NCBI GenBank assembly: GCA_026706345.1
Contig: JAPOYX010000023.1
Location: 37,256-101,255, forward strand
From: Gemmatimonadota bacterium
Lineage (GTDB): Bacteria > JAAXHH01
Length of the DNA: 64,000 nucleotides
Direction: 5' to 3'
Shown here piece after piece: positions 1-64,000 of the stretch; position 1 is the stretch's first letter; each line of letters opens with the position of its first letter. Under the pieces are notes generated by a model. The model did not search any database. It saw nothing but the letters and a program-made list of their open reading frames with translations, and was not told the origin of the DNA. A program made the position numbers and the translations under genes.

Positions 1-56
1 CTTTGATATTCAGAATGGACGAGGCGACTGCCGGGTTTGCTTCGGATGTAAATCCC

Positions 57-887
57 TCACCCGAAGTCCGCGATAGACGTCAGGTAGTCGTAGCTCTGGC
101 GGGCGGCTTCTTCGGGTTCCATGAGCTCGGCGAAGGCCTGGTGCACGGTGACGTAGCCGTCGTATCCGAGTTCCTCGAGCGTCTTCATGATGATGGGGAA
201 ATCGATCCCGCCCGTTTCCTGGAGCGGAACAGGGTCGTGGGGCGCGGGGCCCTTCACCCAGGTGTTCAGGGTCATGGAACCCGCCGGATTCAGGCGGTGG
301 TTCTGCAGATAGACGTTGAACAGCCAGGGCGCGAAACGCCGGATGGTCTCTGGACCGTAATCCTGGCCGCACAGGTCGAGATTGGCCGGTTCGTAGATGA
401 TGCCGAAATTCGGACGTCCCACGCGCTTCAGCACCGAGACGGACTCCTCCACCGTTTCGAACAGGCTGCGCGTGTGGGACTGGTGGGCGAGCCGGATACT
501 CCGTTCGGCTGCCTCGTCCGAAGCCCGCTGCGCCCAGGCGACCTCTTCATCCGTTTTCATGCCGATCCGGATCAGGTCGGCGCCCAGTAACGCGGTCAGG
601 TCCAGGTAGGGCGTGATGTTCCGCAGGGCGTCCGGGGCGTGTTCGTCGTTTGCGGGTATGGGGATGTCTCCCGTCACCATGGAAACGGGCAGTCCCCGTT
701 CGTCGAGGATCTTTCGCACCCGGGTGATCTGTTCCAAGGGCGTCTTTATGCCGGCCTGGGAGGCCCGCATGCACATGGCGGCGTATCCGAGCTCCCGGGC
801 CAGGTCCGCCAGGTGCTCCATGGAACGGTTGGCTTCTTCCTTGTTCAGCACGGATTCGGCGACACGGACGGACAGGGACAGTTTCAT
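57..887 (-). CDS. Sugar phosphate isomerase/epimerase (TIM barrel)
   Basis: A 276-residue protein that reads as a xylose-isomerase-like TIM barrel. Members of this family isomerise or epimerise sugars and sugar acids in the cytoplasm using a divalent metal held by Glu, Asp and His side chains. The pattern of barrel strands ending in acidic or His residues is visible (LIRIGMKTDEE, FGIIYEPANLDL, FNVYLQNHRLNP, YVTVHQAF). A GAGGAAG ribosome-binding site lies just upstream of the ATG, which supports this start. The substrate cannot be read from the sequence. It lies upstream of, and in the same direction as, nothing clearly related; the next gene on the same strand is a NUDIX hydrolase 64 bp away. 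Confidence 0.85.
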   Translation of the reverse strand: MKLSLSVRVAESVLNKEEANRSMEHLADLARELGYAAMCMRASQAGIKTPLEQITRVRKILDERGLPVSMVTGDIPIPANDEHAPDALRNITPYLDLTALLGADLIRIGMKTDEEVAWAQRASDEAAERSIRLAHQSHTRSLFETVEESVSVLKRVGRPNFGIIYEPANLDLCGQDYGPETIRRFAPWLFNVYLQNHRLNPAGSMTLNTWVKGPAPHDPVPLQETGGIDFPIIMKTLEELGYDGYVTVHQAFAELMEPEEAARQSYDYLTSIADFG

Positions 888-951
888 GGAAATCTTCCTC
901 TTTGTTTTCAGATTTCAACTTTGTTGCAGGGTCAACGGCGGCACCGACGGT

Positions 952-1572
952 CTAGCGTATCTGCACCTCGGTTCCGCCTGGAATCCTGTGCCCGATACAG
1001 GCCAGGATCTGGGCGGTGAAACGGTACGTGAGTCCCCAGAGCACGGGTTCTTCGGCGCCCAGCAGGTCGATGGCGGGCACCTCCTGTTTCCCCCATTCCC
1101 CCGAGACGACGGTCGTGACGTAGCGATTCTCATCCATCAGATCGGCCAGCGGGATCCAGAACGCACGCTGGATCTCATGGTTGAGGGACACGGACAGTTC
1201 TGACCCATTCGACAGGAAAAACACGAAAGCGGCGACGTGCACTTTGCTCAAATGGGTGGCCTGGTCGTCGAGCCGGCAGACGCATTCCGCCTCGGAAAGA
1301 TCGAGGGACGTTTCTTCCCGGGTTTCGCGGATGGCCGTTTCCAGGGGACCTTTGTCGGACGCGTCGATCTTTCCGCCGGGGAAACTGATATGGCCCGACC
1401 AGGGATCGCCCCCGCGTTGCACGCGGAGCAGGTAGAGCAGGTCCAATCCGTCACCGGTTCCGCGCGCGCGTATCGGGACCGCGATGGACGCGGTAAGTGC
1501 GTCCCGGGCGGGATCCAGTATCCTGCTGCGCCTGCCGCGCAGCTTTTCGATGAGTTCATCTTCTCGTGTCAA
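952..1572 (-). CDS. NUDIX hydrolase, CoA pyrophosphatase (NudL)-like
   Basis: The NUDIX box is complete: SFPGGKID followed by RETREETSLDL, matching G-x5-E-x7-R-E-x2-E-E-x-G-U except for Ser near the end. The SFPGGK form with the RETREE helix is typical of the YeaB/NudL group, which cleaves CoA and related nucleoside diphosphate derivatives. The frame stays open upstream to an ATG at 1731, but that would overlap the neighbouring PhyH gene by 77 bp and add about 53 unconserved residues. I prefer the TTG at 1572, preceded by GAGAGG and GGCGAGG, giving 206 residues that begin LTREDELIEKL. The start is uncertain; the family assignment is not. Confidence 0.8.
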   Translation of the reverse strand: MTREDELIEKLRGRRSRILDPARDALTASIAVPIRARGTGDGLDLLYLLRVQRGGDPWSGHISFPGGKIDASDKGPLETAIRETREETSLDLSEAECVCRLDDQATHLSKVHVAAFVFFLSNGSELSVSLNHEIQRAFWIPLADLMDENRYVTTVVSGEWGKQEVPAIDLLGAEEPVLWGLTYRFTAQILACIGHRIPGGTEVQIR

Positions 1573-1654
1573 ATCCTCGCCGTTCCTCTCAATATTCGCC
1601 GCCGTGCGCTCAGTGATGCGCGCCCCGCCCGACAACGCGCCTGACGGTCCGCAA

Positions 1655-2494
1655 TCAGGACCGGGCGAACACGACCTGGTTCCTAGGATGGTCGGCCCGC
1701 TGGCCCGGGCGCCTGCTTCCCAGATTGGCATCGATGACCGGCCGGTTTTCCGTGCTGCAAGCCGAGTCGTCGATTAGCAAACCATCCTCGTAGAACGTGA
1801 TACCGAGCGCTTCACGGATTCGCCCCGACGTGTTGGCCCGCGCGCCGTGAACGACCCAGTGGCTGTGCAGGGTGGCGCCCCCCGCAGGAATCTCCTCTTC
1901 CACGACCGGAATCCGGTTCGTGCGGATAAAGTCTTCGAAGAACGACTCCGATTCGCGGTGTATCCCTCTGGGACCGAGCACTTTGTCTCTGTGGGTGCCG
2001 CTCGCGAAGCGGGGCGGCCCCATGTCGATGGCGGCGTCCACGAGGGGGATCCACATGGTGAGGACTTGGTCCGAGCACAGCGGCCAGTGGGGACCGTCCT
2101 GGTGCCAGGGCGTGATCCAGCTTTCGGGTTCCTTGAACATCGCCTTGTCGTAGTAGATGCGGACCGCGTCCACCCCCATGAGGTCGGCCGCTATCTGTCC
2201 GAACCGACGCGACTGGATAAACCGTGCGGCACGCTCGTCCGCTTCCCTCAGGTTGAACGTCTGCATGAATACGCGGGAGAAATCGTCCTCCGGCCGATCG
2301 CTCATCTTGCTCGCCCCGGCGAACCGTTCGGCCGTGACCGACCTCAGTATCCCCCGATACTCCGCGATCTCTTCCTTTGTACAGACGTCCCGGAGATGCA
2401 CGTGGCCGTTTTCACGGTATTGCCGCACGTGGTCCGGCGACAAGGGGTATGCGGACGCAAGGCCCGTTCCACCGGGTAGATCACCCTCGGTCAT
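1655..2494 (-). CDS. Phytanoyl-CoA dioxygenase (PhyH) family protein 1
   Basis: Predicted Fe(II)/2-oxoglutarate-dependent oxygenase of 279 residues. The facial triad is recognisable: His131 and Asp133 in WHQDGPHW, and His216 in HSHWVVHG, with Arg225 placed to bind the 2-oxoglutarate carboxylate. The longest frame starts at a GTG (2512), but the ATG at 2494 has a GGGAGGA ribosome-binding site ten bases upstream, which overlaps that GTG, so I take the ATG. The substrate is unknown; the family hydroxylates lipids, amino acids and many small metabolites. It is the first of seven PhyH proteins in the window. Confidence 0.88.
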   Translation of the reverse strand: MTEGDLPGGTGLASAYPLSPDHVRQYRENGHVHLRDVCTKEEIAEYRGILRSVTAERFAGASKMSDRPEDDFSRVFMQTFNLREADERAARFIQSRRFGQIAADLMGVDAVRIYYDKAMFKEPESWITPWHQDGPHWPLCSDQVLTMWIPLVDAAIDMGPPRFASGTHRDKVLGPRGIHRESESFFEDFIRTNRIPVVEEEIPAGGATLHSHWVVHGARANTSGRIREALGITFYEDGLLIDDSACSTENRPVIDANLGSRRPGQRADHPRNQVVFARS

Positions 2495-2899
2495 GAAAGC
2501 AGATCCTCCCACCCCGCGCGGATCTTCCCTTCCGCGTAGATGTCCGGCCTTTCGCGGATCCTACCAGCCCGCACAGACCCTCTTGTCCGCGTGGTAAACC
2601 AACGGAGCTTTCAATCAGGATACGGTCATCGGGCAACTAACAAACAGGAACCGGGATGTCAAGGGGTTTGGCCCTTCCGGCCCGGGACCGCCTGGTCGAT
2701 CGTGAGGTCACGAAACGGGAACGGATTACATGCTTACAACGTTTGCCAGGAGACCCTATGTTTTCGTCCGGCAGGCCCCGCCCTTGACAGGACATGCCTG
2801 TTGGTCTTTATTTGAAGGAACGCGGCGGGACTACGTGAACTTCGTGTGTCCGCCGCGATTCCAGTTTATGACGCCGGATGGTGCAGCCTGGAGCATGCC
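2495..2899. other. Divergent intergenic region between PhyH 1 and accA
   Basis: 405 bp without a convincing gene. It holds the accA promoter (listed separately) at its right end. Short open frames cross it, but none has a ribosome-binding site or recognisable product. No clear promoter for the minus-strand PhyH gene was found. Confidence 0.6.
2784..2812 (+). promoter_or_regulatory. Sigma-70-like promoter of accA
   Basis: Perfect -35 TTGACA, a 17-bp spacer and a -10 TTTATT. Transcription would start near 2819, giving a leader of about 80 bases before the accA ATG at 2900. Confidence 0.55.
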
Positions 2900-3901
2900 A
2901 TGGAAGAGAACGGCCCGATTCTCGAATTTGAAAAACCGATCTACGAGCTCGAGAAGCGCATAGAGGAAATGAGAAACTATGCGGTGACCGAGAACCTCGA
3001 CGCCCTGGCCGACGAGATCCAGCGCCTGGAAGAGGAAGTGGCCCGGCAGCGGCAGAAGACCTATTCCAACCTGACCCGGTGGCAGCGCGTGCTCATCGCC
3101 CGTCATCCGAACCGCCCCCACACGCTCGACTATATCGACGGGATGATGGAGGATTTCGTCGAACTGCACGGCGACCGGTCCTTCGGGGACGACAAGGCCA
3201 TGGTCACGGGGCTGGCGAAAATGGATGGCCAGCCCATCGCCGTGGTCGGTCACCAGAAGGGGAAGAACACGAAGGAAAACGTGATGCGCAATTTCGGCAT
3301 GGCGGGTCCCGAGGGATACCGCAAGGCCCTGCGCATCATGAAACTGGCCGAGAAGTTCGACATGCCGGTCCTGTCTCTTGTCGATACCCCGGGAGCCTAT
3401 CCCGGCGCGGGCGCCGAAGAAAGGGGCCAGGCAGAGGCGATCGCCCGGAACATCTACGAGATGGGGCGTCTGCGTGTACCCATCATCGTCATGGTGATCG
3501 GCGAGGGCGCCAGCGGCGGGGCCCTGGGGATCGGGGTGGGCGACCGCGTCATCATGATGGAAAACGCCTGGTATTCGGTCATCAGCCCCGAACCCTGTTC
3601 CACCATTCTGTGGAAGGACCAGGAGAAGGCGGCTGCCCGCAAGGCCGACTGCGCCGAGGCCCTTCGGCTTGCCGCCACCGACCTGCTCCAGTTCGGCGTC
3701 ATCGACGAGATCGTACCCGAACCCTTCGGCGGCGCGCACCGCGACCACGAAGCGGCTATTTCCAACGTCAGGAAATCCATCCTCAAGGCATTGCACGAGG
3801 CGGGCGGACAGTCCGTCGACGAACGGCTGGAAGCCCGGCTGGAGAAGTACAGCAGCATGGGCGCCTTCGACGAAATACCCGCCGCGAACGACCCCGCGTA
3901 A
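2900..3901 (+). CDS. accA: Acetyl-CoA carboxylase carboxyltransferase subunit alpha
   Basis: A 333-residue AccA, close to the usual length. With AccD it moves the carboxyl group from biotin on AccB to acetyl-CoA, making malonyl-CoA in the first step of fatty acid synthesis. Typical stretches are the N-terminal helical region ([17 protein letters not shown]), [11 protein letters not shown], the GDR-FGDD segment, the oxyanion-hole glycines in [10 protein letters not shown] and [16 protein letters not shown]. The frame is open 18 codons further upstream, but the ATG at 2900 has GGAG six bases before it and gives the family N-terminus. The accD partner is not in this window, as is common in bacteria. 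Confidence 0.97.
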
Positions 3902-3924
3902 CCCGGAAGCCAGGAGCAGGACGC

Positions 3925-5112
3925 TTGTTAAAGGCCATCAAGGGCGGCTTGATCATCAACGGGAAAGGCAAGACGCCGATTCCCGACGGGCTGATCCTGG
4001 TGGACGGCAACCGGATCCAGGCCGTCGGATCCCGCGAAAGCCTCTCGATACCTCAGGACGCGGAGATCGTCGACTTCGGTACGGCCACGCTGCTCCCCGG
4101 CCTCATCGATACCCACGTCCATCTCGTCATGAACGCGCGGGAGGACTGCGTAACCTCCCTGGCGCACAAGACCGCCGTCGAATCCGTGGTCGAGGCCGCC
4201 GGGAACGCCCGACGGACCTTGCGGGGCGGAGTGACGACCGTCCGTGATTGCGCTGACGTGTTCGGCGTGACCCTGACCCTGAAGCGGGCCATCGACGGGG
4301 GCCACCTGGACGGGCCGCGCATCCTGGCCTGCGGTCTGCCCATCACCACGACGGCGGGGCACCTCCACTACATGGGGATCAGCGCGGACAGCACGGAGGA
4401 GGTGCTGAAGGCCGTGCGCACGGTGGTCACCATGGGCGTGGACTGGGTCAAGGTCTGCGCGACCGGGGGCGGATTGACCCCCGACAGCAACGTGCGCCGC
4501 GCTCAGTACACGGCGGAGACGTTGACGGCCCTCGTCGACGACGCCCATCGACTGGGCAGAAAGGTCGCCGCCCACGCCCACGGGACCGAAGGCGTTATGA
4601 ACTGCGCCATCGCCGGCACCGACAGCATCGAGCACTGTTCGTGGATGGGGGAGGAAGAAGACCACCGTTACGACGAGGCGGCCGTCGCCCTGATTCTGAA
4701 GAAGGGGCTCTACGTCAGCCACACGATCACGGGGCCGAGGACGGGTTCGCCGGAAGAAGTGGAGGAGCTGCTCAACAGCGAACTCGGTGAACGATTCGCC
4801 TTGCTGCGTCGGACGCTGGAAGAAGGCGTCCGCATGGTCATATCCAGCGACGCGGGCGTCCCGGACACACGATTCGAGGATTTCGCCGGGAGCCTCGTCA
4901 TCGCCGTCAAATGCTGCGGCTTTTCCCCAATGGGCGCGATCATCGCCGCCACGAGCCGGGCTGCCGAGATGCTGGGCATGACGGACCGGGTCGGATCCCT
5001 GGAACCCGGCAAATTCGCGGATATCCTTGCCGTCGACGGCGATCCTCTCCAGGATATCACGGCCATCCGGCGGATCATCGGCGTGTTCAAGGAAGGCCGC
5101 CGGTTCGTGTGA
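3925..5112 (+). CDS. Amidohydrolase family protein (imidazolonepropionase/prolidase-like)
   Basis: A 395-residue metal-dependent amidohydrolase. The metal-binding signature is complete: H-x-H in DTHVHLVM, then His in AAHAHG, His in IEHCSW and the late Asp in ISSDAG, followed by the C-terminal PGKFADILAVDGDPL strand of the small beta domain. This subgroup includes Xaa-Arg/Xaa-Pro dipeptidases and imidazolonepropionase-like enzymes, so a dipeptide or N-acyl amide substrate is likely but not proven. The frame is open far upstream across accA in another frame; the TTG at 3925 is chosen because AGGAG sits eight bases before it and the encoded protein starts where the family does. It follows accA by 23 bp. 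Confidence 0.85.
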   Translation: MLKAIKGGLIINGKGKTPIPDGLILVDGNRIQAVGSRESLSIPQDAEIVDFGTATLLPGLIDTHVHLVMNAREDCVTSLAHKTAVESVVEAAGNARRTLRGGVTTVRDCADVFGVTLTLKRAIDGGHLDGPRILACGLPITTTAGHLHYMGISADSTEEVLKAVRTVVTMGVDWVKVCATGGGLTPDSNVRRAQYTAETLTALVDDAHRLGRKVAAHAHGTEGVMNCAIAGTDSIEHCSWMGEEEDHRYDEAAVALILKKGLYVSHTITGPRTGSPEEVEELLNSELGERFALLRRTLEEGVRMVISSDAGVPDTRFEDFAGSLVIAVKCCGFSPMGAIIAATSRAAEMLGMTDRVGSLEPGKFADILAVDGDPLQDITAIRRIIGVFKEGRRFV

Positions 5113-5146
5113 ACGGAAAGACGCGCCTGCCGGCGTAGCAAGAATT

Positions 5147-5226
5147 ACGCGAGCGTACGAGGCTTAAGCACGCTTTGACTGCGTTGGGGGTCACGCGAGC
5201 GTACGAGGCTTAAGCACGCTTTGACT
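5147..5226. repeat. 34-bp direct repeat at the 3' end of the flavin oxidase gene
   Basis: Two identical 34-bp copies lie at 5147-5180 and 5193-5226, 46 bp apart start to start. The right copy encodes the last eleven residues of the minus-strand oxidase (ending QSVLKPRTLA) and runs into its TGA. The left copy lies just past the stop, can be read as the same peptide, and is followed by a TAA. The region separates two convergent genes. Confidence 0.85.
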
Positions 5227-6363
5227 ACTGAATCTTTCGAGACCGAACAGGCTCGTGTCGACTGGCGGCGGTTCATCGAACAGCAGGGCGGCCAGTGTAT
5301 CGCCCAGCACTGGACCGAACTTGAACCCGTGACCCGAGAACCCTGCCGCGACGACTACGTGGCTGTAATCGGGATGCCGGTCCAGGATGAAGTGGAAATC
5401 CGCCGAGTTGGTGTACAGACAGTGTTTCACCGCGACGGGATCCCGGGACAGGTGGGGACATCTACGTCCGATGAAATCCTGCACCGCGGCGAGATTGGCG
5501 CCGTCGACCTCTTCAGGGTCGTCGGCCTCCACGACCCGGCCGGTCCTGTGGCAGCCGGCCTTGACGCCCGGCACCCGCACCTGGGGCACGCAGTAGAAGG
5601 GATCGGGGGTGTGGTAATCGATCACGTTGGGCATGGCGCCCGCCTCGTGGGGGACCGGCCCCTTCTGCGGGAAATAAGCCAGCAATTCCCGCGTCACCAC
5701 CAGATCGACATTGATCCCCAGCGTGCGCAGCCACCGGTCCGTCCAGCCACCGGTTGCCAGCACGAGGCGGGTGCCTGACCAAGACCGTCCGTCCGACGCC
5801 GTGACCTCGACGCGCGCTTCGCTCGGGACGATCGAAGCGACTTCCGTTTCCGTAAGGGCGTCCACGCCGTCTTCCAGGACGCAGTCCCACAGGCTCCGTA
5901 CCACCTCGTCGGCGAAAAGCACGGCACTGTCGGGTTGGTAGATGGCCTCGCCGTTCTTTGGCAGGTTTAGCTGGGGGAAACGGCGCGCAAAGGATGGACC
6001 GTCCAGTCGCTCGAAAGGAAGTTCGCAGTCCCGCAGCCGGGTTTCCAGCGTCTCCAGCACTTCTGCGTCCGCGGGCGCCAGGTTGCAGATGCCGGTCTGC
6101 CTGAACACCGGCCTGCCCAGGCGATTCGCGAGATCCTCCCAGGCCCGGAAGGCGCGCGCCGCCATTTCGACGTACACGTTCTCTTCGTAGTCGAAACGGA
6201 TCATGCGGCTGTCGCCGTGTGAACTGCCGTGTTCGTGGACGGGTGCGTATCGCTCGAGCAGAAGGACGCCCATCCCGCGACGGGCCAGCACGTAGGCCGT
6301 CGAGACGCCGACGACTCCGCCGCCGACCACGATGACATCGTACTGTTTCACCGGTCGATTCAC
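5191..6363 (-). CDS. FAD-dependent amine oxidase, monomeric sarcosine oxidase / N-methyltryptophan oxidase family
   Basis: A 390-residue flavoprotein of the MSOX/SolA family, which oxidatively demethylates N-methyl amino acids, releasing formaldehyde and hydrogen peroxide. The Rossmann motif is at the N-terminus (DVIVVGGGVVGVSTA), followed by the family signature SSHGDSRMIR. Cys315 in KHCLYTNSADFHFILD is at the position of the cysteine that links covalently to FAD in MSOX, and AAGFSGHGFKFGP follows as expected. The start is a GTG whose first bases overlap the TGA of the upstream Gfo/Idh/MocA gene (GTGA), so the two are likely translationally coupled. The substrate is unknown. The 3' end is part of a 34-bp direct repeat. 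Confidence 0.9.
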   Translation of the reverse strand: MNRPVKQYDVIVVGGGVVGVSTAYVLARRGMGVLLLERYAPVHEHGSSHGDSRMIRFDYEENVYVEMAARAFRAWEDLANRLGRPVFRQTGICNLAPADAEVLETLETRLRDCELPFERLDGPSFARRFPQLNLPKNGEAIYQPDSAVLFADEVVRSLWDCVLEDGVDALTETEVASIVPSEARVEVTASDGRSWSGTRLVLATGGWTDRWLRTLGINVDLVVTRELLAYFPQKGPVPHEAGAMPNVIDYHTPDPFYCVPQVRVPGVKAGCHRTGRVVEADDPEEVDGANLAAVQDFIGRRCPHLSRDPVAVKHCLYTNSADFHFILDRHPDYSHVVVAAGFSGHGFKFGPVLGDTLAALLFDEPPPVDTSLFGLERFSSQSVLKPRTLA

Positions 6364-7355
6364 GACAGGACCCGCGTCGCGCGGAGCAGGGTCTCCTGCA
6401 CGAGCAGTTCGTGGGACAGGGGACGGTCCGGCGGCTGTTCACCCGAGATAGTCTTCAGGAGAGACACCAGTTCGAGGTCATACAGCGCCTGGCGGCTGCG
6501 GCCCGTCACGGGTACGCGGGATTCTCCCGCGGGATACCCGTCCCGGGCTCCGGTCAGGACCAGCCGGATCTCCGTGCCCGGCTCAAAGGGTTCGAGTAGT
6601 ATGGCGCTGCCTTCTGTTCCGTATACCTCGAAGCGGCGGGCGGGCGGAGACGGTTCCATGGCGGCGATATCCACGGTGGCCATGGCATGCTCGTATTCAA
6701 ACACGCCCAGGCCGTTGTCCGCGAAAGCGGGCACTTCCCCGGTTTCGTTGCGCAGAAACGCGGTCACCTCAGACGGCCGGCCGAGGATCCAGACCACCTG
6801 GTCGAGCATGTGACCGGCCAAGTCGTAGAATATGCCTCCCCGATGGGCACTGATTACTTCGCGGGACGAGGCGGGGACGTTAGTCGACATGTGCGCGCGG
6901 ATCGAAAACACGTTGCCCAGCATGCCGGACCGTGCCCAGTCGGCGATCTTGCAGAACCCGTCGTGGTACCGGAACATGTACCCCATCTGCACCTGCAGGT
7001 TCGCCATTTCGGCCTGTGCGACCACCCGCTGCCAGGCCGGCCAGTCGTCTCCCGCGGGCTTGTCGTACCAGGCATGCTTGCCGGCGCGGACGATCTCCTC
7101 CGTCTGGGCCAGGCTTTCGTCGTTGCGGCCTTCAGAAGCTATGGCAGTGATACCGGTGTCGCCAAGCATGTCCTCGGCGCGTTTAAACCAGCGGACGCCC
7201 GCATACGGTCCACCGCCCTGCTCCAACGCGGCACGCCGCGCCTCATCGGGCTCATAGACCCCGACGCACTCGACATCGGGATGGGTCAACATAGATTGAA
7301 GTTTGCCGGCCGCATGTCCGTGACCGGTGCCGTACTGCGCCATGCGTATCGCCAT
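6360..7355 (-). CDS. Gfo/Idh/MocA family oxidoreductase
   Basis: A 331-residue NAD(P)-dependent dehydrogenase. The N-terminal Rossmann segment is AQYGTGHGHAAGKLQ, slightly unusual for the family. The conserved Lys-Pro of the active site is in HAWYDKPAGDDW, and the substrate-domain segment GGIFYDLAGHMLDQV carries the usual catalytic acid and His. AGAGGA lies seven bases before the ATG. It overlaps the next gene, a flavin amine oxidase, by four bases, suggesting a two-gene operon that oxidises a sugar or sugar-amine derivative; the exact substrate cannot be read. Confidence 0.9.
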   Translation of the reverse strand: MAIRMAQYGTGHGHAAGKLQSMLTHPDVECVGVYEPDEARRAALEQGGGPYAGVRWFKRAEDMLGDTGITAIASEGRNDESLAQTEEIVRAGKHAWYDKPAGDDWPAWQRVVAQAEMANLQVQMGYMFRYHDGFCKIADWARSGMLGNVFSIRAHMSTNVPASSREVISAHRGGIFYDLAGHMLDQVVWILGRPSEVTAFLRNETGEVPAFADNGLGVFEYEHAMATVDIAAMEPSPPARRFEVYGTEGSAILLEPFEPGTEIRLVLTGARDGYPAGESRVPVTGRSRQALYDLELVSLLKTISGEQPPDRPLSHELLVQETLLRATRVLS

Positions 7356-7467
7356 TCAGGGTTCCTCTGGTGACGTGGAGTTGAACTGTGGTAGGTGTTT
7401 CCGGGAAGTAAACAACGGACATGGTATCGTCAAGCGAATTCGGGAAGACATCGGGTAGACATCAGGC

Positions 7468-7496
7468 TTGACATCAGATGCGGTTTCCGCTACGTT
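7468..7496 (+). promoter_or_regulatory. Sigma-70-like promoter of the PhyH-enolase-creatininase operon
   Basis: TTGACA (7468-7473), a 17-bp spacer and TACGTT (7491-7496), about 60 bp before the GTG of the first gene. It lies in the 203-bp gap between divergent genes; the words gacatc are repeated just upstream. Confidence 0.5.
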
Positions 7497-7558
7497 CGCA
7501 CCAATCTTTCCACGATCTGGAAGCCCATCGATCATTGTAATAAACCAGGAGACGAAGC

Positions 7559-8407
7559 GTGTCCCTGATCCAGGCGCAGATCGACGAATTCAGAGCGGTA
7601 GGGTTTCTCAACGTCGGTCGTGTCTACAGCGACGAAGAGGCCGACGCGTTGCGGGATCGCCTGATGACCGTGATCGCGGGCACGTCCCGCGGCAAGGCCG
7701 AGGCGGTTCGGAACATAGCCGGCGAGGAACTGGAAGCGGAAAGGGACGTGGTGATCCAGGTGGTCAACACCTGGCAGGCGGACGACGGATTCCGCGCCCA
7801 TCTCTACCACCCTGAAATCTGCCGCATGGCCTGCGACCTGATCGGCACCGACGTGCTGAGGGTGTGGCACGACCAGATCCAGTACAAGCCACCGCGTCGC
7901 GGCGGGGCAACCGACTGGCACCAGGACCATCCCTACTGGCCGATCATCCAGCCGGCCGATCTGGTGAGCGCCTGGGTGGCGCTCGACGACGCCACCGTGG
8001 AGAACGGCTGCATGCGCATGGTGCCGCGCAGCCACCATTGGGGACCTCACAAGGGCGGCACGATCGGGACGAACGAGGATGGTTTCACACCGGATCCCGA
8101 TCGGTCACTCATCCCCAGTGACGAAGAGATCGAGATCGTCCCCTGCGAGGTGAAGAAAGGCGAGTGCATGTTCCACCACTGCCTGACCTGGCACGGCAGC
8201 CCGCCCAATCCGTCCGCCAACGGCCGGCCGGCCATCGCCGTGCACTACATGCCCGGATGGACGCGCTACGAACCTACCAGAACTCATATCATGGAGCGGC
8301 GGGTCGACGTCGAACCAGGTGAACTCCTGACCGGCCATTACTTTCCCACCGTGTGGGATCGCGGTCCGGTAGAACCGCCGGCGCACTGGTCCAAGGAACA
8401 GGCATGA
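7559..8407 (+). CDS. Phytanoyl-CoA dioxygenase family protein 2
   Basis: A 282-residue Fe(II)/2-oxoglutarate oxygenase. His121 and Asp123 (DWHQDHPYW) and His212 (CLTWHGS) form the iron site, with Arg223 for 2-oxoglutarate. The start is a GTG preceded by AGGAG with a seven-base gap. It is the first gene of a plus-strand operon and its stop overlaps the next start as ATGA. The VPRSHHWG and HYMPGWTRYEP segments resemble the PhyH subgroup found beside sugar-acid enzymes, but the substrate is not known. Confidence 0.9.
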   Translation: MSLIQAQIDEFRAVGFLNVGRVYSDEEADALRDRLMTVIAGTSRGKAEAVRNIAGEELEAERDVVIQVVNTWQADDGFRAHLYHPEICRMACDLIGTDVLRVWHDQIQYKPPRRGGATDWHQDHPYWPIIQPADLVSAWVALDDATVENGCMRMVPRSHHWGPHKGGTIGTNEDGFTPDPDRSLIPSDEEIEIVPCEVKKGECMFHHCLTWHGSPPNPSANGRPAIAVHYMPGWTRYEPTRTHIMERRVDVEPGELLTGHYFPTVWDRGPVEPPAHWSKEQA

Positions 8408-9651
8408 CTATCGAGGGACACGTCAACGCCGCTTCCCGCCCCGGCGAACTGCGTATCACCGACATGCGCACGGTCACCATCGGCGCGTCAACGATCATCA
8501 GGCTCGATACCAACCAGGACATCCACGGCCTTGGAGAGGTGCGCGACGGCGCCAGCAAGACCTACGCCCTGGCCCTCAAGTCGCGCATCCTGGGCGAAAA
8601 TCCATGCGACGTCGGCAGGATCTTTCGGAAGATACGCCAGTTCGGCCATCACGCCCGGCAGGCCGGCGGCGTCTGCGCCGTCGAAATGGCCCTGATGGAC
8701 CTCGCGGGCAAGGCCTACGGCGTGCCGGCCTACCAGTTGGCGGGCGGCAAATTCCGAGACCGAGTTCGTATCTACTGCGATACGACGTCGACCCCGGATG
8801 CGGGAAAGATGGGCCGACGCCTTAAGGAACGCATGGACCGGGGTTTCACCTTCCTGAAGATGGACGTGGGCATCGGCCTGCTGAAGGACATACCCGGTAC
8901 CCTTTCGGCCCCCTCCGGGATACTGGATACCCTGCACATCATGCATCCTTTCACCGGGATTCGGCTGACCGATAAAGGCATCGGCCTGCTGTCGGACTAC
9001 GTGGCGGGCGTCCGCGACATCGTCGGGTACGAGATCCCCCTCGCCGTCGACCACTTCGGACACATCGGCGTGGAGGACTGCATCCGCCTGGGCAAGGCGC
9101 TGGACCGGTACAACCTGGCCTGGTACGAGGACATGGTCCCGTGGCAGTTCACCGAGCAGTACGTCCGCCTGCGCGACGCCTGCGATACGCCGATCTGCAC
9201 GGGGGAGGACATCTATCTCCGGGAAGGGTTCATGGAGCTCTTCGAGAACCGGGCCATTTCCGTGTGCCATCCCGACCTGGCCACGTCGGGCGGCATACTG
9301 GAAACCAAGAGGATCGGCGATACGGCCCAGGAATACGGTATCTCCATGGCGCTGCACATGTCCGCCATGCCGGTCGCCCAGATGGCCAGCGTGCACTGCG
9401 CCGCGGCCACGGAGAACTTCATCGCCCTGGAGCACCACCACGTGGACGTGCCCTGGTGGGGCGACCTGGTGACCGGCCTTCCGGAGCCGGCGGTCCAGGA
9501 CGGGTTCATGACGGTGCCGGATGCGCCGGGCCTGGGCATCGAATTGAATGAAGAGGCCATTCGGGAGCACGTCAGCGAGAAGGACCCCGGATACTTCGAA
9601 CCCACCGACGAGTGGAACGAATTACGGTCTCACGACCGCCTGTGGAGTTGA
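8404..9651 (+). CDS. Mandelate racemase / enolase superfamily sugar-acid dehydratase-like protein
   Basis: A 415-residue enolase-superfamily protein. The fold is shown by the capping-domain start (DMRTVTIG...GLGEVRDG), the catalytic Lys region FLKMDVG (K-x-D instead of K-x-K), metal ligands in LAVDHFG, WYEDMVPW and TGEDIYL, and the late His in MALHMSAMPV. Members dehydrate or racemise acid sugars and related carboxylates with Mg2+. The ATG overlaps the preceding PhyH stop as ATGA, so the two are coupled. The open frame extends 17 codons upstream inside the PhyH gene, which is not credible as a start. The substitution in the KxK motif argues for a dehydratase or another non-racemase specificity. 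Confidence 0.88.
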   Translation: MTIEGHVNAASRPGELRITDMRTVTIGASTIIRLDTNQDIHGLGEVRDGASKTYALALKSRILGENPCDVGRIFRKIRQFGHHARQAGGVCAVEMALMDLAGKAYGVPAYQLAGGKFRDRVRIYCDTTSTPDAGKMGRRLKERMDRGFTFLKMDVGIGLLKDIPGTLSAPSGILDTLHIMHPFTGIRLTDKGIGLLSDYVAGVRDIVGYEIPLAVDHFGHIGVEDCIRLGKALDRYNLAWYEDMVPWQFTEQYVRLRDACDTPICTGEDIYLREGFMELFENRAISVCHPDLATSGGILETKRIGDTAQEYGISMALHMSAMPVAQMASVHCAAATENFIALEHHHVDVPWWGDLVTGLPEPAVQDGFMTVPDAPGLGIELNEEAIREHVSEKDPGYFEPTDEWNELRSHDRLWS

Positions 9652-9710
9652 TCGACCGAAGGTCGGAGAGAACGGTGGACCGAAGGACGAAATGACAAAG
9701 GAGTGAAACG

Positions 9711-10742
9711 ATGACCATCCCCGCTGTCCAGGCCGCGCCGGAACCGTTTGAACCTGAACCCTACCTGGCCATTACGGAAGCTCAACGGAAACAGTTCGAC
9801 GAAGACGGCTTCATCCTGATCGAGGACGCCCTCTCTCCAGACCATGTCGACCGGTTGCTGGACGTCGTCGATGAGCTTTATGAAAAGCTTCACAAGGCGC
9901 ATGGCACCTCCCCGGAGGCCGCCTACCAGATCCGGAATTCCCTGGCTCTCCACGATGAACTCTTTGCGCTGATCGAATATCCCGCGATCCTTCCGCTTGT
10001 CGTGGACGTCATGGGCGTCAACATCCAGATCCGCACTTCCCACGTGGACGTCCGTCCTCCTATGAAGAACCACAAAGAGACCGAACTCGGGGTATCAGGC
10101 AGTTTCTTCCCCTGGCATTCCGACGCACCCAACTACGGCTACCCGATTACGAACGGCATCGTCCCGTTCTTCGAGGTGAAGGTCGGGTACTACCTCACCG
10201 ATCTTACCGAGCATAACAGCGGCGCCATCTGCGTGGTGCGCGGCAGTCACCTCCGTTCGCCCAGCCTGATTCACGATCCGGATTACCACATCGACCCGGA
10301 GGACATCGTCGAAGTGAACGTCCGTCCGGGGACCGCCATGGTCTGGCGCACGGCCCTGTGGCACTGCCTGACGCCCAACCTGTCCGACCGCACCCGGAAG
10401 TGCCTCTACTACGGATATAACTACCGCTGGGCGCGTCCAGGGGATTACGACCGGCAGGACTCCGGGTTGCTTGCGCGATGCACGCCGGTCCAGCGTCAGT
10501 TGCTGGGCTCCAACACCACGGAAGACGGCGTGGTCTACCAGGACGGTGACCCGGCCCACCCGGCCTCCAGATACTGGCGCCCGGAACCCGGTGACGTACC
10601 TTTGGAAGCATGGGCGGAAGAACAGATGAAGAAAAAGAGGGACAGGGAATGGAGGCGATGGAAACGGAGGAATACCCTGCCCGACGGCGCGGTAGGCGCA
10701 CCAGTAGTGGCGGACGGAGGTCAACCAGGGAAGCCTAAGTAA
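9711..10742 (+). CDS. Phytanoyl-CoA dioxygenase family protein 3
   Basis: A 343-residue PhyH-type oxygenase with a canonical site: His136 and Asp138 (FPWHSDAP), His218 (LWHCLTPN) and Arg227. The C-terminal 60 residues are charged and basic (KKKRDREWRRWKRR) and look disordered. An AAAGGAG site lies before the ATG. It is the third gene of the 7.56-13.1 kb operon. The proteins of the operon are not close copies of this one, so it probably has its own substrate. Confidence 0.88.
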   Translation: MTIPAVQAAPEPFEPEPYLAITEAQRKQFDEDGFILIEDALSPDHVDRLLDVVDELYEKLHKAHGTSPEAAYQIRNSLALHDELFALIEYPAILPLVVDVMGVNIQIRTSHVDVRPPMKNHKETELGVSGSFFPWHSDAPNYGYPITNGIVPFFEVKVGYYLTDLTEHNSGAICVVRGSHLRSPSLIHDPDYHIDPEDIVEVNVRPGTAMVWRTALWHCLTPNLSDRTRKCLYYGYNYRWARPGDYDRQDSGLLARCTPVQRQLLGSNTTEDGVVYQDGDPAHPASRYWRPEPGDVPLEAWAEEQMKKKRDREWRRWKRRNTLPDGAVGAPVVADGGQPGKPK

Positions 10743-10774
10743 GTATGAACTCGGAGAAGTATCTGGAGGCAACC

Positions 10775-11506
10775 ATGACCGAAGCGGAAATCTTCGAATT
10801 CGATCTCAACGGCTACATCATGTACCGGAACGTGCTGACCCGGGACCAAGTCGACCATATGAACGGGGTGCTCGACAGACACCTCACGGATGAATCCTAC
10901 AATTTCCGTTTCCTGGAACTTGACCCTGTGTTCATGGAGGTCATGGCCCTGCCCCGGACGCTGAACATCCTCGAGACGATCATCGGAAGATGGATGCGCC
11001 TCGATCACGCCTACGGGCTCCAGATGGATACGCGCTCCGAGGAACGGGGCGATGTCAGGCCGAACCTCCACGGCGGGCCGCTGGAAGACAACGGCGAGCA
11101 TCATTACCAGTGGTTCAACGGGAAGATGTACAACGGGCTGACCGTCGTCATGTATGCCCTCAAAGACGTAAACCCCGGCGACGGCGGTTTCATCTGCGTG
11201 CCGGGAAGCCACAAGGCCAACATGGACTTCAAACCGGCTGTGGACTCGCATATCGTCGTGAATCCCACCTTCAGGGCTGGCGATATGCTGATCTTCACGG
11301 AAGCGCTGGTCCATGGGACCGACACGTGGACCTCGGCGGACAAGCGGCGCTCCCTGCTCTACAAGTACTCGCCCGGACACTCCACGTGGGCGATCCCGGA
11401 GAATTGGGAAAAGCTGCGGGAGATTGCCGCCAACGACCTGCAGCGCGACCTGCTCAGAGCACCCAGCATCGAGGGCCGGACGCCGGTGGAAATACCGGAT
11501 GCGTGA
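10775..11506 (+). CDS. PhyH-like protein with H-x-G iron motif, tandem copy A
   Basis: A 243-residue member of a PhyH subfamily found in similar environmental genomes. The frame opens ten codons earlier, but the ATG at 10775 has GGAGG five bases upstream and gives the same N-terminus (MTEAEIFEFDLNGY) as the next gene. The stretch AL-DVNPGDGGFICVPGSHKAN and the distal His180 (EALVHGT) with Arg191 follow the PhyH plan. At the position of the usual H-x-D there is NLHGG, that is His99-Gly-Gly101, so the iron-binding aspartate is absent. Loss of this carboxylate is the feature of Fe/2-oxoglutarate halogenases; another acid may instead substitute here. The two tandem copies clearly arose by duplication. 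Confidence 0.85.
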   Translation: MTEAEIFEFDLNGYIMYRNVLTRDQVDHMNGVLDRHLTDESYNFRFLELDPVFMEVMALPRTLNILETIIGRWMRLDHAYGLQMDTRSEERGDVRPNLHGGPLEDNGEHHYQWFNGKMYNGLTVVMYALKDVNPGDGGFICVPGSHKANMDFKPAVDSHIVVNPTFRAGDMLIFTEALVHGTDTWTSADKRRSLLYKYSPGHSTWAIPENWEKLREIAANDLQRDLLRAPSIEGRTPVEIPDA

Positions 11507-11516
11507 GGAGGAATCC

Positions 11517-12248
11517 ATGACCGAAGCCGAGATCTTCGAATTCGACCTCAACGGCTACATCATCTATAAAGACATGTTGTCCCGGGACCAGGTCGATCAC
11601 ATGAACGGCATCCTGGACGATCACCTCTCCGAAGAGACCCACGGTTTCGATTTTCTCCTGCTCGATCCGGTTTTCATGGAACTCATGGCCCATCCCCCTA
11701 CGCTGCGTATCATCCGCACGATGATCGGGGAATGGTTGCGGCTGGACCACGCGTACGGGCTTCAGATGGACCGGCAGTCCGTGGAGCGGGGGCACGTGAA
11801 GCCCAACTTGCACGGCGGGCTGAGGCATGACCACGGCGAACACCAGTACCAGTGGTTCGATGGTAAGATGTACAACGGCCTGATCGTGGTCATGTACGCC
11901 CTGGAGGACGTACATCCCGGCGACGGAGGACTCATCTGCGTCCCGGGCAGTCACAAGGCCAACTTCCGTTACCGCCCGCCCGTGGATTCCCACCTCGTCG
12001 TGAACCCCTCCTTCATGGCCGGGGACATGCTCATCTTCACCGAAGCGCTGGTCCACGGCACCACCACGTGGACTTCCGACCGGCGGCGGCGCGCCTTGCT
12101 CTACAAGTACTCTCCCGGGTATTCCACCTGGGCATCCGTCGATCGGCTGGACGAAGCGCGCGAACTGGCCGCCAACGACCTGCAGCGCGACCTGCTGCGG
12201 CCGCCCAGCGTCGGCAAGCGGACGCCCATAGAGATTCCGGATGGATGA
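11517..12248 (+). CDS. PhyH-like protein with H-x-G iron motif, tandem copy B
   Basis: A 243-residue paralogue of the preceding gene, same length and alignable end to end without gaps. It again has His99-Gly-Gly101 (NLHGG) in place of H-x-D, and His180 in EALVHGT. The AGGAGG ribosome-binding site directly follows the TGA of copy A, and the ATG at 11517 is chosen over the longer frame because it matches the paralogue. The region between the two conserved parts, LRHDHGEHQYQW, differs from copy A (PLEDNGEHHYQW), the kind of change expected if the two act on different substrates. Confidence 0.85.
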   Translation: MTEAEIFEFDLNGYIIYKDMLSRDQVDHMNGILDDHLSEETHGFDFLLLDPVFMELMAHPPTLRIIRTMIGEWLRLDHAYGLQMDRQSVERGHVKPNLHGGLRHDHGEHQYQWFDGKMYNGLIVVMYALEDVHPGDGGLICVPGSHKANFRYRPPVDSHLVVNPSFMAGDMLIFTEALVHGTTTWTSDRRRRALLYKYSPGYSTWASVDRLDEARELAANDLQRDLLRPPSVGKRTPIEIPDG

Positions 12249-12283
12249 GAAATGCTGCGGAGCCGTATCACAGGAGGCAGGAA

Positions 12284-13099
12284 ATGAACGTGCGGGAAGA
12301 ATACCGTTACAACCGGCTGACCTGGGAGGACATGAACGAGGCCATCGCCATGCAGAAGGTGGTGGTCCTGCCCACGGGTTCCACCGAGCAGCACGGCAAG
12401 CATCTGCCGCTGGACACGGACGCTTTCCTGGTCGAATCGGTCTGCCATGAACTGGGCCGGCGCATCCCCGACCGCGTGCTCGTCCTGCCGACGGTCTCCT
12501 ACGGTCTCAACCTGCACCACATCGACTTCCCGGGCACGATCCACATCGAGCCCGAGGTCTTCATCGCCTTCTGCCTGAACATCACCAAGAGCGTGGCCTA
12601 CCACGGCTTCGAGAAGATCCTGATCGTAAACGGCCATGGCTCGAACGCACCGATGATCGACCTGATCGCCCGGAAGACGGTGCTTGCCACGGAGTCGCTC
12701 TGTTTCGCCGCCAACTACTTCACCTTCCTGATCGACGCCTTCAACGAAGTGAGGGAATCGGAGGTATTGGCCCACGCCGATGAACTGGAGACGTCCCTGT
12801 ACCTTCACCTGGCCGGTGAACGCGTGAAGATGGACCGGGCCGCACCGGATAACGACCGTGTGGGGAAGTACTGCTCGTCCGACAGTACCGGGACGGTACG
12901 GTTTAACGATTTCTGGGGCCGGTGGACGGGCCTGGGCGTCCACGGCGATCCGACGCCGGCCACGGCCGAGAAGGGCGAGATCATCTTCAACGCGTCGGTT
13001 GAAGGCCTGATCGAACTGGTCGACGATATCCGGGATTGGCCGATTGAGCAGCGCAGCGATCAGCACACGGGGCCGGTGCAGCGCGGGATCAGGTGGTAG
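12284..13099 (+). CDS. Creatininase family amidohydrolase 1
   Basis: A 271-residue creatininase-family protein. These enzymes hydrolyse cyclic or linear amides (creatinine, formamide intermediates in riboflavin-type pathways, mycofactocin peptide) with a dinuclear metal centre. The metal signature is present: Glu in GSTEQHGKHLPLDTD with His and Asp, His in NGHGSNAP and Glu in ADELETSLYL. CAGGAGG lies six bases before the ATG. It closes the operon that begins at 7559; together the genes suggest oxidation, dehydration and amide hydrolysis of one nitrogen-containing compound, which is inference. Confidence 0.88.
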   Translation: MNVREEYRYNRLTWEDMNEAIAMQKVVVLPTGSTEQHGKHLPLDTDAFLVESVCHELGRRIPDRVLVLPTVSYGLNLHHIDFPGTIHIEPEVFIAFCLNITKSVAYHGFEKILIVNGHGSNAPMIDLIARKTVLATESLCFAANYFTFLIDAFNEVRESEVLAHADELETSLYLHLAGERVKMDRAAPDNDRVGKYCSSDSTGTVRFNDFWGRWTGLGVHGDPTPATAEKGEIIFNASVEGLIELVDDIRDWPIEQRSDQHTGPVQRGIRW

Positions 13100-13199
13100 G
13101 TACTGAAGGCGATAAAACTGGTGCGGCGGTGAAGGCTGTTTCTTAAGGTCGCGGTCTACCAGTCGCCACGCCCGAAGAGTATCTGGCGGCCGCGGTCTG

Positions 13200-13979
13200 C
13201 TAGTAACTCAAAAACCCGCCGTCTACCAGCCACGTCGCCCCGGTGACGAAACTCGCCTCGTCGCTGCCCAGGAACACGGCCACCCGGCCGATTTCCTCCG
13301 GAGTTCCACGGCGGTCGAGGGGCGTGTCCCTGAAGAACCTTCCTGTAGCGCCGCGTCCTACCGCGTCCTCCCTCGGCTGGTCGCTTTGTTCCGTGTGGAT
13401 ATCGCCCGGCGCGATGCTGTTCACCCGGATGCCGTGAACGGCCAGTTCGATGGCCGCGGACTTGGTGAGGCCGTCCAGGCCCGCCTTGCCGGCGCAGTAG
13501 GCGGAGGCGCCCTCCTGCGCCGCGAACTGGGCAACTGACGAGATGTTGATGATGGAACCTCCCGCTCTCCGGGCGATCATGCGGCGGGCCGCTTCCTGCG
13601 TCGCGATAAACGCGCCGGTCAGGTTTATGTCGAGGACGTTGCGCCAGTGCTCGTCCGTTTCCTCCATGAAGGGCCGCAACTCCAGGGATTGTCCCGTCAA
13701 CGCGGCATTGTTGACCATCACGTCCACAGGCCCAAGCAACGATTCCGCCTGGTCCAGGAGGGCGACGACATCCTCCCGCCGGCGCACGTCGCATCGCTGC
13801 GCCTGAGCCTTAAAGCCCTGCTCCCGGAAGCGCGCGGCCTCGCGCTCGGCGATCTCGATCCGGCGCTGGGCGATCATCACGGCGGCACCCGCTTCGAGAC
13901 AGCAGCGCGCAATGCCGAGACCGATGCCGATACCGCCGCCGGTGACGACCACGATTTTGTCTTTCAACCGGTCACGCAT
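13200..13979 (-). CDS. Short-chain dehydrogenase/reductase (SDR)
   Basis: A 259-residue classical SDR. The cofactor motif is TGGGIGIGLG, NNAA follows, the catalytic Ser is in NISSVAQF, and Tyr-x3-Lys is in YCAGK. The end LVDGGFLSY is typical. The start is taken at the ATG at 13979, just after the stop of the upstream SelA-like gene; a second ATG six codons earlier overlaps that gene. The longer open frame through the SelA-like gene is an artefact. The 3' flank holds degenerate copies of the last coding bases. The substrate is unknown; sugar or steroid-like alcohols are typical. Confidence 0.9.
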   Translation of the reverse strand: MRDRLKDKIVVVTGGGIGIGLGIARCCLEAGAAVMIAQRRIEIAEREAARFREQGFKAQAQRCDVRRREDVVALLDQAESLLGPVDVMVNNAALTGQSLELRPFMEETDEHWRNVLDINLTGAFIATQEAARRMIARRAGGSIINISSVAQFAAQEGASAYCAGKAGLDGLTKSAAIELAVHGIRVNSIAPGDIHTEQSDQPREDAVGRGATGRFFRDTPLDRRGTPEEIGRVAVFLGSDEASFVTGATWLVDGGFLSY

Positions 13980-13986
13980 AGACGTT

Positions 13987-15255
13987 TCATCCCTCATTCC
14001 GTGACGCGTCTTCATTCCGTGACGCGTCTTCGTCCATCCGACGCACGATTTCGTTGGCTCCGGCTTCGACCAGCGGGAACGTCCAATCTCCCAGTGTACG
14101 CAGGTCCAACAGAAAGCGGTCCCCCGACAACCGGCCGAATACGGGTGGCGACTGCCTCCTGAACGCGGCGGCGAGTTGCCGGTTCGTCCATGCGACAGGC
14201 CGGAGCGCCACGACACGGGAGGGGAGTTGCTGGACCGGCAGGGCGCCGCCTCCGATCTCAGCAAAGGATTCTTCCACGGTAACATCGACGCGGTGATCAT
14301 AACAGCCCGCGAGGCGATCGGCGAGGCGACGTGCCCTGGATTCAAGTTCCCCGGTCGATACGGCAATCATACCCGTAACCGCGTGGCAATCCGCGAGTTT
14401 GTCAGGATCGGAAAACAACTCAAGGGTAGCCTGCAGGGCGGCATAAACCATCTTGTCCGCGCGAAAGGCCCGCATCAGCGGATCCTTCTTCATCTGATCG
14501 AGGAGGTCCCACCGGCCTGCGATGATACCGGCCTGAGGTCCGCCCAGCAGTTTGTCGCCGCTGAAACAGACCACGTCGACTCCCCGGTCGAGCGCTTCCC
14601 GCACCGTGTATCCGCTGTCCAGGCCGTGCTGATCGTACGCTTCCAGATCGATCAACGCGCCGCTTCCCTGGTCGTACACGACGGGTACGCCCCTCTCCCG
14701 GCCCAGCATCGCCAGTTCGTCAAGGGGCGTCGAGACGTCCAGGCCGGCGAGGTCGAAATTGCTCCGGTGGACGGCCATGATGAGGGCCGTCCGGTCCGTG
14801 ATGGCGGCCCGGTAGTCTTCCAATTCGGTATGATTGGTCGCACCCACGCCGACGAGCCGTGCCCCGCCCGCGGCCATGACGTCCGGCATGCGGAAGGACC
14901 CGCCTATTTCCACCAGTTGTCCCCGGGAAATGATGACTTCGCGGTCCCGCGCCAGGGCGTGCAGGATCAACATCACCGCGGCGGCGTTGTTGTTCACCAC
15001 GATGGCCGACTCCGCACCGGTCAAGGCGCACAGCAGGCCGGAAACCAGATCGTGGCGCGAACCGCGCTTGCCTGTCTCCGCATCGATTTCCAGCGTGCAG
15101 TAACCCTCGATCACGGCGGCCACGGCCCTCCGCGCCGCCTCCGACAGCACGGCCCGGCCCAATCCGGTGTGCAGGATCACGCCCGTGCCGTTCAAGGCAG
15201 GCGTCAATGCGCCGGCCGGATGCCCCGGAGCTGCTGGATTAGCCTGGTCTGACAT
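13987..15255 (-). CDS. SelA-like PLP enzyme lacking the N-terminal tRNA-binding domain
   Basis: A 422-residue fold-type I PLP protein with the signature of L-seryl-tRNA(Sec) selenium transferase: NGTGVILHTGLGRA near the N-terminus, VVNNNAAA, YDQGSGALIDL and the PLP lysine Lys235 in FSGDKLLGGPQAG. Bacterial SelA normally carries some 60 extra N-terminal residues that help bind tRNA(Sec). Here an in-frame stop lies nine codons before the ATG with no start between, so that domain is absent. No other selenocysteine gene (selB, selC, selD) is in view. It may therefore act on a small molecule rather than charged tRNA. No clear ribosome-binding site was seen. The last residues (EDASRN twice) come from an 18-bp tandem duplication. 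Confidence 0.8.
   Translation of the reverse strand: MSDQANPAAPGHPAGALTPALNGTGVILHTGLGRAVLSEAARRAVAAVIEGYCTLEIDAETGKRGSRHDLVSGLLCALTGAESAIVVNNNAAAVMLILHALARDREVIISRGQLVEIGGSFRMPDVMAAGGARLVGVGATNHTELEDYRAAITDRTALIMAVHRSNFDLAGLDVSTPLDELAMLGRERGVPVVYDQGSGALIDLEAYDQHGLDSGYTVREALDRGVDVVCFSGDKLLGGPQAGIIAGRWDLLDQMKKDPLMRAFRADKMVYAALQATLELFSDPDKLADCHAVTGMIAVSTGELESRARRLADRLAGCYDHRVDVTVEESFAEIGGGALPVQQLPSRVVALRPVAWTNRQLAAAFRRQSPPVFGRLSGDRFLLDLRTLGDWTFPLVEAGANEIVRRMDEDASRNEDASRNEG
13996..14031. repeat. 18-bp tandem duplication at the 3' end of the SelA-like gene
   Basis: Two identical 18-bp units (13996-14013 and 14014-14031), in frame, encode EDASRN twice at the C-terminus of the minus-strand gene. 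Confidence 0.85.
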
Positions 15256-15403
15256 ATGATATGGAGGGAAGTCCGCTCAGTTATGGTCCTTATTGCCGAT
15301 AGGACAATGCCGTGGAAAAGGTCCATGCCGCCAACAAGGCCCGTGTCGCCGAAAAGGACGATGCCGCCGATGAAAGCCGGATTCCGGAGTCCGTAATTCG
15401 CGA

Positions 15404-15997
15404 CTACCATCGGCCGGCGATCACATCGGTCATCCTCGTCTTGAATTCCTCCCAGGGGAACGCGGGTCCGGGATCGATCTTGCGATCCGGCGCGATGTCG
15501 CTGTGGCGCACGATGTTGTCCAGGGGGATCCGGTAGCGCTCGACGAGCCGCCCGGACAGCGATTCGACCTGTTCGATCTGTCCGGACGGATAAGGCGCCC
15601 ACCAGGCGCCCCCGGCCGGGACGGGTGATGGTCCGCTGTAAGGCGTCCCGTAGTCCTCCGGCCAGCAGTAGAAACGTCCGTTTTTCTTCTCCAGCCGCCC
15701 CCAGTTCACGATCTCGATGCCCAGTGACCACCGATTGCAGCCTTCCCGCCCCCGCCACGCGCTGACTCCGCAGTGCCAGGCGGAGTCTTTGTCGCGGACC
15801 ATCTGCAGCACCGCGCCGTCGAGTCCCACGATGTAATGGCAGCTTACGCGTCGTTCCGGATCCTGGAAGATCGCGACGCAGTCTTCCAGCGAAGGTCCGT
15901 CCGTAAAGTGTAGCACCAGCATATCGATCGGCGCGTCTTCGCGACTCGAAGCGTACAGGGCCGGGATAAATGGTATCTCGGCAGGGGCATTTGACAT
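15404..15997 (-). CDS. N-acetylmuramoyl-L-alanine amidase (AmpD/Amidase_2 family)
   Basis: About 197 residues with the Amidase_2 layout: LVLHFTDG (first zinc His), CHYIVGLDG, AWHCGVSAW, SLGIEIVNWG, and RHSDIAPDRKIDPG, which provides the second His and the Asp/Cys-equivalent zinc ligand plus the catalytic Lys. AmpD-type enzymes cut the amide between MurNAc (or anhydro-MurNAc) and L-Ala in peptidoglycan recycling. No signal peptide is seen, so a cytoplasmic recycling role is likelier than export. Start is uncertain between the GTG at 16006 and the ATG at 15997, which share a GGAAGGA site. The 148-bp gap to the next gene on this strand contains imperfect repeats of a 25-30 bp word. Confidence 0.87.
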   Translation of the reverse strand: MSNAPAEIPFIPALYASSREDAPIDMLVLHFTDGPSLEDCVAIFQDPERRVSCHYIVGLDGAVLQMVRDKDSAWHCGVSAWRGREGCNRWSLGIEIVNWGRLEKKNGRFYCWPEDYGTPYSGPSPVPAGGAWWAPYPSGQIEQVESLSGRLVERYRIPLDNIVRHSDIAPDRKIDPGPAFPWEEFKTRMTDVIAGRW

Positions 15998-16121
15998 GTC
16001 TGCCACGTGTCCTTCCGGGGTTCTTTGCGTCCCTGGATCGTTCCTTGAAACTTATAGAAAGGACCGCCGCAAGGCAATCCGTTTCACCGCGTTCCACGGG
16101 CGCGGCAATCGGGCGCGTCGG

Positions 16122-16150
16122 TTGACACGAAACCGCCCACCGCGTATACT
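16122..16150 (+). promoter_or_regulatory. Strong sigma-70-like promoter of the indolepyruvate ferredoxin oxidoreductase gene
   Basis: TTGACA (16122-16127), a 17-bp spacer and TATACT (16145-16150), one of the best promoter matches in the window. The gene starts about 40 bp downstream. Confidence 0.65.
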
Positions 16151-16188
16151 AACGCCATGATCCGGACGTGCAAAGCACCTGTTTTTAA

Positions 16189-19100
16189 TTGCCTCGCGAC
16201 CAGGCAGGCCCGGTCTTGACCACCGACTCCTTACCAGCTCCCTCGCTGCGGGACCGATACCTCAAAAACCGCGGTCCGGTCTTTCTCACCGGCATACACG
16301 CCATCGTCCGCTTCCTGCTGGAAAAGCAGCGGCGTGACGCCCTGTCCTGCGGTGCTGTAAGACGCAGCTTCATAGCCGGCTATGAAGGCTCGCCCCTCGG
16401 CGGCCTCGACCTTGAACTCCGGCAACAGGCCGCTCTGCTCAACGAAGCCGCGCCTTTCGTACACCAGGCGGCGGTCAACGAGAAGACGGCAGCGGCGGCG
16501 GTGCACGGCAGCCAGTACGAAGGGAATGTGGACGGGTTCTGGTACGGCAAGGCCCACGGCGTGAAATGGGCCCTGGATGAATTCAGTCTGGCCAACATCG
16601 CGGGGACGGGAAAGGACAGCGGCGTCGTCCTGTTCTGCGGGGACGACCACATGGCGAAGAGTTCCGGGTACCCCGCCAGCAGTGAACAGGCCCTGCGCGA
16701 CGCGCGCATTCCCGTCTTCTACCCTTCGACAGTCTCCGAGGTCATCACCTACGCCCATCACGCGCTGGCGCTCAGCAGGTACGCCGGGGTCCTCTGCGGC
16801 CTGAAACTCGTCACGCCCATCTGCGACGGGGCGGAAACGGTGGACGTCAATCCCGAACTTCCCAGTGTGACACTGCCGCCCGGTATGCCTGGCGGTCGGC
16901 CTGGACAGCCTGTCCGGCCTTACGAAAAACGCTTCCACCAGGTGGTTATCTCCACCCAGTCCGTCCCCTTTGAAGAAGAACTGACCACGATTCGTATGGA
17001 AATCGCCGCCGAGTACGCCCGGGCCAACGGAATCGACACGGTGGAGAACACGGAATCGGACTGTCCCCTCGGTATCGTCGCGACGGGAAAGAGCTACGCC
17101 GACATCGTCCAGGCGCTTCGATTGCTGAACCTGGAGGACCAGGTGCCGATCTTGAAGCTGGGCGTGATCTATCCGGTCAATCCGCGGACGATCCGGGAGT
17201 TCGCAGGGCGCCTGCAGACCCTGGTGGTCCTGGAGGAAAAGGGTCCTTTCGTGGAAGAGGCGGTGGCCCATGCGCTCCTGGGCACCGGCGTCGAACACGT
17301 CCACGGAAAGCGAGGCCCGGGTGACCGTCCGCTCATTCCCGCTTACGGAGAGTTGAATCCCGACCTGCTCACCCAGCGTCTCGGGCCGATGCTGCAGGAG
17401 ATCTTCCCGTCGGCGCCCATTTACGCCCGCATGGAGGAACTGACATCCATCGCGGAAAGAGACCCGGGCGCCTTCGCCCGGCGCACCGCCCACTACTGTC
17501 CCGGATGTCCCCACAGCGTATCGGCCCGCGCGCCCGAAGGGGAGGTCGCGGGCGGCGAAATCGGCTGCTCTTCGCTGGACGCCTACATCGAGGCGGACGG
17601 CAGGGGCGTGCGATGGATTCCCACCATGGGCCTGGGCGGCGCCATCTACAACGGGATGTTCCCCTTCAACGGAAACCGTCACCTGTTCCAGAACATCGGC
17701 GACGGCACGGTGCTGCACAGCGGCCTGATCACGATCTTCAGCTCGATTTCCCACGGCGCCAACGTCACCTATAAAGTCCTCTGGAACCACGTGGTGGCCA
17801 TGACCGGCGGCCAGGACATCACCGGGCAGCCGACGCTGGACGACTTCGCGTTGATTCTGCTGGGCATGGGTGTGCAGGATGTAACGGTCGTCAGCAAATT
17901 CCCGGAGCGGGTATCGCTCAAACGCGCCCGGGCGGCGTTGAAACCGGGTCAGAATCTGCTGCTCGAACCGCGCGACGGGCTCGAATCCGCCCAGGAGAGC
18001 CTGTCGCGAAAGCCCGGCGTGAAGGTGCTGGTCTACGACCAGGAATGCGCCACGGAACACCGGCGCCGCCGCAAGCGTCAGCGTCTCGCCCCCGAACGGT
18101 ACGTCTTTATTCACGAACGGGTGTGCGAAGGGTGCGGCGACTGCGGACAGCAGTCCATGTGTCTCGCGCTCGAACCAAGGGAGACGGAGTTCGGACCCAA
18201 GACCGCCATACTCCAGTCGGCCTGCAACCAGGACCTGTCCTGCCTGAAGGGAGACTGCCCTTCCTTCGTCTCCGTCGAACCGGTTGGAGACAGCAGGCCT
18301 TTAAGAGCGGAATGTCCGTTATTGGACGACTCGGACCTGCAAGAGCCCGGCTCCAAGACGGCGATAGAGGGAGAATATGCGATTCACCTCATCGGTATCG
18401 GTGGCACCGGCGTCGTGACCGTGGCCCACCTGTTGGCCGTCGCGGCGCTTTTCGACGGGAAGAAGGTGAGCGAGATGAACCGCACGGGGCTGGCGCAGAA
18501 GGGAGGTCCCGTGGAATCGCCTATCATCCTGGGGGAAGGCGAGGTCCCCCCTTCCAGCTATATTCCTGCCGGGCGGTGCGATCTGTACCTGGCCGCGGAT
18601 ATCGCCGGCGCGGTGAACCCCCTGAACCTCCAGGCTGCTTCCGCGCATCGGACCGTGGCCGTGGTAAGCCGGTCCGGCGTCCCGACCGCGAAGATGGTGT
18701 ACGATCCCCAGGTGCCCGGCGCCGACGTCCCGGCCATGGAAGCGCAGATCGAGGCACACACCCGGTCGGTGGACAATGTCTTCATCGATGCGCAGGACTA
18801 CGCGATGAAGCTATTCGGGAATCACATCGTGGCCAACGTGTTTCTCCTGGGCGTCGCCTACCAGGCCGGGCACATTCCGCTGCAGGCCGGGAGCATCGAA
18901 CGCGCTATCCGGTTGAACGGCCAGGCCGTCGACGTAAACATTCAGGCCTTCCGATGGGGACGCATGGCCGTACACGACCGGACCCGGTTGGACGGGGCCG
19001 TGGAGGAACCCGAACCCGGTTCGGATGAACTGGTCCGCCGTTATGCGCGGTTACTCGGTCGTAAGCGGGGGCAAGCCTTCGAGGCGATGATCGGGCGGAT

Positions 19101-19770
19101 TCCCGTCCGCCAGGAATCTTTCCAAAGGAGTTGGGCCATACGCGTAGCCGAACTGATCGCCTTCCAGGACACGAAGCTCGCCGAGCGGTTTGTTGATCGA
19201 ATCGCGCGGGTTTACGAAGGGGATGAACGAGTTGGCGGACCGGACCGCGGATACCTGCTTACCACACACGCGGCTTTCATGTTGCACAAGCTCATGGCCT
19301 ACAAGGACGAGTACGAGGTGGCCCGGCTGCTGACCGACCCGTCCGAACCCGGCATCGCGGAGCGATTCGATGGACCGGTCAGGGTATCCTACCATCTGCA
19401 TCCGCCCCTGTTGCGGGCGTGGGGACTCGACCGGAAGCTGCGGCTGGGGCCCTGGTTCAGGCCCTTTCTGCGGATCATGGCCCGCTGCAGATTCCTTCGT
19501 GGAACCCCCTTCGACCCCTTCGGATACACCGCGGCCCGGAGGGAGGAACGTGAGCTCGTAGCCTGGTACGAATCGTTGCTGGACCAGGCCCTCGCCATGC
19601 TCACACCTGAAAACTACCCCGAAGTATCGGAACTGCTCCAACTTCCCGACGAGATCCGGGGATACGAGCAGGTCAAGCACCGCTCGGTGCTCCGGGTGAA
19701 GAAGAAGGCCGACGAAATGCTCGAAACCCTCCTCCAGGGCGCGGCGTCGCGCCCGGTCCGCACCCGTTAA
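16189..19770 (+). CDS. Fused indolepyruvate ferredoxin oxidoreductase
   Basis: An 1193-residue single-chain enzyme of the type that joins IorA- and IorB-like parts. It should oxidatively decarboxylate aryl- or branched-chain 2-oxo acids to acyl-CoA, passing electrons to ferredoxin. N-terminal part: the pyruvate-ferredoxin oxidoreductase alpha-like domain (SFIAGYEGSPLGGLD). Middle: the TPP-binding domain with the CPGCPHS cysteines (Cys437), IGCSSLD and MGLGG. An iron-sulfur segment around residue 646 has CEGCGDC, then a second Cys cluster (CNQDLSCLKGDC). From about residue 735 a gamma domain (GIGGTGVVTVAHLLA, MNRTGLAQKGG) follows. The start is a TTG at 16189 directly after an in-frame stop; a TTG at 16216 with AGGC/AGG upstream is an alternative. 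It stands alone in its transcript. Confidence 0.92.
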   Translation: MPRDQAGPVLTTDSLPAPSLRDRYLKNRGPVFLTGIHAIVRFLLEKQRRDALSCGAVRRSFIAGYEGSPLGGLDLELRQQAALLNEAAPFVHQAAVNEKTAAAAVHGSQYEGNVDGFWYGKAHGVKWALDEFSLANIAGTGKDSGVVLFCGDDHMAKSSGYPASSEQALRDARIPVFYPSTVSEVITYAHHALALSRYAGVLCGLKLVTPICDGAETVDVNPELPSVTLPPGMPGGRPGQPVRPYEKRFHQVVISTQSVPFEEELTTIRMEIAAEYARANGIDTVENTESDCPLGIVATGKSYADIVQALRLLNLEDQVPILKLGVIYPVNPRTIREFAGRLQTLVVLEEKGPFVEEAVAHALLGTGVEHVHGKRGPGDRPLIPAYGELNPDLLTQRLGPMLQEIFPSAPIYARMEELTSIAERDPGAFARRTAHYCPGCPHSVSARAPEGEVAGGEIGCSSLDAYIEADGRGVRWIPTMGLGGAIYNGMFPFNGNRHLFQNIGDGTVLHSGLITIFSSISHGANVTYKVLWNHVVAMTGGQDITGQPTLDDFALILLGMGVQDVTVVSKFPERVSLKRARAALKPGQNLLLEPRDGLESAQESLSRKPGVKVLVYDQECATEHRRRRKRQRLAPERYVFIHERVCEGCGDCGQQSMCLALEPRETEFGPKTAILQSACNQDLSCLKGDCPSFVSVEPVGDSRPLRAECPLLDDSDLQEPGSKTAIEGEYAIHLIGIGGTGVVTVAHLLAVAALFDGKKVSEMNRTGLAQKGGPVESPIILGEGEVPPSSYIPAGRCDLYLAADIAGAVNPLNLQAASAHRTVAVVSRSGVPTAKMVYDPQVPGADVPAMEAQIEAHTRSVDNVFIDAQDYAMKLFGNHIVANVFLLGVAYQAGHIPLQAGSIERAIRLNGQAVDVNIQAFRWGRMAVHDRTRLDGAVEEPEPGSDELVRRYARLLGRKRGQAFEAMIGRIPVRQESFQRSWAIRVAELIAFQDTKLAERFVDRIARVYEGDERVGGPDRGYLLTTHAAFMLHKLMAYKDEYEVARLLTDPSEPGIAERFDGPVRVSYHLHPPLLRAWGLDRKLRLGPWFRPFLRIMARCRFLRGTPFDPFGYTAARREERELVAWYESLLDQALAMLTPENYPEVSELLQLPDEIRGYEQVKHRSVLRVKKKADEMLETLLQGAASRPVRTR

Positions 19771-19789
19771 ACCCGGATAACCAGGAGAG

Positions 19790-20899
19790 ATGCGACAAGA
19801 AAAGATGCGAGTGAATGGCCGTAGTTCGCCCGCGCCGGACAGGTTCCACGATCTGGACGCGCTGCGCGCATTTGCCATGTTGCTCGGCATCGTGCTGCAT
19901 GCCTGTCTCTTCCTCATGCCCGTCGACGCGTGGCCTGTACAGGACAGGTAGGCGGATTTCCACGATTTCGAGAACAATCCGTACGCCTTCCTCTTCGGCG
20001 CCATTCACGGTTTTCGCATGCCGGTCTTCTATCTGATCAGCGGCTTCTTTACTGCCATGCTCTGGCAATCCCGCGGTCTGAGCGGCCTGGCGCGCCACCG
20101 CCTGAAACGCATCGGACTTCCCCTGCTGGTGGGAACGTTGACGATCATCCCGGTTACGAACGCGTTCTTCTTTCCCGCGACTCCCCTGACGTGGATGTTC
20201 TCCTGGCTGTTCAGCCTCGCCCACCTCTGGTTCCTGTGGTACCTGATCCTCATGACGGCTGCCTTCATCGCCTGCACGCGAACCGGCCTGCGGTTCCGTC
20301 ATCCGGCCTGGTGGCTTCTCGTACCGGCCAGCATCCTTCCACAGTACCTGATGCAGGAGGGCATGATCGGCGCGGACAACTCGCCGGGCTTTATTCCGAT
20401 CCCCCACGTGTTCGGATACTATCCGGTCTTCTACCTGTTCGGCGCGTTCTTCTACCAGAAGCGCGTCGAAGTGCGAAGGTGGTGGTCCGCGGGCCTGGTT
20501 CCGGCCGTCCTGGTGGTCATGCCGGCAGGATACCTGATGCTGAACCCAGAGTTACTGGGGCTGTCGCCGTCGAACACAGTCAGGGGGACGGTCGCGGCGA
20601 TCGGCGTGGTCTATACGTGGCTGGCCTGTTTCGGATTGCTCGGACTGTTTCGCTGGATCGCGTCGAAGCATCGATACTGGGTTCGATACGTCTCGGATGC
20701 GTCTTACTGGCTGTACCTGGGCCACTTGCCGCTCGTACTCGGCGGACAGGTGCTGGTGGTGTCCTGGCCAGTCAGCGTGCATCTCAAGTTCGCGCTGATT
20801 TGCGTCGCGGTTACCGCCATCCTGCTGGCAACCTATCACTTCGGGGTACGATACACGCCCGTCGGAAGGGTGCTGAACGGCCCCCGCGTCCGTCATTGA
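19790..20899 (+). pseudogene. Acyltransferase 3 (OpgC/MdoC-like) interrupted by an in-frame TAG
   Basis: From the ATG at 19790 (or 19805) the frame encodes the start of a membrane acyltransferase of the OafA/OpgC superfamily, including the first helix with the conserved Arg and His (LDALRAFAMLLGIVLHACL). A single TAG at 19949-19951 then stops it after WPVQDR. The same frame continues without shift into IHGFRMPVFYLISGFF and eight or so further membrane helices to 20899. An ATG at 20018 would give 293 residues, but without the active-site helix. These proteins move acyl or succinyl groups onto glycans at the inner membrane. Either the gene is inactivated by one base change (CAG or TAC to TAG), or the TAG is a sequencing error or is read through. 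Its 3' end overlaps the convergent aminotransferase gene by seven bases. Confidence 0.8.
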
Positions 20900-22263
20900 C
20901 CGGAGGGATGTCGGCACGTCCGGCACGCGTCAAGTTGAGCGGAGACATATCGGGATGAACGGTTTCCGGAACGGGACTGGCGTGATTGCCCGGTCCCGGA
21001 AACCGTCGCTTCGCCGGAAGGGGATTGTGCCGGGTCCGTCCGGTGCCGCCAACTGCTCACGAGCACCTTTTTAAGTGCGGCGATGAAGGCTTCGTTCTCT
21101 TCCTGCAGGCCGGAGGTGACCCGCAGCCAGTTGTTCATCCGCCAGCGGCGCTTGCCGTTGCCCACGAGCACGTTGTACTCCTCGAACAGCTTGCGCGTAA
21201 CCTCGTCCGCGTCCGTGCGCACGTTCACCAGCATGAAGCTGGACTGGCTGGGCACGTACTCCAGTCCCATCTCCTCGAACTGGCTGGCGAAATAGTCATG
21301 GCCGGCCCACGCGGTTTCCCGGGCGCGGTCCTGGTAGTCATCATCCTCGATACACGCCTCGGCGGCGACCATCGACAGCGCGCTGACCCGGCCGCCCTTG
21401 TTGTCTTCGAGTTTCTCGATGACATGGGGCCGGGCCAGGCCGTAGCCGATGCGCAGGCCGGCCATGCCCATGATCTTCGAAAAGGTGCGCGTTACGATGA
21501 CGTTCTCGTGGTCCAGGATCAGGGGAGCGGCGCCGATGCGGTCCTGCGGATTCCGCGCGAACTCGATATAGGCCTCGTCGACAAAGACCATGACGTCGGA
21601 GGGAACATCGCTGACGAACTTCTTGAGGTCTTCGAAAGGCGCAATGATGCCCGTCGGATTGCCCGGAGACGTGATGATGACAACCCGGGTATCCTCTGTG
21701 ACGGCCGCCTTCATGGCGTCGAGGTCCTGGTGGAAATCGCGGGTTGTGCGGACCAGCCGCGCCCGGGCCCCGTATTTCCGGGCCGTACGGATCACGCCCC
21801 CGTAACCCGGCGCCGCCTCGATCATCTGGCCGCCGTCGCGCAGGTAGGCCGACGCGATGGCGAAGAGCACCTCCGAAGATCCGCAGCCGAGGGTCACCCA
21901 GGGTTCGGACCGATCCTGGGAGTCCCGAGTGGGTATGACGACCGGCAATCCGTGGCGTTCCGCGATCTGGCCGTATAGTCCCCGTCCCCGATAGTAGCGG
22001 TTGAACTTGTAGACGTACTGCATGATGGCTTCGACGGCCCGGGGCGACGGACCAATCGGATTCTCGTTGCTGCTCAGCCGGATGAACCCCTCGGGTACGC
22101 CCCAGCCCCGCACGGGCCGCGCCCGGGGTCCCGCCACCATCTGGGCCACGGCCTCGTAGCTGCCCAGGGACGCCACGCCAGCGCCTAATGCAAGCCCCTT
22201 AAGGAACTTGCGTCTCGTGAACCCGGAAGCCGCCAGGTTCATAGCCTTGATCATGTTTGACAT
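20893..22263 (-). CDS. Tat-signal aminotransferase, histidinol-phosphate aminotransferase-like, copy 1 with C-terminal extension
   Basis: A 456-residue PLP enzyme of the class I/II aminotransferase fold with a twin-arginine signal (FTRRKFLKGLALGAGVASLG), so the folded, cofactor-loaded protein is probably exported to the periplasm. The aminotransferase signatures are SSNENPIGPSP, GCGSSEVLFA, SPGNPTG, DEAYIEFA and the PLP lysine Lys263 in RTFSKIMG. AAGGAAGG precedes the ATG. The paralogue downstream of it in sequence ends at KVLVSS-stop; here the TGA is TGG, so translation continues about 50 residues through polar, low-complexity sequence into the 3' end of the convergent acyltransferase gene. 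The substrate is not known; the N-terminal motifs favour an amino acid or amino-alcohol phosphate. Confidence 0.9.
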   Translation of the reverse strand: MSNMIKAMNLAASGFTRRKFLKGLALGAGVASLGSYEAVAQMVAGPRARPVRGWGVPEGFIRLSSNENPIGPSPRAVEAIMQYVYKFNRYYRGRGLYGQIAERHGLPVVIPTRDSQDRSEPWVTLGCGSSEVLFAIASAYLRDGGQMIEAAPGYGGVIRTARKYGARARLVRTTRDFHQDLDAMKAAVTEDTRVVIITSPGNPTGIIAPFEDLKKFVSDVPSDVMVFVDEAYIEFARNPQDRIGAAPLILDHENVIVTRTFSKIMGMAGLRIGYGLARPHVIEKLEDNKGGRVSALSMVAAEACIEDDDYQDRARETAWAGHDYFASQFEEMGLEYVPSQSSFMLVNVRTDADEVTRKLFEEYNVLVGNGKRRWRMNNWLRVTSGLQEENEAFIAALKKVLVSSWRHRTDPAQSPSGEATVSGTGQSRQSRSGNRSSRYVSAQLDACRTCRHPSGQ

Positions 22264-22300
22264 ATCGCCTTCCTTTTGAACGATTTGTTCAGACGCCCGG

Positions 22301-23515
22301 TCAGCTGCTTACCAGCACTTTCCTGAGCGCGGCCATGAAGGCCTCGTTCTCTTCCTGCAGCCCCGAGGTGACCCGAAGCCAGGTGTCCATCTCCCATCGG
22401 CGCTTTCCGTTGCCGACCATCACGTTGTATTCTTCTCTCAGCTTCCGGACGACTTCGTCCGCGTCCTTACGCACGTTGATCAGCATGAAACTGGACTGGC
22501 TGGGCACGTACTCGATGCCCATCTCGTCGAACTGGCTGGCGAAGTACTCCTGCCCGTCCCACGTCACCTTCCGCGCCCGGTCCTGGTAGTCATGGTCATC
22601 GATCCCCGCCACCGCGGCGTTGGTGGAAAGCATGCTCGGCCTGCCACCCTTGTTCTGGTTCAGCTTCGCGATGACTTCGGGGCGCGCCAGACCGTAGCCG
22701 ACGCCCAACCCCGCCATGCCCATGATCTTGGAGAACGTACGGGCTACGATCACGTTCGCGTGATCCAGGATCAGCGGCGCAGCGCCGACCCGGTCTTCTG
22801 GGTTCTTCGAAAACTCGATGTAGGCCTCGTCAACGAATACGATCACGTCCGACGGAACCTCCTGGACGAACTTCCTCACTGCATCCGGGGGGACGAGGAC
22901 GCCCGTCGGGTTACCCGGGTTGGTAATGACCACCACCCTGGTGTTTTCGGATATGGCGGCCTTCATCGCATCGAGATCCTGCTGGAAGTCGCTGGTCAGC
23001 GGGACCCACTTCGCCGTGGCACCGTATGCTTCGGCCGTGCGGAACACGCCGGCGTAACCGGGCGAGGCTTCGACCACTTCGGCTCCGTCCCTGAGATAGG
23101 CGGACGCCACGGCGAACAGCACCTCCGACGAGCCGCAGCCCAGGGTGACCCAGGCGCCCGGCGGCGAGAAGGTATTGGGAGGCCACTCCACCACGGGCAG
23201 CCCGTGCCGCTCGGCGATCTTGGTATAGATGTCCCTGTTCCGGTTGTACCGATTGAAGGAATACACATTCTCCAGGACAGCTTCGACCGCGCGCGGCGAC
23301 GGGCCGATCGGCATTTCGTTGCCGCTCAGTCGCACCAGGCCTTCGGGTACGCCCCACCCGCGCACGGGCCTTGCGTTGGGTCCGGAGATCATCTGCGCCA
23401 CGGCCTCGTAGCTGCCCAGCGATACGGCGCCCGCGCCGACCATCACGCCTTTGAGAAAGCCTCGTCTTGAAAAACCGGATGGTGCCGTTTGCGTGGTTTC
23501 AGCCCTGTCTGCCAT
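22301..23515 (-). CDS. Tat-signal aminotransferase, histidinol-phosphate aminotransferase-like, copy 2
   Basis: A 404-residue paralogue of the gene just downstream on the same strand; the two align over their whole length, including a Tat signal (FSRRGFLKGVMVGAGAVSLG), GCGSSEVLFAVAS, NPGNPTG, DEAYIEFS and the PLP lysine in RTFSKIMG. GAGGAG lies six bases before the ATG. It ends at KVLVSS, the family C-terminus. The 37-bp gap to copy 1 means the pair is co-transcribed. Export of two near-duplicate aminotransferases is unusual. The 286-bp upstream region is AT-rich in part, with a TATAAT word near 23680, but no convincing full promoter was found. Confidence 0.9.
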   Translation of the reverse strand: MADRAETTQTAPSGFSRRGFLKGVMVGAGAVSLGSYEAVAQMISGPNARPVRGWGVPEGLVRLSGNEMPIGPSPRAVEAVLENVYSFNRYNRNRDIYTKIAERHGLPVVEWPPNTFSPPGAWVTLGCGSSEVLFAVASAYLRDGAEVVEASPGYAGVFRTAEAYGATAKWVPLTSDFQQDLDAMKAAISENTRVVVITNPGNPTGVLVPPDAVRKFVQEVPSDVIVFVDEAYIEFSKNPEDRVGAAPLILDHANVIVARTFSKIMGMAGLGVGYGLARPEVIAKLNQNKGGRPSMLSTNAAVAGIDDHDYQDRARKVTWDGQEYFASQFDEMGIEYVPSQSSFMLINVRKDADEVVRKLREEYNVMVGNGKRRWEMDTWLRVTSGLQEENEAFMAALRKVLVSS

Positions 23516-23801
23516 GATAGACTCCTCGATTGATTAAGTGTGCGGGTCATGCGGACCGCCGGGTGAAGTCTGGTCGTACGTTACGCCAAGGGACGGGGCG
23601 ACCGCGGCATTCGCGCATTTCGACTTTTCGAATGGACAGTTGTTACAATCTAAAGCGCGGTGGTTCAAATTACAATTATAATGTGTGAGGAATATACAAC
23701 TTCGAGGCTATCGACATTCAGAATCGTGTCGTTCACTCGGTCCACTCATTCTGCGTTGTTCGCCGGGCCGGTCCGGCCGACCTCCGCCCGCCCGGTCCGC
23801 T

Positions 23802-24824
23802 TCACGCCGCGCACAGGTAGTCTTCCACTTCGACCAGGCCGATATCCGTGAGCGCCTGCCGGATCAGTTTTCGGGCGCCTCTTGAGGACACGGCGACGAT
23901 GAGCATGGGATGACGGTAGCGGGTCCAGGTCGCGGGCAGTTCATCGGGACCGATAACGGGGGCTTCGCGCAGATGCCTGCCGATCTTCCGGGGAGATATG
24001 TCCACGAATGCATCTGCCGGACGGCCCATGCGGACGATATGCCTGGTCAACCTGCGGCCGGTCTGTCCGGCGCCCCAGACGATCAGCCCGTCCCGGCCTT
24101 TCAGCGGTCCGTTGACCAGGAAGTGCGCCTTGACGCGGAGGAAGTTCTCCACCGAGTAACGGGAGTCGGTTCGCGTCAACCGGTCCGCGTGCTCCCGCCA
24201 GTACAGCAGCGTTTTCGGTACCTTGGCGAATCGCCGTCCCGCGGCGTGGTAGCGAAGCCACAGGTCGTAGTCCTCCGGCCAGCCGGCATCGCGGTATCCG
24301 CCGAGTCCCACGAGTTCGTCCCGACGCACCATGGCCGACGGATGGGCGATCGGACTTTCAATGAAGATCTCCCGGGCGATATCCTCGGGTTCGACCAGGC
24401 TGTTCAGCCAGGCTTCATATACCTTCATGCCCTCGCCCACCGTCCCGTCGGCGAAGATCTCCACGAGCGATCCGGCTACGCTGATATCGGGCCGGGAATC
24501 CAGCAGTTCCACCTGCCGCACAAGACGATCGGGTTGCATTCGGTCGTCGGCGTCCATGCGGGCCAACAGCGCTCCGCGGCACAACGACAGCCCGTGGTTC
24601 AGGGCCTTGACCAGTCCGACGCGGCCTGCGCAGACCGGCTTGATTCTCCTGTCCCCTCGCCCCCAGGCCTCCAGGATCATCCTGCTGTCGTCGTCCGACC
24701 CGTCGTCGACCGCGATGACCTCGAAATCGCCCAGCGTCTGCCCGGCGATGCTCTGCAGGGTCTCGGGAAGCGTGCCGGCGGCGTTGTATACCGGCATCAG
24801 GACGGATATGCGCGGCATGGACAT
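23802..24824 (-). CDS. Glycosyltransferase family 2
   Basis: About 340 residues with a GT-A fold: ISVLMPVYNAAGTLPETLQSI at the N-terminus, AVDDGSDD, the metal-binding D-x-D in RMDADDR, and the acceptor-domain motif GYRDAGWPEDYDLWLR. After the GT2 domain, a C-terminal portion (LIVWGAGQTGRRLTRHI) resembles a small nucleotide-binding domain seen fused to surface-polysaccharide transferases. The open frame begins at 24926, but the family N-terminus starts at the ATGs at 24824 and 24818; no good ribosome-binding site separates them. It transfers a nucleotide-activated sugar, probably to a surface glycan. Confidence 0.85.
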   Translation of the reverse strand: MSMPRISVLMPVYNAAGTLPETLQSIAGQTLGDFEVIAVDDGSDDDSRMILEAWGRGDRRIKPVCAGRVGLVKALNHGLSLCRGALLARMDADDRMQPDRLVRQVELLDSRPDISVAGSLVEIFADGTVGEGMKVYEAWLNSLVEPEDIAREIFIESPIAHPSAMVRRDELVGLGGYRDAGWPEDYDLWLRYHAAGRRFAKVPKTLLYWREHADRLTRTDSRYSVENFLRVKAHFLVNGPLKGRDGLIVWGAGQTGRRLTRHIVRMGRPADAFVDISPRKIGRHLREAPVIGPDELPATWTRYRHPMLIVAVSSRGARKLIRQALTDIGLVEVEDYLCAA

Positions 24825-24962
24825 GGGCAAAGTGTTGGTGGAAGTCTGGGGCGGTTTCAGGCGTACGTAGATCGACGACGCGGGCCGGGTCGGATGGGAT
24901 CCGACAGGTTTGGCACGGAGAAGCACCGCACCTGACGGGATTTCACACGCGGTCCAGCGGCC

Positions 24963-27404
24963 CTAACCCTTGACCACGATATTGAGCAGCTTGTCCGGCA
25001 CGAAGATGTTCCGCACCGATTCCTTGCCGTCCGTCCACTGGCGCACGCGCTCGCTGGCGAAGGCGGCCTGCTCGATTTCCTCGCGGGGCGTCCCGGGCGG
25101 CAGTTCCAGGCGGTCACGTACCCGGCCGTTGATCTGGATGACGTACTCGATCGTGGCGGATACGATCAACGACGGATCGTACTCCGGCCAGGGTACGTCG
25201 CAGATCATGCCCTCCCGGCCCAGGTGCGTCCAAAGTTCCTGGGAGATGAACGGCGCGAAGGGCGCGGCCAGTTGAAGCAGCGTGCAGGCCGCGTCGCGAT
25301 GATGCGAAAACGCGTTCTGCAAACCGTTGAGCAGTTCCATCAGGCGCGCGATGGCGGTATTGTACTGAAATGTTTCGATGTCTTCGGTGACGTCGCGGAT
25401 TTTGGCATGCAGCAGGGCGAGCATCTCGGGATCGTCGGCCAGCGCTTCACTGAACGTGGTTCCGGTTACGTAGCGCCAGAGCCGGTCGTAGAACCGTCGG
25501 ACGCCGTTGATGCCCGCGTCTTGAAAGTCACCGCCCACCTGGTAGGGCCCCAGGAACATGAGATAAGTGCGGAAGGCGTCCGCTCCGAATTTGTCCAGGT
25601 ATTCGTCGGGATTGACCACGTTCCCCTTGGACTTGCTCATTTTCGCGCCGGAGCGGATGATGGTGCCATGGGCCCGGAACTTCTTGAAGGGTTCGGAAAA
25701 GGAGATCAGGCCGATGTCGTGCAGCGCCATCGTGACGAACCGGGTGTACATGAGATGTAGCACCGCGTGCTCGTTGCCCCCCACGTACATGTCCACGGGC
25801 AGCCACCGTTCCGTCATCTCCGGGTCGAAGACCACGTCCTCGCGTTCCGAGCTCGGATACCGGAAGAAATACCACGCCGAATCGAGGAAGTTGTCGTTGA
25901 CGTCGGTCTCCCGGGTGGCGGGACCGCCACACGCGGGACAGGTGGTGTTCAGGAAGGACGGGTCGCGCGCCAGCGGACTCCGTCCCGTCCCGTCCGGCCT
26001 GAAGTCCTCCACGTGGGGGAGGATTACGGGCAACTGGTCCTCGGGAACTGGCACCACGCCGCAGTCTCCGCAGTGAATCATCGGGATCGGCGGCCCCCAG
26101 TACCGCTGGCGGCTGATGCACCAGTCCCGCAGCCGGTAGTTGACCTGGCGCTTTCCGACGCCGCGCTTATCCAGCCAGTCCGTGACCGCGCTCACGCCGA
26201 CGGTGCTGTGGGTCCCGTCGAAGGGCCCGCTGTTGATCATGGTTCCTTCGCCGGTATAGGCTTCCTCGAGGCCGGTTGCGCCGTCGTATCCGTTCGTCGT
26301 GTCTTCCGATTCGCTGATCACCTGGACGATGGGCAGGTTGAATGCCCTCGCGAACTCGAAGTCCCGCCCGTCATGGGCCGGAACCGCCATGATGGCGCCC
26401 GTGCCGTAAGTCATCAGCACGTAATCGGATATCCAGATCGGAATCCGGGCGTCGTTGACCGGATTGACGGCGTAGCCGCCCGTGAACACGCCGGTCTTCT
26501 CGCGGGTAACGTCCTCGCGCTCGATGGCTGTCTTCCGGCCGCTTTCCTTCACGTATTCACTAACGGCCGCGCGCTGATCTTCCGTGGTCACGATGTCGAC
26601 AAAGGGGTGTTCCGGCGCGAGGACCATGTAGGTGGCGCCCCAGAGCGTATCCGGCCGCGTGGTGAACACACTGAGCTTCTCGTTCTGACTGGCCAGGTGG
26701 AAATCCACCTCGGCACCTTCGCTTCGGCCGATCCACCTGCGCTGCGCGGTCTTGGTCGTCTCGGACCAGTCGATCGTTTCCAGGTTCTCCAGTAGTTGCC
26801 TCGCGTAGGCCGTGATCCGGAAGAACCACTGGCGCATGTTCCGTTGTTCGACCAGGGCGTCGCATCGCTCGCACACTCCGCCCTCGGCCTGTTCCGCCGC
26901 CAGCACCGTGTTGCAGGAAGGGCACCAGGTGACCGGCGCTTCCTTCTGGTAGGCCAGTCCGGCCTTGAAGAGCTGGATGAAGATCCACTGCGTCCACCGG
27001 TAGTAATCCGGATCCGTGGATTGTACTTCGTGACGCCAGTCGAACATGGCGCCCAGGCGCTTGAACTGACGGGTGAAGTTGACGATATTGTCGGGGATCA
27101 GCCGTCCGGGATGGGTATTGATCTTGAGGGCGAAGTTCTCCGAATGGATGCCGAAGGCGTCGAAGCCCATGGGCTCGAACACGTCGTGTCCCTTTGCGCG
27201 CATGTACCTTCCGTGGATGTCCGCGCCCGTATAGGCGAACACGTTGCCCACGTGCATGCCCTCGGCGGAGGGATAGGGGAACATCATGAGGTTGTAGTAG
27301 GGCTTCCGCGCCGCCTCCAGGTCGACCTCGTACGTTCCTTCCGAATCCCAGCGCTCGATCCACCGCGCCTCGACCGCTCCGTGATCGTATCTGTCGCCGT
27401 TCAT
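24963..27404 (-). CDS. leuS: Leucyl-tRNA synthetase
   Basis: An 813-residue class I aminoacyl-tRNA synthetase that charges tRNA-Leu. The HIGH-type motif is HVGN (residues 51-54, in PYPSAEGMHVGN) and KMSKS starts at Lys588. The editing (CP1) domain is present (MSVFTTRPDTLWGATYMVLAPEHP; TTG-like T-rich motif in TYGTGAIMAVPAHDGRD), and the zinc-type segments CPSCNTVLAAEQ and CPACGG are visible. GAGGAAGC precedes the ATG. This is an essential housekeeping gene and shows that the region is chromosomal. Confidence 0.97.
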   Translation of the reverse strand: MNGDRYDHGAVEARWIERWDSEGTYEVDLEAARKPYYNLMMFPYPSAEGMHVGNVFAYTGADIHGRYMRAKGHDVFEPMGFDAFGIHSENFALKINTHPGRLIPDNIVNFTRQFKRLGAMFDWRHEVQSTDPDYYRWTQWIFIQLFKAGLAYQKEAPVTWCPSCNTVLAAEQAEGGVCERCDALVEQRNMRQWFFRITAYARQLLENLETIDWSETTKTAQRRWIGRSEGAEVDFHLASQNEKLSVFTTRPDTLWGATYMVLAPEHPFVDIVTTEDQRAAVSEYVKESGRKTAIEREDVTREKTGVFTGGYAVNPVNDARIPIWISDYVLMTYGTGAIMAVPAHDGRDFEFARAFNLPIVQVISESEDTTNGYDGATGLEEAYTGEGTMINSGPFDGTHSTVGVSAVTDWLDKRGVGKRQVNYRLRDWCISRQRYWGPPIPMIHCGDCGVVPVPEDQLPVILPHVEDFRPDGTGRSPLARDPSFLNTTCPACGGPATRETDVNDNFLDSAWYFFRYPSSEREDVVFDPEMTERWLPVDMYVGGNEHAVLHLMYTRFVTMALHDIGLISFSEPFKKFRAHGTIIRSGAKMSKSKGNVVNPDEYLDKFGADAFRTYLMFLGPYQVGGDFQDAGINGVRRFYDRLWRYVTGTTFSEALADDPEMLALLHAKIRDVTEDIETFQYNTAIARLMELLNGLQNAFSHHRDAACTLLQLAAPFAPFISQELWTHLGREGMICDVPWPEYDPSLIVSATIEYVIQINGRVRDRLELPPGTPREEIEQAAFASERVRQWTDGKESVRNIFVPDKLLNIVVKG

Positions 27405-27610
27405 TGCTTCCTCGAATCCAGCTGCCCGAATCCCTTCGTCGGATTCCCCGCCGCCAAAGGATTTCCGCTATACTGACCGGTCATTTCGCGTCCGTAATTT
27501 ACCTGTCTTGACTGCGGAAATCAAGCGACTACTTTATAAGGTGCCGATTACTGCGAGATGTCGATAGCCACGCGATACCGACTACCCGGATGGATATAGA
27601 GGGACCCGCC

Positions 27611-29059
27611 ATGCCAACCCGAAACCCCCATCTGCTGCAAGACGATGCCATCCGCCGGTTTATCACCGACGGACATGTGCAGGTCAATGCCGGGCTGCCC
27701 GGGGAGTTTCACCGGGACCTGTACCGCAAGATCGAGACCGTGCTGGAGGAGGAAGGCAATCCAGGCAACAACATCCTGCCCCGGATACCCGAGATCCAGC
27801 GGGTCTTCGACCAGCCCGCCGTGCGGGGAGCGCTGACCAGCATGCTCGGACCCGGTTACCTCATGCATCCCCACAGGTACTGCCACCTGAACAAGCCGGG
27901 CAGTTCCGGACAGCAGTGGCACAAGGACGATTACATCTTCGACCATAACGTGAGACACGCGCGTTGCCGGTGGGTGATGGCCTTCTATTATCCCCAGGAC
28001 GTGAGCGCGGACATGGGACCGACGGGCATTCTGCCCGGCATGCAGCACCACAACAGGATCTCCGATTGCGACGCATCCAAAACCACGGAGTCCGCGCTGG
28101 GACTGTGCGGTCCCGCCGGTACGGTCTCTATCGTCAACTTCGACTCCTGGCACCGGGCCACGCAAAACGTCAGCGAAAAGAACCGATACATGCTCAAGTT
28201 CCAGTTCACCCGTTCACGCGAACCGGCCGGACCCGCCTGGGGAGGCGGAAACGGTGGTTGGGCGTCGCGAAACGGTGATACACAGACCGCCGTTTCGGAG
28301 GTAGTCTGGAGCTGGCTGACCGGTGCGGACCGCGTTGGATCTGATACCAATGGCGCGTCCCTCGGCCAATGTCTGTCCGACCTGGACGACCCGGACGAAG
28401 GCGTACGGTTGCAGGCCGCGTACAGCTTTGGAAGGTTAGGTGGAGCATCCGTGGAGCCCCTTGTGGAACGGCTTCGTGCGACCCGGGAAGAGAACGCCCT
28501 GGCGAGCGTGCCCAAGAACCCCGCGAATCCCGCGGGCGGCAATCCGTCGGAACTGCCTGCCGCGTACGCCCTGTCGGCCGTCGGAAGTCCAGCTGTAAAG
28601 CGCCTTGCTGCACTGCTCGAGGACGATGCCTGGTGGGTACGGGCCGCAGCCGCGGACGTTCTGGGCGACATCGGCCTGCATGCGTCATCCGCCCGCCCGG
28701 CGCTGTTGCGTGCCCTCGGCGACGAGGACGCGTGGGTACGGCGTAACGCGTCCGAAGCCCTGGCGGTTCAGGGCGGTTTCAGCAACGACGACGCCCCTGC
28801 GCTTCGAGGCGCGCTCGGCGATGAAGACGAACGGGTGCGGCGCAATATCGCTTTCGCCCTGGCCAGGCACCCGATTCAGGATGCGGAGCTGGTCGACGAC
28901 CTGGCGGCGCGCTCGGTGGAGGACGACGGACGCTACGTCCGCTACTATGCCCTGGCGGCCGCGGCGAGGATGGCGGGGAAGACGGACCACGAGTCCCTGT
29001 GGGAAGCCATGCTCGCTACGCGCTGGTGCCCGCTGACGACCCGCAAGAGCGCGTTCTGA
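27611..29059 (+). CDS. Phytanoyl-CoA dioxygenase fused to a HEAT-repeat domain
   Basis: A 482-residue two-part protein. Residues 1-220 form a PhyH oxygenase with His104 and Asp106 (QQWHKDDY), His181 (DSWHRAT) and Arg192. From about residue 255 to the end there are HEAT-type helical repeats, each with an R-x-x-A-A or V-R-x-x-A pattern (VRLQAAYSFGRLGG, VRAAAADVLGDIG, VRRNASEALAVQGG, VRRNIAFALARHP). HEAT repeats bind proteins or act in phycobilin-type lyases, so this part may present a protein substrate to the oxygenase. The ATG at 27611 has GAGGGA six bases upstream, better than the earlier ATG at 27590. Possible promoter elements (TTGACT near 27508 and TTTATA near 27533, spacer 19) lie upstream. 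Confidence 0.88.
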   Translation: MPTRNPHLLQDDAIRRFITDGHVQVNAGLPGEFHRDLYRKIETVLEEEGNPGNNILPRIPEIQRVFDQPAVRGALTSMLGPGYLMHPHRYCHLNKPGSSGQQWHKDDYIFDHNVRHARCRWVMAFYYPQDVSADMGPTGILPGMQHHNRISDCDASKTTESALGLCGPAGTVSIVNFDSWHRATQNVSEKNRYMLKFQFTRSREPAGPAWGGGNGGWASRNGDTQTAVSEVVWSWLTGADRVGSDTNGASLGQCLSDLDDPDEGVRLQAAYSFGRLGGASVEPLVERLRATREENALASVPKNPANPAGGNPSELPAAYALSAVGSPAVKRLAALLEDDAWWVRAAAADVLGDIGLHASSARPALLRALGDEDAWVRRNASEALAVQGGFSNDDAPALRGALGDEDERVRRNIAFALARHPIQDAELVDDLAARSVEDDGRYVRYYALAAAARMAGKTDHESLWEAMLATRWCPLTTRKSAF

Positions 29060-29136
29060 CTCCGCGTTAATCATGTCGTGCCGCGGAGTGCAAGCACCTG
29101 TCACGCCATGAATCCCCGCGGTTCGTCTTCCGTTTG

Positions 29137-30480
29137 TTACTGGTCCGCATCTGCATTGATCCGGCCAAACAGCAGGTAAAGAGGGTAGCTCAGGACGACC
29201 ACGGCCAGGGCCGTCAGGCTGACACCCGTGCCGCCAATGATGTTGCCGGCCAGGAAGGCCAGGGCGCCGGCAAGCGTGAGGGCCGTGGTCCATGGATAAC
29301 CCCAGGCCCGGTAAGGCCGCGGGATATCCGGTTCCTTTCGTCTCAGGATGAAAACGGATAGGAACAGGATGGCGTAGTTGACCACGGTGAAGAACGCCAG
29401 GGCCTCTACCAGGCGTACGAAGCTCCCGCTGAACAGCAGGAAGACGATTGTGGCCGCGAGGCTGGCGAAGAGCGCCACGGTGGGCGTGCCGCCCCGGTTT
29501 ACCCGCCGGCACTGCTTGAAGAAAAGACCGTCTGTGCTCATGGCGTAAACCACCCGGGCGGCGAACATGAAGCCCAGGTTGATCCCGATGATCAGGAAAC
29601 CGGTCAAACTCGCGGTGATAAGCGTTTCCGCAAGCGGTCCGAACACGGTCTCCACGGCCCGGCCCACGGCCAGTTCGGCGCCCGCGATCTCCGAAATGGG
29701 CAGCATGCGCAACAGGGCGATGTTGATGAGCATGTAGACCGCGATCACAATTCCCACGCCCATGAACATCGACCGGGGAATCGTCCGTCCCGGATTTGCC
29801 ATTTCCTCAGAGAAATAAGCGGTAAACACCCAGCCGTCATAGGCGTAAAGCACGCCACGCAGGGCCACGATGAAGGCCATGACCACGGCCCATCCCGCCG
29901 GCATGGACGGCAGCGACGCCGGTTCGGTTTCCGACGCTCCGCCGCCCGCCAGTGCGAAACACGCGATGATGAGCACGGCGAATATGGCCGCCTTGATCAT
30001 GCTCGCGACGTTGTGGAGGCCGGTTCCCCATTTCACTCCCCGCCATTGGATCATCGCGAAGGTGACAGCGATGGCCAGGCACAGCGGAAGGCTATGCTTC
30101 GGAATCGAGGGCGTCAGGAGATGGAGGTATTCGTTGATGACGACGATGGTCATGGCCGTTGCGCCGCACCAGTTCAGCCAGTCGGTCCACCCGCTGACGA
30201 AACCGACGAAGGGCCCGAGGGTCCGGTGCGCGTAGACGTAGTAGGCGCCGGCCCGCGGCAATGCGGTGGCCATCTCCGCCGCGGACGCCGTGCTGAACAG
30301 CACGAACACACCGGCCGCGATCCAGGTGGACATATACCACCAGGGATCGGGCAACTGGGCCGCCACCTCGCCCGGCGCGCGCAGGATGCCGAGGCTGACG
30401 ATGCCGCCGAAAGTGATGGCCAGGCCGGTGATCAGGCCGAGTACCCGCAGGAGACCGCCTCGGGAAGACGCGGAAGACAT
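29137..30480 (-). CDS. APC superfamily amino acid permease
   Basis: A 447-residue membrane protein with about twelve hydrophobic segments. The first helix has the APC signature (GLAITFGGIVSLGILRAPG), followed by AEMATALPRAGAYYVYAHRTLGPF. It probably takes up an amino acid or related amine across the inner membrane by proton or sodium symport, or exchanges it. Which one cannot be read. It is convergent with the PhyH-HEAT gene, 77 bp away, and divergent from the AICAR transformylase gene. Confidence 0.9.
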   Translation of the reverse strand: MSSASSRGGLLRVLGLITGLAITFGGIVSLGILRAPGEVAAQLPDPWWYMSTWIAAGVFVLFSTASAAEMATALPRAGAYYVYAHRTLGPFVGFVSGWTDWLNWCGATAMTIVVINEYLHLLTPSIPKHSLPLCLAIAVTFAMIQWRGVKWGTGLHNVASMIKAAIFAVLIIACFALAGGGASETEPASLPSMPAGWAVVMAFIVALRGVLYAYDGWVFTAYFSEEMANPGRTIPRSMFMGVGIVIAVYMLINIALLRMLPISEIAGAELAVGRAVETVFGPLAETLITASLTGFLIIGINLGFMFAARVVYAMSTDGLFFKQCRRVNRGGTPTVALFASLAATIVFLLFSGSFVRLVEALAFFTVVNYAILFLSVFILRRKEPDIPRPYRAWGYPWTTALTLAGALAFLAGNIIGGTGVSLTALAVVVLSYPLYLLFGRINADADQ

Positions 30481-30666
30481 GGTTAGATCCTTAATCGGGA
30501 GGAAAGATCAGCGGATATTCGACCGGGCCTGGCGAGTTTCGTGGAAGCCGGCCGCCTCGTGAATATGGTTCTCCATGCCGCATGAAACAAGAGATTACCC
30601 CCCTGAGCGTTTGCCCGCCAACGTTCAGGGGATTATATTGTCCGCGCGAAGTGAACTTGTATTGGT

Positions 30667-30690
30667 ATGCATTTCGGTATGGAAATGCAT
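30667..30690. promoter_or_regulatory. 9-bp perfect inverted repeat in the leader of the AICAR transformylase gene
   Basis: ATGCATTTC, a six-base loop and GAAATGCAT, 52 bp before the start codon at 30743. It could be a repressor site or an RNA hairpin in the leader. It sits in the 262-bp gap between divergent genes. Confidence 0.45.
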
Positions 30691-30742
30691 TAGTTCCCGC
30701 CGGGATTTTCTGAGTGAAACCGGGAAACAGGACAATGACTAC

Positions 30743-31909
30743 ATGGATCTATCGCTTAAATACGGACTCAATCCCCATCAACATCCCGCCAGGGTGACCC
30801 TGCCGCCTGAATCACCGCTGCGCGTGCTCAATGGAACGCCGGGCTACGTCAACATCATCGATGCCATGGGCGCGTGGCAGTTGGCCCGGGAATTGAACCA
30901 GGCCACGGGGTTGGCCGGCGCAGCGTCTTTCAAGCACGCGAGTCCCGCCGGGGCGGCGGTCGCCTCGGACCTTGACGAGACTTACCTCGCGTCGCAGTTT
31001 CTGGCCGGGAAGGAGTACTCACCCGGTGCCACCGCCTACATTCGTGCCCGCGGCGGCGATCGCATGTGTTCCTTCGGGGACGCGGCGGCCGTGAGCGAGG
31101 TAGTGGACCGGTCCCTGGCCAACGTACTCAGGCGGGAAGTGTCCGACCTGATCATCGCGCCGGGATACGATCCTGACGCACTGGAGATCCTCTGTGCGAA
31201 GAAGGGCGGCGGATACCTCGTCCTGGAGATCGACCCGGACTTCGAACCGCCCGGAGTAGAGCAGAGAACGTTGTTCGGTCTCGAGTTGGAACAGCCCCGT
31301 AACGACGCGGCCATCACGCGGCAGACCTTTTCCAACATCGTCACGGGTAACCGGAATATACCGGATGCCGAGCTCGACACCCTCGTCGTGGCGACGATCG
31401 CCCTCAAGTACACCCAGTCCAATTCCGTCTGCGTGGCCTCCGACGGCCAGGTGATCGGCATGGGCGCGGGCCAGCAGTCCCGCATCCACTGCACCCGGCT
31501 CGCCTGCGACAAGGCCGACAAGTGGTTCCTTCAGCAGCATCCCCGGACGCTGGACCTCCCCTTCCGTGAAGGACTCAAACGTACCGAGAAGACGAACCTC
31601 GTCGACCAGTACCTCCTGTGGGACCAGCTTTCCGACACAGAAGAGGTCCACATGCTGGACCACCTTGAAGAGCTTCCCGTGCCGATCTCGCCGGCAGAGC
31701 GCAGGGAATACCTCTCCCGGTTCGGCGGGATCTGCCTCTCTTCGGACGCCTACATCCCCTTCCGCGACAATATCGACCGGGCCGCCCGAAGCAACGTGCG
31801 GTACGTAGCTCAGACGGGCGGTTCAACGGCGGACCAGGGCGTGACGGAAGCGGCCGACGACTACGGCATGGCGATGGCCCATACAGGGCTGCGGCTGTTT
31901 TTGCACTAG
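30743..31909 (+). CDS. Phosphoribosylaminoimidazolecarboxamide (AICAR) formyltransferase, stand-alone domain
   Basis: A 388-residue protein that corresponds to the C-terminal AICAR transformylase domain of PurH; it transfers the formyl group from 10-formyl-tetrahydrofolate in the next-to-last step of IMP synthesis. Recognisable stretches are LKYGLNPHQHPA, SFKHASPAGAAV, APGYDPDALEIL, KYTQSNSVCVA and GMGAGQQSRIHCTRLA. The N-terminal IMP cyclohydrolase domain of bifunctional PurH is missing, so a separate cyclohydrolase must exist elsewhere if the pathway is complete. The frame opens earlier, but the ATG at 30743 gives the domain start and has CAGGA ten bases upstream. It has an upstream inverted repeat. 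Confidence 0.88.
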   Translation: MDLSLKYGLNPHQHPARVTLPPESPLRVLNGTPGYVNIIDAMGAWQLARELNQATGLAGAASFKHASPAGAAVASDLDETYLASQFLAGKEYSPGATAYIRARGGDRMCSFGDAAAVSEVVDRSLANVLRREVSDLIIAPGYDPDALEILCAKKGGGYLVLEIDPDFEPPGVEQRTLFGLELEQPRNDAAITRQTFSNIVTGNRNIPDAELDTLVVATIALKYTQSNSVCVASDGQVIGMGAGQQSRIHCTRLACDKADKWFLQQHPRTLDLPFREGLKRTEKTNLVDQYLLWDQLSDTEEVHMLDHLEELPVPISPAERREYLSRFGGICLSSDAYIPFRDNIDRAARSNVRYVAQTGGSTADQGVTEAADDYGMAMAHTGLRLFLH

Positions 31910-31930
31910 CACGGACGCCGATCGTTCCCG

Positions 31931-32656
31931 CTACGCGGTTTCCGCGATCACCGCTTTCATCCGTTCCGGATAGTTTGTCAGGATCCCGTCCACGCCCATC
32001 CCGGTATATGTCCGCATGTCTTCGGGGGTATCCGCGTAGAATACATGCACACCCAGTCCTGATTCGTGCGCCTTCTGAACAAATCCCGGCGTGGTCATGT
32101 CCCGTCCAGGCTGCGTCGTCCGAAGCCCCATCTCCGTTGATGACCGAATGTAATCCTCGGAGGAGCGGTTGTTCGGAAAGATCCGGCAAGCTATTCGCGG
32201 GTCGACCTCGGCAATTATCCCCACGCTCTCATCATTGCAGGCCAGAATGGAATCGTCCATCATTCGGAACGCACGCAGCGCCTTCGCTACCTTACGTTCA
32301 TATTCGCCATCCGGGTTCCCACCCTCTTTAAGGTGTACATTGAGCCTCACTTTACCCTGAACGAGATCCAGCGCTTCCTCCCAGGTCGGCACGCGTTCGC
32401 CCCGAAACCGTTCGCCAAACGCCCATCCGGCGTCGAGTGTCCTGATCTCGGCAAGCGTGAGCTCGCCAATCGCGCCCGTACCGTCGGTTGTTCGATCTAC
32501 TGTGGCATCGTGCATGACGACGAGATGTCCGTCCCTTGTAGAACGGAGATCGAGTTCAATCTCATCCACGCCGATTTCCAGCGCCATCTGAAACGCGCGT
32601 AACGTGTTCTCGGGGTAGTTTCCCGACGCGCCACGATGAGCGATGTTGGCAACCAC
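31931..32656 (-). CDS. Glycerophosphodiester phosphodiesterase
   Basis: A 241-residue GDPD-family protein without a signal peptide, of the cytoplasmic UgpQ type. It hydrolyses glycerophosphodiesters from phospholipid turnover to glycerol 3-phosphate and an alcohol. The family signature is complete: IAHRGASGNYPENT with the catalytic His, EIELDLRSTRDGHLVVMHD with metal ligands Glu, Asp and His, and DRTTDGTG. The late segment LGVHVFYADTPEDMRTYTGMGVDGILTNYP is also typical. The start is a GTG. The gene is convergent with the AICAR transformylase gene, 21 bp away. Confidence 0.92.
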   Translation of the reverse strand: MVANIAHRGASGNYPENTLRAFQMALEIGVDEIELDLRSTRDGHLVVMHDATVDRTTDGTGAIGELTLAEIRTLDAGWAFGERFRGERVPTWEEALDLVQGKVRLNVHLKEGGNPDGEYERKVAKALRAFRMMDDSILACNDESVGIIAEVDPRIACRIFPNNRSSEDYIRSSTEMGLRTTQPGRDMTTPGFVQKAHESGLGVHVFYADTPEDMRTYTGMGVDGILTNYPERMKAVIAETA

Positions 32657-32779
32657 GTGTTATTCCTTAGCCTATTGACGCAGGTGTTGTTAATTAGTAA
32701 TGATCAGGGAGCCCGATAATTTAGTGATCAAATCAGTTGTTTCGCAACGCTTTCGTAACGCTAAGGAGTAGAAGACAGG

Positions 32780-34585
32780 ATGAGCGGCAAAAGACCCAAT
32801 GTCGTCCTGGTCATCACGGACGACCAGGGCTACGGCGACCTGGGATGCACGGGCCATCCGTGGTTGAAGACACCCGGGATAGACGCCTTTCACGCCGATG
32901 CGGTCCGGCTTACCGACTTCCACGTGTCCCCCCTGTGCACGCCGACGCGTGGCGCCCTGATGACGGGCCGGCGTCCCGTGCGCAACGGCGCCTGGGCGAC
33001 CTGCTGGGGCCGTTCCATCCTGCGGAAGTCGGAGACGACCATGGCGGACGTCTTCGCCGCCGCGGGCTATCGCACCGCCATGTTCGGCAAGTGGCACCTG
33101 GGCGACAACTACCCCTGCCGCCCCCAGGACCGAGGTTTCCAGCACGTGGTCGCCCACAAGGGCGGCGGGGTGGGGCAGACTCCCGATTTCTGGGGGAACA
33201 ACTACTTCGACGACACCTATTTCCACAACGGAGCGCCTGCGGAGCACGCAGGATATTGCACCGACGTGTGGTTCGACGAGGCGATCCGGTTCATCGAGGG
33301 GTGTGCGGCCGGGCGATCCACGGGACCGTCGTCAGACGCGCCACCGACGAATGCGGCCGAAAATGCGGCCGAATCAGACGCGCCCTTCTTCGTCTATCTC
33401 GCCACCAACGCCCCGCACAGCCCCTATCTCGTGTCCGAGAAGTACGCCCAGTCGTACCGCGGCAACCCTGACGTGCCGGAACCCGAATTCTGTGGAATGA
33501 TCGCGAACATCGACGAGAACTTCGGGCGCCTTCGCCGCAGGCTTGCCGAACTGGGCCTGGAAGAAAACACCATCCTGGTTTTCATGACCGACAATGGGAG
33601 TTCCGGTGGCAGCGAACTCGATGAGAACCAACACGTGGCGCGGGGATTCAACGCGGGGATGCGAGGAAAGAAGGGCTCCTACTACGACGGTGGTCATCGC
33701 GTGCCCTTCTTCCTCAGGTGGCCGGGAGGTGGTCTCGGAGGAGGGCGGGACGTCGACGAAATGAGTCTTCATATCGACATGCTGCCGACTTTCATCGACC
33801 TTTGCGGTCTCGATGCGCCGGCCGTGGACTTCGAGGGCCAGAGCATAGCACCGCTGCTGCATGGCGACCGGACCAGCCTGTCCGGTGACCGGGTCCACTT
33901 CCTTCAGTACCGGCAGGACACCGTGCCGCCTGAGAAATGGACCAATGCCGTGATGACACGCCGCTGGCGGCTGGTGCGGGGTAAGGAACTGTACGACATC
34001 AAGGCTGACCCAGGACAGCACAAGGACATGGCCGCCGACTATCCGAGCGTAGTGGAACGGCTGCGGCGTGCCCACGACGCCTGGTGGGACGAGATCTCGC
34101 CCGGGCTCGAAACATATTGTCCCATCACACTGGGTAATCCGGCCGAGAATCCCGTGCGCCTCTGTGCCATGGACGTGTTGGGCGACGTGGCCTGGCACCA
34201 GACCCACATCACACAGGCCAAGGAAAGTACCGGCACCTGGGCCGTCGAGATCGAGCGGTCCGGCCGCTACCGGTTCTCCCTGCGCCGCTGGCCCGCCGAG
34301 CGCGATCTGGCCATTGACGGAACAATCCCGCCCGAGGAGGCAAGAACCCTCATCTACGCCCCGGAGGATGATCGCACCGTGGCAATCCGGCCGGTCGAAG
34401 CGCGCCTGTCGCTTTTCGACGAGGAAAGGAGCGGATCTATCGAGTCCGGCGACAAGACCGCCGAGTTCACCCACGAGATCGCAAGAACGGGAACGACAAT
34501 CCTGCATGCTTCCTTCATTGACGAGGAAGGCAATATCCAGGGGGCGTATTACGTGGATGTTGAGCGATTGGAAGAGGCGGAATGA
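32780..34585 (+). CDS. Type I sulfatase (arylsulfatase family)
   Basis: A 601-residue alkaline-phosphatase-superfamily hydrolase. The N-terminus has the metal-binding ITDDQGYGDLG and Cys53 in SPLCTPTRGALMTG, the C-x-P-x-R motif whose cysteine must be converted to formylglycine. GKWHLGDNYPCRPQDRGF and MTDNGSSGG are further hallmarks. No signal peptide is evident, so it may act in the cytoplasm on imported sulfated sugars, or a later start may be used. The C-terminal part from about residue 470 is a beta-rich extension not needed for catalysis. The maturase that would make formylglycine is not in this window. Confidence 0.92.
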   Translation: MSGKRPNVVLVITDDQGYGDLGCTGHPWLKTPGIDAFHADAVRLTDFHVSPLCTPTRGALMTGRRPVRNGAWATCWGRSILRKSETTMADVFAAAGYRTAMFGKWHLGDNYPCRPQDRGFQHVVAHKGGGVGQTPDFWGNNYFDDTYFHNGAPAEHAGYCTDVWFDEAIRFIEGCAAGRSTGPSSDAPPTNAAENAAESDAPFFVYLATNAPHSPYLVSEKYAQSYRGNPDVPEPEFCGMIANIDENFGRLRRRLAELGLEENTILVFMTDNGSSGGSELDENQHVARGFNAGMRGKKGSYYDGGHRVPFFLRWPGGGLGGGRDVDEMSLHIDMLPTFIDLCGLDAPAVDFEGQSIAPLLHGDRTSLSGDRVHFLQYRQDTVPPEKWTNAVMTRRWRLVRGKELYDIKADPGQHKDMAADYPSVVERLRRAHDAWWDEISPGLETYCPITLGNPAENPVRLCAMDVLGDVAWHQTHITQAKESTGTWAVEIERSGRYRFSLRRWPAERDLAIDGTIPPEEARTLIYAPEDDRTVAIRPVEARLSLFDEERSGSIESGDKTAEFTHEIARTGTTILHASFIDEEGNIQGAYYVDVERLEEAE

Positions 34586-34588
34586 AGG

Positions 34589-35527
34589 TCAGGCCGGCAC
34601 AGTCCTGCTGATTCCCAAGGCTTCCGCGAAACGTTCGACCGACGTCTGCAAACCATCGATCAGCCCCTCGTCGAAGCCGGTCAACCTGGCGTCCGTTGAG
34701 CGGCAGCGCGTCGTGATGGGCAGTCCGATACGCTGCAGGTACCGTTTGCAGGTTACGAGGTACTTGTTGTTGACGACCGGCGCCAGGGACGTCATCATCC
34801 GCTGCACCTCCTCCGCCGTTTCCGGCTGTTCGTCATACTCGGCACACAGCCAGGAAAACAGCTCCGGAAACACATTGCCGGCAACGGGAGAAATCCCGGT
34901 GGCCCCGTAACGAAGCCCCTCGAGACCCGTCTCGAAATGCGCGTTGTAGACGCCCAGCGGCGTGTTGCGCACGGCGTCGATCTTCAGCCGGAGCAGATCG
35001 ATGTCACAGACGGTGTCCTTGTGATAAAGGAACCTGCCGGTAGCGCCGAGATGCCCGAACAGTTCGGGCGACAGTTTCCGGTGATATGGCGTAGGGCATT
35101 CGTAGAGGCCCAGGGGAATGGGATCCGTCAATTCGAGCAGTCGCTCCATGTTCCGCTGCAATATCTCTTCATCCTCGTTTCCATCGGCCAGCAGGCAGAC
35201 GATGACGACCACCGCGTCCACGCCCGAATCGGCCATATGCTTGACAAACCTGGCCTGATCCTCTATGGGACCGCCGAAGGTGCCGGTGGCGACTACGGGC
35301 ACGCTGCCGCTGGTCCGGCTTACGACGCGTTGCGCTACGGCCAGGCGCTCCACGTCGTCCAGGTGAAACATCTCACTGGAACCGCAGCAGGTGAAGAGTC
35401 CCGCTGATCCCCTCTCTATGTACCAGTCGGTCAGGGCGTCCACGCCGTGCCAGTCGATGGTTCCGTCCTCGTGAAAGGCGTTGAGCATCACCGGCCAGAG
35501 GCCGTGGGGCAGTGGTTGGGTTGGCAT
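34589..35527 (-). CDS. Dihydrodipicolinate synthase family (DapA-like) aldolase
   Basis: A 312-residue TIM-barrel Schiff-base aldolase or dehydratase. The catalytic Lys is in RFLYHKDTVCD, the Tyr in LYECPTPYHRK, and the N-terminal segment GLWPVMLNAFHEDGTIDW is the usual start. The dapA glycine-Thr-Thr motif is replaced by TCCGSSE, so it is probably not a lysine-pathway enzyme but one acting on a 2-oxo sugar acid or related substrate. The ATG at 35527 fits the family N-terminus; the frame is open for another 20 codons. Its 3' end is three bases from the convergent sulfatase, suggesting a shared theme of sugar or sulfonate breakdown. Confidence 0.87.
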   Translation of the reverse strand: MPTQPLPHGLWPVMLNAFHEDGTIDWHGVDALTDWYIERGSAGLFTCCGSSEMFHLDDVERLAVAQRVVSRTSGSVPVVATGTFGGPIEDQARFVKHMADSGVDAVVVIVCLLADGNEDEEILQRNMERLLELTDPIPLGLYECPTPYHRKLSPELFGHLGATGRFLYHKDTVCDIDLLRLKIDAVRNTPLGVYNAHFETGLEGLRYGATGISPVAGNVFPELFSWLCAEYDEQPETAEEVQRMMTSLAPVVNNKYLVTCKRYLQRIGLPITTRCRSTDARLTGFDEGLIDGLQTSVERFAEALGISRTVPA

Positions 35528-35904
35528 GGTGTCGCTTTCTGTGGCTTTCGACCTGTCCAGACAACCTGCGTTATGCATTCGGTTCACGGATCATATCGTT
35601 ACGCCGTCTTCGATGTCAAGGATAACCGGGTCGAATCGGGCGATGGGCGTGAGAAACGGAAACGGCGATCTGTAATGCGATATGCATAAGGAAGTTGCCT
35701 GGAAAGAGCGCGCTCGTCGCGTACCTGCTTATTTAAGATCCCGGGACTCGCGAATGGGCCTGGATGGCTCAGCCTGTAGTCCTTTACACTCTCCGGTCTC
35801 GAAGGTATATTTTCGTGTAGCGATCCTGTAGCCGCGCACGGATTTCCATCCCCTTCCACTGATGCAAAAGCCGGTATATTCCGGTTCAATCCCGAAAGAA
35901 AACC
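35528..35904. other. Divergent intergenic region upstream of the threonine synthase-like gene
   Basis: 377 bp between divergent genes. There are two A/T-rich words, GGTATATTTTC near 35805 and the near-symmetrical CCGGTATATTCCGG near 35870, but no -35 at a proper distance. I see no gene and no RNA in it. Confidence 0.5.
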
Positions 35905-37164
35905 ATGTCCGTTCTCGGCCTCGCCTGTACCCGCTGCAATGCCCAGTATCCCCTGGAACCCATGTTCTTCGGCTGTCCCGCCTGCGTGGACGAGGAAGGC
36001 GGCGGCGCGGCCGCGTTGACGGTGGCATACGACTACAAGGCCATCGCGTCCGATCTGAACGTGGAGGATTGGGATCGCGCGGGTCACGGTATCTGGCGAT
36101 TCGATGCCCTCCTGCCGCTGCGGGATCCGGCGGCGCAGATCTCCCTGGGCGAGGGGAACACGGCGCTCGTCAGGCCCCGTGCAGTGTGCAAAGCTGCCGG
36201 TTTATCGAACCTGTACATCAAGAACGAGACGACTAACCCCACCTGGGCCTTCAAGGACCGGTTCCACACTTCCTCCGTCTCCACGGCGAGATCCCTGGGC
36301 TACACCCGGGTCACGGCCAGTACCACGGGCAATCACGGCGCCTCGGCCGCGGCCTATTGCGCCGCCGCGGGGATGGACTCCTGCATCATTCTCTGCCATC
36401 CCGAATCTTCGATGCTGCAGCGGGACATGATCGCCCTGTACGGCGGCCACGCCTTCGTACTGGAAGACCGCTTTCAGTACCTGGACACGTTGATTCGGGA
36501 CCATGGCTATTATCCTTCGACGACCATGACGCCCATGCCCACGGGCACGCCCTTCGGGGTCGAGGGATACAAGACCATCGCCTTCGAAATCTACGTGCAA
36601 CTTGGCGGCCGCGTCCCTGATCGGATGTTCTGTCCCATCGCCGCGGGAGATGCGCTGTACGGTCCGTGGAAGGGATTCAACGAGATGCGGGTGCTGGATC
36701 TCGTCGACCGGAATCCCGTCATGCACGGCGTGCAGCCGGCGGGATGCAACCCCTATGTACAGTCGTTCCGGCAGGGACGCAGCGACGTGGTAGTCCATCC
36801 CGATCCGAGTTCCATCGCCCTTTCCATCCGGGACGACACCGGCGGACCCGCGGCACTGCGGGCCATCTACGACTCCGGCGGTGACGCGGCCGACGTCACC
36901 GAAGACGAGATCATCGAGGCGGTTCGGCTGCTTGCGCGGAGCGGCTACCTGGTGGAACCTTCCTCGGCGGCATCTGTTGCCGGGGCGATCAAGGCGGCCC
37001 GGACGGGTCGGCTTGCCTCTGATGAAACGGTCGTGTGCCTGGTCACCGGATCGGGCGCCAAGTGGCCGGAAGTCATGGCTGAACTGGCCGATCGCGACGC
37101 GCCCGTCGAACCCTCCTGGGAAGAGATAAGGGCGCGGACCGGCCTCGACGATATAAGTCAATAA
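35905..37164 (+). CDS. Threonine synthase-like PLP-dependent enzyme with zinc ribbon
   Basis: A 419-residue fold-type II PLP enzyme. The N-terminus has a Cys4 ribbon (CTRCN and CPACVD). The threonine synthase motifs follow: LGEGNTALV, NETTNPTWAFKDR with the PLP lysine Lys117, the phosphate-binding STTGNHGASAAAY and, near the end, VTGSGAKW. It may convert O-phosphohomoserine to threonine, but related enzymes act on diaminopropionate and on 2,3-diamino acids, and the zinc ribbon resembles the archaeal-type enzyme. It is followed 12 bp later by the kinase-PdxA fusion, suggesting an operon for a hydroxy-amino or four-carbon acid. Confidence 0.85.
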   Translation: MSVLGLACTRCNAQYPLEPMFFGCPACVDEEGGGAAALTVAYDYKAIASDLNVEDWDRAGHGIWRFDALLPLRDPAAQISLGEGNTALVRPRAVCKAAGLSNLYIKNETTNPTWAFKDRFHTSSVSTARSLGYTRVTASTTGNHGASAAAYCAAAGMDSCIILCHPESSMLQRDMIALYGGHAFVLEDRFQYLDTLIRDHGYYPSTTMTPMPTGTPFGVEGYKTIAFEIYVQLGGRVPDRMFCPIAAGDALYGPWKGFNEMRVLDLVDRNPVMHGVQPAGCNPYVQSFRQGRSDVVVHPDPSSIALSIRDDTGGPAALRAIYDSGGDAADVTEDEIIEAVRLLARSGYLVEPSSAASVAGAIKAARTGRLASDETVVCLVTGSGAKWPEVMAELADRDAPVEPSWEEIRARTGLDDISQ

Positions 37165-37176
37165 TACGTATCTCGA

Positions 37177-39765
37177 ATGAGCACGCCTCTGTATATGCTC
37201 GCCGACGATCTCGCCGGCGCTCACGACGCGGCCATTCCCTTCGCGAAGCGAGGTTTTGCGGTGGCCGCGCTGTCTGATCCGGACCGGATGGATCGGTTCG
37301 ATTCGGCAGATCTGGTCGTGCTGAACACGAACACCCGTTCCTGTGGCGAGGCGGAAGCCGCCGATCGCCTGGGGGCGGCCTGCGAGGCGATTCAGGCCCG
37401 ATCCGGATGGGTGATCTACAAGAAGATCGACTCGACACTCAGGGGGCACGTAGGCTTCGAAATCGACCTCGTCAGCGACATGATGGCCTTCGATTTGGTC
37501 GTATGCGCTCCGGCCTTCCCTGAAATGGGAAGGACGACGGTGGGCGGCTATCACCTGCTTCGCGGCGTTCCGGTCCGGGGCCTGGACATGGCGGGTCCAG
37601 ACATCCCGCCGCAACATGCCTTCATCCCGGATCTTCTGGACAATGGCTCCGGCAGGGAGAGGGCCTACATCGATTTGAAAACTGTCCAAGGCGGTTCGGC
37701 AGCCATCAGCCGGGTCCTCAACAGGACCCGAGCTGCACCGGGTACCACGATCGTAGTGGATATGGCCGATCCGATGGGGTGGAGTGGATTGCTGGACGCG
37801 ATCCTCGAGGATTTTGAAGCGCCCGCGGAAAGTCGGCCTCCAGTGTCTGAGGCGGCGTCGACGCTGCTCTGCGGCTCAGGTGGAATGGCCGGCGCCCTTG
37901 CGGAAAGATTGGCGCTCACGAGGAAGCCGCGGGCCTCGTCGTCCCGGATGCCGCATGCCTCATCGTCCCGGAAGCCGCGAGCTGCCGCGCCATCGTCGCC
38001 ACAGAAGGACGGCCCCGTCCTTGTCTTCGCCTGCAGCCTGCACGACACGACAGTCCGCCAGGTCGAGGAAGTCAAAGGTCAAAAGTCGGCCGCCATCTGC
38101 CCCTTCGATCCCCTATTGATCGTGGATGAGCGAAAGCGCATGGGCGAGATGGATCGGCTGACAACGAGCGTCGCGGAGGTCATGGCGGATGGCCGGAATG
38201 CGGTCGTGACTCCGAAACGGCCCGACCGGCCGCAACTTCAGGCGTGGTTCGAACGGCTGTCGGAGGCGGCCGGCGGCTGCGATCCCGCGTCGGTGGTCAT
38301 CGAAAATCTGGGCAAAGTCGCCCGCCGCCTGTTCTCGGCAGTGGATCCGGGCGGCATCGTACTCACGGGAGGGGAGACCGCCGGAAGCGTCTTTCACGAA
38401 CTCGATAGCGACGGCGCCTGGATCTTCGACGGGATCGAACCGGGCGTGGCCCTTGCCGTTGTCGCTGGCGGTCCTCAGGATGGCATGGGTGTGGTCATCA
38501 AGCCCGGATCCTTCGGCGGCGAACACACCCTGGCAAAGGCCATGGAACGCCTCTCCCCGCGCAACGGTGACGCCCCGGCAGGTGGCACCCCGTGTGCCGG
38601 TGGCACAGAGGCCGGTGACACCCCGGTTGGCACCACCAGACCCGATAGCGATCGGGCACCGGACGACCGTAAAGGAAGCGGTGGGGATGAGCGCCCGGTC
38701 ATCGGCATTACGCTAGGCGATCCGAATGGCGTGGGTCCGGAGATCATCGTCAAGATCCTGTCACAGGCCTGGGTCTACGAACTTTGTCGCCCGCTGGTCA
38801 TCGGAAATGACCACGTAGTCCGCCAGGCCCTTTCGCTGGCCGGTGGCGATTCCCGGGGCAAGCGTGAAGGCGGAACGACGGCCCCGAAACTGGATATCCG
38901 GGTGGCCGACCATCCCGCGGCCGGCCTCTACCGCCACGGCACGGTGGACGTCCTGAATGCCGCGCACGTGGAAATCGGCGGGCTGAAGCCAGGGCAGGAG
39001 CAGGCCGAGGCCGGAAGGCTTGCCGTGGAATCCGTGAAGCGGGCAGCCCGCCTGGCGATCGCAGGCGACATCGCCGCCCTGGTCACAGCGCCGATGAACA
39101 AGGCGGCCATGGGCCTTGCGGGGTACGCCTACGCCGGCCACACCGAATTGCTGGCCGAGATTACGGGAACGAAGCGTTTCCGGCTCGCGCTGGCCTTCGA
39201 CGGGATCCTGGTTTCCCACGCGACGACCCACGTATCCCTGCGAGACGCCATCGACCGTCTGTCCGAAGAAGAGGTCCTCGTCACCTTGGACCTGGTCGGC
39301 CAGGCTCTGGTCGGCATGGGCGTGGCGGCGCCCCGTATCGCCGTGTGCGGTCTGAACCCCCATGCCGGTGAAGGCGGACTCTTCGGGGACGAGGAAATCC
39401 GGATCATCGCCCCCGCTCTCGAAAAAGCGCGCGAGAAATCCAGTGCCCGGAGTTGGCAGATAGTCGGTCCCCTGCCGCCGGACACCGTGTTCATGCGGGC
39501 CCGGAAGGGCGAGTTCGACGGGATTATCGGCATGTATCACGACCAGGGACATATCCCGGTCAAGGCCATCGCCTTCGACCGCACCGTGAACGTGACCCTG
39601 GGCCTGCCGATCATCCGAACCTCGGTGGATCACGGCACGGCCTTCGATATCGCGGGCAGGGGCATTGCCGACGCCGGCAACCTGGGCGAGGCGCTTCGGA
39701 TGGCCGTGCAACTGGTTGGCGACCGGTGGTCCGTCGGATCCAACCCGGGGAAAGACGCGACATGA
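37177..39765 (+). CDS. Four-carbon acid sugar kinase (DUF1537) fused to PdxA-type dehydrogenase
   Basis: An 862-residue fusion. Residues 1 to about 465 are a DUF1537 kinase (YMLADDLAGAHDAAIPF, YKKIDSTLRGHVG, ILTGGETAGSVF-like end), which phosphorylates acids such as D-threonate or D-erythronate at C4. Residues from about 506 to 862 are a PdxA domain (PVIGITLGDPNGVGPE, metal His in AGHTELLAE and HDQGHIPVKA), which oxidises the 4-phosphate and lets it decarboxylate. The two steps are consecutive in known four-carbon acid catabolism, so a single protein is logical. They are joined by a Gly/Thr/Asp-rich linker around residues 465-505. Inside the kinase, an 8-residue unit (RKPRASSS-like) is repeated near residues 248-270, an insertion probably made by slippage. 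The stop overlaps the next start as ATGA. Confidence 0.9.
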   Translation: MSTPLYMLADDLAGAHDAAIPFAKRGFAVAALSDPDRMDRFDSADLVVLNTNTRSCGEAEAADRLGAACEAIQARSGWVIYKKIDSTLRGHVGFEIDLVSDMMAFDLVVCAPAFPEMGRTTVGGYHLLRGVPVRGLDMAGPDIPPQHAFIPDLLDNGSGRERAYIDLKTVQGGSAAISRVLNRTRAAPGTTIVVDMADPMGWSGLLDAILEDFEAPAESRPPVSEAASTLLCGSGGMAGALAERLALTRKPRASSSRMPHASSSRKPRAAAPSSPQKDGPVLVFACSLHDTTVRQVEEVKGQKSAAICPFDPLLIVDERKRMGEMDRLTTSVAEVMADGRNAVVTPKRPDRPQLQAWFERLSEAAGGCDPASVVIENLGKVARRLFSAVDPGGIVLTGGETAGSVFHELDSDGAWIFDGIEPGVALAVVAGGPQDGMGVVIKPGSFGGEHTLAKAMERLSPRNGDAPAGGTPCAGGTEAGDTPVGTTRPDSDRAPDDRKGSGGDERPVIGITLGDPNGVGPEIIVKILSQAWVYELCRPLVIGNDHVVRQALSLAGGDSRGKREGGTTAPKLDIRVADHPAAGLYRHGTVDVLNAAHVEIGGLKPGQEQAEAGRLAVESVKRAARLAIAGDIAALVTAPMNKAAMGLAGYAYAGHTELLAEITGTKRFRLALAFDGILVSHATTHVSLRDAIDRLSEEEVLVTLDLVGQALVGMGVAAPRIAVCGLNPHAGEGGLFGDEEIRIIAPALEKAREKSSARSWQIVGPLPPDTVFMRARKGEFDGIIGMYHDQGHIPVKAIAFDRTVNVTLGLPIIRTSVDHGTAFDIAGRGIADAGNLGEALRMAVQLVGDRWSVGSNPGKDAT

Positions 39766-41462
39766 AGAAGGCGAAACGGCGGTCAACATCGGGTATGTGT
39801 GCGATTTTGGGCATCATCGCGCTGGGATGGGCATGCGTGCTGCTCGCCGGCACCGGCCCGGCGGTTTCGCAAAACACCCCCGCTGTCTTCAATTCCATCG
39901 GCAAGCCGCTGCCGCCGGACGCGGCGCCCCTGGCATTCCAGGCCTACCGTTTCATGCGCGACGAGCCCAGAAGCCTGGACGTCAGCGTCAACCTTTACGT
40001 GGGCCAGTGGAACGAGTTCCTCTTCGAGACCCTGGTCGCCAAGGACGAGAACGGCGACCTCATCCCTGCGGCGGCCGATCGGTGGGAGGTCTCTCCCGAC
40101 GGTAAGACCTGGACCTTCTATCTGCGCGAAACGGGGCGGTGGAGCGACGGCAGGCCCGTCACGGCCCACGACTTCGTCTATACGTTCCGCAGGTCCCTCT
40201 CCTACGAGACGGCCAATCCATACGCCGCGTTCTACAGCGACATCGTGGGCGCGAAGTCCTACAGCCAGACCCCTGCCGCCGATCCGGAAACGCTGGGCGT
40301 CAGGGCCATAGACGACCATACGCTGACCTTCGAAACCACCCACCCGGCGCCGTACCTGGGACTCATTCTCTCCGTCCCAACGTCCATGCCGGTGCCCCGG
40401 TGGCAGGTGGAAAAGCACGGACCCCGGTGGACCGAGGAAGGGAACTGCGTGACCAATTCGAGTTACAGGCTGACGGAATGGAAGCACGGAAGCCACATGG
40501 ACTTCGAGCTCAATCCCTATTACGATGGCCCCATCAAGGGCTACGTGGAAAAGATACACCGCGTTTTCCGCCATCCGTCGACCGCCAACCTGCTGCCTTA
40601 CGAAAACGACGAAGTCGGCTTTGCCGAAGTACAGGCCAACGAGCTGATTCGCGTGCGGCGCGATCCGGAACTGAGTTCGGAACTCAGTTCCAACCCGACC
40701 GACGGTACCTGGTACATCTTCTTCGACACCCGCAAGCCCCCCTTCAACGACGCCAGGGTCCGGCGCGCCATCGCACGAGCCATCGACCGGGAGACGATAT
40801 GCCGCGTCGTGCTGCACGGCGCGGCCGTACCTGCGTATTCCATGCTGCCGGTTACCTTCGACGCTCATGGCGACTACAAAGCCTACCAGGATTTCGATCC
40901 CGAAAAGGCGCGGAAGTTGCTGGCAGAGGCCGGTTATCCCGGAGGCCGAGGGTTTCCGACGATGGAGATGTGGCTCAGGCAGCCCAGGCCGGACATCCGG
41001 ATGGTAGCGGAGGTGATCCAGGGGATGCTCAGGGAACATCTGGGCATCGGCATCACCTTCCGCAGCGCCGACTACCCGGTATTCACCAATTACATGTTCA
41101 ACTGGAACATCGACCTGGGCCTGGTGCCTTTCTTCGCGGATTACCGGGACCCGAAGAACATGCTGGACATGATCTGGCGTCCCGGCAGCCGGGGACGAAG
41201 CCGCCACGATTTCGAAAACGCCGAATTCGAAGCTTTGCTGGACGCGGCGGACCAGGAAATAGATCCCGATGAACGTACGGAGATAGTTCGCCGGGCCGAA
41301 CGCATCCTGGTCGAGGAGGCGGGTGCGGCCTTCGTCTTCCACCCCATGACCAACAACCTGTTCAAACCGTGGCTCAGAGGGCTCAAAACCAACCGGTTCG
41401 GCGGCAAGACCGTGATCTTCACGGATCTCTATATCGGTGAGGATTATCCCGAGGCGAGGTAA
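39762..41462 (+). CDS. ABC transporter substrate-binding protein, peptide/nickel (family 5) type
   Basis: A 566-residue extracytoplasmic binding protein of the DppA/OppA family. The N-terminus carries a signal peptide with a basic start and a long hydrophobic run ending near AVSQ. Family hallmarks include EPRSLDV, LAAADRW-type segment PAAADRWEVSPDGKTWTFYLRE, W-DG-PVTAHDFVYTFRR, and the late ARAIDRETICR. It binds short peptides or other oligomers in the periplasm and hands them to a permease, which is not in the window. Its ATG overlaps the fusion gene stop by four bases, so it is coupled to the catabolic kinase, hinting that the ligand feeds that pathway. An ELSSELSS repeat (near 40667-40692) is also palindromic in DNA. 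Confidence 0.9.
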   Translation: MKKAKRRSTSGMCAILGIIALGWACVLLAGTGPAVSQNTPAVFNSIGKPLPPDAAPLAFQAYRFMRDEPRSLDVSVNLYVGQWNEFLFETLVAKDENGDLIPAAADRWEVSPDGKTWTFYLRETGRWSDGRPVTAHDFVYTFRRSLSYETANPYAAFYSDIVGAKSYSQTPAADPETLGVRAIDDHTLTFETTHPAPYLGLILSVPTSMPVPRWQVEKHGPRWTEEGNCVTNSSYRLTEWKHGSHMDFELNPYYDGPIKGYVEKIHRVFRHPSTANLLPYENDEVGFAEVQANELIRVRRDPELSSELSSNPTDGTWYIFFDTRKPPFNDARVRRAIARAIDRETICRVVLHGAAVPAYSMLPVTFDAHGDYKAYQDFDPEKARKLLAEAGYPGGRGFPTMEMWLRQPRPDIRMVAEVIQGMLREHLGIGITFRSADYPVFTNYMFNWNIDLGLVPFFADYRDPKNMLDMIWRPGSRGRSRHDFENAEFEALLDAADQEIDPDERTEIVRRAERILVEEAGAAFVFHPMTNNLFKPWLRGLKTNRFGGKTVIFTDLYIGEDYPEAR

Positions 41463-41491
41463 AACTTCGCGGTGAGGCGGAACACCTTGCG

Positions 41492-41518
41492 CGGCGTGTC
41501 CGCGCGGAGACACCCGCT
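41492..41518 (+). terminator. Hairpin after the substrate-binding protein gene
   Basis: GCGG and GTGTC pair with GACAC and CCGC around an eight-base loop, with one bulged C. A four-T run follows six bases later on the plus strand. It lies between convergent genes and could act as a weak terminator. Confidence 0.35.
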
Positions 41519-41525
41519 ACCGCTT

Positions 41526-41615
41526 TTACTTCTTCTTATGCCTGTCGGCCCGCAAGCGTTTCTTGCGCTTATGGGTAGCGATCTTGGAACGCTTGCGCTT
41601 CTTACCACTGGGCAT
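41526..41615 (-). CDS. AURKAIP1/COX24-domain small ribosomal protein (mS38-like)
   Basis: A 29-residue protein, MPSGKKRKRSKIATHKRKKRL followed by RADRHKKK in sequence, almost wholly Lys, Arg and His. Such proteins are annotated as AURKAIP1/COX24-domain proteins and are the bacterial counterparts of mitochondrial mS38, seen in the small ribosomal subunit of Bacteroidota and relatives. AAGGAG lies six bases before the ATG, an excellent site, which makes a chance frame unlikely. It is the last gene of an operon sppA - HU - this gene. Too short for standard gene calling. Confidence 0.85.
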   Translation of the reverse strand: MPSGKKRKRSKIATHKRKKRLRADRHKKK

Positions 41616-41651
41616 GTCGGTCTCCTTCTTGATTGGTCTCGTTTCTCTTGA

Positions 41652-41933
41652 TCAGTCTTGTTTCTGCACGCGATCCTTGAGGTGATCGGACGGTTTGAAA
41701 ACGGGCACGACGCACGGGGGTATCCTGATGCCCGTCCCCGTCTTGGGATTGCGGGCGACGCGCGCCTTTCTTTCCTTCACTTTGAATATGCCGAATCCGC
41801 GCAGTTCGATCTTTTCGCCCCTGCCCAGGGCGGATGAGATCGAATCCAGCAACGCGTTCAGCACTTCCGCGGTATCCACCTTGGTCATCCCGGTGGACTG
41901 TGCGATACGAGCCACGATATCGGCCTTAGTCAT
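41652..41933 (-). CDS. HU/IHF family DNA-binding protein
   Basis: A 93-residue histone-like protein that bends and compacts DNA as a dimer. The start MTKADIVARIAQ is the family N-terminus, the beta-arm region has FGIFKVKERKARVARNPKTG and the Pro of the DNA-intercalating loop is in IRIPP. AAGGAG six bases before the ATG supports this start; the frame opens 18 codons earlier inside the sppA gene. It follows sppA by 31 bp and is probably in the same operon. Confidence 0.95.
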   Translation of the reverse strand: MTKADIVARIAQSTGMTKVDTAEVLNALLDSISSALGRGEKIELRGFGIFKVKERKARVARNPKTGTGIRIPPCVVPVFKPSDHLKDRVQKQD

Positions 41934-41964
41934 ACCATTCTCCTTGATCGTAGATGTTGCCGTT

Positions 41965-42843
41965 TCAGCGATACCGGTATTCGACAATGCCCGGCGAATA
42001 CAGATCGGTCATCGTCTCCATGTTCTCCATCAGCATCTCGAAAAACGTCTTGGGCGGCTGCCGGACCACGCTGGGCTTTTCCGGCAGCCCGGCCATCTTG
42101 CCGGCCAGGGCAATCGCGTCCTGGTAGGTGCCCAGGCGGTCCACGAGTCCCAGGGGCAGGGCCTGGTTTCCGGTGTATATCCGCCCGTCCGCCACTTCAA
42201 CCACTTCCTCGCGGGAAAGCGGACGATAGCTGGCTACTGCTCCGACAAACTGGTCGTATACATCGTCGACCACGGATTGTACGATTCCTAATTCCTCGTC
42301 GGTCATGCCGCGGCTCATCGAACCTATGTCCTTGTGCCGGCCGCTTTTGACGACCTGCCAGTCGATACCGATCTTTTCGAACAGATCTTCGGCGCTCGGC
42401 GCGACGGTGATCACGCCGATGCTTCCGGTTATGGTCCCGGGATTGGCCACGATGGAATCGGCCGCGCAGGCGATGTAGTATCCGCCCGACGCTGCCACGC
42501 TGCCCATGGATGCGACGATGATCTTGTCCGCTTCCCGGGTCTTGCGCAGTTCATCGAAGATTTCCTGCGTGGGGGCTACGGCGCCGCCGGGGCTCTCGAT
42601 GCGGAGCACGATGGCCCGCACGGATTCGTCTTCGCGGTACTTGATAAGCTGTTTGACCGTGTCCTCGGCCCGGGTGATCGGTCCCCTGACCTCGACGAGG
42701 GCGATGCGCCCGCCGCCCGCGCCGGAAAAAGAACTGTCGCTGCTCAGCATGGGACCGGCGATGAGCAGCGCCATGACCACCACGATCACCAGCACTCCGC
42801 CGCCGAGCAAGCCGCCGATTATCCAGTCCGATTTGCGCGCCAT
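41965..42843 (-). CDS. sppA: Signal peptide peptidase SppA, short form
   Basis: A 292-residue membrane-anchored serine protease of the 36K SppA type, which degrades leftover signal peptides. A single N-terminal transmembrane segment (IIGGLLGGGVLVIVVVMALLIAG) is followed by the protease domain. The Ser-Lys dyad is Ser in MGSVAASGGYY and Lys in SGRHKDIGSM; IESPGGAV and TGSIGVI are also conserved. The ATG at 42843 has GGAG eight bases upstream and directly starts the basic anchor (MARK). A strong promoter lies 80 bp upstream. Confidence 0.93.
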   Translation of the reverse strand: MARKSDWIIGGLLGGGVLVIVVVMALLIAGPMLSSDSSFSGAGGGRIALVEVRGPITRAEDTVKQLIKYREDESVRAIVLRIESPGGAVAPTQEIFDELRKTREADKIIVASMGSVAASGGYYIACAADSIVANPGTITGSIGVITVAPSAEDLFEKIGIDWQVVKSGRHKDIGSMSRGMTDEELGIVQSVVDDVYDQFVGAVASYRPLSREEVVEVADGRIYTGNQALPLGLVDRLGTYQDAIALAGKMAGLPEKPSVVRQPPKTFFEMLMENMETMTDLYSPGIVEYRYR

Positions 42844-42922
42844 GACACACACTCCGCCAGCCGGTTTCAACAACAAAATCCGGTCCGTCGAGGGCCTTTA
42901 CCAGGTGTAATAACCCGCGACC

Positions 42923-42951
42923 AAAATATCACGTTAGTATAAGTATGTCAA
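42923..42951 (-). promoter_or_regulatory. Sigma-70-like promoter of the sppA-HU-mS38 operon
   Basis: Reading the minus strand: TTGACA (42951-42946), a 17-bp spacer and TATTTT (42928-42923). Transcription would start near 42916, about 70 bases before the sppA ATG. Confidence 0.6.
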
Positions 42952-43174
42952 TGACTTTTTGGAATTCGGAGGCCGAAGGAACGGCCTCGCGGACGATTGT
43001 TTATGGGTTCGGATGGCGGGGTGTTTCTGTGGGTGGCAGATGGAGGGTTTTCACCGGTGGTCAGACGATGCCCGCGCGATGGTCGTCACGTCATGAAGCA
43101 ATTGGCTGATCACGCGGTAACGGCTCGTCATAACGGCGGGTAATAGTAGCGCTGCGGTCGCGTCATGACGCCGC
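42952..43174. other. Gap between the LysM gene and the sppA promoter
   Basis: Part of a 359-bp gene-free stretch (42844-43202). It includes a 12-bp palindrome GCGTCATGACGC at 43160-43171 close to the stop of the LysM gene, which could form part of a weak terminator but has no T run. Nothing else recognisable. Confidence 0.4.
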
Positions 43175-43220
43175 GTCATTCACCGGGAATCGGGCAGGTC
43201 ATTCACCGGGAATCGGGCAG
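43175..43220. repeat. 23-bp tandem repeat across the stop codon of the LysM gene
   Basis: Two perfect 23-bp copies, 43175-43197 and 43198-43220. The right copy contains the last five codons (LPDSR) and stop of the minus-strand gene; the left copy lies just beyond the stop. The unit length is not a multiple of three. Confidence 0.85.
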
Positions 43221-45035
43221 GTCGATCCGGAGCCGGTCGCCCGGGTGAATGGCTCCGCGCCGGTTGAGGCCGTTGGCCCTTCGAAGCGCGCTCACGGTGA
43301 CGTTATGGGCCCGGGCGATATCCCAGAGGGTGTCTCCCGGTCTGACGGTGTAGGTGATGGTGTTCGATGCAGTTGCGCCGCCCTCGCCTCGGGTCGTACC
43401 GTCCCGTGCGGTGGATTCGCGGTCTGAGGCCGAAGCGCCGCCGGTCGAAGCGCCCTGTGACGCGCGGGGGAGATAGATCGTCAGCGTGCGGCCGGCGATG
43501 ATATCGCCGGGATTGCTAAGCTTGTTCCAGTCCTGCAGGTTCGCCATTGATACGCCGTACCGCCTGCTGATGCTGGCAAGCGTGTCTCCCCGCCGGATAC
43601 GATACGAAATGGCCCTGTGGGTCGAAGGATCCGGGGGCGGAACGACCCTGGGCTGCCGGTAGCGTATGGACCGGTTCGCCACCCGGTTCGAGGCGCCGTA
43701 CAACGGGATGGTGAGGACCTGTCCGATCCTCAGGCGGTTCGGCCGGCGTATGTTGTTCTCGACGATGATATCCGCCGTCCGTACCCCGAAGCGGCGGGCG
43801 ATGCGCCCCAGTGTATCGCCGCGTCTGACCCGGTAAAACGTCAGGTCGGACGGGTCGGGGCCCGGCGGCTCGACGCCGGCCCAGGCCGCGTAGGACCGGG
43901 TCGTACCCAGCGGCACCCTGAGACTATACCCCGACTCGGCCTTCCAGCGGCGCAGCTCCGGATTGAGCCGGCGCAGTTGCTCGGCCGGGATCTTCATGCC
44001 CTCGGCCACTTCCTCCAGGGCCATGGGTCTCGGAACCGGCACAGACTCGTGGATCAGCGGGAGGCCCCCCAGGGGTTCGAATCCGTAATCCTCCGGTGAT
44101 TTGGAAATGATGGCCGACGCCATGACGAAGGACACGAAGGGAATCGTCTGTCCGGGTAGACTCATGTTCCACAGACTCAACCCTTCGGCCTTGCGCAGGG
44201 GCGTCGAACCGGCATGATGCGCCGCGAGCACGAGATCCCAGCTGCCCAGTTCCAGGTAAAGATCTTTGAACCGCGCCGCCGCCGCCCGCGTCGACTTCTC
44301 CGGATCGTAACGCTCGTCGATCTCGTTGTTCCGGATCAGACCGTACCGTTCCGCGTCCTCCCAAGTAAACTGCCACAGGCCGGCGCGTCCTTCCGGCGAG
44401 CGCGCACGGGGATCGAAACCGCTTCCGACCATGGCGATGTAAATCAGGTCGCCGGGCAATCCCGACCTGGAGAGGATCGACTCGATCATGGCCCGGTATC
44501 TGTTCGTCCGGCCCAACCAGAGAGCGAACGCATTGAACGCGTCGTTTCGCAGGATGTAAATCGCCTTTTTGACCCGTTCGTTGTAACTGATGGGCACGTC
44601 GAATCGACCGAAATCGGGCCAGGGCGGTTCCGGCGCGGCAGCGCGGTCCGATCCTTCCAGGAAAGGTGCGAGAAGAGCAAACCCGGCAGCGTCGTTCCGC
44701 TCTTCGACGTACGGATCGGTCGATGCGCCCGGATCTGTCGTTGACGGATCGGCCGTTGAATCTGCATTCGCCGTGGATGCTTCGGTTTTTAACGCAGATT
44801 CGGGAACACGATTCGCAGACGTAATCGAATCAACCGCATTCGCGGATGAAAAATAAAAAACCGGCGCTGGGTTCGGAACGGCGCCGGTCGGCTCATCTTC
44901 GAACGTACGGGGCCCCGCATAGAGAAAGGAAGGCAGCAGGACCAGGAAAGACAGACAGATCGGCAGCCGCCTTACATAGCAGAAGCAGCCTTTAGTCGGT
45001 ATACTGCGAATGACTGTGCAGGTGGTACTGAGCAT
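43203..45035 (-). CDS. MltD-like lytic transglycosylase homologue with three LysM domains, catalytic Glu replaced
   Basis: A 610-residue secreted protein. It has an N-terminal signal peptide (LPICLSFLVLLPSFLYAG), a low-complexity Ala/Ser/Thr/Asp stretch, a transglycosylase domain at about residues 145-310 and three LysM peptidoglycan-binding domains (each beginning TFYRVRRGDTL, ISYRIRRGDTL or ITYTVRPGDTL). In this family the catalytic acid is the Glu of VESGF. Here the segment is IAMVGSGFDP, with Gly204 encoded by GGA at 44424-44426, one base from GAA. The later AAYNAG motif is AAHHAG. So the domain probably binds glycan without cutting it, unless the base is a sequencing error. No clear ribosome-binding site was found at the ATG; a start inside the signal region is possible. 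Confidence 0.88.
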   Translation of the reverse strand: MLSTTCTVIRSIPTKGCFCYVRRLPICLSFLVLLPSFLYAGPRTFEDEPTGAVPNPAPVFYFSSANAVDSITSANRVPESALKTEASTANADSTADPSTTDPGASTDPYVEERNDAAGFALLAPFLEGSDRAAAPEPPWPDFGRFDVPISYNERVKKAIYILRNDAFNAFALWLGRTNRYRAMIESILSRSGLPGDLIYIAMVGSGFDPRARSPEGRAGLWQFTWEDAERYGLIRNNEIDERYDPEKSTRAAAARFKDLYLELGSWDLVLAAHHAGSTPLRKAEGLSLWNMSLPGQTIPFVSFVMASAIISKSPEDYGFEPLGGLPLIHESVPVPRPMALEEVAEGMKIPAEQLRRLNPELRRWKAESGYSLRVPLGTTRSYAAWAGVEPPGPDPSDLTFYRVRRGDTLGRIARRFGVRTADIIVENNIRRPNRLRIGQVLTIPLYGASNRVANRSIRYRQPRVVPPPDPSTHRAISYRIRRGDTLASISRRYGVSMANLQDWNKLSNPGDIIAGRTLTIYLPRASQGASTGGASASDRESTARDGTTRGEGGATASNTITYTVRPGDTLWDIARAHNVTVSALRRANGLNRRGAIHPGDRLRIDLPDSR

Positions 45036-45159
45036 AGCGAGCGCTGTATACGAAATGCCGACTGTGTATAACGATCTTCACGTCTCGACGGGTTTGGCCT
45101 GTATCTCGGTCGATCCAACAGAGACTGGCATTCATGGCAAGGTTGTCACCGTCGAGTAA

Positions 45160-45232
45160 TGGAGCTGAGCGGGATCGAACCGCTGACCTCATGAATGCCA
45201 TTCATGCGCTCTCCCAGCTGAGCTACAGCCCC
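45160..45232 (-). tRNA. tRNA-Ala (anticodon GGC)
   Basis: 73 bases fold as a complete cloverleaf on the minus strand: acceptor GGGGCTG with CAGCTCC, D-arm GCTC/GAGC, anticodon stem CATGA/TCATG with loop ATGGCAT (anticodon GGC, alanine), and T-arm AGCGG-TTCGATC-CCGCT. The CCA is not encoded; the base after the acceptor is A. A strong promoter lies 12 bases upstream. Confidence 0.97.
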
Positions 45233-45243
45233 GAACGACGGTC

Positions 45244-45272
45244 AAGATAGGAACACACCCACAGGGTGTCAA
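45244..45272 (-). promoter_or_regulatory. Promoter of tRNA-Ala
   Basis: On the minus strand: TTGACA (45272-45267), 17-bp spacer and TATCTT (45249-45244), with the tRNA 5' end about 12 bases downstream. The spacer includes half of a small inverted repeat, ACACCC-ACA-GGGTGT. Confidence 0.65.
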
Positions 45273-45539
45273 GTGAAAACAGGACCGCCTGGTGATACTT
45301 CCGCGGGCGGCTCAAGACCTGTTTCATCCTGTCAGCACGGAATTGGCTTGTAACGACCGTGTCCGGCACTTAAAGTCTCTACTGACGGAAAACCAACTGG
45401 ACGGGATCCGGTTCTATGACTTGTGTCCGCTCGACCTGTCGGAGGCCGGGCAGCCGCTGGCGGAAGATTAATGCGGAAGATCAACAAGGAAAAGACGGGA
45501 GCGGCAATAAATCGCCTGAAGATCAGCGAAAGGCCAGCC
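45273..45539. other. Gap between tRNA-Ala and the phosphatase-glycohydrolase gene
   Basis: With the tRNA promoter this makes a 307-bp gap. The frame of the downstream gene is open through part of it (from 45423), but without ribosome-binding site or conserved sequence. I see no other gene. Confidence 0.4.
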
Positions 45540-47033
45540 ATGTCCGATGTAAAAACCAGCGTGAGCCATCCACTTCGCATCGACTGCTTGCGACCGAAGG
45601 AGAGTTTCGGCCGCATCGGCATCACCCTGTGTCCCGGCAAGACGGATCCCCGGGGGGTCGCGGGTAACTGGGCGCGCGACCTGGACCTGGATCTCGATGC
45701 AGTCGCAGCATGGGGTGCGACAGCGGTCGCCAGCCTGATCACACAAGAGGAGATACATGATCTGAAAGTAGCCGGTCTTTCCAGGGCGGTCGCGGATCGT
45801 CACATGGAGTGGTGGCACCTGCCGATTCCGGACGGACAGCCACCGGGCGCCGATTTCGAGCAGGCATGGCGCGTCGCGGGACCGGCCATCAGGGACCGGC
45901 TCCGGCTCGGTTTCGACGTCCTCGTCCATTGCAAGGGAGGACTCGGCCGCGCGGGCACTCTGGCCGCCCGCCTCCTCGTGGAATTCGGGGAAAGCCCGTC
46001 CGAAGCGAAGCGCCGTGTTCGAGAAGCCCGTTCCCCCTACGCGATCGAAACCTTGAGTCAGGAGCGATACGTAGAAAGGTGCGCGGCAGCGACGGAGCCG
46101 CTGCCTTCCACGACGGCGAAGAGCATCCAGGACCGTGCAATCGGGACTCTTCTCGGTCTCGCGGTGGGAGACGCGGTGGGCACGACACTCGAATTCCGGC
46201 CGCGCGACGCACAGGCGCGGGTGGAAGATATGGTAGGGGGAGGCCCTTTCGATCTGCCCGCCGGATCGTGGACGGACGACACAACCATGGCGCTGGCCCT
46301 TGCCGATAGCCTGGCCGCGTCGGAAACGATCGACTGCCGGGACCTGATGGACCGTTTCGTCAGCTGGTGGCGGCACGGCGAATACTCCTGCACGGAAAGC
46401 TGCTTCGACATCGGAAACACCACCAGGGCGTCGCTTGCCCGGTATGAGCGAACCGGCGATCCAATCGCCGGTTCGACCGACTCGCGCAGCGCGGGCAACG
46501 GTTCGCTGATGCGACTCGCCCCGGTCGCCCTGCGCTTCTGGGACGACCGCGGCTTGCTCGACGCCACCGCGGCCGAACAGTCCCGTACCACCCACGCCGC
46601 CGAGGATGCGGTAGATGCGTGCCGCGCCTTCGCGGAATTGCTGGCGGACGCCATCGCCGGTTCGCCGCGAACGGATCTCCTCGCCCCGAGACATATCGAC
46701 GGGGCGCCGGCCGTCCAGCGGATCCTGGGCGGGAGCTGGCGCGGGCGGCCACGGGACGAAATCAGCTCGAGTGGTTACGTGATCAACACCCTCGAAGCCG
46801 CCATCTGGTCCGTCGCCCGTACCGCCGACTTCCGCGCCGCCATACTCCTTGCGGCCAACCTGGCCGACGACGCCGACACGGTAGCCGCCGTGACGGGACA
46901 GCTCGCCGGCGCGCTTTACGGTCTCAGCGGCATACCCCGGGATTGGCTCGATCGGCTCGCCTGGAAGGATCGGCTGATGGACGTGACCCACCGCCTGTCC
47001 AGCAGGAACGCATTGTCCAGCAGGAACGCCTGA
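45540..47033 (+). CDS. Dual-specificity phosphatase-like domain fused to ADP-ribosylglycohydrolase
   Basis: A 497-residue two-domain protein. Residues 1-185 resemble cysteine phosphatases, with HCKGGLGRAG (Cys131 and Arg137) as the C-x5-R loop and a preceding aspartate-bearing segment. Residues from about 198 to 485 are an ADP-ribosylglycohydrolase: GTLLGLAVGDAVG, TDDTTMALALADS with the metal-binding TDDT, GNGSLMRLAPVAL and the late NLADDADTVAAVTGQLAGA. It would remove ADP-ribose from protein side chains or other acceptors with Mg2+. The ATG at 45540 has AAAGG just upstream; the frame extends further but without support. The last 12 residues are LSSRNA repeated, from an 18-bp tandem duplication before the stop. 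Confidence 0.88.
   Translation: MSDVKTSVSHPLRIDCLRPKESFGRIGITLCPGKTDPRGVAGNWARDLDLDLDAVAAWGATAVASLITQEEIHDLKVAGLSRAVADRHMEWWHLPIPDGQPPGADFEQAWRVAGPAIRDRLRLGFDVLVHCKGGLGRAGTLAARLLVEFGESPSEAKRRVREARSPYAIETLSQERYVERCAAATEPLPSTTAKSIQDRAIGTLLGLAVGDAVGTTLEFRPRDAQARVEDMVGGGPFDLPAGSWTDDTTMALALADSLAASETIDCRDLMDRFVSWWRHGEYSCTESCFDIGNTTRASLARYERTGDPIAGSTDSRSAGNGSLMRLAPVALRFWDDRGLLDATAAEQSRTTHAAEDAVDACRAFAELLADAIAGSPRTDLLAPRHIDGAPAVQRILGGSWRGRPRDEISSSGYVINTLEAAIWSVARTADFRAAILLAANLADDADTVAAVTGQLAGALYGLSGIPRDWLDRLAWKDRLMDVTHRLSSRNALSSRNA
46995..47030. repeat. 18-bp tandem duplication at the 3' end of the phosphatase-glycohydrolase gene
   Basis: Two units, 46995-47012 and 47013-47030, identical at 16 of 18 positions, encode LSSRNA twice before the TGA. 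Confidence 0.8.
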
Positions 47034-47160
47034 CACTATCGTCCGGTTCAGGTTCGTCCCAATTTGTGCTTGTAACGGGATGTTCACCGTAGTATAGTCC
47101 TGAATCCTGATGCAGCCATTCCGCATAGCATCCTGTTTTTATCGTTGAGGCTCGACGCCC

Positions 47161-48426
47161 ATGGCGGAATCCCTGGCAATCGACGGTGGGACGCCGGTTC
47201 GCACCGAGAAGTGGCCGCCTCTCGTACCCGGCGGGTCAATGTACGGGGAGGAAGAAAAACAGGCCGCCATCGAAGTCATCGAAGCCCGGTCCCCCTTTCG
47301 GTACTACGGGATCGAGCCCCTCGGCAAGGTGGATCGATTCGAGGCCGCCTACGCCCGATACGTCGGCACGCGCTTCGCCCTGGCCACCCACAGCGGCAGC
47401 ACGGCCCTTTCCGTGGCCCTAGCCTCCCTCGACGTGGGACCCGGTACCGAGGTCATCATGCCGGCGTTCATGTGGATCGCCGACGTGAACGCCGTAGTGC
47501 ATCTGAGGGCGGTGCCGGTGCTGGCCGACATTGACGAAACCCTCAATCTCGACCCGAATGACATCGAGCGGCATATCACGCCCCGGACCCGGGCCATCGT
47601 CGCCGTGCACATGGCGGGAACGGTCGCCGACGTGCCGTCCATCGTGGAAATCGCAGACCGGCACGGGATCCCGGTTCTGGAGGACTGCTCCCAGGCCGCG
47701 GGGGCGAGCATCGGCGGCCGCCGCGTCGGATCGATGGGAACGGTGGGCGCCGTCAGCCTGCAGTACAACAAGAACTTCACCACGGGCGAAGGCGGGATGG
47801 TCACGACCGACGACGAAGCGATCTTCCGGCGCGCGATATGCTACCACGACACGGGTTTTGAACGAGACATCGAAGGCGTTTCTACCGGGGAGGATTCGCT
47901 GTTCGAGACCTTCGGTATGGGAGTCCGCATGGACGAACTGCGAGGTGCGCTGGGTCTGGTCCAGCTGGACAAGCTGCCCACCATCCTGGACGGTATGCGA
48001 AGGCACCAGGACCGGCTGCGGGAGACCCTGGGCAAGACGCCCGGCATACGGTTAAGGCGCATCACCGATCCCGAGGGCGACAGTGGTGCTTATTTCTCCT
48101 GGATTCATGAATCGGCGGAGGTCGCGGCCCGTTTCACCTCGGCCATACGCGCGGAGGGAATCCCGGCGGGCGAACCCCACGGCGGCATCCACCAGTACCG
48201 GTACATGTCCAACCTGCTGAAGAAGGTGCCGGTCACGACGGCGGGATGTCCCTGGACCTGTCCTTTCAACGCCGAGAGTCCCATGGAATACCGCGCCGGC
48301 ATGCTGCCGCGCAGCGACGACCTGCTGGACCGCGCGCGCATACTGCCCCTGCCTGCCCAGTTGACGGATGAAGACGTGGACGACGTGATCCACGCGTTCC
48401 GCAAAGTGGCGCGAGCCGTTTTGTAA
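47161..48426 (+). CDS. DegT/DnrJ/EryC1/StrS family aminotransferase
   Basis: A 421-residue PLP enzyme of the sugar aminotransferase family, which aminates keto-sugars or acts as a dehydratase. PLP lysine Lys204 is in LQYNKNFTTGEGGMVTT, LEDCSQAAGA binds the ring, and the N-terminal strand AIDGGTPVRTEKWPP is typical. Neighbouring genes on the same strand are a class V aminotransferase 13 bp away and a Cys/Met-type PLP enzyme, so three different PLP enzymes lie in one operon. Its actual substrate is unknown; a nucleotide-sugar pathway is not evident nearby. Confidence 0.9.
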   Translation: MAESLAIDGGTPVRTEKWPPLVPGGSMYGEEEKQAAIEVIEARSPFRYYGIEPLGKVDRFEAAYARYVGTRFALATHSGSTALSVALASLDVGPGTEVIMPAFMWIADVNAVVHLRAVPVLADIDETLNLDPNDIERHITPRTRAIVAVHMAGTVADVPSIVEIADRHGIPVLEDCSQAAGASIGGRRVGSMGTVGAVSLQYNKNFTTGEGGMVTTDDEAIFRRAICYHDTGFERDIEGVSTGEDSLFETFGMGVRMDELRGALGLVQLDKLPTILDGMRRHQDRLRETLGKTPGIRLRRITDPEGDSGAYFSWIHESAEVAARFTSAIRAEGIPAGEPHGGIHQYRYMSNLLKKVPVTTAGCPWTCPFNAESPMEYRAGMLPRSDDLLDRARILPLPAQLTDEDVDDVIHAFRKVARAVL

Positions 48427-48439
48427 TGGGAGAACCCGC

Positions 48440-49627
48440 ATGAGCGAAGCTTCGACTCCGGCCGTAACCGGTACGCTGCCCGCCCCGGACGACGCCTTCT
48501 GGAAGGCGATCCGGCGCGACCAGTTCTATCTCGACCGCGACGTGGCCTTTCTCCAGGGCGGCTCCGTCGGACCGTCTCCCAAGCCGGTCGTGGACCGGGT
48601 GACCGAGGCCATCCGGGCCTTCGACAGCGACCCGCTGAAGCACCAGCCCCAATACTGGCCGATCGTCGAAGAGTCGAGAGAAAAGCTGGCGAGATTCGTG
48701 GGCACGCGGCCGGAGCGTATCGCACTGGTCCAGAACACCACCATGGCGCTCAGCGTCTTCGCCCAGGGCGTGACCTGGAAGGTGGGCGGTGAGATCCTCA
48801 TGACGGACCAGGAGTACGGGGCGGTCAACGCCTGCTTCGACTACGTTGCCGAGCGGCACGGCATGACCGTTCGCAGGGTGCATCTGCCCATGGAGATCAC
48901 CGATCGGCAACAGATTATCGACGTATTCAAAAGCGGACTGAACGAAAAAACGGCGGCCATGGTCTTCGGACACGTGTACTGGTCTACTGGACTGGTGACG
49001 CCGGTGAAGGAACTGACCGAGATCGGACGTGACCACGGTATCTGGGTGGTCGTGGACGGCGCTCACGCCGTGAGCATGGTGCCGCTGTGCCTGGACGAAT
49101 GGAATCCCCATTTCTACGCGTCCAGCCTCCACAAGTGGACGCTTTCTCCCAAGGGCACGGGCATGCTCTTCGTATCGGACGACGCCCACGACCGGGTCGA
49201 GCCGCTGATCCTGGGCTCCAGCGCCCACCCCAACCCGAACGCGAGCCGGTTCGACATGATGGGCACCCGGGACCAGACGCCCTTCATCGGGCTGGGTACG
49301 GCCCTCGACTTCCAGCAGGAAATCGGCTGGGACCATATCCGGACTTACTGCCGCGGCCTGGTCGACTACATGCGGGAGCGCCTCGGCCGCATCCGCGGTG
49401 TGCGCTTCCTGACGCCGCGGGATCCCGAGATGTCCGGGTTCATCACGACCTTCACCATCGAGGGCGCCGATCTCCAGAAGATCCGCCAGGAACTGTGGGA
49501 CGACGAGAAGATCGAGACCGTGGCCTTTCACGTCAACGACGTGCCCGTGTTCCGGATTTCCACCCACTTCTACAACAGCCGGGAGGAAATCGACCGCATG
49601 GTCCGGGCCATCGAGCGGCGGCTGTAG
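48440..49627 (+). CDS. Class V aminotransferase (isopenicillin-N epimerase / cysteine desulfurase fold)
   Basis: A 395-residue fold-type I PLP enzyme with Lys232 in SSLHKWTLSPKGTG and DGAHAVSMVPL before it. The FLQGGSVGPSPKPV start and the HKW lysine motif resemble the isopenicillin-N epimerase-like branch, which acts on amino acids and is found next to sugar or phosphonate genes. GGGAGAA precedes the ATG. It is the second gene of the operon that starts at 47161. Its last 25 bases, including the stop, are repeated 100 bp downstream. Confidence 0.88.
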   Translation: MSEASTPAVTGTLPAPDDAFWKAIRRDQFYLDRDVAFLQGGSVGPSPKPVVDRVTEAIRAFDSDPLKHQPQYWPIVEESREKLARFVGTRPERIALVQNTTMALSVFAQGVTWKVGGEILMTDQEYGAVNACFDYVAERHGMTVRRVHLPMEITDRQQIIDVFKSGLNEKTAAMVFGHVYWSTGLVTPVKELTEIGRDHGIWVVVDGAHAVSMVPLCLDEWNPHFYASSLHKWTLSPKGTGMLFVSDDAHDRVEPLILGSSAHPNPNASRFDMMGTRDQTPFIGLGTALDFQQEIGWDHIRTYCRGLVDYMRERLGRIRGVRFLTPRDPEMSGFITTFTIEGADLQKIRQELWDDEKIETVAFHVNDVPVFRISTHFYNSREEIDRMVRAIERRL

Positions 49628-49727
49628 ACGGCGGGATCAGCCCCGTGGTCCGAACGGAGGTTGCAGACAGCCGGATTCCACTGGACGATTCGATCGGAAA
49701 GGCCGGGCCATCGAGCGGCAACTGTAG
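49603..49727. repeat. 25-bp direct repeat of the aminotransferase 3' end
   Basis: The bases 49603-49627, which encode RAIERRL and the stop, recur at 49703-49727 with two mismatches, exactly 100 bp apart. The second copy ends 16 bp before the next start codon. Confidence 0.75.
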
Positions 49728-49743
49728 GGAAAGGACGAACGAA

Positions 49744-50799
49744 ATGACCGACGAACAGGGATTCATCACACGTTCCATCCACGCGGGCGAGGCGGAGAAC
49801 ACGTCGGCGACGCCGATCTATCAGGCGGCGACGGTGGACGGCGCCTACCTGCGGGGAAGCAATCCCACGTTCACCGCGTTCGAGGAGAAGATGTGCGCAC
49901 TCGAAGGCGGCGGCCGTAGTGTCGCGACCGCCTGCGGCATGGCTTCGGTCACCCAGGCCGTGATGACCCTCATCGGGGCGGGATCCAGGATCGTCAGCCA
50001 TCATACGACCTATGTCTGGACGAAACGTTTCATGTCAGAAGAACTGCCCAGGCTCGGCTTCGATACGGACATCATCGACATGCGGGACCCGAAGCAGATC
50101 GACGCGGCCCTTGAGAAGCCCACCGACGTGGTGTACTTCGAGCCCCTGTCGAATCCCACGCTGGACATCATCGACGCGCCCGCGGTGATCCGCAAGGCCC
50201 ACGAGGCCGGCGCGAAGGTCGTGATCGACAACACGTTCCTGTCCCCCTATCTCTTCCGCCCGATCGATCACGGCGCGGACGTGGTGCTCCACAGCGCCAC
50301 CAAGTACCTCTGCGGGCACGGCGACGCCCTGGCCGGCATCATCACGACCTGCGACCCGGACCTGGGCGAGCAGATCCTGCGCACCCGGAACACCTACGGG
50401 GGAATCCTCAGCCCATTGAACGCCTTCCTGCTGCTTCGCGGGATCAAGACGCTCTCCCTCCGCATGGATCGTCACGTCACGAACGCCCGCGCCGTGGCGG
50501 AGTTCCTCGAGTCTCACCCCGGGATCAAGCGGACCTACTATCCCGGACTTCCCTCCACGCCCGGCCACGAAATCGCCCGGTCGCAGTGGACCGGTTACGG
50601 CGGGATGGTGAGTTTCGAGCTCGCCGAAATGACTGCCGAACGGTTCTTCAGCCGCGTGAGGCTGTGCCGGCCCTGGGTCAGCCTGGGCGACATGGGCTCG
50701 CTCGTCGCCGGCGACCCCGCGGGGCAGCGCGTGCGGATGTCCGTGGGGCTCGAAGACACCGGCGACATCATCCGGGATCTCGAACAGGCGCTGGAGTAA
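49744..50799 (+). CDS. Cys/Met metabolism PLP-dependent enzyme (cystathionine gamma-synthase / methionine gamma-lyase type)
   Basis: A 351-residue trans-sulfuration enzyme. The signature LHSATKYLCGHGD carries PLP lysine Lys187; YFEPLSNPTLDIIDAP, DNTFLSPYLFRP and SVGLEDTGDIIRDLEQAL are all conserved. Such enzymes join or cleave C-S bonds, for example making cystathionine or degrading methionine. The frame is open long before this, but AAAGGA eight bases before the ATG at 49744 and the N-terminus FITRSIHAGE fix the start. It is followed 71 bp later by a creatininase-family gene. Confidence 0.93.
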   Translation: MTDEQGFITRSIHAGEAENTSATPIYQAATVDGAYLRGSNPTFTAFEEKMCALEGGGRSVATACGMASVTQAVMTLIGAGSRIVSHHTTYVWTKRFMSEELPRLGFDTDIIDMRDPKQIDAALEKPTDVVYFEPLSNPTLDIIDAPAVIRKAHEAGAKVVIDNTFLSPYLFRPIDHGADVVLHSATKYLCGHGDALAGIITTCDPDLGEQILRTRNTYGGILSPLNAFLLLRGIKTLSLRMDRHVTNARAVAEFLESHPGIKRTYYPGLPSTPGHEIARSQWTGYGGMVSFELAEMTAERFFSRVRLCRPWVSLGDMGSLVAGDPAGQRVRMSVGLEDTGDIIRDLEQALE

Positions 50800-50870
50800 A
50801 AACGTATACGCCAAGTGCACGACAGTTAAAAAACGCAGTCGTAGCAACCGCAGCCAACAGGAGCCGCTTC

Positions 50871-51635
50871 ATGTCGAGAAAGCGTGTTTTTATCGGAGAC
50901 CTGACGCGCAAGGAGTTCAGGGAAGGGATCGAAGACGGCACCATCCAGGCGGCCATCGTACCCACGGCCGCGACGGAGCAGCACCTGGAACATCTGGAGA
51001 TGATTCACGACACGGCCAGCGTCGCCTACATGGCCGAAAACGCGGCGCTGAAGCTCTATCCTCACGTCGTGGTCGCGTCGCCCATCGCCATCGGAGTATC
51101 GGAGCATTGGATGGAGCACAAGGGCACGTTGACCGTTCGCGCGGAGATCTTCACCGAGTACGTCTACGACGTGTGCGACGCCCTCAGGCGGGGCGGCGTG
51201 ACCAACATCCTCATCCTGAACGGACACGGCGGCAACGTCGTCCCCATGATGAACCGCATCGACGCTTTCCGGGAACGGCTCGGCATCAACGTGCGTTTCA
51301 ATTCATATTGGGACACCTACCCGGTGGACGTCGTCTACCGGTACATGGAGGATAAGCGGCTGCCCGGGCACGCCGACGAATACGAGACCTCCATGGCCAT
51401 GGCCCTGTTCCCCCACCGCGTGCACGAAGCGGACATGGAAATGGAGAGTTCCGCGAAACTCGGGACGAAGGAGAAGGGCGAGGCCCTCGCGCCCGTGGCG
51501 GTGGACGGCGTGGCCGAGCTGCTCCGGAAAATGATCGCGGGGGAGGAGATCGACCTGGAACCCCGAACGTTCCGGTCGGAGGGCGCCACGTCGATGCTGC
51601 GGGATCATGTTATCGAGGAGAGGACGGATGATTAG
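50871..51635 (+). CDS. Creatininase family amidohydrolase 2
   Basis: A 254-residue creatininase-family protein. The metal motif is less complete than in the copy at 12.3 kb: VPTAATEQHLEHLE has the Glu and His, NGHGGNVVPM the second His, and HADEYETSMAMALFP the Glu. AGGAG lies seven bases before the ATG. Gene order in this operon (PLP enzymes, creatininase, PhyH) mirrors the PhyH-creatininase operon at 7.5-13.1 kb, suggesting a recurrent pathway in this genome. The last eight bases overlap the next gene. Confidence 0.88.
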   Translation: MSRKRVFIGDLTRKEFREGIEDGTIQAAIVPTAATEQHLEHLEMIHDTASVAYMAENAALKLYPHVVVASPIAIGVSEHWMEHKGTLTVRAEIFTEYVYDVCDALRRGGVTNILILNGHGGNVVPMMNRIDAFRERLGINVRFNSYWDTYPVDVVYRYMEDKRLPGHADEYETSMAMALFPHRVHEADMEMESSAKLGTKEKGEALAPVAVDGVAELLRKMIAGEEIDLEPRTFRSEGATSMLRDHVIEERTDD

Positions 51636-52527
51636 GGATGATTCGCGCACGGCGAGTATGGCGAACAAGGTGAGCATGGAGAGTATGACAAACATGGAGC
51701 GTACGGAGAATACGGCGCGCGCGGAGCGGCGGGAGCGAACAGGAATCTTTGAGCGTCTGGCTCTTACTATTCGTTCTTTCTCCGTCACGCTGATCGTCTG
51801 GGTCGCGGCGGCCGGGTTCGTTGCAACGATTGGCCTGGGTGTACTGGGCGGTTGCGCAAGCGACCAGGGCGAGAGCGAAGACTACAGTGCGTCCGGAGAA
51901 TCAGGAACAGAGCACGCGGGTGCCGAAAATACTGAAACAATGTCGGACGACGGTGCCGAAAACACCGAAACAGGTTCGGCGTCCGAGGGCGAAAGCTCGG
52001 AGTCCACGTCGGACGATGAGGAAGAATCGGGAGACTTGCTGGCCCTGGACGAGACCTACGATTTCGTTCGTAAAGGCGCCCGGCTAATCCTGCGTTACGA
52101 CGCGGCAGGCAATGCGTTCCTAGGAACGGTACAGAACACCAAGGAAGGCGTGCTGAACAGGGTCAGAGTCGAAGTACATCTCTCGAACGGCACCGAACTT
52201 GGTCCGACTACGCCGGTCGAACTCGCACCGGGCGAAACCGCTGAGGTCTCACTGGCCGCGACGGCAGAATCGTTTACCGGATGGACGCCTCACGCCGAGG
52301 TCGGGGAAGACGAGCACGGGACCGGTGACGAAGGCGAGGGCGGAGAGCATGAATCCGGGGGCGAAAGTGAGCATGGATCGGGAGTCGAGGGAGGCGGAGA
52401 GCACGGAGAGGATCGTGAAAGTGGTGGTGAACATGGCGGTGGAGGCGAAGGCGGTGAGGGAGGCGGTGAACAAGGTAGCGCCGGAGAAGGCGATGAAAGT
52501 GAAGGAGAGCATGGTTCAGGAGGATGA
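51628..52527 (+). CDS. Putative lipoprotein with FxLYD-like domain and Glu/Gly/His-rich tail
   Basis: A 299-residue secreted protein. The ATG at 51628 is eight bases inside the creatininase gene and has GAGGAGAGG before it, so the two are coupled. After a charged N-terminal region of about 45 residues come a hydrophobic segment and a lipobox-like VLGGC (Cys76), so it may be a lipoprotein, although the long N-terminal region is odd. Residues 80-125 are Ser/Glu/Asp-rich. Residues 125-195 (LGTVQNTKEGVLNRVRVEVHLSNG) resemble FxLYD-type beta domains. The last 100 residues consist almost only of Gly, Glu, Ser, Asp and His in short repeats such as GGEHGEDRE, which could bind metal ions. Function unknown. 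Confidence 0.75.
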   Translation: MIRDDSRTASMANKVSMESMTNMERTENTARAERRERTGIFERLALTIRSFSVTLIVWVAAAGFVATIGLGVLGGCASDQGESEDYSASGESGTEHAGAENTETMSDDGAENTETGSASEGESSESTSDDEEESGDLLALDETYDFVRKGARLILRYDAAGNAFLGTVQNTKEGVLNRVRVEVHLSNGTELGPTTPVELAPGETAEVSLAATAESFTGWTPHAEVGEDEHGTGDEGEGGEHESGGESEHGSGVEGGGEHGEDRESGGEHGGGGEGGEGGGEQGSAGEGDESEGEHGSGG

Positions 52528-52554
52528 CGGAAGTAGATGGAGGTAAAAAACCTA

Positions 52555-53652
52555 ATGCGACCAACACCGGCCAATCCGGGCGTGAAGCAAGTTCCGCTAC
52601 TCACCTCAGACCAGATCGCCCGCTTCAAGCGCGACGGCTTCCTCGTGCTGCCCGCCGTGCTCGACCCTGAACTATGCCGCCAGGCCAGGGAAGCACTGTG
52701 GGACGCAGTGGAGACACACAACCCCGCTATGAAACGCGGCGATCCCACCACCTGGGCGCCTTTCAACGACGAAGTAAGCGGCCAACTTAATGCGAAGCGG
52801 CCCGAGATCGGCGGCGACCCCTATTTCTTCACCGAAGGCCACCGCTTCTATGTCCGCAACGGCGCTGAGCCCTTCATGCTCGACCTGGCCCCCCGGGCCC
52901 TCTGGCAGGTCGCCGAGCAACTACTTGGCCAGGGTACGGTAGTGTGGCCGGCCGGGGCGGACGAGTCCGGCATGACGACCGGGCCGTGCTTCATGTCCGA
53001 CGACATGGTGGGCGGGCTGGCCACTCACGGGATCGAAGAGACCGGGCAATGGCCCGAAAAGGGATCCTTCACCACGGAAGAAGCGCTGCGCCTGCCCAGG
53101 ACGGGTCCGGTGTGGTCTACCGGGCAAGGGACTCGCGGCCTGTACTGCACCCTGCCTGGCAGCCCGTCTCCTGGTCCGGACTACCGCGGCGCCCATTCCG
53201 ACGGCGCATGCTACGGCCGCGTCCGGTTTCAGGTGACCGCCTATGTCGACGACCTGCCGCCCGATTCCGGCGGATTCACGGTGTGGCCGGGAAGCCACAG
53301 ACGGATCTGGCGCGAACAGTGGCAGGCCTTTCTCGAAGGCGCAAAGCATATGGACGAACACCTGGCGGGACGCAAGCCCGGCTACAGCGACGCGGTAATC
53401 CAGCGCATCAAGCGCGATACACAGCCCGTCGACTGCCACGGCCCCGCCGGCACGGCGGTCCTTTGGCACACCAAGATCCTCCACATCGCCGGGCAGAATA
53501 CGTCGGCCGACATCATCCGCCAGGCGACCATCTACGGTTTCCTCAAAACGCCCGAATCCCTGCCGGACTCGCTCATGACGGATCACACCAACCTCGACAT
53601 CTGGCGGGACTGGTCCGAAGAGGTGCGTGGCATTGATGAGCGTCAGCAATAG
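52555..53652 (+). CDS. Phytanoyl-CoA dioxygenase family protein 7
   Basis: About 365 residues. Iron site: His214 and Asp216 (RGAHSDGACY) and His310 (LHIAGQN), with Arg322 for 2-oxoglutarate. The long segment before the His-x-Asp (residues 60-200, with GLYCTLPGSPSPGP) is larger than in the other copies. The first ATG is at 52537, but the second (52555) has a perfect GGAGGT 11 bases before it; either is possible. The last gene of the operon that starts at 47161. Substrate unknown. Confidence 0.88.
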   Translation: MRPTPANPGVKQVPLLTSDQIARFKRDGFLVLPAVLDPELCRQAREALWDAVETHNPAMKRGDPTTWAPFNDEVSGQLNAKRPEIGGDPYFFTEGHRFYVRNGAEPFMLDLAPRALWQVAEQLLGQGTVVWPAGADESGMTTGPCFMSDDMVGGLATHGIEETGQWPEKGSFTTEEALRLPRTGPVWSTGQGTRGLYCTLPGSPSPGPDYRGAHSDGACYGRVRFQVTAYVDDLPPDSGGFTVWPGSHRRIWREQWQAFLEGAKHMDEHLAGRKPGYSDAVIQRIKRDTQPVDCHGPAGTAVLWHTKILHIAGQNTSADIIRQATIYGFLKTPESLPDSLMTDHTNLDIWRDWSEEVRGIDERQQ

Positions 53653-53658
53653 CGCTCT

Positions 53659-53698
53659 GATTCCGGCCTCTACAGCCGTTGCGGCTTCAGCCGGAATC
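53659..53698 (+). terminator. Compound hairpin after the last metabolic gene
   Basis: GATTCCGGC pairs with GCCGGAATC nine by nine, enclosing a second stem AGCCG-TTG-CGGCT. It follows the PhyH stop by seven bases. The word GCCGGAATCTCC recurs just after it. A T run is missing, so it is a terminator or attenuator candidate only. It marks the border between the GC-rich metabolic region and the defence region. Confidence 0.4.
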
Positions 53699-53828
53699 TC
53701 CTCTTAGCCGGAATCTCCGCAAGGAAACCGCCAGGAGCCGGCGCTACCATTTCTACGACAACGGCATCTCGAACGGACTGATCAACAGCTTAACCTCTTG
53801 GATCGTATGTCATAATAGGGAGCTTCTG

Positions 53829-53846
53829 CTCGCGAGATCTCGCGAG
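53829..53846. promoter_or_regulatory. 18-bp perfect palindrome upstream of the AbiEi-like gene
   Basis: CTCGCGAGATCTCGCGAG, about 100 bp before the start at 53946. Symmetry and position suit a dimeric regulator such as a toxin-antitoxin repressor. Confidence 0.5.
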
Positions 53847-53876
53847 ATGGAAGATCGCAATGAGTATTCATTTCCC

Positions 53877-53910
53877 ATTTGTCAGATAATTATATATATT
53901 TCTGACAAAT
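53877..53910. promoter_or_regulatory. Inverted repeat operator candidate and AT-rich promoter region
   Basis: ATTTGTCAG and CTGACAAAT, nine-base perfect arms separated by 16 bases of almost pure A/T (ataattatatatattt), which offers -10-like TATATA words. It ends 36 bp before the start of the AbiEi-like gene, the usual place for autoregulation of toxin-antitoxin operons. Confidence 0.55.
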
Positions 53911-53945
53911 TACAGGAGGAGATTACGGAAATAGAGGATACAACA

Positions 53946-54548
53946 ATGCCTGGTCTTCCGAAACTCATCATGGAACACGCTTCCGAAACTTCCGAGGGGA
54001 CGCTGTTGTGCCCGAACGCCCTACTTCACCTCGGAACCCGGTCGGCGGTGGACCAGGCGTTGTCGCGCCTGGCTCGAAACGGTCGTCTGATGCGCATCTG
54101 CCAGGGTATGTACGCGCGCCCTGTAGAAACTCGCTTCGGCTTCCGGCCGCCGGCAGTTGAAAAAGTGGTTATGTCCCTGTCGGTGCTGACCGGAGAGACG
54201 ATTGTTCCCTGCGGCGGCGCTTTTGCAAACGCCTTGGGATTTACCACGCAGGTCCCGGTACGGTCGGTCTATCTGACCTCCGGGCCGGACCGGTGTCTGA
54301 AGTTCGGCGAACTGCGGGTGGAATTGCGCCACTCGCCGAGTTGGCAACTGGTTGCTCCCCACCGGAAAGGTGGCGACACTATACGCGCCCTGGTCTGGCT
54401 GGGTCCACGGGAGGTCGAGGAGCACGTCGGGATGATCAAAAACAAACTCTCCGCGGAGGACCGCCGGGAACTATTGACTTTGCGCGCGGCGATGCCGACC
54501 TGGATGGCCGAACCCGTGAGCAGGATGATTACTGACAATGCCGGATGA
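53946..54548 (+). CDS. AbiEi-type (DUF6088) antitoxin-like protein
   Basis: A 200-residue protein that matches the DUF6088/AbiEi layout: an N-terminal winged-helix segment (GTLLCPNALLHLGTRSAVDQALSRLARNGRLMRICQGMYARP) of the kind that binds operator DNA, then PCGGAFANALGFTTQVPV and a C-terminal segment ending near PTWM. In type IV systems AbiEi represses its operon and counters the AbiEii nucleotidyltransferase toxin. No AbiEii is present here; a HipA-like kinase follows instead. The open frame extends 89 codons upstream, but GAGGA seven bases before the ATG at 53946 and the family N-terminus fix the start. Codon use is less GC-rich than in the genes to the left. Confidence 0.82.
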   Translation: MPGLPKLIMEHASETSEGTLLCPNALLHLGTRSAVDQALSRLARNGRLMRICQGMYARPVETRFGFRPPAVEKVVMSLSVLTGETIVPCGGAFANALGFTTQVPVRSVYLTSGPDRCLKFGELRVELRHSPSWQLVAPHRKGGDTIRALVWLGPREVEEHVGMIKNKLSAEDRRELLTLRAAMPTWMAEPVSRMITDNAG

Positions 54549-54654
54549 CTTGCAGAATGTAACAGCAAGGCTGAAGTAACCATAGTCCGTAAACAGGAAA
54601 CGCGGTTGACCAGATTGGCCGACCGGGTTACCTTGTATGTAGTAAGGACGACAT

Positions 54655-55668
54655 ATGACACGGCGTTCACGGAAGAATCGATACACAACGACGTCCAGTA
54701 AAATCGAGGTGGATATTCGAGCAATTCCCCTTCTCCTTCCCGGGGGATGGAAGCTTTGCGGTTTAGAAGAGTTTCCGATTGTCGGCACGGTCCCGAAGAA
54801 CTATTTAGCCTACGGTGATCCTCAATCACCAACAACTACTGGTTACATTGCCAAAAGGGGGCGTTTGAAGGACTACGCACGAGAGTGCGTGACAGAGGAA
54901 ATCATATCAAAAATCGGAGTGCTGTTGCCAGTCAAGATGGCCCGTTCGAAGTTGGTTCGCATTTCGAAAGACGACGTCCGATTCCTTTCCCAGAATTTCG
55001 TAGTGCGGCGCGAATTCGAATTACTCCATGGAATTGAACTTGCAGCGCGGTATTTCCAAGCCAATCCATCTGAAGTTGAATCAGCATTCGAGTTGCAGAA
55101 TCGTGCCAGGGAGACTGATTTTTACACGATCAAAAACATATTGGAAATCCTTTCCTCATTGTATGAAAAAGACTACGGGAATCTGGAAGAAGGATTTTTC
55201 AGGATGGTTGCTTTCGATGCGTTTATCGGGGCGCCTGACAGGCACGGAATGAACTGGGGTGTTCTCGAACCTGTTGAAGGGAATGAAGGGCCTATCCGGT
55301 TCTCGCCGATTTTCGATACTGCACGGGGGCTTTTTCGCGAATACTCGGACAGTGCGTTGATCAAGCAGGCCCAAAATCAGGGACGAATGGGCTTCCTTGA
55401 AAACTATGCCAACAAGTCGCGGCCTATTTTCAGCACAGGACGGGATAATAAAGACGACCACTTTTCCCTGATCGGTTGGATTTCGTCTGAATTGCCGGAC
55501 CGGAACAGGAAGACGATTTGTCGGGTGTTCGACGCGGTGAATATACAAAAGATAGAACGGATGCTCCAGATGCGGTTTCGTAGAATCATAACCCAGGACC
55601 GAATCGGGTTTATCAGGGATCTTCTCGCATTACGAATTGACCGTCTTCGGGAGGAGGTTCGAATATGA
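54655..55668 (+). CDS. HipA-like protein kinase core (HipT-like)
   Basis: A 337-residue protein that resembles the kinase part of HipA without its N-terminal subdomain. The catalytic loop is GAPDRHGMNWGV, with Asp195 as the catalytic base and Asn200 as a metal ligand. The DFG-equivalent Asp221 is in SPIFDTARGLF. KDDHFSLIG and an N-terminal GYIAKRG...ECVTEEIISKIG segment (Lys for ATP binding, Glu) also fit. HipA-family kinases phosphorylate targets such as aminoacyl-tRNA synthetases and stop growth. AAGGA lies six bases before the ATG. The next gene overlaps by four bases and encodes the missing HipA N-terminal subdomain. Confidence 0.8.
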   Translation: MTRRSRKNRYTTTSSKIEVDIRAIPLLLPGGWKLCGLEEFPIVGTVPKNYLAYGDPQSPTTTGYIAKRGRLKDYARECVTEEIISKIGVLLPVKMARSKLVRISKDDVRFLSQNFVVRREFELLHGIELAARYFQANPSEVESAFELQNRARETDFYTIKNILEILSSLYEKDYGNLEEGFFRMVAFDAFIGAPDRHGMNWGVLEPVEGNEGPIRFSPIFDTARGLFREYSDSALIKQAQNQGRMGFLENYANKSRPIFSTGRDNKDDHFSLIGWISSELPDRNRKTICRVFDAVNIQKIERMLQMRFRRIITQDRIGFIRDLLALRIDRLREEVRI

Positions 55669-56072
55669 AGATAAGTTTCGCGGATCTACTTAACCCGAAA
55701 GCATGGGGGACAGCACTCGCTCGCGCTTCTTCAGATGCACCATCAGAGCGCAAATTGGAAGTTTATCGGCAAACCACGGACGCGCCGCGTTTGGTGGGCA
55801 CCCTGTCCCTGGACCAGGATGAGTTTGTGTTCCGTTATGTCTCGGGCTACGATATGGATCCGATCTCGGCGTTTCCAATGATTGACGAGGAATATCGATC
55901 CAGGCATCTATGGCCGTTCTTCGCCGTTCGCATCCCCCCGATAGAACGCGAGGATATGCAAGAGAAGATCTCGAGTCGGTTGCTCGAAAAAGATCAAATC
56001 ATCGAGATTCTTGGATTGGTTGCCAGGGTTTCAGTAACCAATCCTTATGAATTCAGGCTCGAGGGAGATTGA
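55665..56072 (+). CDS. HipA N-terminal subdomain protein (HipS-like)
   Basis: A 135-residue protein corresponding to the HipA N-subdomain 1: LEVYRQTTDAPRLVGTLSLDQDEFVFRY followed at a short distance by PISAFP. In the E. coli HipBST system this piece, HipS, is a separate protein that neutralises the HipT kinase. Here it lies after the kinase rather than before it. ATGA joins the two genes. Its stop is followed after two bases by the DUF433 start. Confidence 0.78.
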   Translation: MKISFADLLNPKAWGTALARASSDAPSERKLEVYRQTTDAPRLVGTLSLDQDEFVFRYVSGYDMDPISAFPMIDEEYRSRHLWPFFAVRIPPIEREDMQEKISSRLLEKDQIIEILGLVARVSVTNPYEFRLEGD

Positions 56073-56074
56073 AA

Positions 56075-56278
56075 TTGGATCGCATTACCGTACAGGCAGG
56101 CATCTTTGACGGCAAGCCGATTATTCGCAATATGCGCATCGCAGTGGAACACGTCCTGGGGATGCTCGCGTCAGATGACACGACGGAGACGATACTTCGG
56201 GAATATCCGGATCTGGAGGCAGAAGATATCCAGGCGTGTCTGCTCTTTGCCAAGCGCAAGACGCAAGAATCGGCATAA
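56075..56278 (+). CDS. DUF433 domain protein
   Basis: A 67-residue protein of the DUF433 family (DRITVQAGIFDGKPIIRNMRIAVEHVLGMLASDD...EEYPDLEAEDI-type), small proteins that often form antitoxin-like pairs with DUF5615 PIN-like nucleases. The TTG at 56075 has GGGAG seven bases before it; an earlier TTG at 56069 overlaps the previous stop. The usual DUF5615 partner is not found. A 56-codon frame starting at 56278, overlapping this stop by one base, has no recognisable domain and may be a remnant. Confidence 0.8.
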   Translation: MDRITVQAGIFDGKPIIRNMRIAVEHVLGMLASDDTTETILREYPDLEAEDIQACLLFAKRKTQESA

Positions 56279-56454
56279 TGTCCGATGAAACCCCGAAGGT
56301 ACGAGTCATACCCCCAACGTGCCTCCCCGGTCCTGATTCCATCCCCTGTATAAACCGACTTCTACCAGATAATCTGCGGCCGGAAGTACCCAGTAAATCC
56401 TCTCGTTTTCGACAGGCTTTAATCGTCTGTAATTTACCTACTGCATAATTTTAC

Positions 56455-56483
56455 TTGAGATAATTACCCGCGCTGTATATCTT
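56455..56483 (+). promoter_or_regulatory. Promoter candidate of the type I restriction-modification operon
   Basis: TTGAGA (56455-56460), 17-bp spacer and TATCTT (56478-56483). Transcription would start near 56490, which supports the second ATG of hsdS at 56513. It lies in an AT-rich 234-bp gap. Confidence 0.45.
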
Positions 56484-56512
56484 CTGTAGATATGATACAG
56501 CGACACAAACAT

Positions 56513-57118
56513 ATGCGAATCGGAGATGCCTGTGCAATCCTTACAGGCTATACTTCCCGCGGCAGACTTCTACCGGCTGAACAAGGCGGTTCGCTCACGC
56601 TCCAACTGGGAGACGTGTCTCCGGACGGTCACGTTGATCCCGACCGCCTGACGCGCGTTGCCTTCGATGATCTGCCTGAACGGTACCTCGTGGGCCGGGG
56701 CGAAGTGATCTTCCGTTCGAGGGGCGAACCGAACATCGCCGTCGCCCTGGATGATCGTTTCGTCGAACGGGCCGTGGCCGTCCTGCCCCTTTTCGTGCTA
56801 CGCCCGAAGCCGGAGATTCTCCTGCCCGAATTCCTCGCATGGGCGATCAACCAACCCGCTTCTCAGCGTCACTTCGACCGGGTAGCCCGTGGCACGACCA
56901 TGCGCATGGTGCCCCGGTCCGGCCTTGAAATCCTGGAAATAAGTGCCCCGCCAATCGAGACGCAACGCCGGATCGTTGCGGTCGACGCGCTGGCCGAACG
57001 CGAACGGCGCCTGACCATCCTCGCCGCGAACAAGCGCAGGACCATCACCGGCAAAATACTCTACGATCAGGCAACGGCAACAGATTCGGACGCGTTACGA
57101 GAAAGGAAAACGAAATGA
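56513..57118 (+). CDS. Half-size type I restriction-modification specificity subunit
   Basis: A 201-residue protein with a single target recognition domain (MRIGDACAILTGYTSRGRL, LQLGDVSPDGHVD, GTTMRMVPRSGLEILEISAPPIETQRRIV) and one conserved helix. Full HsdS has two such units; half-size forms work as dimers or as remnants. The frame opens at an ATG at 56492, but the family N-terminus begins at 56513. Its stop overlaps the hsdM start as ATGA. A full-size HsdS follows hsdM, so two specificity proteins share one methylase. Confidence 0.82.
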   Translation: MRIGDACAILTGYTSRGRLLPAEQGGSLTLQLGDVSPDGHVDPDRLTRVAFDDLPERYLVGRGEVIFRSRGEPNIAVALDDRFVERAVAVLPLFVLRPKPEILLPEFLAWAINQPASQRHFDRVARGTTMRMVPRSGLEILEISAPPIETQRRIVAVDALAERERRLTILAANKRRTITGKILYDQATATDSDALRERKTK

Positions 57119-58632
57119 CAAACCAGACCACGCAGCAGCAGGTCAACCAGACCGCCTGGGCCGCCTGCGACACCTTCCGGGGCGTCGTCGATGCCGGTCA
57201 ATACAAGGACTACATCCTCGTGATGCTGTTCCTCAAGTACATCTCGGATCTGTGGGACGACCGCGTGGAGCGCTTCCAGGAGCGTTACGGCGGCGACGAG
57301 GCCCGGATCCGCCGCAGACTGGCCCGCGAGCGCTTCGTCCTGCCCGAGGGCGCGAGTTTCTACGATCTGTACGAACGGCGCGAAGCAGCGAATATCGGCG
57401 AGTTGATCAACATCGCCCTGCAAGAGATCGAGGACGCGAACCGTTCGAAGCTCGAAGGCGTGTTCCGCAACATCGACTTCAACTCGGAAGCCAACCTCGG
57501 CCGGGTAAAGGACCGCAACCGCCGTCTCGTCAACCTGCTCCGGGATTTCGCCAACCCGGACCTCGATCTGCGTCCGTCGAAGGTGTCTGGAGACGTAATA
57601 GGGGAGTGTTACCTCTACCTCATCTCGCGTTTCGCGTCGGACGCTGGCAAGAAAGCCGGGGAATTCTACACGCCGTCCGCCGTTTCCCGGTTGCTCGCCG
57701 GTCTCGCCGCGCCGAAGCCCGGCGACACGATATGCGACCCGGCCTGCGGTTCCGGTTCGCTGCTGATCCGCGCCGCCAACGAAGTCGGTTCGGGCAACTA
57801 CGCCCTCTACGGGCAGGAGGTCAACGGCGCGACCTGGGCCCTGGCGCGGATGAACATGTTCCTGCACGCGAAGGACGCCGCGCGCATCGAGTGGTGCGAC
57901 ACGCTCAACAGCCCTGCGCTCGTCGAGGGGGATCAGCTGATGAAGTTCGACGTGGTGGTGGCCAATCCCCCCTTCTCGCTGGACAAGTGGGGCGCGGAGA
58001 ACGCGCCGAACGATCCCTTCGCCCGGTACTGGCGCGGCGTGCCGCCCAGGTCGAAGGCCGACTACGGCTTCATCACGCACATGATCGAGATCGCCAGGCG
58101 GGGCAGCGGCCGCGTCGCGGTGATCGTTCCGCACGGCGTGCTCTTCCGGGGTGGTGCCGAAGGCCGGATCCGCCAGGCGCTGATCGAGGAGAATCTGCTC
58201 GACACCGTGGTCGGCCTGCCCGCGAACCTCTTCACCACGACCGGCATTCCCGTGGCCATCCTGGTCTTCGACCGGTCGCGCGAGCAGGGCGGCGAGAACG
58301 AAGACCGCAGAGACGTGCTGTTCATCGACGCCAGCAAGGACTTCAAGCCGGGCAAGACGCAGAACGTCATGGACGACGGGCATATCGAAAAGGTCCTGGA
58401 GACCTGCCGGACCCGAGCCGAAACCGAGAAGTACGCCCACGTGGCCAGCCCGGAGGAGATCGCCGAAAACGACTACAATCTCAACATCCCCCGCTACGTC
58501 GACACCTTCGAACCGGAGGAAGAGATCGACGTCGCCGCGGTCCAGAAGGAGATCGACCAGATCGAAGCCGAACTGGTCCAAGTGCGCAAGCGGATGAAGA
58601 AATACCTCAAGGAGCTTGGCGTCGATGTCTGA
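57115..58632 (+). CDS. hsdM: Type I restriction-modification methylase subunit
   Basis: A 505-residue N6-adenine methyltransferase. The N-terminal helical domain (DTFRGVVDAGQYKDYILVMLFLKYISDLWDD) is followed by AGEFYTP, the S-adenosylmethionine motif DPACGSGSLL (Asp208) and the catalytic NPPF (Asn284). The last 60 residues are coiled and end MKKYLKELGV. HsdM with HsdS methylates the recognition site; with HsdR the complex cleaves unmodified DNA. It overlaps the half-size HsdS by four bases. A 41-codon frame from 58639 to 58764 in the gap to the next gene is not credible as a gene. Confidence 0.95.
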   Translation: MTNQTTQQQVNQTAWAACDTFRGVVDAGQYKDYILVMLFLKYISDLWDDRVERFQERYGGDEARIRRRLARERFVLPEGASFYDLYERREAANIGELINIALQEIEDANRSKLEGVFRNIDFNSEANLGRVKDRNRRLVNLLRDFANPDLDLRPSKVSGDVIGECYLYLISRFASDAGKKAGEFYTPSAVSRLLAGLAAPKPGDTICDPACGSGSLLIRAANEVGSGNYALYGQEVNGATWALARMNMFLHAKDAARIEWCDTLNSPALVEGDQLMKFDVVVANPPFSLDKWGAENAPNDPFARYWRGVPPRSKADYGFITHMIEIARRGSGRVAVIVPHGVLFRGGAEGRIRQALIEENLLDTVVGLPANLFTTTGIPVAILVFDRSREQGGENEDRRDVLFIDASKDFKPGKTQNVMDDGHIEKVLETCRTRAETEKYAHVASPEEIAENDYNLNIPRYVDTFEPEEEIDVAAVQKEIDQIEAELVQVRKRMKKYLKELGVDV

Positions 58633-58741
58633 GGGGAAATGACCGAATGGGCAACTCGTACGGGATGCTTACAAGTTCGGATCAAGGCAGCTGTAAAGGA
58701 TTACTTGATAGTTCAAATTGAGAGGAAACTAAAGGTCGAAT

Positions 58742-59974
58742 ATGGGTACAGTTCTACCACATAGAGAAGGTAGGGTTTTTCTGTCAGACCTGGGCGAATT
58801 CATCAAGGGGCGCGACATAACCAGGGCTGATCTGGTCCAATCCGGAATTCCCTGTCTGAGGTACGGCGATCTCTACACGACCTACGGCGACGTGACCGAC
58901 GAACTGACCTCGTTCGTATCCGAAGATACGGCACGAAGGGCGACGCCACTGCACCATGGCGACATCATCTTCGCGGCTTCGGGAGAGACGGCCGGGGAAA
59001 TCGGCAAGGCCGTCGCATGGTTGGGGAATGGTACGGCGGTAGCCGGCGGCGATACGATCATCTTGCGTGGCCACGGACAGGATCCCACCTTCCTGGCCCA
59101 TGCGCTGAACGCAGATGACGCGGTTAGGCAGAAGTCGAGGTTGGGCAAGGGGCATTCTGTCGTTCACATCCACGAAGCGGAGCTTGCCAAGGTTTCCGTG
59201 TTTCTGCCGCCGATTTCTGATCAGCGCAAGATTGGGGAGATCCTACGCACGTGGGATGACGCGGCTAAGAAGTTGGGGGTATTACGGACGGAGAAAGAGC
59301 GACTTCTAAGACGTTTTTACTCGGTTGTTTTTCAGCCGGGTTCACCCATCAACAGATTTTGGGCGGAATACCGAATTGGTGAATTCCTAATCCCACGTGT
59401 AGAGTATGCTCTACCTAAGGCGAATCTTCCACTCTATTCGTTGACGATTGAAGATGGTGTGACCCCCAAAACCGAACGATACAACAGAGATTTCCTGGTC
59501 AAAGATCACAATTCCAAAACTTACAAGATAGTTCATCCAGGCGATATTGTATTCAATCCATCAAACCTACGTTGGGGTGCAATCGCGCGCTCAGATGTTA
59601 ACCACGACGTACTGTTGTCTCCCATTTACGAAGTACTCGAGGTAAGTTCGGACAAAATAAACGCCGACTACCTCACGCATGCACTAACATGTCCATTTCA
59701 AATTCGTCGCTTCGCAACAAAGGTTGAAGGGACTCTATTGGAACGGATGGCTGTCAAACTAAATGCATTTCTGATGAGCAAAATCGTAGTTTCGACAGAT
59801 AAGCAAGAACAGGCAGGTTTCTCAAATCTGTTAAATTCAATGCAGGAAGAAATCCAGTTCTTATTGGAACAGTTTTCCACTGTCGTACTCCAAAAACGCG
59901 GCTTGCTTCAGAAACTGCTTTCCGGAAACGGTCGTTTAGATTCTATCGACACTCGACTACCCGTAATAAGGTGA
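58742..59974 (+). CDS. hsdS: Type I restriction-modification specificity subunit, full size
   Basis: A 410-residue HsdS with two target recognition domains. The first begins FLSDLGEFIKGRDITRADL and ends at LPPISDQRKIGEILRTWDDAAKK; the second spans about residues 205-370 and ends near TDKQEQAGFSNLLNSMQEE, each followed by a conserved helix that sets the distance between half-sites. The second half is visibly more AT-rich than the first, a sign that recognition domains have been exchanged. It is followed 10 bp later by the large NTPase gene. Confidence 0.9.
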   Translation: MGTVLPHREGRVFLSDLGEFIKGRDITRADLVQSGIPCLRYGDLYTTYGDVTDELTSFVSEDTARRATPLHHGDIIFAASGETAGEIGKAVAWLGNGTAVAGGDTIILRGHGQDPTFLAHALNADDAVRQKSRLGKGHSVVHIHEAELAKVSVFLPPISDQRKIGEILRTWDDAAKKLGVLRTEKERLLRRFYSVVFQPGSPINRFWAEYRIGEFLIPRVEYALPKANLPLYSLTIEDGVTPKTERYNRDFLVKDHNSKTYKIVHPGDIVFNPSNLRWGAIARSDVNHDVLLSPIYEVLEVSSDKINADYLTHALTCPFQIRRFATKVEGTLLERMAVKLNAFLMSKIVVSTDKQEQAGFSNLLNSMQEEIQFLLEQFSTVVLQKRGLLQKLLSGNGRLDSIDTRLPVIR

Positions 59975-59984
59975 GACCATAACG

Positions 59985-62900
59985 ATGCCACTTCCTGGCG
60001 GACCTGCAGATAAGTTTGGAAACCGGTATGAGACTTGGTGGACGATCAACCAACTGATCCGAGTCATCAAGGGCGAAGCCGAGAGCATTCGAATTGAGGA
60101 TCCTTCGTTTCCTGCAGCGGAATTCGTCCTTTCAATCGAAAACCGCCACGAGTTTCATCAGGCAAAGCGTAGCCATCCAAGGGGTAAGTGGAGTCTTTCC
60201 GCACTCGAAAACGAGAATCTTCTACAAGCGATTTTCAGATATCTTTCACAAGACAGTAATGCGAGATTTGTCTTTGTCTCAGGCAGTGATGTGCCGGAGT
60301 TAAGAGAGTTAATAGAACGTGCTAATCGAGCAAAGAATCTGGAGGAATTCGAGTCAAGGTTTCTTGACACCAAGAATCACAGGGAAGCTTTCGATAAACT
60401 CAAAAATTCGTGGTATAACGCAGAAACGGCCGTTGTATACAATATTCTGCAGTGTATTGAAGTCCGTACCACTGATGAGAGGGGAATAGAAGATCAGGTA
60501 CGTCAATCATTATCACTACATTTCCTGAGCGACCACACTGAGGTTTGTAACGCGTTGCGTGCCATAGTGCAAGATTCGATGCACGCAACCTTAGATCGCG
60601 AACATCTGGTTTCGAACCTTGAAAGCAGGGGATTCAGATTGCGACGCCTCGTTAATCCGAGCAATGCCCCCATTCTCGTTACCGAGGTCACCAATCGCTA
60701 TACCGAAGACATCCGACGGCAACTTATCAATAAATCCTCCATAGCTCGGTCAGAAAGCGAAACGCTACTCGTTACATTGACAAACGCCGAAACCAGTATC
60801 GACCGCGTTATCACCGGAAACGCCGGAAGTGGAAAGTCAGCGTGTATACTCGAATGCGTAGATGGCCTCCGTAGAAGGCATTCTACCGTACTCGCCTTCC
60901 GTCTGGATCGGATAGAGGCGATATCCTCAACTAAAGAACTGGGAGAAGGCCTAGGACTAGAAGAATCACCAGTATTGGTACTGAAAGCTGCGGCAGAAGT
61001 TGATTCACGCGACGCAGTGCTCATTATCGACCAACTTGATGCCGTGAGTACGGCGTCTGGGCGCAGTACGGCATTCTTCAATGTCGTTGAAGATCTATTG
61101 GAAGAGGCACAGGGTTGCCGCGACACGGTGAAATTCCACATCGTTTTGGTCTGCAGAAAATTCGATTGGGAGAATGATCCTCGTTTGCGCCGCCTTCTTG
61201 TAGATAAAGACGACGAGATTCCCATTGCTGACTTCTCGTCTGAGCAAGTGGGCACTGTGCTTCAGACTAGCGGTTTCAAAACTGAGTGGTTCAACGCAAA
61301 CCAACTGAAACTGCTGGGCCTTCCACAGAATCTGGCAGTGTTTTTGGAATCTAATCCTGATTCCAAAACGCGACCAAGATTCACCACAAACAAGGAGTTG
61401 TACGACAGTTACTGGGAAGTGAAACGTCGATCCGTAAATGAGCGTGCAGGTTTCCCCGATAACGATCCATGGCACGAGATTACCCAAGAACTGTGTGATG
61501 AAATGTCTGCTTCACAGCAACTTTCGGTAATGAAGGAAAAACTGGATCGCTTTCCCGAACAATATGTAAAAAGTATGGCCTCTGAGGGTGTCCTATCGAA
61601 CGCTGTCGGGCGTTACGCTTTCAGTCATGAATCGTTTTTCGATTATTGTTTTGCGCGCGTTTTCGTGACTCAAAACGACTCCCTCATCGACTTCCTCAAG
61701 GCGTCGGAACAACATCTTTTTCGAAGAGCGCAGGTGCGACAAGTCTTGGAGTATCTTCGTGATGTCGATAGGGATCGTTACTGTCGCGAACTTCAAGCCT
61801 TACTGACAGATGGCCGGATTCGTGTTCACTTGAAGGAAGTAGCCGTTTCTAGGGCCGTATTCCTGCCCGATCCATGTGAAGGCGAATGGAACGTGCTGGT
61901 CCCATGGATCGAATCAGAACTTGAGTCAATTCAGAACGGGGATACGAACGCAGGTAAACTCGCGTCTCTCGTATGGGATCGTTTTTTCAATTCCGAATCC
62001 TGGTTTCCGATGGCAGACGGACGCGGATTGATATCGAAATGGCTTGAATCGGGGAACGACTATCTTGTAGACATGGCAGTCAGCTACGTCAGACGCCATC
62101 AGAGCCACTCGGGCGATAGGGTAGCCGAACTTTTGGAACCGTTCATTGACATGGGTGGTGAATGGCAGAGGCGGTTCTTTCAAGTAATACAATGGCCCGA
62201 ACAAGTAAACAGTCGGAGATTCTTCGATCTGTTTCTCAGTCTGATCGATAATGGAACTTTGGATAACGCCAACTTCGACATCTTCAGGACAAAGGCATAT
62301 GTTTTAATCAAAACGCGTCCTGACTGGGTCGCTGAAGTAATCGCTCATTGGTTGCACAGACGACTCCACAATCTTCTGACGACCGGGGCGGAACCAGATT
62401 ACAACGACTGGATGAGTCTGATCGGAAAAGATCGTCACGATGCAGGAACAATCCTGGAAGCTGCCGCCAAAGCCCCAGAAGCGTTCGCCAGACATATGCT
62501 GCCGGTGATCCTCAATATTGCCGATGTGGCCGTTCTGAAAGAGGATAATAAGCCACCAAGGCAAGACGGTGTATGGATCATGATAGCCCAAACAAAGGAT
62601 CATGCTCCTCTTGACGAGGCATGTCGTGATGCCGTTGCAACGGCATTGGAAAGACTCGCAGAGACAAACGCTGAACAAATCGGCCCGATTCTGGGCGAAC
62701 TCAAGAAGCGAGACACAGTTATAGCGAACTATCTTCTTTTTCGGACCTATACCGCAGGCGCAGAGCACTTTGCGGACGACGCAGTTTCCGAACTTTTCGA
62801 AAAGACATGGCGCTTCGAATGCGAGTATTCTGGTAGTATGTATTGGATGGCGACTCAGTTGATAGAAGGCATCGCCCCCGCCTGCTCCGAAGAGAGCCTT

Positions 62901-64000
62901 ACGAGGCTTGAAAGGGCGATTTTGGATTACGTTCCGGATTTTGAACGCACTCGTGAGGGTTACAGACGTCGGGCCAGAGGATATGCTTCTTACTGTCTGC
63001 TGTCCGCCATTCCGGAAAAATTGCGCAGCGAGCACGGCCAGGTCCGTTTCCGAGAGCTTGAACGCAAGTTCGGCAACATGAAAATACCGCCTCCGCAGAA
63101 GATCGAGACAGGCTTTGTTAGATCTCCGATTGATGATGCGACTGCCGAGAGAATGACGGATGCACAGTGGTTAAGAGACATTGAAAGATATGATTCTGAC
63201 AAGGTCCCGTTCGACAGAGAAGATCCATTCAAAGGCGGAGCCACGCAACTCGCCGTCATGTTGCGATCTTACGTAAAGAAGCATCCGGAACGGTTTGCGC
63301 GGCTGTGCCTCAGATTTCCCGCGGACACGAATCCGGTCTATCTAGAAAACGTGCTCATCGGACTATCTGAAACAAGTGCGCCTACAGAATTTACATTGGA
63401 TGTATGTCGGAGAGCGTTCTCCGAGAGCACCGATCGTTTGGGTGGTTCGATTGCCGATTTATTGGGTTCCATTGAGGAACCACTTCCAGATGACGTCATA
63501 CAGATGCTCGACTGGCTGGCAACGGAAAGTACGGGACTGGACTTTGGTCTCCTGATTGGTGGTCAAGGTGGCGACTCTGGCGAGGTAGATCTTGTTACAA
63601 AAGGGGTCAACACTACACGTGGACGGGCCGCCTTGGCGATAGGCAAGCTCATACAAAGGGATTCTTTGTGCGTTCACCGCTTTCAATCCACACTCGAAAA
63701 ACTGACAATCGACCAGTCTTCCGCAGTTCGGACGTGCGTTGCTAGTACTGTTCTGACCATTTCCGCGTACGACAGGGAATTGGCATCACGCCTGTTTCTA
63801 AGACTAATTGAACCTTGTGTAAGCGATGTCGATGACCACGGTTTGCTGGCAACGCCGGATGTGGAGACTTTCATCAACTATGGTTTACGAGATGGATTCG
63901 AACGCCTTGTGTCCGTTATCGAACATATGCTGCGCTCGGAGTTGCCACAAGTCGCCACGGCAGGAGCACGGCTGGCGGGCCTCGCTGTGCTTTACCGATA
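59985..64000 (+). CDS. Very large STAND-type NTPase with nuclease-like N-terminus, truncated by the window edge
   Basis: An open frame of 1338 codons with no stop before the window ends, so the protein is longer. Residues 1-130 resemble nuclease domains of PD-(D/E)XK type as in Cap4-like or Mrr-like effectors, with EFHQAK (Glu56, Gln59, Lys61) as the core. The NTPase domain spans about 255-560: Walker A GNAGSGKS (278-285), Walker B VLIIDQLDA (Asp349), a sensor-like CRKFDWENDPRLRRLL, and SHESFFDYCFA (His548), the NACHT-type closing motif. The rest is helical, repeat-like sequence. Such architectures are typical of anti-phage STAND effectors of the Avs kind, in which the C-terminal repeats detect a phage protein and the nuclease then attacks DNA. 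It starts 10 bp after hsdS, with AAGGTGAG before the ATG at 59985. Its base composition is unlike the left half of the window. Confidence 0.85.
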   Translation, partial: MPLPGGPADKFGNRYETWWTINQLIRVIKGEAESIRIEDPSFPAAEFVLSIENRHEFHQAKRSHPRGKWSLSALENENLLQAIFRYLSQDSNARFVFVSGSDVPELRELIERANRAKNLEEFESRFLDTKNHREAFDKLKNSWYNAETAVVYNILQCIEVRTTDERGIEDQVRQSLSLHFLSDHTEVCNALRAIVQDSMHATLDREHLVSNLESRGFRLRRLVNPSNAPILVTEVTNRYTEDIRRQLINKSSIARSESETLLVTLTNAETSIDRVITGNAGSGKSACILECVDGLRRRHSTVLAFRLDRIEAISSTKELGEGLGLEESPVLVLKAAAEVDSRDAVLIIDQLDAVSTASGRSTAFFNVVEDLLEEAQGCRDTVKFHIVLVCRKFDWENDPRLRRLLVDKDDEIPIADFSSEQVGTVLQTSGFKTEWFNANQLKLLGLPQNLAVFLESNPDSKTRPRFTTNKELYDSYWEVKRRSVNERAGFPDNDPWHEITQELCDEMSASQQLSVMKEKLDRFPEQYVKSMASEGVLSNAVGRYAFSHESFFDYCFARVFVTQNDSLIDFLKASEQHLFRRAQVRQVLEYLRDVDRDRYCRELQALLTDGRIRVHLKEVAVSRAVFLPDPCEGEWNVLVPWIESELESIQNGDTNAGKLASLVWDRFFNSESWFPMADGRGLISKWLESGNDYLVDMAVSYVRRHQSHSGDRVAELLEPFIDMGGEWQRRFFQVIQWPEQVNSRRFFDLFLSLIDNGTLDNANFDIFRTKAYVLIKTRPDWVAEVIAHWLHRRLHNLLTTGAEPDYNDWMSLIGKDRHDAGTILEAAAKAPEAFARHMLPVILNIADVAVLKEDNKPPRQDGVWIMIAQTKDHAPLDEACRDAVATALERLAETNAEQIGPILGELKKRDTVIANYLLFRTYTAGAEHFADDAVSELFEKTWRFECEYSGSMYWMATQLIEGIAPACSEESLTRLERAILDYVPDFERTREGYRRRARGYASYCLLSAIPEKLRSEHGQVRFRELERKFGNMKIPPPQKIETGFVRSPIDDATAERMTDAQWLRDIERYDSDKVPFDREDPFKGGATQLAVMLRSYVKKHPERFARLCLRFPADTNPVYLENVLIGLSETSAPTEFTLDVCRRAFSESTDRLGGSIADLLGSIEEPLPDDVIQMLDWLATESTGLDFGLLIGGQGGDSGEVDLVTKGVNTTRGRAALAIGKLIQRDSLCVHRFQSTLEKLTIDQSSAVRTCVASTVLTISAYDRELASRLFLRLIEPCVSDVDDHGLLATPDVETFINYGLRDGFERLVSVIEHMLRSELPQVATAGARLAGLAVLYR

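Follow-up and report, generated by a model that had tools for sequence, protein, structure and literature searches.

A split HipA-type kinase and HipS pair at the place of AbiEii in a Gemmatimonadota defence island

In a stretch of 64,000 nucleotides from a Gemmatimonadota genome (the window), a gene for a short HipA-fold kinase is followed directly by a gene for a HipS homologue, and together with a DUF433 gene they stand downstream of an AbiEi gene, where a sibling genome has AbiEii. The probable explanation, in our view, is that a two-gene and probably self-controlling toxin-antitoxin pair in hipJS order took the place of AbiEii, the toxin of another and older system, and left an orphan AbiEi upstream. 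What looks like a four-gene system would then be mostly an accident of gene swapping, with AbiEi and DUF433 as left-over single antitoxin genes, and the locus does not show that a new four-gene system exists. The kinase-then-HipS order is already known from hipJS (PMC8262856); new are a subfamily that lacks both the Gly-loop serine and Trp65, and a documented replacement of AbiEii. The locus provides a clear case of toxin exchange inside a conserved defence island, and brings to light a deep split Hip kinase subfamily in at least five phyla. The features are as follows.

53643..64000, no strand assigned: defence island (AbiEi, kinase-HipS, DUF433, HsdS, HsdM, HsdS, STAND-like ATPase), continuing to about 64583, past the window end
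53877..53910, no strand assigned: inverted repeat ATTTGTCAGATAATTAT/ATATATTTCTGACAAAT, putative AbiEi operator (repeat search, promoter scan)
53946..54548, + strand: AbiEi antitoxin/regulator (DUF6088), orphan, AbiEii partner gene absent (Pfam/PADLOC, orthologue in sibling genome G006)
54531..56473, no strand assigned: block of kinase, HipS and DUF433 at AbiEii's place in the homologous island of G006 (blastn, window versus G006)
54655..55668, + strand: short HipA-fold Ser/Thr kinase without HipA N-subdomain 1, toxin candidate (Pfam, structure model, PDB fold search, 11-member alignment)
55665..56072, + strand: HipS-like protein of 135 aa, no HIRAN, antitoxin candidate (HipS profile match, fold search)
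56069..56278, + strand: DUF433 protein, orphan antitoxin-like gene, partner DUF5615 absent (Pfam)

The four genes and the split kinase

All four open reading frames are present on the + strand in the co-directional, tightly packed order originally predicted. The first (53946-54548) matches DUF6088 in Pfam at E 3e-21, with AbiEi as its top PADLOC model (1e-55), and a gap of 106 bp separates it from the second (54655-55668), which matches HipA_C at 1e-10 over residues 44-228. The last three overlap, as had been noted: the kinase and HipS genes share 4 nt (ATGA), and the DUF433 gene (56069-56278; Pfam DUF433 at 1e-21) starts at a TTG that overlaps the HipS stop (TTGA). The third open reading frame (55665-56072) reaches only a sub-threshold Couple_hipA match as a single protein (0.0017), and the same domain matches 10/10 members of its HipS-like family (best 5e-7). 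A profile built from the ten members finds the solved HipS of E. coli at 2e-7, with HI_0666 of H. influenzae and L. pneumophila HipS also among its matches. In the fold search the HipS model, which is of lower confidence (pLDDT 72), has structures of those HipS proteins as its top five. The Pfam, PADLOC and family profile results therefore bear out the domain assignments first made for the four genes. The protein downstream of the kinase is, by profile and predicted fold, a HipS homologue that would supply the missing N-subdomain 1. Couple_hipA is the only Pfam domain found in the window protein and in the HipS set, with no HIRAN domain in either.

The predicted HipA-fold similarity of the kinase is also present. 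Its AlphaFold model (pLDDT 79.6, pTM 0.83) matches CtkA (1e-10), Legionella HipT (4e-5) and HipA (5e-5) in a Foldseek search of the PDB, HipA_C is matched by all 11 full-length members of the kinase family, and HipA N-subdomain 1 is absent. With a HipA-fold kinase and a HipS homologue in the next gene, a split HipA-type pair is present. The 11-member alignment and motif table show G44, K48, K67, D195, N200 and D221 to be invariant. By analogy with HipA and HipT, the kinase has a Gly loop (GTVPK), an ATP lysine (K67), a catalytic aspartate (D195, in DRHGMN) and a Mg-binding aspartate (D221), and the corresponding family motifs PDRHxMNW (D195) and FDTARG (D221) are both invariant. Because the active-site residues are invariant, the kinase should, as predicted from its sequence, be an active enzyme.

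Two features count against reading the pair as toxin and antitoxin. The family Gly loop (GTVPK or GAVPK) has no conserved serine in the motif table, a serine that is autophosphorylated in HipA and HipT, and HipS lacks Trp65, which is required for HipT neutralisation in E. coli (PMC10627512) and according to the literature is not conserved in every HipS. The Trp65 position, which follows an invariant PP, holds acidic or small residues in this family, and the subfamily motif, LWPFF..R.PP..R.D, is unlike that of E. coli HipS. With both residues absent, inhibition must therefore differ in detail, and HipS would have to neutralise the kinase through other contacts, should the pair work as toxin and antitoxin.

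For the toxin-antitoxin pair that we favour, the kinase would be the toxin and the translationally coupled downstream HipS its antitoxin, supplying as a separate protein (in trans) the N-subdomain 1 that in HipA is part of the kinase chain (in cis). HipS would dock on the kinase near the ATP loop and hold it inactive, and the stop-start overlap would tie HipS production to kinase production; loss or displacement of HipS would free the kinase to phosphorylate an essential target in the cell and so arrest growth, as abortive infection or to retain the island. We infer the toxicity of the kinase and its neutralisation by HipS from hipBST (PMC10627512) and from the hipJS proposal (PMC8262856). The island context, with its AbiE and restriction neighbours, is no more than suggestive of a defence role for the pair.

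Known Hip systems and the window subfamily

The kinase had been thought unusual in preceding HipS. The order is indeed present, but it is not unusual among known systems, having been published as hipJS (HipJ kinase with HipS) by Gerdes et al. 2021 (PMC8262856). Like hipJS, the window pair combines a short kinase without N-subdomain 1 and a separate HipS gene directly downstream, with neither HipB nor a HIRAN domain. Unlike hipJS, kinases of the window subfamily are 334-376 aa long, against at most 321 aa in the short clade XI families, and HipJ, which is compared here by description only, is described as close to HipI, whereas the window subfamily is far from it (about 21-29% identity to HipI-type kinases). 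The hipIN system likewise has a kinase gene followed by an overlapping HipS-bearing gene, but HipN is about 250 aa with a C-terminal HIRAN, in contrast to the 135 aa of the window HipS without one. The window proteins match the PADLOC models PDC-M03A/B at 1e-31 and 3e-12; model lengths lead us to infer that PDC-M03 corresponds to hipIN, and the related form with HipS-HIRAN appears to fall under this PADLOC candidate. No literature account of PDC-M03 was found among open papers. A separate hipIN-type pair (kinase plus HipS-HIRAN) adjoins a short-chain dehydrogenase gene at L005, L010 and other sibling loci.

A scan of GTDB genomes returned 13 kinase relatives at 48-83% identity; below these, none exceeded about 40% (over short stretches), and most others were at 23-30%. 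The window subfamily falls on one side of a supported branch of the tree (support 99, length 3.8), although long branches leave its exact placement unsure. Most of the kinases next nearest to it precede a gene for a protein of about 240-270 aa, the size of HipN, with HIRAN content as in HipN where tested (the HipN-type protein of L010 has HIRAN). By these sequence comparisons, the subfamily appears deeply separate and rarely sampled among split Hip kinases.

The hipBST systems of E. coli O127:H6 and L. pneumophila also consist of a split kinase core with a HipS antitoxin, and the window HipS matches their HipS structures in both the profile and the fold search. Their order, however, is B-S-T with an HTH HipB, whereas the window has kinase-HipS, no HipB-type gene and DUF6088 upstream, and neither the Gly-loop Ser/Thr pair of HipT (S-psi-S) nor the HipS Trp65 is found in the window pair.

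Among solved structures, CtkA of Helicobacter pylori (PDB 3AKJ) is the top match of the kinase in both sequence and structure, though at 17-18% identity. CtkA is a secreted pro-inflammatory kinase and is not known to be half of a toxin-antitoxin or split pair. That relationship, the absence of the inhibitory Trp65 and the departure of the LWPFF..R.PP..R.D motif from E. coli HipS would all fit a regulatory protein kinase, in which HipS is an activating or substrate-choosing subunit and not an antitoxin. We consider this improbable, given that the HipS fold matches true HipS antitoxins, and that mobile toxin-antitoxin modules typically show the patchy distribution, empty sites and low G+C seen here.

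Conservation and spread of the pair

HipS lies directly 3' of the kinase in 12/12 loci with readable downstream sequence (the window and L072-L082, with relatives 48-76% identical and one kinase broken by insertion), and the 4-nt overlap, ATGA or GTGA, is kept in every one of them. In the broken case (L082:1803-4579), an inserted element, which has inverted ends and carries a 481-aa ORF, interrupts the kinase relative, and the downstream HipS is intact. Going by record titles, the pair is carried by Latescibacterota, Gemmatimonadota, Pseudomonadota, Binatota and Acidobacteriota. Its neighbours are not conserved with it: neither DUF6088 nor DUF433 occurs near the pair at any of the 11 other readable loci (flanks of up to 4 kb, shorter on some contigs), and among the genomes examined the four-gene arrangement is present in this one only. 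These neighbourhood data contradict the original prediction of a single toxin-antitoxin or defence unit. That all four genes constitute one dedicated system would suit their co-directional, tight packing at this one locus, but they were found together nowhere else, and in siblings AbiEi and DUF433 each have another gene as their true partner; we reject such a unit on neighbourhood conservation and regard it as very improbable indeed.

In two genomes of the same genus (G010, and G005, whose contig ends inside the kinase), the pair stands alone between an MlaD-like gene and an O-methyltransferase gene. The same site is empty in ten other genomes, including the window's own, with the flanking genes directly joined. 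The pair was thus inserted as a self-contained unit of about 1.85 kb. Because the G+C content of the kinase (48.5%) is below that of the window (61.2%), the pair is, judging by composition, of horizontal origin and arrived horizontally in this genome. Comparison of the window's genome (G000) with G010 gives dN/dS of about 0.16-0.21 for the kinase and 0.14-0.21 for HipS, low values that indicate that both are maintained.

We found no relatives of the pair on the plasmids searched or in viral contigs, and phages gave only two distant HipA-domain matches; spread by plasmids, phages or viral contigs was rejected accordingly, and this scarcity also counts against the toxin-antitoxin reading of the pair. 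Another possibility is that the locus is only a collection of toxin-antitoxin genes, degenerate or parked, in a defence-island hot spot, with a non-functional copy of kinase-HipS. Two of the four genes are orphans, the relative at L082 is broken by insertion, and such fragments accumulate in defence islands, but the four frames are open, the kinase catalytic residues and ATGA overlap are kept and dN/dS is low, and we give this account little credence.

Exchange at the AbiE site and the surrounding island

In sibling G006, an AbiEi orthologue (81% identical in protein) occupies the same site and is followed by AbiEii (PF08843, 2e-35). The DNA alignment between the window and G006 ends at 54530, in the last AbiEi codons, and resumes at 56474, 18 bp before HsdS, these junctions being read from a fragmented assembly (293 contigs). 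The unaligned segment is 1.94 kb in the window (kinase, HipS and DUF433) versus 1.16 kb in G006 (AbiEii), and homology between the islands is otherwise broken at the variable HsdS2. From this break and resumption, the kinase-HipS-DUF433 block occupies AbiEii's place. Because G006 shows the AbiEii state and G010 and G005 show the module alone, the kinase-HipS module can be delimited closely. As predicted, there is no AbiEii relative or motif near the four genes; an AbiEii remnant was rejected, with none detected by tblastn and no AbiEii motif in this region of the window. A second, complete AbiE is present elsewhere in the window's genome.

The simplest reading of the alignment is that the kinase block displaced AbiEii, this direction probably being the correct one. 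The reverse, AbiEii replacing the kinase block, is possible but less likely, because an AbiEii motif lies close to 20/27 of the DUF6088 genes examined and a HipA motif to 0/27 (several of the seven without an AbiEii motif are on short or truncated loci). The pair would have entered horizontally, with or beside the orphan DUF433, replacing AbiEii in an AbiE operon and leaving an orphan but intact AbiEi and its operator upstream. The locus resembles AbiE, a type IV toxin-antitoxin system, in having an AbiEi gene with an inverted-repeat promoter and in the complete AbiE at the same site of G006, and differs in that AbiEii is gone and replaced. AbiEi is, on this comparison, an orphaned remnant of an AbiE operon.

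DUF433 lacks its usual nuclease partner, as had been noted. Its closest relative in the genus (G004, 75%) precedes a DUF5615 PIN-like gene, whereas the window gene has no such gene adjacent, and tblastn gave no credible DUF5615 match in 53001-58000 (best E 0.87, 10 residues). A DUF5615 remnant was rejected, and the window DUF433 is by its gene context an orphan.

The inverted repeat at 53877-53910 is unique in the window (expected 0) and overlaps a promoter-like site at 53872-53900, the sole + strand one ahead of AbiEi; the G006 repeat is the same but for one base. AbiEi proteins are described as binding promoter inverted repeats and repressing their own operon (PMC7319586), and by analogy with this autoregulation the repeat is a putative AbiEi operator. 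A perfect palindrome, CTCGCGAGATCTCGCGAG, lies upstream of it at 53829-53846 and is absent from the aligned G006 sequence.

AbiEi itself is intact, with dN/dS of 0.22 against the G006 orthologue, and 12 changes on its branch versus 8 on that of the G006 copy are no clear excess; decay of the orphan was rejected. Such preservation is unexpected in a long-useless gene and counts against the reading that we prefer. In the interval from AbiEi to the kinase, the scan found no terminator-like and no strong promoter-like site on the + strand, which makes it plausible that transcription from the AbiEi promoter continues into the kinase; the 106-bp gap holds no kinase promoter at the scan threshold (a weak TTGACC-17-TACCTT seen by eye is uncounted). 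Since AbiEi is intact, its repeat is kept, AbiEi repression is known and nothing strong intervenes, AbiEi may regulate the new genes, though a recent swap would leave the same picture. AbiEi could then be re-employed as a HipB stand-in, autoregulating a recently assembled toxin-antitoxin system of three or four genes, AbiEi-kinase-HipS(-DUF433), the last perhaps bound in by the TTGA overlap of HipS and DUF433. If true, a type IV antitoxin with its operator intact would control a HipA-type kinase toxin. This hybrid operon seems unlikely to us, though somewhat less so than the regulatory or parked readings: it is seen in one genome only, the kinase-HipS pair is found without AbiEi elsewhere, and no HipA neighbour accompanies any other of the 27 DUF6088 genes. 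The swap may moreover be recent, so the intactness of AbiEi proves little.

The island is bordered by a phytanoyl-CoA dioxygenase-like gene on one side and by conserved flank on the other. Among the siblings read, island genes are at the dioxygenase site in G000 and G006 only, the G006 island comprising AbiEi, AbiEii, HsdS, HsdM, HsdS and a large ATPase; in the others different flank sequence, most of it conserved, comes after the dioxygenase gene (readable for a short stretch only in G002, where the contig ends). Two specificity genes flank HsdM, one half-size (56492-57118, 208 aa) and one full (58742-59974, 410 aa), and the second is the part that varies between G000 and G006. Between HsdS2 and an HsdR-like gene (L011:17244-19781, 845 aa), within the type I restriction locus, lies a gene for a 1519-aa protein (59985-64000 and on to about 64542; L011:12241-16800) with a weak AAA/STAND-type ATPase match and a C-terminal HEAT-like match; it matches PADLOC PDC-M54A at 8e-21 and has a G006 orthologue at the same place. 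A 190-bp segment between the large ATPase and HsdR in the window's genome (64584-64775 equivalent, C23:101839-102030) is conserved beside the dioxygenase gene in several siblings, and its displacement suggests either two separate insertions or a composite island.
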